Below are positions 1-47,319 of a stretch of DNA of 47,319 nucleotides, piece by piece. The stretch comes from Nitrospirae bacterium JdFR-86 (lineage in GTDB: Bacteria > Nitrospirota > Thermodesulfovibrionia > Thermodesulfovibrionales > JdFR-86). The stretch's first letter is position 1, and every line of letters starts with the position of its first letter. The notes under the pieces were generated by a model. The model ran no database searches. It saw only the letters and a program-made list of their open reading frames with translations, and was not told where the DNA came from. The translations under genes were made by a program, and so were the position numbers. The stretch lies in NCBI GenBank assembly GCA_002011815.1, contig MTOV01000007.1, forward strand, positions 88,152 to 135,470, in the 5' to 3' direction.

Positions 1-2901
1 GCTGAAACAGCAAGAGAAAACCCTAACACAGGTAAAAAACTTGAGCGGACGTTAAGGACGAGTGTGAAGTTAAGGGGCGAGAAGACCTGGGGCGTTTCTG
101 GCTCAGGCTGTGGGATACTCGAGATGCAGATAGACCGTACAGACTTGTCCTTTTGCGATGGCGATACTGCAACCCTTACAGCGAAACTTTGGGATCTCGA
201 GGGACATCCGGAAGATGGTATTGTAACACTGTCTGCTACTGACCTTACTTTTACACCGAGCAATATAATAAATACAACTGTTAGCAGCTCTGTTACGGTC
301 AGTGGTCCTTCCACTGTTCCCTCGGGAACGTATATTGAGATAGTTGGTGCGTGGAAGCCTGCGAGCTGTTCCTATGACATTATAACTTCAAGGACTATAC
401 AGGTTACAGCAGGACAGCCTTACAAGATTGCTCAGCTGGGTGCAAGTACAGCAAGTCTTAGGACGTGTTCAAGTCAGTGCCCTGGGCAGAGTTCCAACAT
501 AACTGCAAAGGTAGAGGACGCCTGTGGGAACCCTGTAAAAGACATTAATGTGGATTTCGAGGTTATCTCAGGCGGTGGCAGTTTCGAGGGCGGTGTCACC
601 ATCACAAACGCTGTGACAGATAATGAGGGTAAGGTAACTGTTACGTATTATCCTCCTGATTATATGGGGGGGGCTACAAGTGCAACTGCAGTTGTGCAGG
701 CGAGCAACACTACGGACCTTACATCAACAGACCCTGCGGATACGACAAAGACCGTGGATATAGCCCTGTCTCCGTGCGACCCAACCCACATAGTTGTTAC
801 ATCAAAGACGCCTGACCCGTTTACTTTTGAGGAATGTCCAGGGGAAGGGGGCACGCTTGTCTCTCAGGTTCGGGACGCTTGCGAAAACCCCATCTCCGGA
901 GAAGAATCTAACCTCAGTGCTACTCTGGACCCTTCCACCGCCGGAACACTGTCCAGCATAACCGAGGATCCGGTGGGTTCAGGCTCTTACAGTCTTGTTT
1001 ACAACACACCTGCCGCCTGCGGAGGTGGTGGCTTGGCAGATATAACCATAGCCCATACTGCTGGTATATCCAATGCTGAGTCGGTCACACTCACTGAGTG
1101 CACTCTGCCGAATGTCTCTATAGCCGTTTCCGACCTTGCTACGAATGGTGACGGTGAAACAGGAATCCCTGCTGGCTGCAGCGACGAGGCACATCAGGCA
1201 ACGGTTACTGCAACAGTAACCGTCAACGGCTGCGTGCCTGCTCCTACAACAGCGGATGTGACATTCGTGGTGACATCAAGTGGTGGCTGGTCGAACAACG
1301 GCAAGTGGTATGAAAACGGGCAGACCTCGTATACCACCACAGCAGATGCACCCGGAATATTCATAGCCCATCTTATGAGTGATGCTGCAAGGGTAGGCGA
1401 TGTCCTTACGATAACCGCCATAGCTAACATACCCGGCTACAGTGCCTCTTACAGCGATACTTATCAGGTTGATGTAATCAAGTCGGATGCAGAGGTCAAC
1501 TTCTATACTGATAACACTTACTCTACTGTAGCCACATACTACGATGTGCCGTATGTAACCCCAGAAGAGACAGGCAGTATATACCTTCAGGTGGTGGACT
1601 GCGATGAGGATGCGGACACTCGTAGCACAGAAAGCATTAGTGTAACACTTGAGAGTTATGACTCAACCGGGATTATTAACACCCTTACTGTCACTCTGAA
1701 TGAGGCGGATGTGGATGCAGGGATTTTCAATGGCGTGATTGAAATGAAGAGGACTGAAGATATAGGGGTTTTGTATGTTAATAAAGGCGGCGAGATAATC
1801 GCCTCGTATCAGGACGACGATGATACGGTGGATACTGCCTCTGCATCTGTCGTGCTTTCTGGCTGTAAGGAGCTTAAGATTGTAGATTCCTCTGGTGTGG
1901 AGCTCTCTGAAGTCACACCAGACCTTGAGCCTTATGATTCGACGTATCCTGACGGTCCCAGTGCTTTTCATCTGATAGCAAACATACCGGCTTTCAGCGG
2001 TGACGGTATAACCAACTCTGTCGGGATACACACGTGTTCCAATGGGGATAATGACTCTGTAAACCTTGCAGAGGATGGTGATACCGGGCGCTTGATAATC
2101 AACAGCGCCGCGCACACAAGGGACTATATATATGTAGGTGAGGGTACAAGCTATCCTGAGCCGGACGGAGACGGCAGCGTGGGCATAAGAGTGACATCTT
2201 CCCCGGATACGATAACCATAATCTATCCTGATGTAAGCACCACCTGCGATACAAATCACGATGATGTGATAAATTTTGGCTGTTCGGCAACCATTAGCGT
2301 GAAAGATATAGACAGCCCTACAGTGACCTTGACACCTCCTCCATCTCCACTTTCAGGCACAGTCTCATTCAGCATCGATGCTAATGACGGTACAGGCACG
2401 ATAACAGATGTCAGTTTATACTTGCGGTGTATATCAGGCTCCTGTACCGCAGGCACGGTGTATACTGTTAAGACATACACACCGAATGCTTCCTCTTACT
2501 CGGTCACCGACAGCTTTGATTCATCACTTTACCCTGACGGAAGCTATGCCATATATGCAGAGGCTACCGATTCAAGGGGCAACACCGGCAGCTCAGGGGA
2601 AACCGAGATAACAATCTCCAACACGTGCCAGTTCAACCCGCTCACTGCGGCGAGGAATATGGACGATACAGTGACCGTTAGCGGAACATTCCTCCTGAAC
2701 GGTAGTGCTGCTTCAGTAAGGCTTAGCATCCTCGCATCAGATGGAACCACAAGTGATAGCTTTAGTGCGAATGACCCTGACGGGTCGTTTAGCTGGACCT
2801 CGACGAAGAGCTTCTCCGGGTCTACAATCACCGTGACTGTAGACGGCTCGCACGGCAGTTGCTCTACAACGAAAGTACTTACGGAAGGAGTGGACTTTTA
2901 G
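1..2901 (+). CDS. Large Ig-like repeat protein, probable minor-pilin (PilW-like) C-terminal part; 5' end outside window
   Basis: The frame is open from the first base of the window, so the gene almost certainly starts upstream. A GTG at 64 would give 945 residues, but it has no Shine-Dalgarno and lies inside the open frame. The first visible residues (NPNTGKKLERTL followed by TSVKLR) resemble the end of a type IV PilW/PilV-type prepilin domain. After that come about seven Ig-like beta modules, each rich in Thr, Ser, Gly and Asp and carrying pairs of cysteines (for example VEDACGNPV and VRDACENPI), similar to invasin/Big-type domains. No catalytic motif is visible. It lies 24 bases before pilX, so a secreted or pilus-tip adhesin role is inferred. 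It could instead be a large secreted adhesin unrelated to pilins. Confidence 0.6.
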   Translation, partial: AETARENPNTGKKLERTLRTSVKLRGEKTWGVSGSGCGILEMQIDRTDLSFCDGDTATLTAKLWDLEGHPEDGIVTLSATDLTFTPSNIINTTVSSSVTVSGPSTVPSGTYIEIVGAWKPASCSYDIITSRTIQVTAGQPYKIAQLGASTASLRTCSSQCPGQSSNITAKVEDACGNPVKDINVDFEVISGGGSFEGGVTITNAVTDNEGKVTVTYYPPDYMGGATSATAVVQASNTTDLTSTDPADTTKTVDIALSPCDPTHIVVTSKTPDPFTFEECPGEGGTLVSQVRDACENPISGEESNLSATLDPSTAGTLSSITEDPVGSGSYSLVYNTPAACGGGGLADITIAHTAGISNAESVTLTECTLPNVSIAVSDLATNGDGETGIPAGCSDEAHQATVTATVTVNGCVPAPTTADVTFVVTSSGGWSNNGKWYENGQTSYTTTADAPGIFIAHLMSDAARVGDVLTITAIANIPGYSASYSDTYQVDVIKSDAEVNFYTDNTYSTVATYYDVPYVTPEETGSIYLQVVDCDEDADTRSTESISVTLESYDSTGIINTLTVTLNEADVDAGIFNGVIEMKRTEDIGVLYVNKGGEIIASYQDDDDTVDTASASVVLSGCKELKIVDSSGVELSEVTPDLEPYDSTYPDGPSAFHLIANIPAFSGDGITNSVGIHTCSNGDNDSVNLAEDGDTGRLIINSAAHTRDYIYVGEGTSYPEPDGDGSVGIRVTSSPDTITIIYPDVSTTCDTNHDDVINFGCSATISVKDIDSPTVTLTPPPSPLSGTVSFSIDANDGTGTITDVSLYLRCISGSCTAGTVYTVKTYTPNASSYSVTDSFDSSLYPDGSYAIYAEATDSRGNTGSSGETEITISNTCQFNPLTAARNMDDTVTVSGTFLLNGSAASVRLSILASDGTTSDSFSANDPDGSFSWTSTKSFSGSTITVTVDGSHGSCSTTKVLTEGVDF

Positions 2902-2925
2902 TGATATTTAAGGAGGTGAGATAAG

Positions 2926-4635
2926 ATGAAAACGTTTAAGCTCATAAACAATGAGTCAGGGATAGCGCTTATCATCGCCCTTACGATATTGCTTGCGCTT
3001 ACTGTGCTCGGAATTGCTGCGTTGACCACTACCAATCTTGACATCATTATCTCAAGCAACGAGCGCATGTCTTATGAGGCGCTCCAGCTGGCAGACGCAG
3101 GAATAGACAGGGTGCTTGCAGACCTTTTAAAAGACTTTGCAGATACCTCCGATGACAATGCGGACAAATGGGCAAACGACAACTTCTATACACTTGCCTA
3201 CGGTAAAATTACACTGCCTTCGATTTATCATCCTTCTTTTGCCAATCTTGCCAGTTGTGGAAGCAGTTTCAACTGTCCGTCAGACAGTGAGTGGGCGACC
3301 TATGGCGTTGACCCTTATGGTGGCATTCAGCCTCTTGGGGAAAAAGGCGGTTACAAAGTCTTGATAATGCGCGACGCAAATAACGACAAAGAGGTGTATG
3401 CTCTTTCAAGGGCGTGGCTTGACAGAACCACTGCTGGAACAGACTCAGGCGGAACACTGGCAAGCGCAGACAAAAGAGTGCTTCTTTATCTTAAAGCCGT
3501 GAGAACTTCCCCGTGGGATAGTGCTATATTTGCAGGCTCAGGATACTTAGGCACGGTTATAAACGGGAACATAAATATAGCAGGCACGATTCACATTCTC
3601 GGCACAGGGCAGACAGGAGATGTTCTTGCCCTGTCAGGAACCGCCCTGGTAAGCAACACCTATGAGGGAGTACCAGAGTTTTCAGACACTGTCTATGTAC
3701 AATACAGGATCCCTCCTGAGCCGGTTATCAACGGTAAGAAAGACCTTCAGGCGTATGTGAGGATTAAAAACGGTACTGCTTACATAGCAGGTAATGCCCA
3801 TCTTGGCCAGGCTGATACAGTGGCAGATGAAAAACGAACACTTGCAGGTATTTACATTACCGACGGATTTTCTGACGACACAAAGGATAGTGTCTTAAAG
3901 ACCAACATATATGCAGACAACTACGACTACAATATTCATGGGCGACAGCCTGAGGATTATGACCTCGGTGATAAAATCCAGATGCCGTCCATGAGTGATG
4001 AATACAAAGACCCTACTACAGGTATCGTTTACAGCAGCTACTCAGCGTTTGTGAATGCTACTGCACTCAGGGTGATACCGAGTAATTGCAAGATTAACAC
4101 TGCCAGTTTTACATGTAAAGACCCGGACGGCAATGTGGTTGACTGCTCTACAGGTGTAAACGGCAATTCTTTCCAGATGACCGGTGACTCCTTGACGATA
4201 AGCGGCTTGGTGGCTTTCAGGAGTGAGGACCTGCCCGGCTGTGCGGACATCGAGTTCGATGGCAAAGATTACTCCACAATGACTTATACGGGAAGAGGGA
4301 CAATATATACCGATCTGAATGTTGAGATGGAGCAGAGCCTTGTGCCGGCAGGACAGTTTGCAACAGAAGATGTTGTTGGTATTGTGACCTCCGCTAATAT
4401 ACACGTCAACCCTAAGTCGAAGAGTGAGATTATGGCAGCTCTGTACGCTGCAAACACCATTGCAGTCAGCTACCAGACTGTTTTTGCAGGAACACTCGTC
4501 TCCAATTACTTCGACTTGACACAGGTGCCGACAATACTTCAGGTGCCTGAACTTTCAGATAATTTGCCGCCAGGAATGATTGCATCAGAGCCTGTTTACA
4601 GTCTTGCAAAGGTTATCAGAAAAGAGCAGTGGTAA
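2926..4635 (+). CDS. pilX: PilX-like type IV pilus minor pilin
   Basis: 569 residues. The N-terminus has the PilX_N layout: a short basic leader, then NNESGIALIIALTILLALTV, a hydrophobic helix of about 22 residues, followed by a helix containing the family-typical SSNERMSYEALQLADAGID stretch. The long remainder is beta-rich with repeated Gly/Ala/Asn turns and ends in a probable extracellular region. The start is well supported: AAGGAGGTGAG lies just upstream of the ATG. PilX-type minor pilins sit in the inner membrane before assembly and prime or decorate the pilus. Placement directly after the Ig-like pilin-type gene suggests one minor-pilin operon; pilB and pilC are 34 kb away in this window. 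It is longer than PilX of model species (about 180-220 residues), as often seen in Nitrospirota and Deltaproteobacteria. Confidence 0.75.
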   Translation: MKTFKLINNESGIALIIALTILLALTVLGIAALTTTNLDIIISSNERMSYEALQLADAGIDRVLADLLKDFADTSDDNADKWANDNFYTLAYGKITLPSIYHPSFANLASCGSSFNCPSDSEWATYGVDPYGGIQPLGEKGGYKVLIMRDANNDKEVYALSRAWLDRTTAGTDSGGTLASADKRVLLYLKAVRTSPWDSAIFAGSGYLGTVINGNINIAGTIHILGTGQTGDVLALSGTALVSNTYEGVPEFSDTVYVQYRIPPEPVINGKKDLQAYVRIKNGTAYIAGNAHLGQADTVADEKRTLAGIYITDGFSDDTKDSVLKTNIYADNYDYNIHGRQPEDYDLGDKIQMPSMSDEYKDPTTGIVYSSYSAFVNATALRVIPSNCKINTASFTCKDPDGNVVDCSTGVNGNSFQMTGDSLTISGLVAFRSEDLPGCADIEFDGKDYSTMTYTGRGTIYTDLNVEMEQSLVPAGQFATEDVVGIVTSANIHVNPKSKSEIMAALYAANTIAVSYQTVFAGTLVSNYFDLTQVPTILQVPELSDNLPPGMIASEPVYSLAKVIRKEQW

Positions 4636-4665
4636 CTTTTTTTGCCCCTCTATACAAGCCTACAG

Positions 4666-4704
4666 AAGAATGCCCTCGACAAGAGGGCATTCTTATCTTT
4701 AGAA
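4666..4704 (+). terminator. Rho-independent-type terminator after pilX
   Basis: A perfect 12-base stem AAGAATGCCCTC (4666-4677) pairs with 4683-4694 around a 5-base loop. The following bases are T-rich but do not form a clean T tract. It lies 30 bases after the pilX stop and before rmuC. Confidence 0.65.
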
Positions 4705-4726
4705 TAAGAGGCAAGGTAGGCTTAAA

Positions 4727-6097
4727 ATGTCAGAGACTGCATTTCTTGTAATAGGCATCCTCTTAGGCGGAACAGTCGCATGGGTTCTGCTTAAAGGACG
4801 GCTGGAAAAGACTTATTCGGAAAAGCTCAAAGACGCAGAGAGCAAGAGAGCAGCTTCCGAAGCACTTGTAACTGAGCTTAAGCACCAGGTTGCGCAAAAA
4901 GACTCTGAACTTAGTGAAGTCCGCAACAACCTCGTGAACGAAAAACAGGTAAGTGCTGCTTTAGAGGCAAAGTATCAGGAGACAGAGAAGAACCTTAAGG
5001 AGCAGAAGACCCTTCTTGAGACCATGAAAACAGAGCTTTCGGATACATTCAAGGCGCTGTCTTCTGCCGCGCTTGAGGCAAGCAGTGAAAGCTTCTTAAG
5101 GCTGGCTTCCGAGCATCTGGGCAAGATAATCGCTGATACAAAGGGCAAGCTCGGAGAACATCAGGCGGCAATAGACGGTTTGATAAAACCACTTCAGGAG
5201 ACACTAAGAAAATACGAAGAGCAGATACATGCAATAGAAGTTAAGAGGAAACAGGACTACACCAGTCTTGACGAGCAGATAAAGATGCTTGCCTCCACGC
5301 ACCAGCAGCTTCAGAAAGAGACAGGTAATCTTGTTTCAGCCTTGAGGAAGCCGCACATAAGGGGAAGATGGGGAGAAGTCACATTAAGAAATGTTGTTGA
5401 GCTTGCAGGCATGTCTGCACATTGTGATTTTACAGAGCAGGTCAGTGTTTCAGGGGATTCCGGCCGTCTGAGACCTGACATGGTGGTGCATCTGCCAGGC
5501 AGACGCAGCATAGTGGTTGATTCAAAGGTCTCGATGGAAGCCCTGCTTGATTCTGTAAACGCAACAACCGAAGAGGCCAAGAAAGAGGCTTTAAAACGAC
5601 ACACCCAGCATGTAAAGGAGCAGGTTAACAGGCTGGCTTCAAAGGCTTACTGGAGTCAGTTTGAAAAATCCCCTGAGCTTGTCGTGCTTTTTATGGGAGA
5701 GTCCGCACTCGTGTCTGCACTTGAGGTAGACCCCACGCTTATGGAGGAAAGCATGTCCAAGCGTGTGCTTGTGGCAACCCCTACTACTCTTTTTGCGCTT
5801 TTGACTGCAGTGGCGTACGGCTGGCGGCAGGAACAGATTACAAAGAACGCAGAGGTAATCGGTGCCCTCGGTAAAGAGCTTTATGAGCGGGTTAATGTCT
5901 GGGCAAGATATATAAACGACATTGGTGCAGCCCTGGGCAGAGCAATAGACGCTTATAACAGGGCTGTGGGATCTATGGAATCCAGACTGCTCCCCTCAGT
6001 GAGAAAGTTCAAAGACCTCGGTGCACCCGCTTCCGGAGAGATACAGGAGCTTAAGTCAGTGGAACAGACGCCAAGAAACCTGAACCTTATAGAGTAA
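4727..6097 (+). CDS. rmuC: DNA recombination protein RmuC family
   Basis: 456 residues. A single N-terminal hydrophobic helix (residues 4-21, AFLVIGILLGGTVAWVLL) is followed by a coiled coil rich in Glu, Lys and Ala to about residue 110, then the conserved RmuC nuclease-like domain with the family block RKPHIRGRWGEVTLRNVVELAGM and later the conserved RPDMVVHLPG, VVDSKV and ATPTTLFALLTAVAYGW segments. E. coli RmuC is known to limit inversions at short inverted repeats, and the fold is related to PD-(D/E)XK nucleases. Length is normal. It appears to be monocistronic: a terminator lies before it and a palindromic element after it. Confidence 0.93.
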   Translation: MSETAFLVIGILLGGTVAWVLLKGRLEKTYSEKLKDAESKRAASEALVTELKHQVAQKDSELSEVRNNLVNEKQVSAALEAKYQETEKNLKEQKTLLETMKTELSDTFKALSSAALEASSESFLRLASEHLGKIIADTKGKLGEHQAAIDGLIKPLQETLRKYEEQIHAIEVKRKQDYTSLDEQIKMLASTHQQLQKETGNLVSALRKPHIRGRWGEVTLRNVVELAGMSAHCDFTEQVSVSGDSGRLRPDMVVHLPGRRSIVVDSKVSMEALLDSVNATTEEAKKEALKRHTQHVKEQVNRLASKAYWSQFEKSPELVVLFMGESALVSALEVDPTLMEESMSKRVLVATPTTLFALLTAVAYGWRQEQITKNAEVIGALGKELYERVNVWARYINDIGAALGRAIDAYNRAVGSMESRLLPSVRKFKDLGAPASGEIQELKSVEQTPRNLNLIE

Positions 6098-6119
6098 TAT
6101 AGTATACAGCCAAGCCCCT

Positions 6120-6149
6120 GTTACTTTTTTGCTCGCTCAAAAAAGTAAC
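6120..6149. repeat. AT-rich palindrome in rmuC-methyltransferase gap
   Basis: GTTACTTTTTTG (6120-6131) is the exact reverse complement of CAAAAAAGTAAC (6138-6149), with a 6-base loop CTCGCT. It is followed by CAAAAAAGGGC and then by an AT-rich stretch to 6240 without a credible gene. It can act as a weak bidirectional terminator for rmuC. Very similar sequences, as far as I recall, occur as dispersed intergenic elements in many proteobacterial genomes; only one copy is visible here. Confidence 0.6.
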
Positions 6150-6244
6150 CAAAAAAGGGCACCTTTTTCTTACTAACAGGTTGTTTTTTCGTATCTTTGC
6201 CTCGGTGTTCAAAAAGGTCAATGAGCAATTGTTAAGGAGGCGTC

Positions 6245-7198
6245 ATGTTAGCTAAGCAGGCGAGGGAACTGAGAAGGCTCTGGTCAGGCTTTCAGCAGGC
6301 ACGGGTGCTTATGACTGCCAATAACCTCCGGATGTTCGAGCATCTGAAAAAGCCAAAGACAGCCATAGCTCTGGCAAAAGCAATAAAGGCTGACAAAAGG
6401 GCGACAGAGCTTATGCTTGATGCACTGACAGGCATGGGACTGCTTAGGAAAACCAAAGGCAGATATAAGAACACGCTTTTGGCTGAAAGGTTTCTGGTTA
6501 AAGAGAGTGCTTATTATCAGGGCGACATTCTAAGGCATGCGGATTCGCTCTGGAAAAGATGGTCGGCACTCGATGAGGTGGTAAGAACAGGCAGACCTGC
6601 TGCCGGACATCATGACCATGAAGCCTTTATCCTGGGGATGCACAACATTGCTGCTCTTAAAGTGAAGGCAGTTCTTAAAGAGATGAACCTTAAAGGAGTA
6701 AACACTGCCCTTGACCTCGGCGGCGGACCAGGCACATATGCACTCGAGATGGCTAAAAGAGGCATCTCTGTAACCCTGTTCGACCTGCCTGAGACAATAA
6801 AAATAGCAAAGAAGCTCCTGAAGGCTGAAAAAGCCAAGGGCATAAGGTTTCTTGCAGGTGATTTCTTAAGCGATGACATCGGAGAGGGCTACGACCTTAT
6901 ATTCATAAGCCAGATATTCCATGCCTATTCTGCAAAAGACAACATGTCAGCGCTGAGGAAATGCAGGAAGGCGCTTAATCCCCAGGGCAGAGTAGTGATT
7001 CAGGAGTTCTATATAAACGAAAGCAGGACACATCCACCTCAGAGTTCGCTTTTTTCAATCAACATGCTTGTGAGCACAGAGGGCGGCAGATGCTATACGA
7101 CAAAGGAGATGAAAGGCTGGCTTTCAAAAACAGGGTTTACGGGGATAACTGAAAAAGTGCTTGAAGATACAGTATTGATTCAGGGAGTCAGGGCATAA
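6245..7198 (+). CDS. SAM-dependent O-methyltransferase with dimerisation domain
   Basis: 317 residues. An N-terminal winged-helix dimerisation domain (about residues 10-85, with the helix-turn LAKAIKADKRATELMLDALTGMGLL) is followed by a class I methyltransferase domain with motif I LDLGGGPGTYALEMAKRG, an acidic residue after strand 2 (LFDLPE) and the motif LIFISQIFHAYS. This is the architecture of acetylserotonin/caffeate-type O-methyltransferases and of bacterial enzymes such as CrtF and BchU. The substrate cannot be told from the sequence. The start has a good AAGGAGG Shine-Dalgarno 6 bases upstream. UPF0235 follows after 4 bases, so the two are probably co-transcribed. Confidence 0.85.
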   Translation: MLAKQARELRRLWSGFQQARVLMTANNLRMFEHLKKPKTAIALAKAIKADKRATELMLDALTGMGLLRKTKGRYKNTLLAERFLVKESAYYQGDILRHADSLWKRWSALDEVVRTGRPAAGHHDHEAFILGMHNIAALKVKAVLKEMNLKGVNTALDLGGGPGTYALEMAKRGISVTLFDLPETIKIAKKLLKAEKAKGIRFLAGDFLSDDIGEGYDLIFISQIFHAYSAKDNMSALRKCRKALNPQGRVVIQEFYINESRTHPPQSSLFSINMLVSTEGGRCYTTKEMKGWLSKTGFTGITEKVLEDTVLIQGVRA

Positions 7199-7202
7199 CC
7201 GG

Positions 7203-7481
7203 ATGCAGATACCGTATAAGAAGTCTAAGGCAGGGATAACAATCGAAGTGAAGGTGCAACCCCGGTCTTCGAAAAAGGGAATCGAGGGTGTAGCAGGCGA
7301 TGTTCTGAAGGTAAAGCTCACCGCCCCACCCGCAGGAGGTGCAGCAAATGAACAATTAATAGAGGTGCTTTCCGAGGTATTAGGAGTTAAAAAAACCAGC
7401 ATAAGGATTATCAAAGGTCTTACCTCCAGAAGCAAAGTTGTTGAGATAGCAGGGGTAGACAGGCTCAGGGAGTTGAAATAA
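7203..7481 (+). CDS. UPF0235 (DUF167/YggU) family protein
   Basis: 92 residues, the usual size. The family signature VKVQPRSSKKGIEG, VKLTAPPAGGAANEQLI and the C-terminal block IIKGLTSRSKVVEIAG are all present. The fold is known from structures but no biochemical role is established. It starts 4 bases after the methyltransferase stop, so it is likely the last gene of that short transcript. The promoter of the next operon overlaps its end. Confidence 0.9.
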   Translation: MQIPYKKSKAGITIEVKVQPRSSKKGIEGVAGDVLKVKLTAPPAGGAANEQLIEVLSEVLGVKKTSIRIIKGLTSRSKVVEIAGVDRLRELK

Positions 7482-7503
7482 TATAGGGATTTAAGTGTAT
7501 AAT
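7473..7503 (+). promoter_or_regulatory. Predicted sigma70-type promoter for the citrate synthase-like/icd operon
   Basis: TTGAAA at 7473-7478 and a perfect TATAAT at 7498-7503, with a long 19-base spacer. The start point would be near 7510, leaving a leader of about 30 bases that carries GGGGAG before the ATG at 7539. The -35 overlaps the stop region of the preceding gene. Confidence 0.5.
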
Positions 7504-7538
7504 AAATTTTATTCAAAAATTCTCAAATGGGGAGCGTA

Positions 7539-8771
7539 ATGAATAAGGTCTATCTGATAGATGTAACAAACAGGGATGGAGTGCAAACATCAAGGATACT
7601 GCTTCCGAAGCTATCCAAGACGATGCTGAACATCTATCTCGATGAGATGGGTATCTACCAGAGCGAGATAGGGTTCCCGACAATCAAGCACGAGGTAAAC
7701 TACATAAACGCAAATCTTGAGCTTGCAAAGATAGGGGTTATAAAGAGACTTCATCTGGAGGGCTGGTGCAGGGCTGTGCCCGACGATGTAAGACTGTCGT
7801 TTGAAAACTGCCCGGAACTTAAACACCTTAATATTTCTATTTCGACTTCAGAGATAATGATAAGGGGGAAATTTCAGGGCAGGAAGAAATGGAAGGATAT
7901 TCTTAAATCTCTTGTAGAGTCTGTCAAGACGGCGAAGGAGCTTGGAGCCGAAACTGTAGGCATTAATGCAGAGGACGGCTCAAGAACGGAAGTTGACAGG
8001 CTGATAGAGTTTGTTTTTGCAGGCAAAGAGGCAGGAGCAGACAGATTCCGCTACTGCGACACTCTGGGTGCAGACGACCCGATAACGATTTATGAAAGGA
8101 TAAAAACCATTGCTACGGTGACAAAGTTTCCTGTTGAGATGCACTGCCACAACGACCTTGGCATGGCAGAGGCAGTCTCTGTGGCAGGCGCACAAGGTGC
8201 AATAGAGGCAGGTGTGGACTCTTATATAAACACTACGATAAACGGCTATGGAGAGCGGTGCGGAAACTGCGACCTTGTCTCCACGATTTTAGCTCTGAAG
8301 TTTTCGCACGGACTCAGTGAAAAAGTGCACCTTGACGAGCATGTGGATTTAAAGATGTCATGGAAGATTGCAAGGTATGCGTCGTATGCTTTTGGTCTTC
8401 CTATTCCGATAAATCAGCCGGGTGTGGGTGCCAATGCCTTTGCCCATGAGTCAGGCATCCATGCAGACGGTGCACTAAAAGACAGAAGAAACTATGAACT
8501 CTATGATCCAGAAGATGTTGGCAGAGGAGAGCCGGAACTCCTTGAGACAGGAAGAGTAATAACAACAGGCGAATACGGAGGCATCAAGGGCTTCAGACAC
8601 GTCTATGACAGACTGGGGATTCATTTCCACAACGACAAGGAAGCACGCAGGGTGCTTGAACTTGTCCAGTATGCAAACCTGCATACACAAAAGCCCCTGA
8701 CAGACGATGAGCTGAGGTTCATTGCAAGCTATCCGGATATCGCCAGAAAGGTGATGACAGTAAATCCCTGA
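7539..8771 (+). CDS. Homocitrate/isopropylmalate-synthase-family enzyme; predicted Re-citrate synthase
   Basis: 410 residues from the ATG at 7539, chosen because GGGGAG precedes it; an ATG at 7527 would add four residues and overlap that site. The DRE-TIM aldolase-like barrel is complete: N-terminal [11 protein letters not shown] (family consensus D-T-T-L-R-D-G-E-Q), the metal-binding [10 protein letters not shown], the [12 protein letters not shown] loop and [11 protein letters not shown]. The LeuA-type allosteric C-terminal domain is absent. The NRDGVQT variant and the directly adjacent isocitrate dehydrogenase (1-base overlap) argue for citrate rather than homocitrate formation, i.e. the Re-face citrate synthase known from Clostridium kluyveri and Syntrophus, feeding glutamate synthesis. 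Homocitrate synthase (NifV/LysS-like) is the alternative. Confidence 0.75.
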
Positions 8772-9847
8772 TGTATACAATTACGTTTATTCCTGGTGAT
8801 GGCGTTGGTCCTGAGATAGCAGAGGCTACAAGGCGTGTTATCGAGGCAACAGGTGTGCCCATAAAATGGGATGTGCAGGATGCTGGAGAAGACGTCTTTG
8901 AAAAAGAAGGCACTCCGCTTCCTGAGCGCGTAATCGAATCCATAAAGGAAAACAAGGTTGCCATAAAAGGACCTGTCACCACGCCTGTCGGAAAGGGTTT
9001 CAGAAGTGTAAACGTTACCCTTAGGCAGACCCTTGACCTCTATGCCTGCCTTAGACCGTGCAGGAGTTTTAAAGGCGCAAGAACAAGATTCGATGACATA
9101 GACCTCGTCATCGTAAGGGAAAACACCGAAGACCTCTATGCAGGCATCGAATTCGAAAAAGACTCAAAAGAAGTCATTGGTTTGATTGACTACATAAAGA
9201 AGGCATCAGGAAAGGAGATAAGGCCAGACTCCGGCATAAGCATAAAGCCTATATCTGTCTACGGCACAGAAAGAATCGTGAGGTTTGCCTTTGAATATGC
9301 AAGAAAGAACAACAGGAAAAAAGTTACTGCTGTTCATAAGGCAAACATAATGAAGCACTCGGACGGACTGTTCCTTGAGGTTGCCCGTTCGGTGGCTGAA
9401 AAATATACTGATATTGAGTTTGAAGACAGGATAATAGACAACATGTGCATGCAGCTTGTGCAGAAGCCTGAGCTTTATGACGTGCTTGTGCTTCCGAACC
9501 TGTATGGAGATATAGTCTCAGACCTTGCTGCTGGACTGGTCGGTGGTCTGGGGCTTGCGCCTGGAGCAAACATCGGCGATGAGATGGCTGTGTTTGAGCC
9601 TACACATGGAAGTGCACCCAAGTACAAAGGCTTGAATAAAATGAATCCATTTGCTATGATGCTTTCAGGGGTTATGATGCTAAGGCATTTAGGGGAAATG
9701 CAAGCCGCAGAAAGGCTTGAAAATGCCATTGCCTCTGTTATAGAGGAAGGCAAGGATGTTACGTACGATATGAAACCTACCCGCGATGACCCAACTGCTG
9801 TGGGCACATCAAGGGTAGCAGATGCCGTTATCGAGAAACTGAACTGA
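8771..9847 (+). CDS. icd: Isocitrate dehydrogenase (isocitrate/isopropylmalate dehydrogenase family)
   Basis: 358 residues. The substrate loop reads [10 protein letters not shown] (about residues 77-86); the S-x-N-x-x-L-R pattern is that of isocitrate-specific members rather than isopropylmalate or homoisocitrate dehydrogenases. [29 protein letters not shown] and [12 protein letters not shown] are family blocks. The coenzyme loop has Lys-Tyr after HGSAP, which in the E. coli enzyme favours NADP, but the distal arginine (R395 in E. coli) is not at the matching position, so the coenzyme is uncertain. The short length resembles NAD-type and archaeal-type enzymes. The ATG overlaps the upstream stop by one base, indicating translational coupling with the citrate-synthase-like gene. 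Confidence 0.85.
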
Positions 9848-9853
9848 CATTAG

Positions 9854-11116
9854 ATGGAACCTCCCAGTTTACTTAACATTTTATTTATCATCGTATCCCT
9901 CATTGCTATTGCGATACTTTCAAGCTCCGAGTCCTCTTTTATAGCCGTAAACAAGTTCAGGATAAGACACCTGCTTGAAAAGGGCGACCCGAGGGCAAAG
10001 GCAGTCCAGAGGATACTCGACGAGCACGACAGGCTCTTCAGTGTGGTGATACTTTCAGGAAACCTCTTTACTGTCCTTGCCACATCCATAGGCACTGCAA
10101 TGGCTATAAAATATCTTGGACGGGACGCGGGCGTAATAGCCGCAACCATTGTGATGACGTTTCTAACGGTGGTCTTCGGTGAGCTTGCCCCCAAGACTTT
10201 TGCAGTAACGCATTCAGAGAAGGTTGCACTTATTCTTGCAAGACCCCTTGAGCTTTACATCAGGCTTGTCTCACCCGTGATATGGATATTTCATTTTTCA
10301 GCCAGTTTCATATTGCGCATCTGCGGCGTGAAGGAAAGACCTCCCTCTCCTTTTGTCACCGAAGAGGAGATAAAGACCATGATAAAGATAGGGGAAGAGG
10401 AAGGCACAATAGAAGAAGAAGAGAAAGAGATGCTCCATCGTGTCTTTGAGTTCGGCGATACAGAGGTCTCCGAGGCGATGGTGCCAAGAACAGAGATTGT
10501 CGCCATACCGGAGGAGTCCAAAGTCGAGGATGCCTTGAAACTGGTCTCTGAGAAGGGCTACTCCCGCTATCCTGTGATAAGAGAAAACATAGACAATATA
10601 ACAGGCATACTGTATATAAAAGACATACTCATCAAGATGGCTGAGACTAAAGTGGACGGCATGCCAATAACGGATTTCATGCGGGAGGCTTATTACATTC
10701 CAGAGAGCAAGATGGTATCTGAGCTTCTTGACGAGATGCAGCGCAACAAATTCCAAATAGCCATTGTTATGGACGAATACGGGGGCACAGCCGGACTTAT
10801 CACCCTTGAAGACATAATCGAGGAGATAGTCGGCGGGCTTCAGGACGAGTTTGAAGCCATTGGGGCTGAAAAGGACATCGAGGTTATAGACGAACACACG
10901 TTTATTGTGTCAGGACAGACCGGACTTGATGAGGTGAACGAACTCATAGGCGCAGAGCTTATAAGCGAGGAATTCAACACTATCGGCGGCTTTGTATTCG
11001 GGCTCTTTGGAAGACTTCCGAGGGTAGGAGAACAGGTCAGGTTTCACAGCCTGCGCTTCCTCATCCTTGAAATGGAAGACAAGAAGATATCCAAGATAAA
11101 GATAACCAAACTCTGA
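9854..11116 (+). CDS. CNNM/HlyC-CorC family membrane protein (DUF21-CBS-CorC_HlyC)
   Basis: 420 residues. The DUF21 membrane domain spans about residues 8-150 with several hydrophobic helices and the conserved SSSESSFIAVNKFRIRHL and FGELAPKTFAV motifs. A CBS pair follows at about 200-320, marked by VPRTEIVAI, GYSRYPV and MDEYGGTAGLITLEDIIEEIVG, then a C-terminal CorC_HlyC domain (about 335-415). Members are linked to Mg2+ or Co2+ export or homeostasis; the older name hemolysin is misleading. The gene begins 6 bases after icd, so it may be read through from that operon. A G+C-rich hairpin follows the stop. Confidence 0.9.
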   Translation: MEPPSLLNILFIIVSLIAIAILSSSESSFIAVNKFRIRHLLEKGDPRAKAVQRILDEHDRLFSVVILSGNLFTVLATSIGTAMAIKYLGRDAGVIAATIVMTFLTVVFGELAPKTFAVTHSEKVALILARPLELYIRLVSPVIWIFHFSASFILRICGVKERPPSPFVTEEEIKTMIKIGEEEGTIEEEEKEMLHRVFEFGDTEVSEAMVPRTEIVAIPEESKVEDALKLVSEKGYSRYPVIRENIDNITGILYIKDILIKMAETKVDGMPITDFMREAYYIPESKMVSELLDEMQRNKFQIAIVMDEYGGTAGLITLEDIIEEIVGGLQDEFEAIGAEKDIEVIDEHTFIVSGQTGLDEVNELIGAELISEEFNTIGGFVFGLFGRLPRVGEQVRFHSLRFLILEMEDKKISKIKITKL

Positions 11117-11128
11117 GGGAAGTTTGTT

Positions 11129-11157
11129 GGGGGCGTCTGATGCCCCATTGTCTTTCA
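11129..11157 (+). terminator. Weak intrinsic terminator after the CNNM gene
   Basis: GGGGC (11130-11134) pairs with GCCCC (11142-11146), extended by one G-U pair, with a 5-base loop. It is followed by ATTGTCTTTCATTT. The stem is short, so termination would be partial. Confidence 0.45.
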
Positions 11158-11163
11158 TTTATA

Positions 11164-11172
11164 TGCTAAAAT
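11164..11172 (+). promoter_or_regulatory. Extended -10 box just before priA
   Basis: TGC plus TAAAAT (11167-11172) fits an extended -10 element. Only six bases separate it from the priA ATG at 11179 and no Shine-Dalgarno is present, so the mRNA would begin at or next to the start codon. No good -35 is seen. Confidence 0.5.
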
Positions 11173-11178
11173 CCTCAA

Positions 11179-13005
11179 ATGGAATTCTTTGACGTCGTCT
11201 TTCCCCAGAACCTTAATCCTCTTACCTACAGGGTTTCTGATGCTTTAAAAGGCGCTGTGCGTCCCGGGATGCTTGTAAGCGCAGAGCTTAAAAAGACTGC
11301 AAAAAAGGGAATAGTTCTAAGACCGGCGCTTACTCCCCCTCAAGGTGAAATCAAGGAAATCAAGGAAGTAATAGGACAGGAGCCTGTCTTAAGCAATGCA
11401 ATGCTCAGGCTTATGACATGGATGTCCGAGTATTATTTTGCAAAAGAAGGAGCAGTGCTTAAAAGCATGCTTCCAAGAGAGTTCTTCGAAAAGATAAAGC
11501 CTGTAGGGCAGGCAATTAAGAAAGCTTCTCAGGCAACAGAAGACAGCCCGGATAACCCTCTGCTAAGAAGCGTAAGGGAAAGCATAAGAAAGAAATACTA
11601 TAAGACATTTCTCTTTCATGCCTTCAGCACCCATGAGGAGCTTTCCTTCCTTACTGAGTTAATAAAGGGTGTGCGGAATATCATAATTCTCTGTCCTGAC
11701 ATCGCGGAGATAAGGCATATAGAGGGGCTTATAAAGGAGTCGGCAGGCGAAAGGCTTACAGTCTTTCACAGCGGTTTAAGCAAAGGCAAACGCACTGAAG
11801 CGCTGCAGAAGATAACCTCTGGTGTGTCGGACATCGTGCTTGGCAGCCGCTCTGCAGTGTTTGCCCCTCTGAAAGAGGTATCCCTCATAGCAGTCCTTCA
11901 TGAAGAAAGCACCGCCTATAAAGAGGAAGGAGGCGTAAGGTTCAATGCCCGGGACATAGCCGTAATGAGAGGCTATCTGGAGGGGGCAACGGTTGTCCTT
12001 TCTTCTATATGTCCTTCGGTAGAATCTTATCACAATGCAAAGACAGGGAAATACACGCTTCTTGAAGCAGAGCGCTCTTTTTTGAGACCTAAAGTAAGGG
12101 TTGTTGATTTAAGAAGCACGGATTCTTTTATCTCCAGGACTCTGCGCAGGGTGTCAGAGGCAAGAATTAAAAAAGGCGAGCGCGTGATGTTCATTGTAAA
12201 CAGAAGAGGCTACTCCATGCTCCGGTGCAGAGACTGCAATCATTTTGAGACCTGCAACAACTGCCACATTCCTCTAGTGTTTCATAAGGAGGAGAAGGTT
12301 CTCAGATGCCGTTACTGCGGTCGTAAAAACACGCCCCCTGAAGTCTGCCCTAAATGCGGAGGGTTGCTTGTGCCAGCGGGAGCCGGGCTTGAAAGGGTAA
12401 AGGAAGAGCTTATGACATTAAACCCTGTAGGTGTTGAACAGAGGTCTGAATTAAAAGTGCTCGCAGAGACCGACACCAAGCTGGTCATAGGCACAAAACT
12501 TCTTGCCAGAAGGCACGAACTCAGGGAAGGGTTTTCACTTGCAGCTGTCTTGAATGCAGACGCTTATCTTTACGTGCCTGACTTCAGATCCAAAGAAAGA
12601 GCCTATCAGGAGCTTGTTTACACTGCTGAAAAAGTAGCCTCTGGCGGAGAGCTTTTTATTCAGACGTTTAATCCGCGGGCAGCCCTTTTCAATTATATAA
12701 GGAGATTTAATTTCAGGGGGTTTTATGAGAAGGAACTTTCGGAAAGGAAGTCGCTCATGTATCCTCCGTTTTCCCGCATGGCGCTCTTGACAGTTGAGGC
12801 AGACACTCTGCCGGAAATCACTGTGAAGAACAACAATACAGAGATATTAGGTCCTGTGCCTTCTGTAACGAAGCGTGGAAAGCATGTGTGGAAGATACTC
12901 TGCAAGGCATCTTCAAGAAAAGACCTTGGCAGGGCAGCAAAGGAGATTCTAAGACGGCTTAAGGGTTTTAAGGTAAGCGTTGATGTTGACCCTATATCAG
13001 TTTAG
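11179..13005 (+). CDS. priA: PriA-like primosomal protein with degenerate helicase motifs
   Basis: 608 residues (E. coli PriA has 732). The N-terminal 3'-DNA-end-binding domain (about 1-100) and the zinc-binding insert are recognisable, with all eight cysteines at 350, 353, 359, 362, 377, 380, 390 and 393. NADAYLYVPDFRSKERAYQ and the C-terminal YPPFSRMALLTVE block are also typical. The ATPase core has decayed: the Walker A region (normally TGSGKTE) reads FHAFSTHEE at about 146-154, the DEEH box reads LHEES at 240-244, and the motif VI region (normally AGRAGR) reads TAEKVAS. It should therefore not hydrolyse ATP, though it may still load the replisome. PriA of Deinococcus is a known helicase-deficient precedent. 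The start is ATG, apparently leaderless. The 3' end overlaps ribF by 14 bases, convergently. Confidence 0.85.
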   Translation: MEFFDVVFPQNLNPLTYRVSDALKGAVRPGMLVSAELKKTAKKGIVLRPALTPPQGEIKEIKEVIGQEPVLSNAMLRLMTWMSEYYFAKEGAVLKSMLPREFFEKIKPVGQAIKKASQATEDSPDNPLLRSVRESIRKKYYKTFLFHAFSTHEELSFLTELIKGVRNIIILCPDIAEIRHIEGLIKESAGERLTVFHSGLSKGKRTEALQKITSGVSDIVLGSRSAVFAPLKEVSLIAVLHEESTAYKEEGGVRFNARDIAVMRGYLEGATVVLSSICPSVESYHNAKTGKYTLLEAERSFLRPKVRVVDLRSTDSFISRTLRRVSEARIKKGERVMFIVNRRGYSMLRCRDCNHFETCNNCHIPLVFHKEEKVLRCRYCGRKNTPPEVCPKCGGLLVPAGAGLERVKEELMTLNPVGVEQRSELKVLAETDTKLVIGTKLLARRHELREGFSLAAVLNADAYLYVPDFRSKERAYQELVYTAEKVASGGELFIQTFNPRAALFNYIRRFNFRGFYEKELSERKSLMYPPFSRMALLTVEADTLPEITVKNNNTEILGPVPSVTKRGKHVWKILCKASSRKDLGRAAKEILRRLKGFKVSVDVDPISV

Positions 13006-13936
13006 GGTGTTTTTTCTTCAGGAGTTCTTTTGCCCGTTTTATGTCTTCATTTATCTGTTCATGGAGGGCGCGGGCATCAGGGAATGTTTTTTCATCCCTT
13101 ATTCTGTCAATGAAGAATACGCGTAGTGTTTTCCCCATGATATCTTCCGAGAAGTTAAATATATGGACTTCGTAGCTCATCTCCGAGCCTTCGAATGTAG
13201 GGTTTTTGCCGATGTTTGCCACCCCTTCGAGGATTCTTCTCCCCAGTCCGACTTTAACCGCATATACTCCTTCTTTGGGGACAAGCTCATTTGGCGTAGT
13301 GATGTTTGCCGTAGGTGTTTTCAGAAGTTTTGAACCTCTGCCTGCGCCTTTTATAACCGTGCCTGTTATCATATAAGGTCTTCCGAGGAACATCGAGGCT
13401 TCACAGACCCTACCTCTCAGAAGAAGGCTTCTTATTCTGCTTGAGCTTACGACATCCCCATGGATTCTTGCGTTTCTTACGACCTTTACTGAAAAACCGT
13501 ATTTTCTGCCTCTTCTTCTTAAGAGTGCTGTTGTGCCTTTCTTCCCTTTGCCAAAGGCGTAGTTATGCCCTACTGTGACTTCCATAACACCTATTTTTTC
13601 AACGAGCACGTCTTTTATGAAGTCGTCTGGAGGGATACTTGCAAAATCCTTATTGAAATTTATAAGAAAAAGCACATCCACGCCGAAGTGGCGCATGAGT
13701 CTTGCCTTTTCCTCAATGGGTGTGAGGATTTTTACCCCTCTTTCAGGGTAGAGGACTTTTGTCGGATGAGGTTCGAATGTGATAGCTGCTGCTGTGCCGT
13801 TTACCTCTTTTGCTCTTGAGACTATTCTGTTTAGGATTTTCTGGTGTCCGATGTGAACGCCGTCGAAGTTCCCTATCGTAAGGATGACGTTCTTGTATCT
13901 TTTCTTGATAGCTTCGATGCCTTTCAGTATTTTCAT
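12992..13936 (-). CDS. ribF: Bifunctional riboflavin kinase/FMN adenylyltransferase
   Basis: 314 residues. The N-terminal FAD synthetase domain has TIGNFDGVHIGHQKIL (the HxGH nucleotidyltransferase motif) and ITFEPHP. The C-terminal riboflavin kinase domain has GRPYMITGTVIKGAGRG, the KTPTANI Mg-ATP loop, and GVANIGKNPTFEG. It converts riboflavin to FMN and then FAD in the cytoplasm. The substrate-binding glycine loop FGKGKKG is slightly altered from the common FGxGRxG. The ATG overlaps the coaE stop by 4 bases, indicating a coaE-ribF operon with translational coupling. The stop region overlaps the end of priA on the other strand. Confidence 0.95.
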   Translation of the reverse strand: MKILKGIEAIKKRYKNVILTIGNFDGVHIGHQKILNRIVSRAKEVNGTAAAITFEPHPTKVLYPERGVKILTPIEEKARLMRHFGVDVLFLINFNKDFASIPPDDFIKDVLVEKIGVMEVTVGHNYAFGKGKKGTTALLRRRGRKYGFSVKVVRNARIHGDVVSSSRIRSLLLRGRVCEASMFLGRPYMITGTVIKGAGRGSKLLKTPTANITTPNELVPKEGVYAVKVGLGRRILEGVANIGKNPTFEGSEMSYEVHIFNFSEDIMGKTLRVFFIDRIRDEKTFPDARALHEQINEDIKRAKELLKKKHPKLI

Positions 13937-14532
13937 ATCTGAGTGACTTTCAGGGAATTAAGGAGTTCGTTATAGATGCTTTTCACCTGTTCTTTTGTTT
14001 TATCAGGGCTTTCGCTGTTGTCAATGGCGTAATCCGCTCTTTTTATTTTTTCTGCTATTGGCATCTGGCAATGCAGTCTTCTGAGGGCGTCGGTTCGGTC
14101 TACTCCTACTTTTTGGAGTCTTTCGAGTGCTGAGGCTTCTTCTGCATATACGGTGATAATCTTATCAAAGCGGTCTTCGTATCCTCTTTCGAATATAAGG
14201 GTTGCCTCTACTACGGCTATATCGGGTTTTACGTCTTTCAGGATTTCGTCTATTTTTTTGAAGACAAGGGGATGGATTATGTCTTCAAGCGTAAGCCTGA
14301 GACTTTCATCCCTGAATATCTTGTCCGAGACCCTGTCTTTAAGGAGTCTTCCGTTTTCATCGAATACGTCTTCACCGAGGAGCTGTTTTATTTTTTCGAG
14401 GACGGGTTTTTCCTCGAGAAGTTCGGCAACGACCCTGTCTGCATCGATGGTGAATGCTCCGAGTTTCTTGAAGGTCTCAAGCACAAGGGTCTTCCCCATT
14501 CCGTAGTTTCCTGTAAGTCCGATTAAAAGCAC
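13933..14532 (-). CDS. coaE: Dephospho-CoA kinase
   Basis: 199 residues with a GTG start. The P-loop is GNYGMGKT (residues 8-15), a variant of the usual GGIGSGKS in which the catalytic lysine and a Ser/Thr are kept. IDADRVVAELL and VVEATLIFERGYEDRFDKIITVYA match the CoaE CoA-binding and lid regions. It carries out the last step of CoA synthesis. No Shine-Dalgarno is seen, and a TATAAT box ends 7 bases before the GTG, so a leaderless transcript is likely. It is divergent from purL with a 97-base shared promoter region. Confidence 0.92.
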   Translation of the reverse strand: MLLIGLTGNYGMGKTLVLETFKKLGAFTIDADRVVAELLEEKPVLEKIKQLLGEDVFDENGRLLKDRVSDKIFRDESLRLTLEDIIHPLVFKKIDEILKDVKPDIAVVEATLIFERGYEDRFDKIITVYAEEASALERLQKVGVDRTDALRRLHCQMPIAEKIKRADYAIDNSESPDKTKEQVKSIYNELLNSLKVTQI

Positions 14533-14539
14533 AATGAAT

Positions 14540-14545
14540 ATTATA
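14540..14545 (-). promoter_or_regulatory. -10 box for coaE-ribF
   Basis: TATAAT on the minus strand, seven bases before the coaE GTG codon. No convincing -35 was found. The position predicts a leaderless or near-leaderless mRNA. Confidence 0.5.
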
Positions 14546-14593
14546 CATCAGAGAGGGTTGAACTTACACGTGATGGGAGTTGTTTTTTACATG

Positions 14594-14623
14594 CTGAAAT
14601 CGCAAGGCGGAATCTTGTAATAT
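14594..14623 (+). promoter_or_regulatory. Predicted purL promoter
   Basis: CTGAAA (14594-14599) and TAATAT (14618-14623) with an 18-base spacer. The -10 ends six bases before the purL ATG and there is no Shine-Dalgarno, again suggesting a leaderless mRNA. No purine riboswitch-like structure fits the short space. Confidence 0.4.
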
Positions 14624-14629
14624 TAATGC

Positions 14630-17600
14630 ATGGAGCTTATCCATTTTTACAGAGCACCTGCGCTTTCAGAGGCTAAAAAGAACGCACTCCTGAGTGCACT
14701 CAGGATGAAGTCCATAGACATCTCAGATATCGAGACCGAATACTGCTTCAATATCGAGCTTACAGAGCCTCTTAACGATGAAGAACTCGAAGTGCTTAAA
14801 TGGCTTCTGAGTGAAACATTCGAGCCTGAAAACTTCAGCGACACGCCGTTTCTCAAAGACGGCATCGTTGTAGAGGTAGGTCCAAGGCTTAACTTTCAGA
14901 CTGCGTGGTCAACCAATGCAGTATCTGTCTGCCATGCAGCAGGACTGAGAAAAATCACCCGCATAGAGCGTTCAAGAAGGTACAGACCCACAGGGTCTTT
15001 TGATGAAAAGCAACTTCAGGCTTTTGTTGATGCGCTTTATGACCGGATGACAGAATGCCCTTATCCTGAAAAACTCACCACGTTTGAGACAGGCATAACC
15101 CCTGAGCCTGTATACGTCGTGCCTGTCATCGAAGAAGGCAAGGCAGCACTTGAGAAGATTAACAGAGAGCTTGGTCTTGGGCTCGATGAATGGGATATAA
15201 ATTATTACTACAACCTGTTTGTAAACGACATAGGCAGAAACCCTACGAATGTTGAGTGCTTTGACCTTGCACAGTCAAACAGCGAACATTCCCGCCACTG
15301 GTTCTTCAAAGGCAGACTAATAATTGATGGAAAAGAAGTCCCCAAACCTCTAATGGAGATAATTAAATCTCCGTATAAGGCGAATCCCCGTAACAGTGTT
15401 ATAGCCTTCAAGGACAACTCCAGTGCAATCAGGGGGTACAGGATAGAGACCATCGTGCCTGAGCGTCCGGGCAAGCCGTCGAGGTTTGTGCAGAAAGGGC
15501 TTGATTATCACATTATATTTACTGCCGAGACGCATAACTTTCCAAGTGGTGTTGCACCTTTCCCTGGTGCAGAGACAGGCACAGGCGGAAGAATCCGGGA
15601 TGTGCAGGCAGCAGGCAGAGGCGGCCTTGTAGTGGCAGGCACAGCAGCATATTGTGTCGGAAACCTCCTGATTCCCGGATATGCGCTTCCATGGGAGGAT
15701 GAATCCTTCAGTTATCCATCAAACCTTGCCTCTCCGCTTCAGATAGAGATAGAGGCAAGCAATGGCGCATCCGACTACGGAAACAAGTTCGGAGAGCCTG
15801 TAATACAGGGCTTTACAAGGTCTTTCGGCATGAAGCTTCCGAATGGCGAGCGCAGGGAATGGATAAAGCCCATTATGTTTACAGGCGGAGTCGGGCAGAT
15901 AGATGACAGGCATAAAGAGAAAGGCTCGCCTGAAAAAGGCATGCTTATTGTCAAGGTCGGTGGTCCTGCCTACCGCATAGGCATGGGAGGCGGTGCAGCC
16001 TCAAGCATGGTTCAGGGGGAAAACATAGAGGAGCTTGATTTCAATGCGGTTCAGCGCGGGGATGCGGAAATGGAACAGAAACTTAACAGGGCGATAAGAG
16101 CCTGCATAGAAATGGGTGAGGACAACCCCATAATCAGCATCCACGACCAGGGTGCAGGCGGAAACTGCAATGTCCTTAAAGAGATAATCCACCCTGAAGG
16201 CGCACGGATAGATTTAAGAAAAATCCAGCTTGGGGACAAAACCCTCTCAGTGCTTGAGATATGGGGGGCAGAGTATCAAGAGCAGAACGCTCTCCTGATA
16301 AAGCCTGAAAAGGCAGGACTGTTCGAGGACATCTGCCGGAGGGAAAAAGTCCCCTGTGCTTTCGTAGGCGAGATAACAGGCGACGGCTATGTCGTGCTCT
16401 ATGACAGTAACGACGGCTCCACACCAGTAAATCTCGAGCTTAAGAAAGTCCTGGGCGAGATGCCTCAAAAGACATTTAATATAGAGCGCATTCAGCCGGC
16501 ACTTAAGCCACTTTCGCTTCCTGAAAATCTCACTGTAAAGGATGCCCTTCAGAGGGTGCTCCGTCTTGTATCCGTAGGCTCAAAGAGGTTTCTTACGAAC
16601 AAGGTGGACAGAAGCGTTACAGGACTTATAGCACAACAGCAGTGCACAGGTCCACTTCAGCTTACTGTCTCTGACGTTGCAGTCATTGCGCAGAGCCACT
16701 TCGGAAAGACCGGCGCTGCAATATCAATAGGGGAGCAGCCGATTAAAGGGCTTATAAATCCTGCTTCAATGGCGCGTATGGCAGTGGCAGAGGCACTGAC
16801 AAATATAGTCTGGGCAAAGGTAAGTGCCCTTGAAGACATAAGATGCTCTGCCAACTGGATGTGGGCTGCAAAACTTCCGGGCGAGGGTGCACTTATCTAT
16901 GATGCTGCAGTAGCAATGAGTGATTTCATGCAAAAGCTCGGCATCGCAGTGGACGGCGGAAAGGACAGCCTTTCGATGGCTGCCGTGGACAGGCAGACAG
17001 GCGAGGTTGTAAAAGCACCTGGCGCATTGGTAATCTCTGCATACGTAACCTCACCGGATATTACAAAGACCCGCACACCGGATATAAAAAGACCCGGAAA
17101 AAGCAAACTCCTTTATGTTGATTTAGGGAAAGGCAGATACCGTCTTGGAGGCTCTGCCCTTGCACATGTATATAAACAGCTTGGTGATGAATCACCGGAT
17201 GTCGAAGATGCTCAGCTCCTGAAGCAGGCCTTTAATGCAGTGCAGAAGCTTATAGACGAAGACCTCATACTCTCAGGTCATGACAGAAGCGACGGCGGAC
17301 TTATCACTACCATACTTGAGATGGCGTTTGCAGGAAACGCAGGACTGAAAGTCCGTCTCGAAGGAGACCCCATGCCATTGCTTTTCTCAGAAGAGGCAGG
17401 TCTTGTCATGGAATACATGCCTGAGGATGAAGAAAAAATCTCTGAGATACTGAACAAGGCAGAGGTTCCGTTTAGAGTTATAGGTGAGACCCTTAAAGAA
17501 AAGCATATAACCATAACCGTAAACGACAGTGTGGTTGTTGATGAGTCAATGCCTGTCCTGAGGTCGCTCTGGGAGGAGACGAGCTATCAGCTCGAAAGGC

Positions 17601-18514
17601 TTCAGGCAAACCCTGAATGCGCAGATGAAGAAAATCGCAATATCTTTGAAAGGACTGCTCCTGAGTTCAGGCTTACCTTTACACCTGAAGAGACCACTGA
17701 TGTTAAGACCAGAGTAAAGGTGGCGATAATAAGGGAGGAAGGCAGTAACGGAGACAGGGAGATGACGTCTGCGTTTTATCAGGCAGGGTTTGAGACATGG
17801 GATATCACGATGACAGACCTGATTGAAGAAAGAGTAAGACTTGAAGACTTCAGGGGTGTTGCATTCGTCGGAGGCTTCAGCTATGCAGATGTCCTTGATT
17901 CTGCAAAAGGCTGGGCAGGAGTTATAAGGTTTAACAGGAAGGTTCAGGCTGAGTTTGAAAAGTTCTATCAAAGACCGGATACCTTTAGCCTTGGCGTGTG
18001 TAACGGCTGTCAGCTTATGGCGCTTTTAGGCTGGGTGCCCTGGCACATGGAAGACACGATTAAGCCGAGGTTCATACAGAACAAGTCAGGAAGGTTTGAA
18101 TCAAGATTCGCTACAGTGAAGATTCTCGAAAGCCCGTCCATAATGCTTAAAGGAATGGAAGGTTCTGTCCTTGGTGTGTGGGTTGCTCATGGTGAAGGCA
18201 GGGCTTTCTTCCCGGACAAGGAGATATATAAGAAAGTTCTGGATATGAACCTTGCACCTGTGAGATATGCAGATGACAGGGGTGAGCCTACAGAGGCGTA
18301 TCCTTTCAATCCCAACGGCTCGCCAGAAGGCATCACTGCCCTGTGTTCCCCTGACGGAAGACACCTTGCGATGATGCCCCATCCTGAAAGAGCGTTCCTT
18401 AAATGGCAATGGGCATGGATGCCTGAGGAGTGGAAAAAGGATTTGAAGGCATCGCCATGGCTTAAGATGTTCCAGAACGCAAGAAAGTGGTGTGAAGACA
18501 ACCCCGCAGGATAG
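14630..18514 (+). CDS. purL: Phosphoribosylformylglycinamidine synthase, large single-chain form
   Basis: 1294 residues, the length of the fused gamma-proteobacterial and eukaryotic enzyme rather than the small PurL of PurLQS. An N-terminal PurS-like domain (1-110) is followed by two AIRS-type halves and a C-terminal class I glutamine amidotransferase. The first half carries TAETHNFPSGVAPFPGAETG, GGRIRDVQAAGRGG, and IEASNGASDYGNKFGEPV; HDQGAGGN is also intact. The amidotransferase has its nucleophile at Cys1124 in LGVCNGCQL and the His-Glu pair in MPHPERAF. It makes FGAM from FGAR, glutamine and ATP in purine synthesis. No purQ or purS is nearby, as expected. Several blocks look closer to the animal PFAS enzyme than to E. 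coli PurL, judged from memory. Confidence 0.97.
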   Translation: MELIHFYRAPALSEAKKNALLSALRMKSIDISDIETEYCFNIELTEPLNDEELEVLKWLLSETFEPENFSDTPFLKDGIVVEVGPRLNFQTAWSTNAVSVCHAAGLRKITRIERSRRYRPTGSFDEKQLQAFVDALYDRMTECPYPEKLTTFETGITPEPVYVVPVIEEGKAALEKINRELGLGLDEWDINYYYNLFVNDIGRNPTNVECFDLAQSNSEHSRHWFFKGRLIIDGKEVPKPLMEIIKSPYKANPRNSVIAFKDNSSAIRGYRIETIVPERPGKPSRFVQKGLDYHIIFTAETHNFPSGVAPFPGAETGTGGRIRDVQAAGRGGLVVAGTAAYCVGNLLIPGYALPWEDESFSYPSNLASPLQIEIEASNGASDYGNKFGEPVIQGFTRSFGMKLPNGERREWIKPIMFTGGVGQIDDRHKEKGSPEKGMLIVKVGGPAYRIGMGGGAASSMVQGENIEELDFNAVQRGDAEMEQKLNRAIRACIEMGEDNPIISIHDQGAGGNCNVLKEIIHPEGARIDLRKIQLGDKTLSVLEIWGAEYQEQNALLIKPEKAGLFEDICRREKVPCAFVGEITGDGYVVLYDSNDGSTPVNLELKKVLGEMPQKTFNIERIQPALKPLSLPENLTVKDALQRVLRLVSVGSKRFLTNKVDRSVTGLIAQQQCTGPLQLTVSDVAVIAQSHFGKTGAAISIGEQPIKGLINPASMARMAVAEALTNIVWAKVSALEDIRCSANWMWAAKLPGEGALIYDAAVAMSDFMQKLGIAVDGGKDSLSMAAVDRQTGEVVKAPGALVISAYVTSPDITKTRTPDIKRPGKSKLLYVDLGKGRYRLGGSALAHVYKQLGDESPDVEDAQLLKQAFNAVQKLIDEDLILSGHDRSDGGLITTILEMAFAGNAGLKVRLEGDPMPLLFSEEAGLVMEYMPEDEEKISEILNKAEVPFRVIGETLKEKHITITVNDSVVVDESMPVLRSLWEETSYQLERLQANPECADEENRNIFERTAPEFRLTFTPEETTDVKTRVKVAIIREEGSNGDREMTSAFYQAGFETWDITMTDLIEERVRLEDFRGVAFVGGFSYADVLDSAKGWAGVIRFNRKVQAEFEKFYQRPDTFSLGVCNGCQLMALLGWVPWHMEDTIKPRFIQNKSGRFESRFATVKILESPSIMLKGMEGSVLGVWVAHGEGRAFFPDKEIYKKVLDMNLAPVRYADDRGEPTEAYPFNPNGSPEGITALCSPDGRHLAMMPHPERAFLKWQWAWMPEEWKKDLKASPWLKMFQNARKWCEDNPAG

Positions 18515-18521
18515 AAGTAAG

Positions 18522-19211
18522 TTATGCGTTTCCTTTTCTCTGCTCGGTGATGGATGTTATGAGCCCGTCTTTCATTGTTATAGTCTTCTGGGTTTTATAT
18601 GCGAGTTCAGGGTTGTGCGTGACTAGTATTACTGTCTGCCCTGCGTAGTTGAGTTCCTCGAACAGTGCGAAGATGTCGTCCCCTGTTTTTGTATCGAGGT
18701 TGCCTGTGGGCTCGTCGGCAAGTATTATCGGCGGTTCGTTGACAAGTGCTCTTGCAATGGCAACCCTCTGCATCTCACCGCCTGAAAGCTCCGAAGGCAG
18801 GCGCTCTGCCTTATGCCTGAGCCCTACCCTTTCAAGCGCACTTAAGGCAAGCTCTTTTTTGTCTTCCATGTCTGTGATGGAGAGCGGAAGCATCACGTTT
18901 TCGACTGCAGTAAGATAGGATATAAGGTGAAACTGCTGGAACACGAATCCGATGTATTCTCTTCTGAAGTCAGCAAGTTCTTCCATAGGAAGCATGTATA
19001 TAGGGATTGTATCTATTATTACCTCTCCTTCAGTTGGAGGGGCAATGCCTCCGAGTATGCTTAAAAGCGTGCTCTTTCCAGAGCCTGACTCACCTGTGAT
19101 GGATATGAAATCCCCCTCTTCGATACTCAGGTCTATGCCTCTTAACGCCTCGAATGCCGTGTCGTCATTGCGAAAGACTTTTCTTACCGAGATTGTTTTA
19201 ACCAGTGCCAT
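18522..19211 (-). CDS. ABC transporter ATP-binding protein, MacB/LolD type
   Basis: 229 residues. Walker A is [11 protein letters not shown] (about 39-49), the Q-loop is VFQQFHLI, the signature is [15 protein letters not shown] and Walker B is [16 protein letters not shown], followed by the switch histidine in VTHNPELA. This is the MacB/LolD/FtsE branch that pairs with FtsX-like permeases. It follows the permease gene by 31 bases with a good AAGGAG site, completing a three-gene unit DUF2318-permease-ATPase. The same trio occurs in the Campylobacter p19 iron-acquisition locus, so a metal or redox envelope role is inferred. A lipoprotein-release role is less likely here. Confidence 0.9.
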
Positions 19212-19242
19212 TTTCTACTCCTTAAGACGGGTCTGTGACCCC

Positions 19243-20421
19243 TTATATATATCTTAATGCCTCAAGGGGTTCAAGCCTTGAGGCCTTGACTGCAGGATAG
19301 ATGCTGCTTGCCATTCCTATGAAAAGTGCAATTCCTGATGCAAGGACAAGCATCTTCAGGTCAAACGCAAGGGCTTTGATTCCCATCAACTGCGGTGCAA
19401 GAAAAGACACCGAGAGGCTTCCAATGCCCCAGCCGAACACCCCTGAGACTACGCTCAGGACAAACGCCTCGATGAGTATCACTTTTATAATGTGTGATTT
19501 TCTGAACCCTATAGCCCTGAACACGCCTATCTCTCTTGTCCTTTCGTTTACTGATGACATCATCGAGACAAAAACAATAAGAGCGCCAATGAGAAGAACC
19601 ACCACAGAGACAGCCAGTGAAAATCTGATGACCTGCCCTGTGGTCTGCATCTTAAGGGTCATTGCCTGCCTTACGGCAGAGACCTTTGCATGCGGAAGCT
19701 TTCCGCTTATCTGTGCGACTATGTCCTCTATGGGGCAGGCACTGCAAAGGGCACTGACTTCTATCATGCTGAGTCTCCCCTCTTTACCCAGGAGTCGCTG
19801 CGCCTCTTTTAAATCCATGAATACGGCTATATCATCCTGTGATGCGTTGTCTTCAAGCACACCCTTTACGGTATAGTTTTTTCCGCCTATTGTAAGCACA
19901 TCACCGGTCTTTATATCCAGTGTTTTTGCCACAGTGCCTCCGAGGATTATCTCCTGCGGTGAAGTTATGATGCTTGCCGGTATTCCAATAGTGTGAGCGT
20001 TCTCAAGTTTCCACCATTTTTTGATGCGGAACTCGGAAGTGAAGTCCACTCCGACTATCAGATACGAGCGGTCGCCTATCTTGTGAGCGCCTATGACCTT
20101 TGGTGCAATCGCACTTATGTTCTGCTTGTTCTTAATGTCTTTTATCAGTTCAGCGTCTGTTTCCCTTAGTTCTTCCACATCGTAGGAGGTATTCGTAACG
20201 CTTACGCCCCCGTAGCTTAAAGAGAGGTTTTCACTCCTTGGAACCACTATGATGTTTGCACCGTATTCGTCAAGCTTTTTCTCTATATCTGTCTTCATCT
20301 GAAAGGTTATACCCATAAGGGCGACGACCATTGCCACGCCTATTGTAAGACCGGCTACAAGGAGCAGGGTTTTGCCTTTTCTGCGTCTGAGGTTTCCGAA
20401 TGAGATATGCGAAAGCCTCAT
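19243..20421 (-). CDS. MacB/FtsX-type ABC permease
   Basis: 392 residues. Topology fits MacB_PCD plus FtsX: one helix near 17-38 (KTLLLVAGLTIGVAMVVALM), a periplasmic domain of about 230 residues, then three helices in the C-terminal third, ending with the family motif SIYPAVKASRLEPLEALRYI. The segment ERTREIGVFRAIG is the usual cytoplasmic coupling loop. The periplasmic domain contains a Cys pair and extra Cys in SALCSACPIED, unusual in MacB. The ATG overlaps the stop of the DUF2318 gene by one base (TAATG), so the subunits are translationally coupled. It works with the downstream ATPase. Confidence 0.9.
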   Translation of the reverse strand: MRLSHISFGNLRRRKGKTLLLVAGLTIGVAMVVALMGITFQMKTDIEKKLDEYGANIIVVPRSENLSLSYGGVSVTNTSYDVEELRETDAELIKDIKNKQNISAIAPKVIGAHKIGDRSYLIVGVDFTSEFRIKKWWKLENAHTIGIPASIITSPQEIILGGTVAKTLDIKTGDVLTIGGKNYTVKGVLEDNASQDDIAVFMDLKEAQRLLGKEGRLSMIEVSALCSACPIEDIVAQISGKLPHAKVSAVRQAMTLKMQTTGQVIRFSLAVSVVVLLIGALIVFVSMMSSVNERTREIGVFRAIGFRKSHIIKVILIEAFVLSVVSGVFGWGIGSLSVSFLAPQLMGIKALAFDLKMLVLASGIALFIGMASSIYPAVKASRLEPLEALRYI

Positions 20422-20936
20422 TAGAAGTAAATTCTTCCTTTTTCAATGTCTGATGCCTTGAAGACGAGATACTGTCCTTCTACGTATCTGTCAAGCGGTG
20501 CAGGATTGCAACCACCCCTGATAACGTTAATCTGTGTGGATAGAAAACGCTGTCCGCAATTGTTGCAGACCATGTAGTCGCCTTCCTGCCTGTATCCTTT
20601 TTTCTCGCGGTAGCAAACATCGCATGCATCGAATGCAGCTCTTATCACACCGTCTGAACTCCGGAGGACAAAGAAGTTTATACTGCCTCTGCTTGACTTA
20701 TACGTATAGTAGTGTGCGTATCCGTCGTTGATTTCTGAGACAGGCAGTCTTACGATACCGGCTTCGGCCTCTACTGGTTTAAACCGACTGTCTCCGCCAG
20801 AGAAGATAACAATTCCAACAAAGGCTATAATCAAAGCGGCAATCCCTATGCCCAGGGCGATTCCCTTTTTCCCTTTCTTAGTTTCCACTATAACCTGTTT
20901 TTTAGTTGCAGCTTGCTGTTTGTCCTTCTTTGCCAT
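20421..20936 (-). CDS. DUF2318 membrane-anchored protein with cysteine pairs
   Basis: 171 residues. A lysine-rich cytoplasmic N-terminus leads into one transmembrane helix (about 26-46, IALGIGIAALIIAFVGIVIF). The outer domain carries FDACDVCYREKKGY and MVCNNCGQRF (two CxxC pairs) and a later GGCNP, the hallmark of DUF2318. These proteins occur beside Ftr1-type iron permeases, P19 and FtsX-type ABC genes; a haem, metal or thiol redox role is likely but not proven. The start is supported by GGGAGGTAAC just upstream. It is the first gene of the coupled ABC unit. Confidence 0.85.
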   Translation of the reverse strand: MAKKDKQQAATKKQVIVETKKGKKGIALGIGIAALIIAFVGIVIFSGGDSRFKPVEAEAGIVRLPVSEINDGYAHYYTYKSSRGSINFFVLRSSDGVIRAAFDACDVCYREKKGYRQEGDYMVCNNCGQRFLSTQINVIRGGCNPAPLDRYVEGQYLVFKASDIEKGRIYF

Positions 20937-20953
20937 GTTACCTCCCTAAGGGT

Positions 20954-21262
20954 TTAATATATAGACCTGAGTCTGCCGGTTCTTCTGTCGAATATAATTC
21001 TGTCCACGAGTTTTCCGTGACGGAAGATATCCACTTTAATGAATCTTCCCCTGCCTCTTATATTTCCAATGGTCAAGCCTTTGTTTTTAAAGTAAGCCCT
21101 GATTGCGGTGACAGCCTCCCTGCGGCTTAACTGTTTTCTGCAGATTCCGTAGGTGGAGCATTTTGGGCAGTAGTCTCCGTATGGGGTGATTCCCCTTTCT
21201 ATGGCAACTGCGCCTGAAGTAAAGGCGAGGAGGATAGTAATTGTCAGGAGTAGTTTTTTCAT
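20954..21262 (-). CDS. Small secreted protein, function unknown
   Basis: 102 residues. A clear Sec signal peptide (MKKLLLTITILLAFTSGAVA) is followed by a mature part of about 80 residues that starts with YGDYCPKCSTYGICRKQLS, three cysteines in a CxxC-x5-C pattern. The rest (EAVTAIRAYFKNKGLTIGNI, then a strand-rich RGRFIKVDIFRHGKLVDRII) resembles a PepSY-like fold by eye, without firm family recognition. It lies 17 bases before the DUF2318 gene and probably shares its transcript. An extended -10 box sits six bases before the ATG. Confidence 0.75.
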   Translation of the reverse strand: MKKLLLTITILLAFTSGAVAIERGITPYGDYCPKCSTYGICRKQLSRREAVTAIRAYFKNKGLTIGNIRGRGRFIKVDIFRHGKLVDRIIFDRRTGRLRSIY

Positions 21263-21268
21263 GTTTTT

Positions 21269-21277
21269 AATTTATCA
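21269..21277 (-). promoter_or_regulatory. Extended -10 box for the small secreted protein/DUF2318/ABC operon
   Basis: On the minus strand the sequence is TGA followed by TAAATT, ending six bases before the ATG at 21262. No Shine-Dalgarno precedes that ATG, so the mRNA would be nearly leaderless. Confidence 0.4.
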
Positions 21278-21307
21278 TTAAAATTTGAAGAAATCGTGAA
21301 TATTTTT

Positions 21308-21343
21308 CGGGGATGGGATTACTCCCCCATCCCCGAGATTTTT
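21308..21343 (+). terminator. Strong intrinsic terminator read on the plus strand
   Basis: CGGGGATGGG (21308-21317) pairs perfectly with CCCATCCCCG (21326-21335), followed by AGATTTTTTTG. On the plus strand this is a textbook terminator, but the flanking genes are on the minus strand. On the minus strand the hairpin is followed by A residues, so it would only be a 3'-stabilising structure for the upstream Spy-like gene. Confidence 0.65.
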
Positions 21344-21349
21344 TTGTTA

Positions 21350-21733
21350 TTACCAGCCGTATGGTCCTGGGCAGAACCATGTGCCGCCGGCAGGTCCTCT
21401 GCCGAATCCCCTGCCGTATCTTCTGCCGGTGCGTGTGCCGACCTTGTCATAAAGCTTGTCTTCGAGTTTTGCTATTTCCTTCTCGATGGTTTCTGCTTTT
21501 TCATACTCGCCTTTTCTCAGTGCCTCTCTGAGTTCGAAGCGTTTTGTGTGAAGGTCTTTCCTGAGGTCTACTGTTTCATCAAGGAGCTTCTGGTCTTCCG
21601 CGCTGAAGTAACCCCTCATCATGTAGCCTGGACCATAAGCGGGTCCGCCTCCCCAGCCCCACATATGGGCATAGGAGACTCCGGCAACTGCCAGTACGAC
21701 TATAACTGCTATTGCTACCGCTGCCTTTTTCAT
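21350..21733 (-). CDS. Spy/CpxP/ZraP-like periplasmic protein
   Basis: 127 residues from the ATG at 21733; a GTG at 21742 overlaps the AGGAGGTG ribosome site and is rejected. A signal peptide (KKAAVAIAVIVVLAVAGVSYA) is followed by a Trp/Gly/Met/Tyr-rich segment (HMWGWGGGPAYGPGYMMRGYF), then a long charged helix pair (LLDETVDLRKDLHTKRFELREAL and EKAETIEKEIAKLEDKLYDK) typical of the Spy/CpxP/ZraP heavy-metal-resistance fold, and a Gly/Arg tail. Such proteins act as periplasmic chaperones or zinc/copper-binding sensors. Four 11-base direct repeats upstream suggest control by an OmpR-family regulator. It is likely its own transcription unit. Confidence 0.8.
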   Translation of the reverse strand: MKKAAVAIAVIVVLAVAGVSYAHMWGWGGGPAYGPGYMMRGYFSAEDQKLLDETVDLRKDLHTKRFELREALRKGEYEKAETIEKEIAKLEDKLYDKVGTRTGRRYGRGFGRGPAGGTWFCPGPYGW

Positions 21734-21782
21734 CCTGTTCACCTCCTTTCATTTCCTTTTCTTGCTCTTACGATATCAGAGG

Positions 21783-21823
21783 ATTTTGAAGATACTTTGA
21801 AAGAATTATGAAAAGATTATGAA
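21783..21823 (-). promoter_or_regulatory. Four direct repeats with 11-base period upstream of the Spy-like gene
   Basis: Read on the minus strand the units are TTCATAAT, TTCATAAT, TTCAAAGT and TTCAAAAT, at plus-strand starts 21816, 21805, 21794 and 21783, exactly 11 bases apart. This is the geometry of tandem OmpR/PhoB-family response-regulator sites. A weak -10 candidate, TATCGT, follows on the minus strand about 11 bases after the last unit, and no -35 consensus is needed for an activated promoter of this kind. Confidence 0.65.
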
Positions 21824-21842
21824 GAGGGGTGACTCTGTGCTG

Positions 21843-22685
21843 TTAATGCGCTACCGTGAATTTATCAATCGTCTTTAAATTAATATCGAGCACATTCACG
21901 GTCAACTTGTTGTCAGCGACATATAACCTGCAGAAATGATGAGCCTTAACAAATACCAGACTGTAAGGACTCGTCCGTGTCTGGCTGTAAAGAGGGGCTC
22001 CTCCTCCGCCGGTAACGATATAGTAAACACCATTGTGCAGGGATCTTTCGTAAGCATGGTCATGCCCGCTGAAGACTATATCCACACCATACTTCTCAAA
22101 TAAAGGGACGATGCTGTCCCTGAGCTTTATTCCATCTTCAGTGTGCGGACCTGTGCTGAAAGGCGGATGATGAAGGATTACGACAATGAACTTTCCCGTA
22201 TTGCTGATGCGTTTTAATTCGGACTCAAGCCATGCATACTGCTCCGAGCCTTTGCTGATATCCGAATTGCTGTCCAGCAGGATAAAGTGAATATCATCCC
22301 ATTGTACAGAGTACCACCGTTCATTATTCGGCAGGACAAAGTTATCAAAGAACAGGTGTGAATTGCGCTCGTGGTTTCCAAGGGCAGGATAAAACTCCGC
22401 AGTCTCAAGAAGGGGAGAAACTATATCATTGAATGTGTCCCATTGTTCAGCAACAAGTCCGTCTTCTACGAGGTCACCTGTATGGAAAACCACATCCGGG
22501 TCGCTTTGCACAATTGCACTTACAACCCTTTGATGGGTGTAATGGCCAGTCCGGCTGTCTCCGTAAATGACAACACTTTTGGGTTGACTGGCAGGCTGTG
22601 GCTGATTAAGGCAGGCGGACTGGACAAGAATTAAGACTAAAATTAAAGGGAATACTGCTTTTCCAAACCTTGGAGAAATGCTCAT
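21843..22685 (-). CDS. Calcineurin-like metallophosphoesterase lipoprotein
   Basis: 280 residues. The N-terminus is a lipoprotein signal (hydrophobic stretch ending LVQSAC, with Cys about residue 25). All metallophosphoesterase metal motifs follow: GDSRTGH, HTGDLVEDG, LGNHERN, LHHPPFS and FSGHDHAYER. The arrangement is like the purple-acid-phosphatase-type extracellular esterases. It would be anchored on the periplasmic face of a membrane. The substrate is unknown. It follows rsmG by 10 bases and probably ends the mnmG-rsmG transcript, in the place where parAB often lies in other bacteria. Confidence 0.87.
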   Translation of the reverse strand: MSISPRFGKAVFPLILVLILVQSACLNQPQPASQPKSVVIYGDSRTGHYTHQRVVSAIVQSDPDVVFHTGDLVEDGLVAEQWDTFNDIVSPLLETAEFYPALGNHERNSHLFFDNFVLPNNERWYSVQWDDIHFILLDSNSDISKGSEQYAWLESELKRISNTGKFIVVILHHPPFSTGPHTEDGIKLRDSIVPLFEKYGVDIVFSGHDHAYERSLHNGVYYIVTGGGGAPLYSQTRTSPYSLVFVKAHHFCRLYVADNKLTVNVLDINLKTIDKFTVAH

Positions 22686-22695
22686 ATAGATGCTC

Positions 22696-23322
22696 TTAAT
22701 CTTTTTCCTTTCTTACGATGACGAAATATCTCGTTATGTCCGAAAGGGGAAGTTTTATGTTCCTCAGCTTGTAGTCTGTTTTAACGTATTTGAGTTCTTC
22801 CTTTACTTTTGGTCCCTTGTTCAGGATAAAGAGTCCGCCTTTTTTCACAATGTGCGATGCCTTCTTGATGAATTTTTGAGTCTTATAAAGTGCCCTTGTG
22901 ACTGCAACATCCACTTCGATGTCTTCTGTATCCTCAAGGCGTTTCTCTATGAGCGTTATGTTTTCAAGCGACAGAGTTCTTATGATGTGCCTTAAGAAGG
23001 CGGACTTTTTTTCCGACGGCTCGATGAGATACATCTCGATTTCGGGTCTTAGTATCTTCATGGGTATGCCTGGAAAACCTGCACCGCTTCCTACATCAGC
23101 AACAGAGCTGAAGGGTTCTTTTTTAAGAACATATAAATAAAGGCATGAGTCAAGGAAGTGCTTTATGATAATGTCCCTGTCTGTCTCAAGGGATGTAAGG
23201 CTGTATGCCCTGTTCCATCTCTTAAGCTCTGAGAGATAGGACATAAAGGCACTGACCTGCGCTTCGGATGGAGTGATATTGAGCTTTTTAAGCCCCCTAA
23301 TGAGAAGTTTTTCCTTTGGCAT
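22696..23322 (-). CDS. rsmG: 16S rRNA (guanine-527-N7) methyltransferase
   Basis: 208 residues. The RsmG signature VADVGSGAGFPGIPMKIL (about 75-92) binds S-adenosylmethionine; AYSLTS and VAVTRAL are also typical. It methylates G527 of 16S rRNA. It starts 7 bases after the mnmG stop, the classic gidA-gidB pair. Length is normal. Confidence 0.95.
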   Translation of the reverse strand: MPKEKLLIRGLKKLNITPSEAQVSAFMSYLSELKRWNRAYSLTSLETDRDIIIKHFLDSCLYLYVLKKEPFSSVADVGSGAGFPGIPMKILRPEIEMYLIEPSEKKSAFLRHIIRTLSLENITLIEKRLEDTEDIEVDVAVTRALYKTQKFIKKASHIVKKGGLFILNKGPKVKEELKYVKTDYKLRNIKLPLSDITRYFVIVRKEKD

Positions 23323-23329
23323 CAGGTCC

Positions 23330-25210
23330 CTAAGACTTTGAGGTCATGCTTGAAACCCTCTTTCTTTTTTCCAGTGCAATCATTATAAGTGTTAAAGCTG
23401 CAGGTGTGACTCCGGGAATCCTGCCTGCCTGCCCGAGGTTTTCCGGTCTGACCTCTTCGAGTTTTCCGAGCACTTCAGTGGAAAGTCCATTGATGGCTTT
23501 ATAGTCAAAGTCAGGTGGTATCTTTTTCTCCTCTGCCTTTCTGAGTTTTTCAGCAGCCTCCATCTGTCTCTGGATGTAGCCTTCGTATTTAATCTCTATT
23601 TCCACCTGCCTTTTTACATCCTCGCTGAGAGGTTTGTCAGAGGGCATGAACCTCTCGATGAACGAGTAATCAATCTCAGGTCTTTTAAGAAGCTGTTCGA
23701 GTGTAGTGTTCTCATCTATTGCGGATGTGCCTTTAGCCTCAAGCGCATTGTTTATCTCAGGCGATGGCTTAAGCCTTCTGGTTTTCAGCCTGTGGATTTC
23801 GTTTTCAATGGAGTGCTTTTTTTCTTCGAACTTTTCGTAATCCTCTTTGCTTACGAGTCCGATATCATAGCCTTTTTGTCTGAGTCTGAGGTCTGCGTTG
23901 TCATGTCTTAAGAGCAGTCTGTATTCTGCTCTTGATGTGAACATTCTGTATGGCTCGTTCGTGCCTTTTGTGACAAGGTCGTCTATCAGGACTCCGATGT
24001 ATGCCTCGTGTCTTCCGAGGACAAGTGGTGCTCTGCCTTTAAGTTTAAGTGCTGCATTTATTCCAGCGATGAGTCCCTGAGCTGCAGCCTCTTCATAGCC
24101 TGATGTGCCGTTTATCTGCCCTGCAAGGAAGAGTCCTTCGATTAGTTTTGTCTCAAGACTGTGCCTTAACTGAGTCGGAAAGACGAAGTCATACTCGATG
24201 GCATAGCCAGGACGCATTATCTCAGCCTCTTCAAGAGCAGGTATGCTCCTTACGAGTTTAATCTGGACATCAAAAGGAAGGCTTGTTGATATCCCGTTTG
24301 CGTAGTACTCTTTTGTATCGAGTCCTTCCGGCTCAAGAAAGACCTGATGCCTCTGCCTTTCGGAAAACCTTACGACCTTGTCTTCTATCGAAGGGCAGTA
24401 GCGTGGACCTATGCCTTTTATTTTCCCGCTGTAAAGCGGAGAGCGGTCGAGGTTTTCGAGTATTATCTTGTGGGTTTCGGGATTCGTGTAAGTTATATAG
24501 CATGGAAGCTGCGGGTTTTCTATTGCATCGGTACTGTAGGAAAACGGAGGTGGAGGCTCGTCTCCCCACTGCGGAGTGGTCTTTGAGAAGTCTATGCTTT
24601 TTGCATCGAGTCTTGGAGGAGTGCCTGTCTTGAGTCTTCCCATCCTGAAACCGAGTTTTTTCAATGAGTCAGACAGTCCTTTTGATGGAAACTCTCCGGC
24701 TCTTCCTGCCTCGAAGTTTTCAAGTCCGATATGCATGAGTCCTTTAAGAAACGTGCCTGTGGTTACGATTACGGCTTTTGCCTCGTAAAAGATACCTAAA
24801 GAGGTTACGACTCCTTTTACTTTTCCGTCTTCTGCGATTATCTTTTCGATGGATGCCTGTTTTATGTCAAGCCCGTTCTGGTTTTCAAGGACTTTTCTCA
24901 TGGAAAGTCTGTACAGGACTCTGTCTGCCTGAGCCCTCAAGGACCAGACTGCAGGACCTTTAGACCTGTTAAGTATTCTGAACTGGATGCCTGCTTTGTC
25001 GGTGACCTTTGCCATTTCACCGCCGAGGGCGTCTATTTCGCGCACGAGATGCCCTTTTGCAAGTCCACCGATAGCAGGATTGCAGGACATCTGGGCAATG
25101 GTGTCGAGGTTCATCGTAAAAAGGCAGGTCTTAAGTCCCATGCGTGCTCCTGCAAGTGCTGCCTCGCAGCCTGCGTGCCCGCCGCCTATTACAACTATAT
25201 CGTAGCCCAT
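23330..25210 (-). CDS. mnmG: tRNA uridine-34 5-carboxymethylaminomethyl modification enzyme MnmG
   Basis: 626 residues. The FAD-binding motif is VIGGGHAGCEAALAGARMG at the N-terminus. SCNPAIGGLAKGHLVREIDALGG, TGTFLKGLMHIG and the late AAAQGLIAGINAAL blocks are conserved. With MnmE it modifies the wobble uridine of several tRNAs. The last residues form the MnmE-binding helical domain. No clear Shine-Dalgarno precedes the ATG; a TTGAAC/TATATT promoter ends six bases before it. mnmE is not in the window. Confidence 0.97.
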   Translation of the reverse strand: MGYDIVVIGGGHAGCEAALAGARMGLKTCLFTMNLDTIAQMSCNPAIGGLAKGHLVREIDALGGEMAKVTDKAGIQFRILNRSKGPAVWSLRAQADRVLYRLSMRKVLENQNGLDIKQASIEKIIAEDGKVKGVVTSLGIFYEAKAVIVTTGTFLKGLMHIGLENFEAGRAGEFPSKGLSDSLKKLGFRMGRLKTGTPPRLDAKSIDFSKTTPQWGDEPPPPFSYSTDAIENPQLPCYITYTNPETHKIILENLDRSPLYSGKIKGIGPRYCPSIEDKVVRFSERQRHQVFLEPEGLDTKEYYANGISTSLPFDVQIKLVRSIPALEEAEIMRPGYAIEYDFVFPTQLRHSLETKLIEGLFLAGQINGTSGYEEAAAQGLIAGINAALKLKGRAPLVLGRHEAYIGVLIDDLVTKGTNEPYRMFTSRAEYRLLLRHDNADLRLRQKGYDIGLVSKEDYEKFEEKKHSIENEIHRLKTRRLKPSPEINNALEAKGTSAIDENTTLEQLLKRPEIDYSFIERFMPSDKPLSEDVKRQVEIEIKYEGYIQRQMEAAEKLRKAEEKKIPPDFDYKAINGLSTEVLGKLEEVRPENLGQAGRIPGVTPAALTLIMIALEKRKRVSSMTSKS

Positions 25211-25216
25211 CTTTTT

Positions 25217-25246
25217 AATATAAAAGATTGCTTAAGGGGTGTTCAA
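25217..25246 (-). promoter_or_regulatory. Predicted mnmG promoter
   Basis: On the minus strand, TTGAAC (25241-25246) and TATATT (25217-25222) with an 18-base spacer. The -10 ends six bases before the ATG, so transcription would begin at or next to the start codon. Confidence 0.55.
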
Positions 25247-25309
25247 ACCGGAAAGCGAAAACAGAGGGTTTATGTCCCTGAAAGGCTGCTGTGCCAGAGC
25301 CACAGGCTT

Positions 25310-25645
25310 TTAGGCTTCAAGGGCTTTCTTCTTTTCTTCAAACTCCTGTTTGTCTATTTCGCCTCTGGCGTATCTTTTCTTGAGTATCTCCATTGCAGAG
25401 TCTTCTGGTTTTGCTTCCCTGGCTTCGGGTTTTGTTGATACTACAACCCAGCGAATGAGAAAAACGAGGCCGACGAGTATTGCTATCCAGAAGACAGCCA
25501 TCAGGATTGTTCCGAACCATCCCATTCCATAGCCCCAGCCCATCATGCCGGGACCGTAACCCCAACCCGTCATTCCCGGTCCCTGCGCATAGGAGACTGA
25601 AGCCGTAAGTAATACTGCTGACGTTGTGATTAATGCCTTTTTCAT
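25310..25645 (-). CDS. SHOCT-domain small membrane protein
   Basis: 111 residues from the ATG at 25645, which follows AGGAGGAGC; a longer reading from 25678 lacks a ribosome site. A signal-like helix (KKALITTSAVLLTASVSYA) is followed by a tandem Gly/Met/Trp/Tyr-rich stretch (GPGMTGWGY, then GPGMMGWGY), one transmembrane helix (TILMAVFWIAILVGLVFLIRW) and a C-terminal SHOCT motif (EILKKRYARGEIDKQEFEEKK). SHOCT proteins are small oligomerisation modules, often beside metal or stress genes. The Met/Trp-rich stretch resembles that of the Spy-like protein at 21350. A minus-strand TTGACA lies at 25692-25697, with a weak -10 near 25670. Confidence 0.85.
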   Translation of the reverse strand: MKKALITTSAVLLTASVSYAQGPGMTGWGYGPGMMGWGYGMGWFGTILMAVFWIAILVGLVFLIRWVVVSTKPEAREAKPEDSAMEILKKRYARGEIDKQEFEEKKKALEA

Positions 25646-25853
25646 GGTTTTTGCTCCTCCTGAGTTACTGAATATCAAAGAACAACCGTGTTGTCAAGCA
25701 GAAGAGGAAATCTCATCAGAAAGTTTGTTAGCATAAAGCATGAAAGCAAAGGCAGGGCTTTCGTTCAGGGAAGGCAGGGAGTCGTTTGAAAAGACAAAAA
25801 GCAGCATGCTTTGCAGTTGTAAAGGAAATTGCAATTAGGTATTTGAAGTCACC

Positions 25854-27155
25854 TTGAGGCTTAAGTGCATTCTTATCAACCCCTGGGTTTATGACTTTGC
25901 GGCGATGAACCTGTGGTCAAGACCACTGGGACTCCTCAAGGTCGCAGAGTATATGAGCCGCTTTGACATCGACCTGAAGCTCATCGACTGCACAGAAATA
26001 TTCAAAGAGAAACAATACGGCACAGGAAAGTATCCATACGAGGTGGTTGAAAAACCAGAGGTCTTAAAGCCCGTTCCAAGACGTTTCAAGCGTTATGGTA
26101 TGGCAACAGAGGAGTTTAAAGAAAGATTTAAAAACCAGCTTCCGTGTGATTTTGTGTTTGTTACTTCCCTGATGTCTTACTGGTATCCCGGGGTGCAGAG
26201 TGCAATAGAGCTTGTCAGGTCTTTGTCACCTCATACACCGGTAATCCTCGGTGGGATTTATGCCACGCTTTATCATAAGCATGCAGGGGAGCATTCAGGT
26301 GCAGACTTTATATACAGAGGGCGCATAAACGAAGGCATAAAATTTGCGCTTCAGACCTTTGGCTTCAGGCTCAGGGAAAAATCCACACCCCGGCCGTATT
26401 ACAAACTCAATTTGTATAGTGCATATCCGTTTGCGCCTCTTCTTACCTCAGAGGGCTGTCCATACAGATGCTCTTACTGTGCATCAGCTGTTCTTTCCGG
26501 AAGGTTTGTCCAGAGGTCACCGTCCGAAGTGGTAACTGAGATAAGAGAACTTTACGATGCAGGAGTAAGGGACTATGCATTTTACGATGATGCCCTTCTT
26601 GTGAATAAAGACAGTCACATCAAGGTTGTCCTGAAAGAACTGGTTGAATCAGGGCTGCATGTTCGTTTTCATTGTCCGAACGGTCTTCATGCCGGACTTA
26701 TTGATGATGAGCTTGCGTATTTGATGAGGAGGTCAGGGTTTACGACCCTGAGGCTCAGCCTTGAGACAGTGGATGAAAAAAGGCAGGCTGCCACAGGCGG
26801 AAAGGTCACCAGGGAGCAGCTTGTCTCAGCAGTAAGGATTCTTAAAAAGCACGGTTTTGGTAAAGAGCACATAGGGGTTTATTTAATGTATGGTCTTCCG
26901 GGACAGCCTCTTGAGGAAGTAAAAGAAGGCGTGGAGTTTCTTAAAACCCTTGGGGTGAGGATTAACCTCACTGAGTTTTCTCCCATTCCAGGCACACAGT
27001 GCTGGGAAGAACTTAAAGAGCAGGGTGTTATAACCGATGATATAGATCCGCTTGTTACCAACAATACGGTTTTTTCCCTTCTTTTTTCAGATTACGACTG
27101 GGACAAACTCGAAGCACTTAAACAGGATGTAAAAAAGTATAACAGAAGCGGTTAA
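25854..27155 (+). CDS. B12-binding-type radical SAM protein
   Basis: 433 residues with a TTG start; the next ATG is 17 codons later and would remove conserved N-terminal sequence, so the TTG is retained. An N-terminal cobalamin-binding-like Rossmann domain (about 1-165) lacks the DxHxxG cobalamin motif. The radical SAM domain has the CxxxCxxC cluster motif in SEGCPYRCSYCASAVLSGRF, and the usual GLPGQPLEEV and FSPIPGTQCWEEL segments. The class acts on diverse substrates, often lipids, hopanoids or tRNA; nothing here fixes the substrate. It stands alone, flanked by minus-strand genes. Confidence 0.85.
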   Translation: MRLKCILINPWVYDFAAMNLWSRPLGLLKVAEYMSRFDIDLKLIDCTEIFKEKQYGTGKYPYEVVEKPEVLKPVPRRFKRYGMATEEFKERFKNQLPCDFVFVTSLMSYWYPGVQSAIELVRSLSPHTPVILGGIYATLYHKHAGEHSGADFIYRGRINEGIKFALQTFGFRLREKSTPRPYYKLNLYSAYPFAPLLTSEGCPYRCSYCASAVLSGRFVQRSPSEVVTEIRELYDAGVRDYAFYDDALLVNKDSHIKVVLKELVESGLHVRFHCPNGLHAGLIDDELAYLMRRSGFTTLRLSLETVDEKRQAATGGKVTREQLVSAVRILKKHGFGKEHIGVYLMYGLPGQPLEEVKEGVEFLKTLGVRINLTEFSPIPGTQCWEELKEQGVITDDIDPLVTNNTVFSLLFSDYDWDKLEALKQDVKKYNRSG

Positions 27156-27215
27156 AAACACATTGGCTTAATGCGGAAAGTTGTGTGGACAAAGTAAGAA
27201 GGCGGTAAAGAGCCT

Positions 27216-28721
27216 TTATCTGTTCTGTTTGTCGAGCAGCCTCAGAAATGCCTCAACTGCCTCAGGGTCGAATTGCGAGCCTGCATGTCTTGTAAGTTCT
27301 GACACTGCATACTGAATGCCGGGTGAGATTCTATATGGCCTGTCTGTAGTCATTGCATCGAATGAATCAGCCACATGGAGTATTCTTGCGCAGAGGGGAA
27401 TCTCTTTTCTCTTGAGTCCGTCAGGGTATCCTTTTCCGTCAACCCGTTCGTGATGGTGTCTGACTAATGCAGCTATTTCTTCCAGTTGTCTTATGTTTTT
27501 AAGGATTGTTTCTCCATAAACAGGGTGTTTTTTTACCTTTTCGAATTCTTCTTCCGTAAGTCTTACGGGTTTATCCTGGAGGTGGTCGTAAGTGCCTATT
27601 TTCCCGATGTCATGCAGCAGTCCTGCAAGATGGACGCTTTTTATAATTTTTTCGTCAAGACCCATCTCGATTGCAATGTGTTTTGCATACGTGCTTACAC
27701 GTTCGGAATGACCTTTCATCCACAGACTCTTTGCATCAACAGCATGCACGAATGCTCTTATAGTAGAGTCGAACATAGCCTGCTGCTCATTGTAGTGTCT
27801 CGCATTTTCAATAGCTGTTGCCGCCTGTCTGCCTATGAATTCAAGGAGTATCAAATCGTCTTTTGTAAATCGTCTTCCAGGTGTAAATCCGAATACTCCA
27901 AGCACACCAAGAGGTTTGTCCAGGGTGATTAGTGGGACGGCAAGGAGAACGTCTGGAGGCAGCAGGCAATTTTCGACAATGACAGACTGTCCTGTAGTGA
28001 TTATATCTTCTGTGATTTCATCAATACCTTTTTCAGCTATTGTCCTTTTGCCGGCCTCTGGCATATTGTGAAAGCAAGGATAACTGAGGGTGTTACGGTC
28101 TTTATCCAGCAGTGCTACTGTAGCAGCATCGGCATGCAGTGCAATTGCTGCGTCTTTTACAATTGTCTTAAGCACTTTTTCAGTCTCCAGAGAAGACGAA
28201 ATGTCCATGAATACACTGTTTAATACCTGAAGCTCAAACAGGTATCGTTTAATTTCATCTTCTGCCTGTTTGTGTCCGGTAATGTCATGAGCACAAACCG
28301 TTACCTTTGCAAATGTTCTCTCATAGCCTTCTGGAACAGACCACCTTACTGCAATGTGCTTTTTCTCTCCAGCCAGAGTCCGTATAACGCCTTCGCCTTC
28401 AAATATGGTCTTGCCCTCGGAAAGGGCAATGAGTTGTTCCTTGAACATGTCGTATGATTCCATACGGAAAATCTGGTTTAGATTTTCTATAAGTTCTTCT
28501 TTGCTTTCTGCTTTATACATCTGCAGGGTATATCTATTCACATCTATAACTTTTGTCATGGCTATACAGCGGGCTACAACCTCAGGATGGCTCTCAAGAT
28601 ACCTCCTCAGGTCTCTGACTCCTTCGGCTTTCAGCTCATCTATATATTTTTTGATGTCAGAGAAATCTACAATCCAGAGGGAAACCAGAAAATCGTTAAA
28701 TAAACTGTGATATTGTTGCAT
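27216..28721 (-). CDS. PAS-GAF-HD-GYP domain phosphodiesterase
   Basis: 501 residues. A PAS-type sensor (about 1-155, ending AHDITGHKQAEDE) is followed by GAF (about 180-320) and HD-GYP (about 335-497). The HD-GYP core has LLHDIGKIG, the HHHERVDGKGYPDGL signature and DAMTTDRPYR, with the ligands needed for a metal centre. Such proteins degrade cyclic di-GMP or related cyclic dinucleotides. No transmembrane helix is present, so it is cytoplasmic. The PAS domain begins almost at residue 1, shorter at its N-terminus than usual. A good minus-strand promoter lies at 28755-28783. Confidence 0.9.
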   Translation of the reverse strand: MQQYHSLFNDFLVSLWIVDFSDIKKYIDELKAEGVRDLRRYLESHPEVVARCIAMTKVIDVNRYTLQMYKAESKEELIENLNQIFRMESYDMFKEQLIALSEGKTIFEGEGVIRTLAGEKKHIAVRWSVPEGYERTFAKVTVCAHDITGHKQAEDEIKRYLFELQVLNSVFMDISSSLETEKVLKTIVKDAAIALHADAATVALLDKDRNTLSYPCFHNMPEAGKRTIAEKGIDEITEDIITTGQSVIVENCLLPPDVLLAVPLITLDKPLGVLGVFGFTPGRRFTKDDLILLEFIGRQAATAIENARHYNEQQAMFDSTIRAFVHAVDAKSLWMKGHSERVSTYAKHIAIEMGLDEKIIKSVHLAGLLHDIGKIGTYDHLQDKPVRLTEEEFEKVKKHPVYGETILKNIRQLEEIAALVRHHHERVDGKGYPDGLKRKEIPLCARILHVADSFDAMTTDRPYRISPGIQYAVSELTRHAGSQFDPEAVEAFLRLLDKQNR

Positions 28722-28754
28722 CGCCTAATACAATTATTAGTTGCAATTAGTGCG

Positions 28755-28783
28755 ATTATAGCACAGGTTGCCTGTTTAGACAA
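28755..28783 (-). promoter_or_regulatory. Promoter for the PAS-GAF-HD-GYP gene
   Basis: On the minus strand, TTGTCT (28778-28783) and TGC-TATAAT (28755-28760) with an exact 17-base spacer; the -10 is extended. It leaves a leader of about 30 bases. Confidence 0.6.
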
Positions 28784-28850
28784 TAGAGAATCAGAGCTGG
28801 ATGCGCTCTGGAGGCGAGATAGTGTTAAAAAGGGTCTCTCTCTGTTGTTG

Positions 28851-28859
28851 TGCTATAAT
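28851..28859 (+). promoter_or_regulatory. Extended -10 box for the Zn-ribbon/trpBA operon
   Basis: TGC followed by TATAAT (28854-28859) is a perfect extended -10, nine bases before the ATG at 28869. No -35 or Shine-Dalgarno is evident. The transcript would be almost leaderless. No trp attenuator fits before the first gene. Confidence 0.55.
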
Positions 28860-28868
28860 ATTTTCACT

Positions 28869-29072
28869 ATGGACAGGATAAAGGAGCTTTACACAGAGGG
28901 TCGAATTCCGCTTTGCCCTGTGTGTGGAAGGGAGCTTGAGGAGTCTGCATTTAAAGACGAAGGCTGGGATTGCAAATGCGGAGAGTTCATACCTCTTAAT
29001 CTTGCAATAAACCCGTTTGAGGGCTGCACTCACGGGCTTAACTGCAACTGCGGAAGGGAAAGAAGGCGGTGA
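28869..29072 (+). CDS. Small zinc-ribbon protein
   Basis: 67 residues from the ATG at 28869; the longer reading from 28707 crosses the promoter and is rejected. Cysteines lie at 16 and 19 (CPVCG), 35 and 37 (CKC), and 53, 59 and 61 near the end, so a zinc ribbon is likely. I do not recognise a named family. Its stop overlaps the trpB GTG by 4 bases (GTGA), so it leads the trpBA operon and may influence trpB translation by coupling. A role in tryptophan synthesis is not implied by the sequence. Confidence 0.7.
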
Positions 29073-30244
29073 AGCGAGGCTATTTTGGTCTTTACGGCGG
29101 ACAATTTGTGCCTGAAACCCTCATGCCTGCCCTTAAAGAGCTTGAAGCAGCGTATCTGAGCTCAAAAAAAGACAAGGCTTTTCAGAAAGAACTTTCCGAA
29201 CTTCAGAAGACATACATAGGAAGACCGACCCCGCTTTACTTTGCCAAGAGGTTTACAGAGCATCTGGGCGGCGCAAAGATATATTTAAAAAGGGAGGACC
29301 TTGCCCATACCGGTGCCCACAAGATTAATAATGCACTGGGTCAGGCACTTCTTGCAAAGAGAATGGGCAAAAGCAGGGTGATTGCCGAGACTGGCGCAGG
29401 ACAGCACGGTGTTGCCACTGCAACAGGTGCAGCGCTTGTGGGTCTTGACTGCGAGATATACATGGGCACAGAGGACATGAAGCGTCAGGCGCTTAATGTC
29501 TTCAGAATGAGGCTTTTAGGTGCAAAGGTGATTGAAGTGCCCATAGGTTCAAGAACACTTAAAGATGCTATAAACGAAGCCCTTAGAGACTGGACTACAA
29601 ATGTGCGGAACACACACTATGTAATGGGCACGGTTTTCGGTCCGCATCCGTTTCCCTCGATGGTAAGGGACTTTCAATCAGTAATTGGAAAAGAGGCAAA
29701 GAAGCAGATATTAAGTGCCGAGGGACGCCTTCCTGACCTTCTGATTGCCTGTGTAGGTGGCGGAAGCAACTCTATCGGGCTTTTCCATGAGTTCTTAAAA
29801 GACGATGTAAATATGGTTGGTGTTGAGGCAGGTGGTCACGGCATCTCCTCAGGTGAGCATGCTGCAAGGTTTGCAGGCGGTTCAATAGGTGTGTTTCAGG
29901 GATGTAAGAGTTATCTTTTGCAGGATGAAGACGGCAATGTGCTGGGCACTCACTCGGTATCTGCAGGCCTTGATTACGCATCTGTCGGACCAGAGCACGC
30001 ATATCTGAAAGACTCAGGACGTATCCGTTATACTTATGCGACTGATGAAGAAGCACTCAGTGCATTTGAACTGTTGTCCAGAACAGAGGGCATCATCCCT
30101 GCGCTTGAATCCGCACATGCACTGGCAGAGGCAGTAAAGCTTGCGCCTAAAATGCCCAAAGACAGTATCATCATCATAAACCTCTCAGGCAGGGGCGACA
30201 AGGACGTGGAACACGTGGCAAGAATAAAAGGAGTGCATATCTAA
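29069..30244 (+). CDS. trpB: Tryptophan synthase beta subunit
   Basis: 391 residues, GTG start overlapping the Zn-ribbon gene by 4 bases. The PLP lysine is in [16 protein letters not shown]; the phosphate loop [10 protein letters not shown] and the [13 protein letters not shown] segment are conserved. It is the standard TrpB1 type, which joins indole and serine. It partners the trpA product encoded 4 bases downstream. Confidence 0.97.
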
Positions 30245-30248
30245 TCCC

Positions 30249-31040
30249 ATGGCTTCATCACGAATAACAAAAACATTCAAAGCACTCAAAAAGCAGGGTA
30301 GAAAAGCCTTTATCCCTTATATAATGGCAGGAGACCCTTCCATTGAAAAAACCAAGGAATTAGTCCTTCTGCTTGAGGACTGCGGTGCAGACATAATAGA
30401 ACTCGGCGTGCCTTTTACAGACCCGCTTGCCGATGGTCCTCAAATCCAGAGGGCAGCAGAAAGAGCACTGGCAAACGGAGTAAGATTAAGACATGTAATA
30501 GCACTCGTAAAGGACTTGAGAAAATCCACATCTGTTCCGTTAATCCTCATGACATACTACAACCCGGTGTTCAAGTACGGCGAGGAGGCATTCATGAAGG
30601 ATGCTTCGGAAGCCGGTGTTGACGGCATTATAGTTCCTGACCTTCCGCCTGATGAGGCAGGTGTCCTTAGAAGGCTTTCAAAAAAACACGGCATTGATAC
30701 AATCTTTCTGCTTGCACCTACGTCAACACCAGAGAGAATAGAAACAGTGGTGAAAGCCTCAAGGGGGTTTATATACTATGTTTCGATAACAGGGATTACA
30801 GGGGCGAGGCTTCACCTGGGCTCATCACTAAAAGAGTCGATATCAAGGATAAGGAGTTTGACCGATAAACCTGTGGCTGTCGGCTTTGGCGTCAAGATGC
30901 CGGAGGAAGCCAGAGCAGTGTCAGGTATTGCAGACGGGGTTATAGTCGGCAGCGAAATAGTAAAGAGGATAAACAGCGAGCCACAGGACTTTTCCAAGCT
31001 CAAGGAGTATCTCCTAAGCCTCAGGGACGCAATCAGATAG
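30249..31040 (+). CDS. trpA: Tryptophan synthase alpha subunit
   Basis: 263 residues. The catalytic pair is visible: Glu in IIELGVPFTDPLADGPQIQRA (about residue 52) and the Asp shortly after it. YYNPVFKYG, VPDLPPDEAG and GFGVKMPEEA are family motifs. It cleaves indole-3-glycerol phosphate and channels indole to TrpB. The next gene starts 2 bases after its stop. Confidence 0.97.
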   Translation: MASSRITKTFKALKKQGRKAFIPYIMAGDPSIEKTKELVLLLEDCGADIIELGVPFTDPLADGPQIQRAAERALANGVRLRHVIALVKDLRKSTSVPLILMTYYNPVFKYGEEAFMKDASEAGVDGIIVPDLPPDEAGVLRRLSKKHGIDTIFLLAPTSTPERIETVVKASRGFIYYVSITGITGARLHLGSSLKESISRIRSLTDKPVAVGFGVKMPEEARAVSGIADGVIVGSEIVKRINSEPQDFSKLKEYLLSLRDAIR

Positions 31041-31042
31041 TC

Positions 31043-32125
31043 ATGTCCGACAAGGTCGAACAGCTTAATGCATTGATAGAGCTTACGGCTCTGATAAACT
31101 CGAGTCTTGACACACAGGAGATAAGGAAACGGGCTATAGAGGCAGCTACCAAGCTCATGGACGCAGAGGCAGGAAGCCTTCTGCTTGTTGATCAGGAGAC
31201 AGGGGAGCTTTTCTTTGAGATTGCCATTGGAGAAAAAGGCAACAGGCTCAAGGAAGTAAGGCTGGAGAAAGGTCAGGGCATTGCCGGCTGGGTTGCTGAA
31301 AACAAACAGCCTGTAATCATCCACGATGTCAGCTCAGACCCAAGATTCTTCAAAGGTGCGGATGAAAAAAGCGAATTTGTCACAAAAGACATGCTCTGCG
31401 TGCCTGTTATGACAAAGGAGAAGATACTAGGAGTGCTTCAGGTGATAAATAAGAAACACGGAAAATTCGATGAAGAGGATAAGGAAATTCTTGTTGCCCT
31501 TGCAAACCAGGTGGCAGTGGCAATAGAGAATGCAAATCTTTATGAAGAGCTGAAAGAGACTTTCTACGGCACGGCACAGGCACTTGCCGAGACTATTGAA
31601 AAAAGAGACCCGTACACAGGCGGGCATACAAAGCGGGTTATGAACTACAGTCTTGCCATCGGCAGATATCTGGGGCTTGACAAGACGGAGATGGACAATT
31701 TAAAACTTGCAGCAATACTGCATGACATCGGAAAGATTGGAATCAGGGACAACGTTCTTCTGAAGGAAGACAGGCTTACCCCAGAGGAGTTTGAGTCCAT
31801 GAATATGCACACAAGCTATGGTGCAGAGATTCTTGAGCATATAAAACAGCTTAAGAGCGTCATTCCGGGTGTGAAAGGACATCATGAAAAATACGATGGC
31901 ACAGGCTATCCCGACGGACTGAAAGGCACTGAGATTCCACTTGCAGCACGCATTATAGCAGTTGCCGACACATTCGACGCCATGACAACAGACAGACCCT
32001 ACAGAAAAGCCCTCAGCGCCGAAGCCGCATTCAATGAACTGAAAAAATTTGCAGGCAAACAGTTCGACCCTGAAGTTGTCGAGGCGTTCTTCAAGGCGTG
32101 GAAGGAGATGGAGATAATAGTATGA
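31043..32125 (+). CDS. GAF-HD-GYP domain phosphodiesterase
   Basis: 360 residues. A GAF domain (about 5-165, with DAEAGSLLLVDQETGELFF and GQGIAGWV) is followed by HD-GYP (about 180-355) with LHDIGKIGI, HHEKYDGTGYPDGL and DAMTTDRPYR. It is expected to hydrolyse a cyclic dinucleotide, sensing a small ligand through GAF. It begins 2 bases after trpA and its stop overlaps the next start by 4 bases (ATGA), so it is translated as part of the trp-acc cluster. Insertion of a signalling gene between trpA and accD is unusual compared with the common trpBA-accD-folC order. Confidence 0.92.
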   Translation: MSDKVEQLNALIELTALINSSLDTQEIRKRAIEAATKLMDAEAGSLLLVDQETGELFFEIAIGEKGNRLKEVRLEKGQGIAGWVAENKQPVIIHDVSSDPRFFKGADEKSEFVTKDMLCVPVMTKEKILGVLQVINKKHGKFDEEDKEILVALANQVAVAIENANLYEELKETFYGTAQALAETIEKRDPYTGGHTKRVMNYSLAIGRYLGLDKTEMDNLKLAAILHDIGKIGIRDNVLLKEDRLTPEEFESMNMHTSYGAEILEHIKQLKSVIPGVKGHHEKYDGTGYPDGLKGTEIPLAARIIAVADTFDAMTTDRPYRKALSAEAAFNELKKFAGKQFDPEVVEAFFKAWKEMEIIV

Positions 32126-32886
32126 GAATCAGGGTTCTCGGTTCATCAGGTGCGGAGTTCCCAAATTTCAATCTGCCTGCATTCCTCATAGACGACTCTT
32201 TGCTTCTTGACGCAGGCACTATAGGAGCTGTGCTCGATGAAAACGCACAGTGGAAAATAAAGCACATCCTGCTTACACACGCCCACCTCGATCATATAAG
32301 AGGAATACCGTTTCTTGCAGACAATATAATAATAAAGAATAAGAGACACAGGGTCACTGTTATTGGAATATCTCCTGTGCTTAAGAGTTTGAAAAGCCAT
32401 CTCCTTAATGATAAAGTCTGGCCTGATTTTACTTCCATACCGAATATAGCCAACAGCGTGCTCAGGCTGAAAAGCATAAAAGTGGGAAAGACAATCAGAG
32501 TCGGCGACTACAAGGTCACTGCTTACAGGGTGAATCATTCGGTTTCTGCTGTAGGCTATATTATTGAAAGCAAAGAAGGCAAAAGACTCCTTTATACAGG
32601 TGACACAGGACCGACAGAGGCAATATGGAAAGAGACCAAAATACCTGTTGACTGTGTTATAGTAGAAGTTTCGATGCCCAATAGCATGAGGGATATGGCT
32701 GTAAAGACGGGCCATCTGACACCACAGTTGCTTATGGAGGAGATAAAGAAGATGCGGCATATTCCGCGCAGGATACTTGTTACGCATCCCAAGCCGCAGT
32801 ATCTTAAGAGAATAAAGACTGAGGTTGAGCGTCTGGGCATGAAAAACATAAAGATACTATCTGATGGAGATGTATATAAAATATAG
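32122..32886 (+). CDS. Metallo-beta-lactamase-fold, class II cyclic-nucleotide-phosphodiesterase-like protein
   Basis: 254 residues from the ATG at 32122 (ATGA overlap with the HD-GYP gene); a start at 32098 would add eight unlikely residues. The metal motif THAHLDHIRG, the later metal Asp in YTGDTGPTEAIW, and the histidines in KTGHLTPQ and VTHPKPQ mark a complete di-metal hydrolase. The layout is that of class II 3',5'-cyclic-nucleotide phosphodiesterases (CpdP/PDE1 type) rather than RNase Z. The nucleotide acted on is unknown. Its coupling to an HD-GYP gene suggests paired second-messenger turnover. No signal peptide is seen. Confidence 0.8.
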   Translation: MRIRVLGSSGAEFPNFNLPAFLIDDSLLLDAGTIGAVLDENAQWKIKHILLTHAHLDHIRGIPFLADNIIIKNKRHRVTVIGISPVLKSLKSHLLNDKVWPDFTSIPNIANSVLRLKSIKVGKTIRVGDYKVTAYRVNHSVSAVGYIIESKEGKRLLYTGDTGPTEAIWKETKIPVDCVIVEVSMPNSMRDMAVKTGHLTPQLLMEEIKKMRHIPRRILVTHPKPQYLKRIKTEVERLGMKNIKILSDGDVYKI

Positions 32887-32894
32887 GTTTACTT

Positions 32895-33731
32895 ATGGCA
32901 TGGTTTAAAAGGACAAAAGACCACGGACTGAAGACAGTAAAAATACCTGAGGGGCTGTGGGTCAAGTGCGACAGCTGTAAAGAGATAATCTACAAGAAGG
33001 AGATAGACAGAAACCTCAAGGTATGTCCCAAGTGCAACTACCACTTCCGGATAAACGCTAATGAGAGGGTTAAGCTTCTTGCAGACGAAGGCACTTTCAC
33101 CGAGATTAACCCTGATATAACCTCAGCTGATCCGCTTCAGTTCAAAGACTCTATGTCATACGCAGAGAGGCTCAAAGACAATCAGAAAAAAAGCGGACTT
33201 AAAGAGGCAGTCATTTCAGGCAAGGCGAAGATAAACGGGCATGACGTTGTTCTGGTGATAATGGACTTTGCCTTTATGGGCGGTAGCATGGGCTCTGCAG
33301 TAGGGGAGAAGATAGTAAGGGCGGCAGAGTTGGCACTTGAGGAAAAAATCCCGCTTATTGCGGTCTCCTCTTCCGGCGGGGCAAGAATGCAGGAGGGGAT
33401 TTACTCGCTTATGCAGATGGCAAAGGTCTCTGCTGCCATCGGAAAACTGAAGGACGCTGCAGTCCCTTATATATCAGTCATTTCAGACCCTACGTTCGGT
33501 GGTGTTACCGCAAGCTTTGCAATGCTAGGAGACATTATAATCGCTGAACCACGAAGCCTTATCGGCTTTGCCGGTCCACGCGTTATAGAGCAGACAATAA
33601 AGCAGCAGCTTCCGGACAATTTCCAGAGGGCAGAGTTTCTGCTTGAGCACGGCCTTATAGACATGATAGTCGAACGAAAAGACATGAAAGCCACGTTGGC
33701 AAAGCTCATCGAACACCTCAAGGGGGCATAG
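32895..33731 (+). CDS. accD: Acetyl-CoA carboxylase carboxyltransferase beta subunit
   Basis: 278 residues. The N-terminal zinc ribbon has VKCDSCKEIIY and VCPKCNYHFR. The crotonase-like core has DFAFMGGSMGSAVGEKI, SSSGGARMQEG and FGGVTASFAMLGDI. It transfers carboxyl to acetyl-CoA with AccA. The start follows the phosphodiesterase gene by 8 bases. Length is normal. Confidence 0.96.
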   Translation: MAWFKRTKDHGLKTVKIPEGLWVKCDSCKEIIYKKEIDRNLKVCPKCNYHFRINANERVKLLADEGTFTEINPDITSADPLQFKDSMSYAERLKDNQKKSGLKEAVISGKAKINGHDVVLVIMDFAFMGGSMGSAVGEKIVRAAELALEEKIPLIAVSSSGGARMQEGIYSLMQMAKVSAAIGKLKDAAVPYISVISDPTFGGVTASFAMLGDIIIAEPRSLIGFAGPRVIEQTIKQQLPDNFQRAEFLLEHGLIDMIVERKDMKATLAKLIEHLKGA

Positions 33732-33906
33732 ACCCTACGACCTCAGACACTGCAAATTCGTCCCTCCGGGAACGCTCTCTTCACCAACAGGGGTCAAAAA
33801 TTTTGTAATGTCGCTCAAGGCATTTTCCAGCCTGTGCCTTTAAGCCTGAATTTTGAATTGCTGCCATTTATGACCTTTTGTCATGACTCCGGCATGCAAT
33901 TTAAGT

Positions 33907-33912
33907 TAAAAT
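33907..33912 (+). promoter_or_regulatory. -10 box for folC, in the accD-folC gap
   Basis: TAAAAT ends seven bases before the folC ATG and no Shine-Dalgarno is present. The rest of the 188-base gap (33732-33919) holds no gene; it contains only a small palindrome, ATGAC-ctttt-GTCAT, at 33870-33884, a possible operator. Confidence 0.4.
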
Positions 33913-33919
33913 CTCCTGC

Positions 33920-35200
33920 ATGGGGTACAAGGATGCAATCAGTTATCTATATGGTTTACAGAAGCATGGCATCAAACTTGGTCTTGAAAACCCGCTAAAG
34001 CTTCTTTCGCTTTTCGGAAACCCGCACGACTCTTTCAAATCAATCCATATAGCAGGCACAAACGGCAAGGGCTCTACTGCCTCAATGCTTGCCTCGATGC
34101 TCAAACACGCAGGTTTTAAGGTTGGGCTTTTCACCTCGCCTCATCTGGTAAGCTTTACAGAAAGAATCAGAATAAACGACGAAGAGATTCTTGAAGAAGA
34201 GGTCGTCGCTCTGGCAGAAGAGATAAAGGAAAAAGCCGGCAGTATCAATCCGACTTTTTTTGAGGTAGTTACTGTGATGGCGTTTGTTTATTTCAAAAGA
34301 AAGAATGTGGACTGGGCTGTCATAGAGACAGGCATGGGTGGAAGACTCGATGCAACGAATGTCATAAAGCCGCAAGTCTCTATAATAACGAGCATCAGCT
34401 ACGACCATAAAGAATTTTTAGGTGAAAGCATCGAAGAGATAGCCGGTGAAAAAGCAGGGATAATAAAGGAAGGCGTGCCTGTGGTTACGGCACCGCAGGA
34501 GCCGCCTGCAATGGATGTGATAATAAAGCGTGCAGAAGAAATGCACTCGAAAGTGCATATGTTCGAGAAAGACTTCTCTGCAGATATTAAAAAGCACGAA
34601 CCTTTTAAAGTGCTGTTCGATTACAGTTCTGAGACTCTTTCGATATCTGAAATCGTTGTTCCGCTTTCCGGTGAGTATCAGGCGGTTAATGCGTCTTTGG
34701 CAATCAGGGCGTTTGAACTAATCTCAAAAAGAGACATTGAGAGCATTGTGAAAACCGGACTTCGCAGTCTCAGATGGCAGGGCAGGCTTGAGCTTATAGC
34801 AGAAAACATATTGATAGACGGTGCTCACAATCCGACTGCTGCCAGAGAGCTTGCAAATACACTCAGGACGGATTTTCTTAAAGACGGCAGAAAGCTGGTG
34901 CTTATCATGGGGGTAATGGCTGACAAGGACATAAAGGGCATACTCAGTCCGCTTCTTCCTCTGGCTGACGAAGTGATATTCACTGCACCTGATTACGGGC
35001 GGGCTGCATCTCCTGAGGAGCTTTCAAACCATGCACTTTCACTCGGATTTAAATCAAAGACTGCAAAATCCGTAAAGGAAGCCATAGACATGACAAAAGG
35101 CTCGAACTGTCTTGTCTTGATAACCGGCTCGTTTTATACAATCGGCGAGGCAAAAGAAGCACTGGGCATGAGCGGTTCACTGACAGGGTTAAGGGAATGA
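33920..35200 (+). CDS. folC: Folylpolyglutamate synthase/dihydrofolate synthase
   Basis: 426 residues. The P-loop is GTNGKGSTASMLASML (about 45-60), followed by LFTSPHLVSFTERI, ETGMGGRLDATNVI and DGAHNPTAARELA, all typical of FolC. It adds glutamate to dihydropteroate and folates. The start ATG is close behind a -10-like box. The stop overlaps the lptD start by 4 bases (ATGA). Confidence 0.95.
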   Translation: MGYKDAISYLYGLQKHGIKLGLENPLKLLSLFGNPHDSFKSIHIAGTNGKGSTASMLASMLKHAGFKVGLFTSPHLVSFTERIRINDEEILEEEVVALAEEIKEKAGSINPTFFEVVTVMAFVYFKRKNVDWAVIETGMGGRLDATNVIKPQVSIITSISYDHKEFLGESIEEIAGEKAGIIKEGVPVVTAPQEPPAMDVIIKRAEEMHSKVHMFEKDFSADIKKHEPFKVLFDYSSETLSISEIVVPLSGEYQAVNASLAIRAFELISKRDIESIVKTGLRSLRWQGRLELIAENILIDGAHNPTAARELANTLRTDFLKDGRKLVLIMGVMADKDIKGILSPLLPLADEVIFTAPDYGRAASPEELSNHALSLGFKSKTAKSVKEAIDMTKGSNCLVLITGSFYTIGEAKEALGMSGSLTGLRE

Positions 35201-37080
35201 AACAGATTATTGCGTTACTCGGTCTCATTCTGTTCTTTGCCTCTTTTTCTCAGGCAGAAGAGGCGATTATCAGTGCTGATTCCATCGAGCAGAAGGGAAC
35301 TTCTTATACAGCGGAAGGCTCTGTGAGAATTCAGAGAGGAGACGCAGTCTTGCAGGCTGACAAGGCAAGCTATGACCAGAGCACCGCAGATGCTGAAGCC
35401 GAAGGCAATGTTTTTTATGAAGACCAGAAAGTAACGATAAAGGCAGACAGGGCAGTGCTTAATCTCAGGACAAAGACTGGAGTGCTCTATAACGCTGAGA
35501 TATTAATCAAGGAGGGCAATTATCACATCCGTGGTGCTAAGGTGGAAAAGACAGGTGAGAACAGGTATTTTCTCAAGAATGCATCAGTCACCACCTGTGA
35601 TGCTCCCCTTCCGGCATGGTGTCTTAGAGGCAGTGATGTGGACATCATCATCGGCGACAGACTCAAGGCAAAGCATGCCTCGCTGGCAATCAAGGGCATT
35701 CCGCTGTTTTATACCCCTTATGTCTGGGCGCCGATTCTTACTGAAAGAAAAACAGGGTTTTTAATCCCCACCGTGGGTTACAGAAAATCAAAGGGCATAT
35801 ACATAAGACAACCTTTCTTCTGGGCTATATCCGAAAACAGGGATGCCACTTTTTATCTTGACCTTTACACGCTGCGGGGCGTGGGAAAAGGAATCGAATA
35901 CAGGTATATAGAGAGGGCAGACCTCAGCGGCTTATTCAACATTTATCATCTGCGCGACAGAGAGCTTAAAAAAGACTTCACTGAAGTGAGAGCCTCGCAC
36001 AGACAGACAGGCGGCTGGCTCGACCTTAATCTTGTCAATCACAGGGAATTTTACAGGCTGTATGAGCCTTACCTTGAGCTGAGTTCAAAACGGTTTCTTG
36101 AATCAGAAGCAGAGATGTCCATGCATGCAGGGAATTCAAGGCTCTATCTGACGAGCCAGTATCTATTTGACCTTAAGGATGGAACCGACCAGTCTTCAAT
36201 ACCGCAAAGACTGCCTGAAGCCGGATTTTTCTATGCGCCGAAGAGGCTCGGTCCTGTTGTGTTGACTGTCTCCTCTACTGTCTCGAATTTCTGGGTAAAG
36301 CAGGGCGATGACACCAAAAGGTTTGATATATATCTGAGGGCTTTTCATTCCGCAGGAAGAGGTCCAAGTCTGCTGCAAACCTTTGGAGCAAGACATTCTG
36401 TTTACGACACAGATGACACCTTTAGCCGCCGGAGCTACGACTACAGTGCTGTGCTGAAAGCAAGATTTATCAGGGACTACCGGAACATAACCCATGCAGT
36501 AGAGCCATCTTTATCATACAGGTATGTTTTCGTGGATGGAAAAGAGCCGCCTTTTTTTGATTCCGTTGAGCTTGTCTCCGAGACCTCTGTAGCAGAAGCC
36601 TCTCTTACGAGCCGGTTTATGGACAGTAAAGGCGAGTTTGCCACTCTGAGGCTTATACAGCCTTATGATTTTAAAAGAGGAGAAAACCATCTTCTTCCCC
36701 TCAGGCTTGATGCATCAGTCCAGAGGCTATTAAGGTTCAGGACAAGCGTCTCTTATGATGTCAACAAAGGCTTGCTTGAATCCGTAGATTCTGATGTAGG
36801 AATAGACCTTCCCAAGGCATCTGTTTCCGTCGGACAAAGTTATGCAAGGGGTGGAGACCTCAGACTTTACAGCCTCAGCATCGAATACAGCCCTGCAGCA
36901 GTGTTTGCCCTCAACAGTAGTATCTGGTATGATGCTAAAAGAGGACTGAGGGAGTTTAAAGCAGGGCTTAGATATCAGCGTCAGTGCTGGGGCGTGACAA
37001 TGAGATATGTAAAAAAGCGTGAGGATTACAGCCTATTTTTGACGATAAACCTTATCGGCCTTGGCTTCCTTGAGGTATGA
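35197..37080 (+). CDS. lptD: LPS-assembly outer membrane protein LptD
   Basis: 627 residues. A signal peptide (MKQIIALLGLILFFASFSQA) is followed by an OstA/LptA-like jellyroll (about 22-150) with ADSIEQKG, AEGSVRIQRGDAVLQAD and AEGNVFYED, then a long beta-barrel with the LptD motif PLFYTPYVWAPI and alternating aromatic strands. It inserts lipopolysaccharide in the outer membrane. Cysteines that may form the maturation disulfides are in TTCDAPLPAWC and, near the end, RQCWG. It is shorter than E. coli LptD (784), as in many non-proteobacteria. It is coupled to folC by a 4-base overlap. Confidence 0.9.
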   Translation: MKQIIALLGLILFFASFSQAEEAIISADSIEQKGTSYTAEGSVRIQRGDAVLQADKASYDQSTADAEAEGNVFYEDQKVTIKADRAVLNLRTKTGVLYNAEILIKEGNYHIRGAKVEKTGENRYFLKNASVTTCDAPLPAWCLRGSDVDIIIGDRLKAKHASLAIKGIPLFYTPYVWAPILTERKTGFLIPTVGYRKSKGIYIRQPFFWAISENRDATFYLDLYTLRGVGKGIEYRYIERADLSGLFNIYHLRDRELKKDFTEVRASHRQTGGWLDLNLVNHREFYRLYEPYLELSSKRFLESEAEMSMHAGNSRLYLTSQYLFDLKDGTDQSSIPQRLPEAGFFYAPKRLGPVVLTVSSTVSNFWVKQGDDTKRFDIYLRAFHSAGRGPSLLQTFGARHSVYDTDDTFSRRSYDYSAVLKARFIRDYRNITHAVEPSLSYRYVFVDGKEPPFFDSVELVSETSVAEASLTSRFMDSKGEFATLRLIQPYDFKRGENHLLPLRLDASVQRLLRFRTSVSYDVNKGLLESVDSDVGIDLPKASVSVGQSYARGGDLRLYSLSIEYSPAAVFALNSSIWYDAKRGLREFKAGLRYQRQCWGVTMRYVKKREDYSLFLTINLIGLGFLEV

Positions 37081-37083
37081 GTT

Positions 37084-38739
37084 ATGGCAATCAGGAAGAG
37101 ATTCCTCGGGGAGCTGCTCGTAGAGGCAGGTGTTATAACAGAAGAGCAAAAGGACATTGCACTTAAGGAGCAGAAAAAGCTTGGAAAGCGGCTCGGTGAG
37201 GTTCTCATTGACCTTGGCTTTGTCACAGAAGAGACTCTGGCTGACACCCTGAGCAAACAGCTTGGACTGCCGTTTAAGGATATAAAGTCCCTTCATGTAT
37301 CCCCTGAGGTTGTGCAAACAATTCCAGAGGCGGTTGCCAGAAAATACAAGGTGCTTCCAGTAGAGATTATAGACGGAAAGCTCACCCTTGCAATGGTTGA
37401 CCCGCTGGATGTCCTTGCTATGGACGAGATAAAAAGGCGGACACGGCTTGATGTGGAACCGGTTGTCGTAGTTGGCTCTGAGCTGCTGAAGGCGCTGGAC
37501 AGATATTACAAAGGTGAGGTTGAAGAAGCCATAAAGGTAGGTGAGGCGGCTTATCCTGCTGAAGAGGAAGCAGCAAAACCAGAGGATACCCCTGTTGTCA
37601 AACTTGTCAATATGATGATTACGCATGCAATAAGGGAGCGGGCAAGCGACATCCATATAGAGCCGGATTCGGATTCCCTGAGAATCAGATACAGGATTGA
37701 CGGAATACTGCACGAGGCAATGGTGCCTCCAAAACAATTCCATCCGGGCATAGTCTCCAGGATAAAGATACTCTCAGGTATGGACATCGCTGAAAAACGC
37801 GTGCCGCAGGATGGAAGATTCCCGATAAACATCGAAGGCAAGGAGTTCGACATAAGGACATCCACACTGCCCACACTGCACGGTGAAAAAGTTGTCCTGA
37901 GGCTGCTTGAAAAAACCACAGGTCTTCCTAATCTGAGCGAACTCGGCTTCTCAGAGGAGACACTCCATGCATACGAAAAACTCATAAAAAGACCTTACGG
38001 GTTTATCCTTGCTACAGGACCCACTGGTTGCGGAAAGACCACTACAATGTATTCGTCATTAAAAAAGATAAGCACTATAGAGAAGAACGTAATCACTGTT
38101 GAAGACCCCATAGAGTACAATCTCAAGGGCATAAATCAGGTTCAGGTAAATCCGAAGGCAGGGCTTACATTTGCCAATGGTCTGAGGTCTATACTCAGGC
38201 AGGACCCGGACGTGATAATGATAGGGGAAATAAGAGACCTTGAAACTGCATCCATTGCAACGCATGCGGCACTTACCGGTCATCTTGTCCTGAGCACCCT
38301 GCACACCAACGAAGCCGTAGGAGCACTCGCAAGACTGATAGATATGGGTGTAGAACCTTTCCTTATCACTTCCTCTCTTATCGGAGTCCTGGGGCAGAGG
38401 CTTATAAGAAAGATATGCCCGCACTGCAAGGAAAGCTATACGGACTCTGCAGAGGTATTGAAGGAAGTAGGCATTGACGGAGAAGTAACACTCTTCAGAG
38501 GCAAAGGATGCGGTGAGTGCTGGTTTACCGGATACTTCGGCAGGGAAGGACTGTTCGAACTCCTCATGATTACGGAAAGCATAAAAAGGCTCATCGTGGC
38601 AAGGGCATCTGTGAGCGAAATAAAAGAACAGGCGAAAAAAGAGGGGTTCAAGACCCTGAAAGAAGAAGGGCTTATAAAAGTGGTAAACGGTGTTACAACA
38701 CTCGAAGAGGTGATGCGTGTAACCACAGAGGCTGACTGA
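37084..38739 (+). CDS. pilB: Type IV pilus assembly ATPase PilB
   Basis: 551 residues. The N-terminal MshEN/GspE_N domain (about 4-140, LGELLVEAGVITEEQ) may bind a cyclic nucleotide. The ATPase has Walker A GPTGCGKTTTMYSSL (about 311-325), an Asp box and Walker B in RQDPDVIMIGEIRD, and the His box LTGHLVLSTLHTN. The tetracysteine zinc site is CPHC and CGEC. It powers pilus extension from the cytoplasmic face. It starts 3 bases after lptD and is followed by pilC after 1 base. Confidence 0.95.
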   Translation: MAIRKRFLGELLVEAGVITEEQKDIALKEQKKLGKRLGEVLIDLGFVTEETLADTLSKQLGLPFKDIKSLHVSPEVVQTIPEAVARKYKVLPVEIIDGKLTLAMVDPLDVLAMDEIKRRTRLDVEPVVVVGSELLKALDRYYKGEVEEAIKVGEAAYPAEEEAAKPEDTPVVKLVNMMITHAIRERASDIHIEPDSDSLRIRYRIDGILHEAMVPPKQFHPGIVSRIKILSGMDIAEKRVPQDGRFPINIEGKEFDIRTSTLPTLHGEKVVLRLLEKTTGLPNLSELGFSEETLHAYEKLIKRPYGFILATGPTGCGKTTTMYSSLKKISTIEKNVITVEDPIEYNLKGINQVQVNPKAGLTFANGLRSILRQDPDVIMIGEIRDLETASIATHAALTGHLVLSTLHTNEAVGALARLIDMGVEPFLITSSLIGVLGQRLIRKICPHCKESYTDSAEVLKEVGIDGEVTLFRGKGCGECWFTGYFGREGLFELLMITESIKRLIVARASVSEIKEQAKKEGFKTLKEEGLIKVVNGVTTLEEVMRVTTEAD

Positions 38740-38740
38740 A

Positions 38741-39952
38741 ATGCCCAGCTTTAATTACAAGGTCAGAGATACCAAAGGAGAGCTTATAACAGGAATCATT
38801 CAGGGGGCTTCAGAAGAGGCGGTAGCAGCAGAACTCTTCTCAAAAGGCTATATCCCTGTAGAGATAAGACAGGAGAGAGCACCAAAAGGCATAAGCCTGC
38901 TTGACATTTTCAGCACGGTAAGCCCTGAAGACCTTATAGTCTTCAGCCGTCAGCTGGCAACACTTATCAAGGCAGGAGTGCCCTTCTTAAGAAGCCTTCA
39001 GACCCTTGAGGAGCAGACTGAAAGCAAAAAACTCAAGAACATCATCAGAGAGATACTGATTGAAGTGGAAAAAGGCGAGTCGTTTTCCTCTGCGCTTTCA
39101 AAATTTCCAAAGGTGTTTTCCCAGCTTTATGTAAGCATGATAAGAGTAGGGGAAGAGGCAGGCGTACTTGATGACATGCTTGACAGACTGGCGTCGCTCC
39201 TTGAACATGAGGCAGCCACAAAGGCAAGAATAAAGGCTGCACTTAGATATCCGATAATAGTGCTGGTCAGCCTGACGGCTGCGTTCTTCTTCCTGACTGC
39301 ATTCGTTGTGCCAAGATTTGCAGGACTTTATGGCGCTGCAAGAGTCCAGCTTCCGTTTCCGACAAGAGCACTTATATTCATGAACAAGGCACTAAGGGAG
39401 TACTACATGTTGATTGGAGGCGGAATTGCAGGTGTCTTCCTCCTCTTCAAGTTGTACATAAGGACGCCGTCAGGAAGGTGGAACTGGGACAGACTCAAGC
39501 TCAAGTTGCCTATTATGGGTCCTATTATAGAGAAGTCGATGATGTCAAGGTTTGCAAGGATATTCGCCACACTTTACAGAAGCGGTGTTCCTATGCTTCA
39601 CAGCCTTGATGTAGTCTCAGGGACTTTGGAGAATGTGCTGATTGCAAGAGCAGTTAATGTCATTAAGGAAGCAGTCAGAGAAGGCAAAGGACTGGCTGAG
39701 CCTATGGGGAAAACAGGCGTATTCCCTCCAATAGTAGTACAGATGGTTGCAGTGGGCGAGGAAACAGGTGCACTGGATGAAATGCTTACAAAAATCTCTG
39801 AGTATTATGACCTTGAAGTGGAATATGCCATCAGGAATCTTTCGACTACGCTTGAGCCTGTGCTGCTTGTTGCCCTTGCAGGAGCAATACTGTTTCTGGC
39901 GCTGGGAATATTCCTTCCGATATGGGATATGATAAGCGCCCTGAAGAGATAG
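38741..39952 (+). CDS. pilC: Type IV pilus inner-membrane platform protein PilC
   Basis: 403 residues. Two T2SS_F domains (about 65-190 and 268-390), each with conserved FSRQLATLIKAGVPFLRSL-type and FARIFATLYRSGVPMLHSL-type helices and the E-E-x-G-x-L motifs GEEAGVLDDML and GEETGALDEML. Transmembrane helices are near 165-190, 215-235 and 370-395. It is the platform partner of PilB. pilB-pilC are here alone: no pilT, pilM or pilN is in the window. Confidence 0.95.
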   Translation: MPSFNYKVRDTKGELITGIIQGASEEAVAAELFSKGYIPVEIRQERAPKGISLLDIFSTVSPEDLIVFSRQLATLIKAGVPFLRSLQTLEEQTESKKLKNIIREILIEVEKGESFSSALSKFPKVFSQLYVSMIRVGEEAGVLDDMLDRLASLLEHEAATKARIKAALRYPIIVLVSLTAAFFFLTAFVVPRFAGLYGAARVQLPFPTRALIFMNKALREYYMLIGGGIAGVFLLFKLYIRTPSGRWNWDRLKLKLPIMGPIIEKSMMSRFARIFATLYRSGVPMLHSLDVVSGTLENVLIARAVNVIKEAVREGKGLAEPMGKTGVFPPIVVQMVAVGEETGALDEMLTKISEYYDLEVEYAIRNLSTTLEPVLLVALAGAILFLALGIFLPIWDMISALKR

Positions 39953-39978
39953 AGAAAAAAATTTCCTTCCGTTTGGGT

Positions 39979-39984
39979 TAAAAT
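39979..39984 (+). promoter_or_regulatory. -10 box before the small zinc-ribbon gene
   Basis: TAAAAT followed by seven bases and the ATG at 39992. No -35 is apparent. It matches the start-proximal -10 pattern seen before other genes in this window. Confidence 0.35.
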
Positions 39985-39991
39985 AAAGGCT

Positions 39992-40159
39992 ATGAAGTGC
40001 AAATCCTGTGAAGGCGAGATAAAGCTTCATGTGGGTTGAAAGTCCGTGTGGTTTCGCTGCATGGACTGCGGCAAAACATATAACATCAGTGAATACATCG
40101 AAGAGATAGACGAGGAGATGTGGGAGCAGATATCCAGAAGACCCTGTAACCGGGCTTAG
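39992..40159 (+). CDS. Small zinc-ribbon ORF with an in-frame TGA codon
   Basis: Read through one in-frame TGA (40037-40039, codon 16), this gives 55 residues: MKCKSCEGEIKLHVG, then the TGA, then KSVWFRCMDCGKTYNISEYI and an acidic tail ending RRPCNRA. The CxxC pairs at 3/6 and 23/26 form a zinc ribbon only if both sides of the TGA are translated. The TGA does not replace a zinc cysteine. A 9-pair hairpin starts two bases after the TGA. Options are selenocysteine insertion, a recent nonsense mutation (for instance from an AGA or GGA codon), or sequence error. The ORF is too short and interrupted to be called a normal gene with confidence. Confidence 0.5.
40041..40067 (+). other. Hairpin just after the in-frame TGA (SECIS-like candidate)
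   Basis: AGTCCGTGT (40041-40049) pairs with GCATGGACT (40059-40067) through nine pairs including two G-U, with a 9-base loop starting GG. A guanine early in the apical loop fits bacterial SECIS rules, but the TGA-to-loop distance is about 10 bases, shorter than the usual 16 or more. Confidence 0.3.
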
Positions 40160-40192
40160 TGTGGTGTTTGCCCACATGAAAGGAGGATTAAA

Positions 40193-40771
40193 ATAGAACG
40201 GTATTTTGAACAACTCAGGAAGATATATACTTCCATGGACAGGGCTTACGATGCAGTGGCAGGCTATTATGGGTTTAACTGTGAGGGCTGTGAGGACAAC
40301 TGCTGCAAACAGAGATTTTATCACTACACACTTGTTGAATATTACTATCTTTTAGAGGGAGTTAAAAAAGCAGAGCCTGAACTTGTAAGGACTATTCTCA
40401 CACGGGCAAAGATTGTAACTGAAACATATTTCAAGGAACTTCAGATAGGAGAAATTCTTCCGCTTATGTGTCCTGTTAATTCTGACGGTCGCTGTACGCT
40501 TTATGAATACAGACCCATGATATGCAGACTTCACGGTCTACCGCACAAGTTTTTAAAGCCTGATGGCGCTGTTCAGGAAGGCGGCGGATGTCACAGGTTC
40601 GAGTTGCTTCACAAGGCAGCCGTGAGACTGGACAGAACCGTTGCTTACACAGAGCTTGCCCAGCTTGAAAAAGAACTCAGGGCAGAACTCGGCTTCAAAG
40701 GCAGGTACAAGAAGACAACAGCCGAGATGCTCATGGACATGGTTGAACATCTAAACCTCAATTTCGACTGA
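40193..40771 (+). CDS. YkgJ-type cysteine-cluster protein, apparent ATA start
   Basis: 192 residues if it starts at ATA (40193). AAGGAGG lies 6 bases before this ATA, while the first in-frame ATG (40235) has no ribosome site and would remove 14 residues (ERYFEQLRKIYTS precedes it). No ATG, GTG or TTG lies in frame between the site and that ATG. The YkgJ motif is complete: CEGCEDNCC (30-38 in this numbering), then cysteines at 93, 101, 111 and 133 with GRCTLYEYRPMICRLHG. The family is thought to bind zinc or an iron-sulfur centre. Function is unknown. It is followed by a NYN gene that also lacks a normal start codon. Confidence 0.75.
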   Translation: MERYFEQLRKIYTSMDRAYDAVAGYYGFNCEGCEDNCCKQRFYHYTLVEYYYLLEGVKKAEPELVRTILTRAKIVTETYFKELQIGEILPLMCPVNSDGRCTLYEYRPMICRLHGLPHKFLKPDGAVQEGGGCHRFELLHKAAVRLDRTVAYTELAQLEKELRAELGFKGRYKKTTAEMLMDMVEHLNLNFD

Positions 40772-40785
40772 GACAATGATATAAG

Positions 40786-40812
40786 TGGGTCTCTGACCCA
40801 AGGAGGTCTCCC
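40786..40812 (+). promoter_or_regulatory. Hairpin and full-length Shine-Dalgarno before the NYN gene
   Basis: TGGGTC-tct-GACCCA (40786-40800) forms a perfect 6-pair hairpin. AAGGAGGT (40800-40807), a complete match to the usual anti-Shine-Dalgarno, follows at once, then five bases to the ATC at 40813. The hairpin abuts the ribosome site and could affect its use. Confidence 0.55.
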
Positions 40813-41301
40813 ATCGCCTCGCTAATTATAGATGGATACAATGTCATAGGGGTGCTTCACAAAGACATCGAGGCTGAAAGACAGAGGTTTATAGAAGCAC
40901 TGATTGAGTATAAAAAGCTCAAAGGTCATGACATAACCGTTGTGTTTGACGGTGTCAAAGGCGGCGAAGCCACTGAAAGCCGCACTGTTACAGGCGGTAT
41001 CAGTGTAATATACTCGGCACTTGGAGAAACAGCAGACGCTGTTATAAAAAGAACCCTCACGCAGAGCAAAAAATACTGGATAGTCATAAGCTCGGACAGA
41101 GATATTCAGGCTCATGCATGGTCTTCAGGCTCAGTGCCTATTGACTCAGAAGACTTCCTGAAAGTGCTCGAAAGAAAGATGACTGCCTACGAATACCCTG
41201 ATGAAGAAGAAGACGAAGAGTATGTGCCACGTAAAAAAGGCACTCCGAGGAGACTTTCAAAAAAAGAAAAGGCTCAAAAAAGAGCATTGAACAAACTTTA
41301 A
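40813..41301 (+). CDS. NYN (PIN-like) domain nuclease, apparent ATC start
   Basis: 162 residues if started at ATC (40813), five bases after a full AAGGAGGT. The frame is closed by TGA at 40777 and has no ATG, GTG or TTG between it and the ATC. The next possible start, GTG at 40852, would delete SLIIDGYNVIG, which holds the catalytic Asp of the NYN fold, so the upstream start is required. VVFDG and ISSDRDIQ supply the other acidic residues. The domain resembles YacP/Rae1-type RNases. The C-terminus is an acidic stretch followed by a basic tail (KKGTPRRLSKKEKAQKR). The next gene follows after one base. Confidence 0.78.
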   Translation: MASLIIDGYNVIGVLHKDIEAERQRFIEALIEYKKLKGHDITVVFDGVKGGEATESRTVTGGISVIYSALGETADAVIKRTLTQSKKYWIVISSDRDIQAHAWSSGSVPIDSEDFLKVLERKMTAYEYPDEEEDEEYVPRKKGTPRRLSKKEKAQKRALNKL

Positions 41302-41302
41302 G

Positions 41303-42205
41303 ATGCTCAGAATGCTCTTAAGAGTAAGGGCGGTTGATGCCCTTATGCTTGTCTTTGTCCTGTTCCTCATATCGTTGAGCATTGCTTATAAAGACAGGCT
41401 TCCTGATGCAGGGGCACTCGTCTCTGTTTACTTTGCATTGCTTGCAGGGCAGGCTCTGGTGGCTTCAGTGAAGGGTAAAGGTGGTTTTTTCCGCCTCCTC
41501 TATGACCTTATATACCCTGTAATATACGTTGTCGTTATTTTCGACAGTCTCGGAAACCTCGTGCATTATGTCAATCCCAGAGACATAGACCCTTTGCTTA
41601 TACGGCTTGATTACAAGCTCTTCGGCGGCTATCCCACAGTGATGTTCGAGGCTCTGGTTACCCCGCTTCTTACAGAGGTTTTTCAGATTGCATACACTAC
41701 ATATTATTTTATCCCTGTGGTGTTCGGTGTAGTTTTAAAACTCAGAGGCAGGGAAGAGGAATTCCAGAGGTCGCTTTTTTTGCTGGTCTTATGTTTTTTC
41801 CTTTCTTATCTGGGTTATATATTCATGCCCGCGCTTGGGCCGAGATACACTATCAGCCATCTTCACAGCACAGAGCTTACAGGTCTGTTCCTTGCCACTC
41901 CTATAGAGAGGCTGCTTAACAGCCTTGAGGGCATAAAAAGGGATGCCTTTCCAAGCGGGCACACTGCGGTTGCGCTTCTGGTGCTTGTGCTTTCACTGAG
42001 ATACGAGAGAGTTTTATTCTGGATTTTCCTGCTTCCGGTTGCAGCGCTTATACTTTCAACTGTATACTGCAGATATCATTATGCAGTTGATATCTTTGCA
42101 GGCATGGGACTTACAATTATAACCGTATTTATTGGAGATAGATGTTATGACTGCTGGCAAAAAAGGCAATCTGCTGATAGTAGAGGACGAAAAGAAAATA
42201 TCTGA
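41303..42205 (+). CDS. PAP2-superfamily membrane phosphatase
   Basis: 300 residues with about six transmembrane helices. The phosphatase motifs are KRDAFPSGHTAVAL and RYHYAVDIFAG, with the catalytic histidines in each. GPRY before them matches the inositolphosphotransferase-like PAP2 subgroup. It probably acts on a lipid phosphate at the membrane, such as undecaprenyl or phosphatidic acid derivatives. The last 59 bases overlap the response-regulator gene in another frame. Confidence 0.85.
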   Translation: MLRMLLRVRAVDALMLVFVLFLISLSIAYKDRLPDAGALVSVYFALLAGQALVASVKGKGGFFRLLYDLIYPVIYVVVIFDSLGNLVHYVNPRDIDPLLIRLDYKLFGGYPTVMFEALVTPLLTEVFQIAYTTYYFIPVVFGVVLKLRGREEEFQRSLFLLVLCFFLSYLGYIFMPALGPRYTISHLHSTELTGLFLATPIERLLNSLEGIKRDAFPSGHTAVALLVLVLSLRYERVLFWIFLLPVAALILSTVYCRYHYAVDIFAGMGLTIITVFIGDRCYDCWQKRQSADSRGRKENI

Positions 42206-42848
42206 CATAACAAAGGCATATCTTGAAAGGGACGGCTACCATGTGTCTGTGGCAGAGACCGCAGAGAGAGCGATTAAGCTTCTTAAAGAGCCGTTGGACC
42301 TGATAATACTGGACTTGATGCTTCCTGACATTCCTGGTGAAGAGCTCTGCAGGTTGATACGTCAGGACTCGGACATACCGATAATCATGCTTACTGCAAA
42401 AAGCGCCGAAGAGGACAGAATAAAAGGGCTCGGCATGGGTGCTGACGACTATGTGGTCAAGCCCTTCAGCCCGAGAGAGCTTGTTGCACGCGTAAATGCA
42501 CTGCTTAGAAGGACGAAAAAATCTGCCAAGACGCTGAGCTTTAACCAGGGCAGTCTTGTCATTGATGTGACAACCCATGAGGTAAAAAAGAACAAAGAGC
42601 CTGTAACCCTTACCCCTACCGAGTTCAGAATACTTCTTACCCTTGCGGAAAGACCTCTGGTGGTCATGAGCAGGCATCAGCTTGTAAATCTTGTCCAGGG
42701 CTACGACTTCGAGGGCTACGAAAGAACCATAGACGCCCATGTCAAAAACCTGAGACAGAAGATAGAGGACAACCCGAAAGAGCCGGTGTTTATAAAGACA
42801 GTCTATGGTCTCGGCTATAAATTCATAGGCATAAGGGATGAGAAATAA
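42147..42848 (+). CDS. OmpR-family response regulator
   Basis: 233 residues from the ATG at 42147, preceded by GGAG 9 bases upstream; a TTG at 42132 is possible. The receiver domain has the phospho-acceptor Asp56 in LIILDLMLPDIPG, the acidic pair VEDEKK and the Lys in VVKPFSPREL. The C-terminal winged helix has the OmpR-type TPTEFRILLTLAERPL and ERTIDAHVKNLRQKI. It is translated within the end of the PAP2 gene and overlaps the kinase gene by 11 bases. Targets could include the 11-base repeats upstream of the Spy-like gene, but nothing proves this. Confidence 0.93.
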   Translation: MTAGKKGNLLIVEDEKKISDITKAYLERDGYHVSVAETAERAIKLLKEPLDLIILDLMLPDIPGEELCRLIRQDSDIPIIMLTAKSAEEDRIKGLGMGADDYVVKPFSPRELVARVNALLRRTKKSAKTLSFNQGSLVIDVTTHEVKKNKEPVTLTPTEFRILLTLAERPLVVMSRHQLVNLVQGYDFEGYERTIDAHVKNLRQKIEDNPKEPVFIKTVYGLGYKFIGIRDEK

Positions 42849-44184
42849 GCTCTTTTTAGCGTTCTTTATTGTAATTGCCATTGCTTTGGTCTCCAATCTT
42901 ATTTTCGAGCGTCTGATTCTCAGGGACTTTGAGGAATACGCAAGAGGCGCAAGGGAAGACCAGCTTTACTGGGTGCTGGCTTCAGTGGAAGGAAGTTACA
43001 CAGAAGACGGCTGGGATGAATTCTTGCTCAAGAATTCCCTTCACTGGGCTATCATGCTGGGCTTTGATGCAGAGGTAAGAGACAGCGCCGGAAACACCGT
43101 GCTTACCTCGAAAGAAGCACTTCAGTCTCTTTCACCTGCAATGAAAAGAAGGATGGAGTCCCTTGTTCATCCTGACAAACCCGAAGGAGAGTTCGAGGAG
43201 TATCCTCTTTATGTCGGCGGCAATGAAATCGGCTCGCTTCTTGTGCGTCCCCTGAGCAGGGAGGGACTTCAGCAGCAGAAAGAGGCGATATTCAAAAAAA
43301 GGGGAAGGACTTTTCTCCTCACATCGTTTCTTATTGCAGGCAGTGGTGCGCTGTTTCTTTCCTTTGTCTTCAGCCTCTTTCTTACAGGCCCGATAAGAAG
43401 GCTTAAACGTGCGGCTGAGGCCGTGGCAGCAGGAGATTTATCAGTAAGGGTAAAGACCGGCTCAAAGGACGAGATAGGAAAACTCACAGAGACATTCAAT
43501 CACATGGTTGAGGCTTTGGAAAGAGAAGAAAACTTAAGAAGACACCTTACATCAAACATAGCGCATGAACTCAGAACCCCTCTTACTGTCATACGCGCAA
43601 ACCTTGAGGCTGTTGCCGACGGAGTCGAAAGCACGGAAGAAGGGCTCAAAAATATAACAGCAGAGGTGGATAAGTTAATAACCCTTGTTGACGGCATAGA
43701 GGATGTGACAAAAGCAGAGGCAAGTTTCTTCACACCGGCAGAGTATGTAAAGGTGGGCATCAGAAGCCTGATTGAAGGCATTGCCCAGAGCATGCGCCCC
43801 ATATTTAGAGACAAAGGACTCGAGCTTACTGTCTTGAAAGAGGGAGACATTGAGGTTGTAACCGATGTGGACAAACTCGAAAGGATACTGAGAAACATCA
43901 TCTCCAACTCCTTGAGGCATACTGAAAAAGGCGGCGTATGGATAGACTACGGCAAGGGCAAAAAAGAGTTTTTTATAGAGATAAGAGACTCAGGAAGCGG
44001 TATGTCTGAGGAAGAGCTGTCCATGATTTTCAAGAGGTTTTACAAAGGCAAGGGCTCAGAAGGCGCAGGGCTTGGGCTTTCCATTGTAAAAGAACTCGTG
44101 GATGTAATGGAAGGAAAAATAGAGGTGGAAAGCGCACCCGGTAAGGGTACGGTCTTCAGACTGACGTTTCCGCTTAAGAAGTAG
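42838..44184 (+). CDS. Sensor histidine kinase
   Basis: 448 residues. Two transmembrane helices (about 5-27 and 160-183) enclose a periplasmic sensor of about 130 residues. HAMP follows (GPIRRLKRAAEAVAAGDLSVRV, about 184-235). The H-box is IAHELRTPLTVIRANLEAV, with His243. The ATPase domain has ISNSLRHTEKGG, DSGSGMSEEEL, FKRFYKGKG and GAGLGLSIVKELVDVMEG. It is the partner of the response regulator encoded just upstream. The BaeS/CpxA-like layout suggests envelope or metal sensing. Confidence 0.94.
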   Translation: MRNKLFLAFFIVIAIALVSNLIFERLILRDFEEYARGAREDQLYWVLASVEGSYTEDGWDEFLLKNSLHWAIMLGFDAEVRDSAGNTVLTSKEALQSLSPAMKRRMESLVHPDKPEGEFEEYPLYVGGNEIGSLLVRPLSREGLQQQKEAIFKKRGRTFLLTSFLIAGSGALFLSFVFSLFLTGPIRRLKRAAEAVAAGDLSVRVKTGSKDEIGKLTETFNHMVEALEREENLRRHLTSNIAHELRTPLTVIRANLEAVADGVESTEEGLKNITAEVDKLITLVDGIEDVTKAEASFFTPAEYVKVGIRSLIEGIAQSMRPIFRDKGLELTVLKEGDIEVVTDVDKLERILRNIISNSLRHTEKGGVWIDYGKGKKEFFIEIRDSGSGMSEEELSMIFKRFYKGKGSEGAGLGLSIVKELVDVMEGKIEVESAPGKGTVFRLTFPLKK

Positions 44185-44205
44185 AGCGCTATTTGCGAAC
44201 GCTCT
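44183..44205. terminator. Short hairpin between the convergent kinase and arsC genes
   Basis: AGAGCG (44183-44188) pairs with CGCTCT (44200-44205), with an 11-base loop. There is no clear T tract on the plus strand. It may help end both convergent transcripts. Confidence 0.3.
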
Positions 44206-44605
44206 CTATAAACTCTTCGATTCTCTTTTTTATTTCGTCCCTTGTCTTCCGGAAGGCATCCAGGATTTCCTCTTCTGTTCCGATTGTGCCTACCGGGTCT
44301 TCTATAGGCCAGTGGAGGCGTTTTATCTCAGGCGGTGTGTGCGGGCATGTCGCCTCTGCATGACCGCAGAGGGTAATCACAATGTCCATCTGCCTTAAGA
44401 GGTCTTCGTCTATGGCTTTTGACTTCTGGTTTGATATGTCTATGCCGATTTCCTTCATAACAGTGACTGCACGCGGGTGAACCACTGCAGAGAAAAGCCC
44501 TGCACTGTAAGGCTCGATTATTCCGTTGCCGAGAGTCCTTGCAAAACCTTCTGCCATCTGTGAACGGCAAGAGTTGGCTGTGCATAAAAACATGACCTTA
44601 ATCAC
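44189..44605 (-). CDS. arsC: Arsenate reductase, thioredoxin-coupled type
   Basis: 138 residues with a GTG start and GGAGG 8 bases upstream. The low-molecular-weight phosphatase loop is CTANSCRS with the nucleophile Cys8 and Cys13; Cys80 and Cys87 in TLCGHAEATCPHTP correspond to the redox pair of the S. aureus pI258 enzyme (10, 15, 82, 89). It reduces arsenate to arsenite using thioredoxin. The upstream arsR that would have controlled it is now only a stump. No arsB or acr3 transporter lies nearby. Confidence 0.93.
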   Translation of the reverse strand: MIKVMFLCTANSCRSQMAEGFARTLGNGIIEPYSAGLFSAVVHPRAVTVMKEIGIDISNQKSKAIDEDLLRQMDIVITLCGHAEATCPHTPPEIKRLHWPIEDPVGTIGTEEEILDAFRKTRDEIKKRIEEFIESVRK

Positions 44606-44630
44606 TGTTGCGCCTCCGTTAAATTTTATT

Positions 44631-44780
44631 TTATTTGTCTTTGCGGGTTTTCTTTTTTATCAGGTTTTCGGGTATTTTCTCAAGCACAGAAAGCAGGAGA
44701 AACCTCCTGAACATGTCCGAGGGCTCAAGGCTGTAGTGCATCCAGCGCCCTTCTTTCCTCTGCCTTACGAATCCTGCATC
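44631..44780 (-). pseudogene. ArsR-family repressor, C-terminal stump
   Basis: The minus strand encodes 49 residues beginning DAGFVRQRKEGRWMHYSLEP and ending KKKTRKDK before a stop, which is the wing and C-terminal part of an ArsR/SmtB regulator. The frame has a stop codon (TAG) immediately before the Asp, exactly where the IS30 remnant begins. The N-terminal half, with the DNA-recognition helices, is missing. It lies 25 bases before arsC, so it was probably the first gene of an arsRC operon. Confidence 0.8.
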
Positions 44781-45330
44781 CTACATTCAACGTTGAAGTG
44801 CAACACAGAAGCGGCAACTTCAATCGGTGTTTTAACCCCCAAGCACTTTCTTGGGCGATTATTTATTAATGATTTAATTAGAGCGATCTGCTCGTCTGAA
44901 ATCTTACTGAAATCAGTCCCTTTTGGCAAATACCATCGGATGAGACCATTGATATGTTCATTTGTGCCTCGCTCCCATGATGCGTATTGATGAGTAAAAT
45001 AGCATTTGATGCCGATACAGGAGGCTATCTCTTCATGTCCTGCGTTCTCTGTGCCATTGTCCATCGTCAAGGTTTTTCTGGCTCTTCCGCTCTACCAGAG
45101 AATTAAGGGCGGCAAGGCTTTTCTTTGACACAAGACTGTCCCACTCCCAGTGCCCAAATTCCTCGCGGCTATCCACAGATACAGGTCTTTCCTCTATGGA
45201 TATGCGGTTAGGAATCTTGGTTTTACGGGGTTTTCTGCCCTCTGTCTTCTTTTTTCGCCTGCTATGACAACGCGGGTTTAAGGGCAGAGCCACGCCCCTC
45301 TTTTGCTTGTCAGGCGAATCCCCCTCTCTT
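44781..45330 (-). mobile_element. IS30-family insertion sequence remnant
   Basis: Two minus-strand frames together give a decayed IS30 transposase. The first (to about 45070) has KIPNRISIEERPVSVDSREEFGHWEWDSLVS and ends at LNSLVERKS. The second holds KTLTMDNGTENAGHEE, YASWERGTNEHINGLIRWY and NNRPRKCLGVKTPIEV. Between ERKS and KTLTMDNG about 30 codons are deleted with a frameshift. The N-terminal helix-turn-helix part is also gone. One end, near CTACATTCAACGTTGAAGTG, abuts the arsR stump; no matching inverted repeat is seen at the other. It cannot encode an active transposase. Confidence 0.85.
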
Positions 45331-45357
45331 GACAAACTCATATAAACATATTAAAAT
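45329..45357 (+). promoter_or_regulatory. Promoter of the arsR-efflux operon
   Basis: A perfect TTGACA (45329-45334), a 17-base spacer and TAAAAT (45352-45357). The expected start point, around 45364, is one or two bases before the arsR ATG, giving a leaderless mRNA. The -35 lies at the edge of the IS30 remnant. Confidence 0.75.
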
Positions 45358-45368
45358 TCATTTATATG
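45339..45368 (+). promoter_or_regulatory. Predicted ArsR operator
   Basis: CATATAAA (45339-45346) and TTTATATG (45361-45368) are exact inverted repeats, with a 14-base spacer that holds the -10. The right arm contains the arsR start codon itself. Binding here would block the promoter, as expected for autoregulation. Confidence 0.55.
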
Positions 45369-45770
45369 AAAAAGATGGCGGGCATATTCAAGTTGTTTTC
45401 GGATGAGACGAGGTTGAGGATTCTCATGCTCCTTACGAAGAAGGAGCTCTGCGTATGCCAGATTATGGGAGTGCTCGGCATATCCCAGCCGCTTGTCTCG
45501 CATAACCTGTCGCTTTTAAGCAAGGCAGGGCTTCTTAACGAGAGAAGAGAAGGGAAGCTGATTTTCTATTCCGTGAAAAAACGCTTGCCTGCCCCGGTAA
45601 ACAGGATTATAACCATATTAAAGAGTGAACTGCAGAACGACCCTGTGTTTATGAACGACATGGCGTCACTCAATGACTGCTACGAGTTCCAGAAGAAGAC
45701 AGGCAGGTGCGATATGAAGACGTTCCGTGAGTTCATGGAAAGGCAGAGGAAAAAGAGGAGGAAGGTATGA
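45366..45770 (+). CDS. ArsR/SmtB-family metalloregulator
   Basis: 134 residues. Winged helix with FSDETRLRILMLL, the recognition helix GISQPLVSHNLSLLSKAGLL and the wing REGKLIFYS. ELCVCQI carries the Cys-x-Cys of the alpha3 metal site (as in ArsR), suggesting As(III) or a similar thiophilic metal. Further cysteines occur in NDCYEF and RCDMK. The start ATG at 45366 lies in the operator palindrome and lacks a Shine-Dalgarno, so leaderless translation is likely. Its stop overlaps the TolC gene by 4 bases (ATGA), so it controls the efflux operon that follows. Confidence 0.9.
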   Translation: MKKMAGIFKLFSDETRLRILMLLTKKELCVCQIMGVLGISQPLVSHNLSLLSKAGLLNERREGKLIFYSVKKRLPAPVNRIITILKSELQNDPVFMNDMASLNDCYEFQKKTGRCDMKTFREFMERQRKKRRKV

Positions 45771-47086
45771 AAGCTGTTTTTGCCTCGTTGGTCATCCTTC
45801 TCGTGTTTGCAAATACAGTGTTTGCAGAGAGAGTTGTCAGCCTTGATGAGGCTATAAACATCGCCCTCAGGGACAACCCTGAAATCAAGGCGTTTGACAA
45901 TTCTGTTTCAGCGGGCAGGGAAGACATAGGAATCGCAAGAAGCTACCTCTTGCCGAAGCTCACGTTCGAGGAGAGATTCATCAGAACGAACAACCCTACG
46001 TTTGCATTCTCAGCAAAGCTCAATCAGGAGAGATTTACGCAGGCAGACTTTGCCATCAACTCTCTTAACGACCCTGACCCTATAAATGATTTTCAGACGT
46101 CGCTGTCGTTTGAGCAGCCTGTATTCGTAAGGCAGGCTTCGCTAGGGCTTAAGATGGCTAAGAAAGAGGCTGAAGCCCTGCAGTTGGACTTTCAGAGGAA
46201 GAAAGAAAAAGTCGCACTCGATGTAATCAAGACGTTTCTTAATGTGCAGACTGCCAAGGCATATGTAAAAGCCGCGGAAAAAGGGCTTGAGGATGCAAAA
46301 GAGCATAAAAGGATTGCAGAGGCAAGGTTTAACTCCGGTCTTGGGCTTTACTCCGACATCCTGAGGACTGATGTCTTTCAGAAAGAGGCAGAAGAAAGGC
46401 TCATTAAAGCGAAAAAGAACCTTCAGGTGGCAAAAAGAGCGCTTGGTCTTATGCTTGGCCTCAGTGAGTCTGTGGACGTAACTGAGGAGACTCCGGATTT
46501 GACATCCTTTGATATCGAGGCATACAGCAGTGCCGCTTTGCAAAGGAGTGACATAAAGGCTCTGGAGCAAAGGCTTAAAAACGCAGAGAATGCCATAAAG
46601 CTTGCCAGTGCAGGCTACCTGCCTGTGGTCGGTATCGGAGGCTCTTACCAGTGGAACGACCATGACAAGGCATTTGGCAGTGAGGGCGAAAGCTATCAGG
46701 TGATGGCTTTCCTCAGGTGGAATCTCTTTGACGGCACAAAGCGTGAGCATGAAAAGAAGAAAGCAGAGTACAAGGTAAAAGAAGTCTCGGAGTATCTCGA
46801 CGGGTTTAAAAAAGAGGTCTTATTCAGGGTTTATGAAGCATACCTCGGTGTTGAAGAGGCAAGAAAAAGCCTTGAGCTTGCAAAGGCAAGGAAGGCATCG
46901 GCAGAGGAAGGGGTAAGGCTGCTTAAGGCACGGTATGAAAACGCCCTTTCCACCATAGTCGAGCTGCTTGATGCACAGGCAAGCCTTGATGCAGCAAGAG
47001 CAGGCGTTATCGAAAAGAACAACAACTATCTTATCGCTGTCTCTGAGCTTAAGTTTCAGAGCGGCTTAATACTGAAAAACCACTGA
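45767..47086 (+). CDS. TolC-family outer membrane efflux protein
   Basis: 439 residues. A signal peptide (MKAVFASLVILLVFANTVFA) precedes two OEP repeats (about 25-230 and 255-435) with long coiled-coil helices such as KAYVKAAEKGLEDAKEHKRIAEARF and the second-repeat ARKSLELAKARKASAEEGV. ATGA overlap with arsR and a GAGGAAGG site support the start. It forms the outer-membrane channel of a tripartite pump. The next gene is the periplasmic adaptor. Confidence 0.93.
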   Translation: MKAVFASLVILLVFANTVFAERVVSLDEAINIALRDNPEIKAFDNSVSAGREDIGIARSYLLPKLTFEERFIRTNNPTFAFSAKLNQERFTQADFAINSLNDPDPINDFQTSLSFEQPVFVRQASLGLKMAKKEAEALQLDFQRKKEKVALDVIKTFLNVQTAKAYVKAAEKGLEDAKEHKRIAEARFNSGLGLYSDILRTDVFQKEAEERLIKAKKNLQVAKRALGLMLGLSESVDVTEETPDLTSFDIEAYSSAALQRSDIKALEQRLKNAENAIKLASAGYLPVVGIGGSYQWNDHDKAFGSEGESYQVMAFLRWNLFDGTKREHEKKKAEYKVKEVSEYLDGFKKEVLFRVYEAYLGVEEARKSLELAKARKASAEEGVRLLKARYENALSTIVELLDAQASLDAARAGVIEKNNNYLIAVSELKFQSGLILKNH

Positions 47087-47101
47087 AAGGAGTCGGTCAG
47101 T

Positions 47102-47319
47102 ATGAAGATAAATAAATATACAGTGCTAATCATTGCCCTTAGCGTCATTGTGCTCATCGCAGGCTGTAAGGGAGAAAGCGCCAAAGAAGAACTCTTGCGT
47201 CCTGAGGTCAAAGGGGTAAGGGTTGAGACAGTCAAGCCTGTCTCCGTAGATGAATACTATGAAGCCTCAGGCACTGTAAAGGCAAAGACCGTAAGTGTTG
47301 TGGCAGGCAGACTGATGGG
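47102..47319 (+). CDS. RND efflux periplasmic adaptor (membrane fusion protein), 5' part only
   Basis: 72 complete codons are visible before the window ends. The N-terminus is a lipoprotein signal (IIALSVIVLIAGC) and the mature part begins like HlyD/CusB/AcrA-type adaptors (VKGVRVETVKPVSVDEYYEA then SGTVKAK). GGAG lies upstream of the ATG, 15 bases after the TolC stop. Together with the TolC gene and arsR it suggests a metal or drug RND pump, with the inner-membrane pump gene expected beyond the window. Confidence 0.85.
   Translation, partial: MKINKYTVLIIALSVIVLIAGCKGESAKEELLRPEVKGVRVETVKPVSVDEYYEASGTVKAKTVSVVAGRLM

Follow-up and report, generated by a model that had tools for sequence, protein, structure and literature searches.

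A PriA orthologue without helicase motor motifs, conserved across an order of Nitrospirota

The Nitrospirae bacterium JdFR-86 (Thermodesulfovibrionales) encodes a single PriA in which, as read from alignment with E. coli PriA, the helicase motor motifs have degenerated throughout, and the same key residues are missing from every PriA sampled in its order. This motorless PriA is an old and maintained state and not the product of decay. We consider it likely (probability about 0.8) that selection has kept the protein as an ATP-independent scaffold for fork recognition, from which DnaB would be handed back with the help of DciA. The gene, priA, was found in a stretch of 47,319 nucleotides of contig MTOV01000007.1 (assembly GCA_002011815.1), referred to here as the window, where it occupies positions 11179..13005 of the forward strand (+), begins with ATG and encodes 608 amino acids without an internal stop. 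Elsewhere in the window, a 945-residue ORF (64–2901, +) that matches no Pfam or NCBIfam family is followed closely by the gene for a 569-residue protein carrying a PilX N-terminal domain (2926–4635, +), and the two may be a pilus-associated pair. On either side of trpB and trpA, also in the window, are two proteins (27216–28721, −, and 31043–32125, +) whose shared C-terminal region resembles the NosR-family c-di-GMP phosphodiesterase model.

The 608-residue protein is matched by the NCBIfam equivalog TIGR00595 with 307.7 bits (cut-off 230.35) and by the Pfam families PriA_3primeBD, Zn_ribbon_PriA and PriA_C, all above their cut-offs; in a phmmer comparison with solved PriA chains it matches at E = 6e-60. 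The genome comprises 2.10 Mb in 25 contigs and its completeness is listed as 100. A search of the whole genome with the TIGR00595 profile found no second PriA, the remaining matches reaching at most 59 bits. These weaker matches lie in frames of 1042, 723 and 665 amino acids, of which the 1042- and 723-residue frames were also matched as Mfd-like and RecG, respectively, and the 665-residue frame is taken to be UvrB. A second, intact PriA, the finding that would have spoken most directly against the preliminary description of this gene, was therefore rejected, and the protein is shown to be a PriA orthologue present in a single copy.

The DNA-binding, zinc and C-terminal parts of PriA are readily recognized. 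The 3'-end-binding domain spans residues 7–99 (11197..11475, +; PF17764, E = 9.5e-19, 67.5 bits, cut-off 22.7) and is followed by a short linker, residues 100–140 (11476..11598, +), with low pLDDT at 108–124. Residues 141–297 (11599..12069, +) form helicase lobe 1, in which the fold is predicted to be retained and the motor motifs are lost. The cysteine-rich region, residues 350–393 (12226..12357, +; PF18319), carries eight zinc cysteines (C350, C353, C359, C362, C377, C380, C390 and C393), all of which are kept in 80/80 PriAs of the order. The C-terminal domain covers residues 498–608 (12670..13002, +; PF18074, E = 4.9e-08) and includes the YPPFSRM block at 528–534. Retention of the N-terminal region, the zinc site and the YPPFSRM block had been described from the sequence and is borne out by these Pfam matches and by the 80 relatives. 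An AlphaFold model of the protein (pLDDT 82, pTM 0.83) was compared with known structures using Foldseek; the best matches are all PriA (8fak_H, E = 1.8e-48, TM 0.82) and score well above any other structure, and the PriA fold, helicase lobes included, is predicted to be kept.

Orthology, domain order, fold and the zinc region are thus shared with E. coli PriA, an active 3'–5' helicase; E. coli PriA, however, has 732 amino acids with both the motor motifs and a winged-helix domain, whereas the window protein, with 608, has neither. The winged-helix domain would lie between the 3'-end-binding domain and lobe 1, at the place now taken by the linker, where the distance from P99 to L145 is 45 residues compared with 119 in E. 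coli. Most intact sister PriAs likewise lack this domain, and its loss is therefore regarded as separate from that of the motor; the possibility that it formed part of motor loss was rejected, as the two vary independently. Judged from these sequences, the winged-helix domain is not a defining feature of the PriA orthologue family.

When the window PriA is aligned with E. coli PriA, motifs I, II, III, V and VI all prove degenerate. Former motif I (Walker A) reads HAFSTHEELS at residues 147–156 (11617..11646, +), with AFSTHEELS standing opposite E. coli GVTGSGKTE, so that the Walker A pattern GxxGxGKT is absent. At former motif II (Walker B), residues 240–243 (11896..11907, +), LHEE replaces DEEH: the aspartate and the first glutamate are lost and the second glutamate remains as E242, present in 80/80 PriAs of the order. 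Former motif III is SSICP for GSATP at residues 275–279 (12001..12015, +), former motif V is GTKLLARR for GTQMLAKG at residues 438–445 (12490..12513, +), and former motif VI is YTAEKVA for QVAGRAGR at residues 481–487 (12619..12639, +), with neither arginine of the GRxGR pattern left. The alignment thus confirms the three losses noticed previously, in Walker A, the DEEH box and motif VI, and adds motifs III and V to them. Because all five motifs are lost, we infer that the window PriA would neither bind nor hydrolyse ATP and would not translocate.

Within the window's order, the PriAs of 80 genomes from 13 families were read. All 80 have lost the motif I G-K-T, the motif II D-E and the pair of motif VI arginines, which excludes chance or assembly error as the cause. 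Other positions are strongly conserved: W81, Y86, R258, R523, P529 and P530 each occur in at least 78 of the 80 proteins, as do E242, S280 and S283. The former motif I has acquired a consensus of its own, roughly HAPSxxYExS. The most frequent residue at each position of the window PriA reaches 59/80 for H147, 54/80 for A148, 58/80 for P149, 65/80 for E154 and 47/80 for S156, where the median for the top residue is 34/80, and the position of the catalytic lysine is occupied by glutamate in 65/80. Pairwise identity among these PriAs is low throughout. In comparisons of the most similar pairs from the order, dN/dS over the whole PriA is 0.10–0.32, and per domain it is mostly below 0.3, former motor lobes 1 and 2 included. 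It is because of these ratios, together with the new P-loop consensus, that the motorless PriA is regarded as old and maintained. The preliminary description had seen in the three losses relaxed selection on ATP hydrolysis only. In this wording the view is not supported: the lobes are under purifying selection (dN/dS about 0.1–0.3), and new residues are now conserved where the motifs used to be. The protein also has no winged-helix domain. The order also conserves W81, Y85 and K291, which align with contacts of the SSB tail. In Klebsiella PriA these contacts are W82, Y86 and K370, aligned to W81, Y85 and K291, respectively, and the three residues are expected, from sequence, to form an SSB-tail site.

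PriA helicase motifs are reported to be well conserved, the notable exception being Deinococcus-Thermus (PMC4504706). The Deinococcus protein, which had been named as the precedent for the window gene, is indeed a pseudohelicase, with no measurable ATPase or unwinding activity, that binds single-stranded DNA, forks and DnaB (Lopper et al., 2015; PMC4504706). Like the PriAs of the window's order, those of Deinococcus-Thermus are orthologues from DciA bacteria in which motifs I and II are degenerate across the clade and the DNA-binding domains are kept; the window PriA likewise combines clade-wide loss of Walker A and Walker B (80/80) with being the only PriA of its genome. The two nevertheless differ in extent. 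Deinococcus PriA has a recognizable P-loop with lysine changed to arginine, whereas the PriAs of the window's order have a new consensus in place of the entire P-loop, and the window PriA additionally lacks motifs III, V and VI and the winged-helix domain. As the window's order belongs to a separate phylum, its loss is independent of that in Deinococcus-Thermus. To date, a motorless PriA has been shown by experiment only in Deinococcus. Actinobacterial PriA is likewise reported to have no detectable helicase motifs, and its HAMAP/UniProt annotation states that helicase domains are missing. No paper on Nitrospirota PriA was found in the literature library searched.

Work on E. coli bears on whether PriA can serve without its motor. 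Assays of DnaB reloading used PriA K230A, and the ATPase is dispensable for PriA–PriB restart in vivo (PMC10175261); cells with ATPase-dead alleles of priA survive (PMC10175261, PMC4504706). Together with Deinococcus, this makes two settings in which a PriA without ATPase activity suffices. Like the window PriA, E. coli PriA K230A and K230R lack the catalytic lysine, but each is a single engineered change, whereas the order has naturally lost all motifs. In Caulobacter, DciA is a loader of DnaB and has been suggested to work with PriA (PMC9825169).

The preliminary description had called for a search for DnaB and its loaders, and the window genome was found to contain one full-length DnaB, DciA and RecG. 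No DnaC/DnaI homologue was found in this genome with the PF01695 profile, the single match being partial (profile positions 95–197) and lying in a 445-residue frame that is read as DnaA; DnaC/DnaI was rejected on these grounds, and DciA is the only known DnaB loader found there. DciA is present in 55/55 genomes tested, those with motorless and those with intact PriA alike, and the Thermus and Deinobacterium controls are positive. A switch of loader as the cause of motor loss was therefore rejected. In the E. coli literature RecG is linked with the helicase activity of PriA; loss of RecG as a driver was also rejected, since it is missing in 4/31 motorless and 1/24 other genomes, which is too few. 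None of DciA, DnaB and RecG explains the loss, because all occur in motorless and intact genomes alike, DnaB and RecG with few gaps. The genomes without a full RecG match are G007, G008, G019, G089 and G300, four of the five having a motorless PriA. In G080, G148, G170 and G274, for which completeness is listed as 94–98%, no DnaB match exceeds the family cut-off, probably owing to assembly gaps.

If PriA acts as the proposed scaffold, repaired forks and D-loops would be bound through the 3'-end pocket and a rigid body made up of the lobes, the cysteine-rich region and the C-terminal domain. The motorless protein would contact SSB and, once bound to a fork, would recruit the replicative helicase, and DnaB would be reloaded with the help of DciA. 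Lagging-strand duplex, when it needs to be opened, would have to be unwound by another enzyme, either RecG, which is present, or possibly a UvrD/RecQ-type helicase; alternatively, forks that need lagging-strand unwinding would not be restarted by PriA. The structural primosome loader suggested previously fits this picture as far as the missing motor and the retained DNA-binding, zinc and C-terminal parts are concerned; the loading step itself is one that we infer.

A point against the scaffold is that PriA of this clade has diverged in sequence, motor lobes included, which leaves room for a changed role. The protein might have left replication restart and taken on another structural function, with HAPSxxYExS providing a new site for a contact or a ligand, as the alanine, proline, glutamate and serine newly conserved at former motif I (54, 58, 65 and 47 of 80, respectively, against the median of 34) and the low pairwise identity across the order could suggest. 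We regard such a departure as distinctly unlikely, since the zinc cysteines, the fork-binding domain, the expected SSB site at W81, Y85 and K291 and the C-terminal domain are all kept, and restart would have to proceed without any other PriA in the genome. The predicted integrity of the lobe fold and the invariance of E242 could instead be taken to mean that ATP is still hydrolysed through an unrecognized site. This is highly improbable, as none of the 80 proteins retains G-K-T in Walker A, D-E in Walker B or either arginine of motif VI, and in Deinococcus the loss of the P-loop lysine is accompanied by no measurable ATPase activity (PMC4504706). The idea of a degenerating pseudogene or an assembly error, already refuted for the order, retains a negligible probability: it draws no support from the window gene, the nearest thing to it being a stop codon in the linker of a PriA from another family (L181), and it is contradicted by the open frame of 608 codons, the identical state in 80/80 order genomes and dN/dS of 0.10–0.32.

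Whether motor loss is general in the phylum had been left as a question. It is general in the order (80/80) and not in the phylum, and phylum-wide loss was rejected because intact, lost and part-decayed PriAs coexist in Nitrospirota. In the other orders of the window's class, 16/18 PriAs are intact and the remaining two, both from family f18, are part-way to loss. A further 62 PriAs from the phylum, which include one second copy in one genome, comprise 32 that are intact and 30 that are not, five of these 30 keeping D-E at motif II. The motorless families f29, f31, f36, f40, f41, f42 and f43 all fall in one class, which also contains the intact families f32–f35, f37–f39 and f44. Outgroup PriAs are intact in 76/77 cases, the single exception being truncated by its contig. 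The f18 proteins may show the motor while it is being lost. In L180 motifs I and II survive and motif VI reads QLAEKVGT; L181 has its P-loop rewritten to HIRPGIRKRE, AGRVGT and the stop codon mentioned above; in a third f18 genome, where the PriA is assembled as two pieces, GISGSGKTE is kept alongside ERVGT. Across the f18 loci (L180, L181, L244 and L245) motif VI was lost first, and one genus has both a rewritten P-loop and a stop in the linker.

The number of losses was addressed with PriA trees built after removal of the motif columns. In a careful tree of 44 rows, the window's order branches among the intact PriAs of its class (100/97), and the second motorless group takes a separate position (100/97); joining both groups costs 30.8 log units, with a weak AU p = 0.047. 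A careful tree of 53 rows needs three changes and leaves the placement of the lost family f42 unsettled, and a quick tree of 91 rows joins the two main motorless groups (SH-aLRT 90), which could be due to long branches. The residues at the catalytic-lysine position differ, with glutamate in 22/30 of the window's order compared with arginine in 14/20 of the other group. The motor has probably been lost at least twice independently in the phylum, a history that these data favour and do not prove. The alternative, a single ancient loss followed by re-acquisition of an intact PriA in sister lineages, would change the history only and leave the mechanism as it is. The joining in the 91-row tree and the unplaced lost families (f42) of the 53-row tree lend it some support; it is nonetheless unlikely in view of the separation and the rejection of one origin in the 44-row tree, the different kinds of replacement at the K230 position and the partial decay of a third family.

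A motorless PriA is of a known kind; what appears to be new, from the sequences compared, is its occurrence in a second phylum, the order-wide replacement of the P-loop, repeated loss beside intact relatives and a part-decayed intermediate. Very tentatively, and with more doubt than confidence, these features may be joined into one account, in which the motor was shed repeatedly (two to three full losses, with one family part-way and motif VI going first) to yield an ATP-free scaffold working with the ATPase-free loader DciA, the P-loop of the order having been remade into a new conserved element, HAPSxxYExS, that serves its own function. A second phylum in which loss recurs next to intact close relatives and a part-way form provides a natural comparative set, with which the purpose of the PriA motor, the circumstances that permit its loss and DciA-dependent restart without ATP turnover by PriA could be addressed. 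One genome of the phylum, G288, carries two PriA copies (L208 and L246) on different contigs, both of them motorless, which reflects either duplication or contamination.
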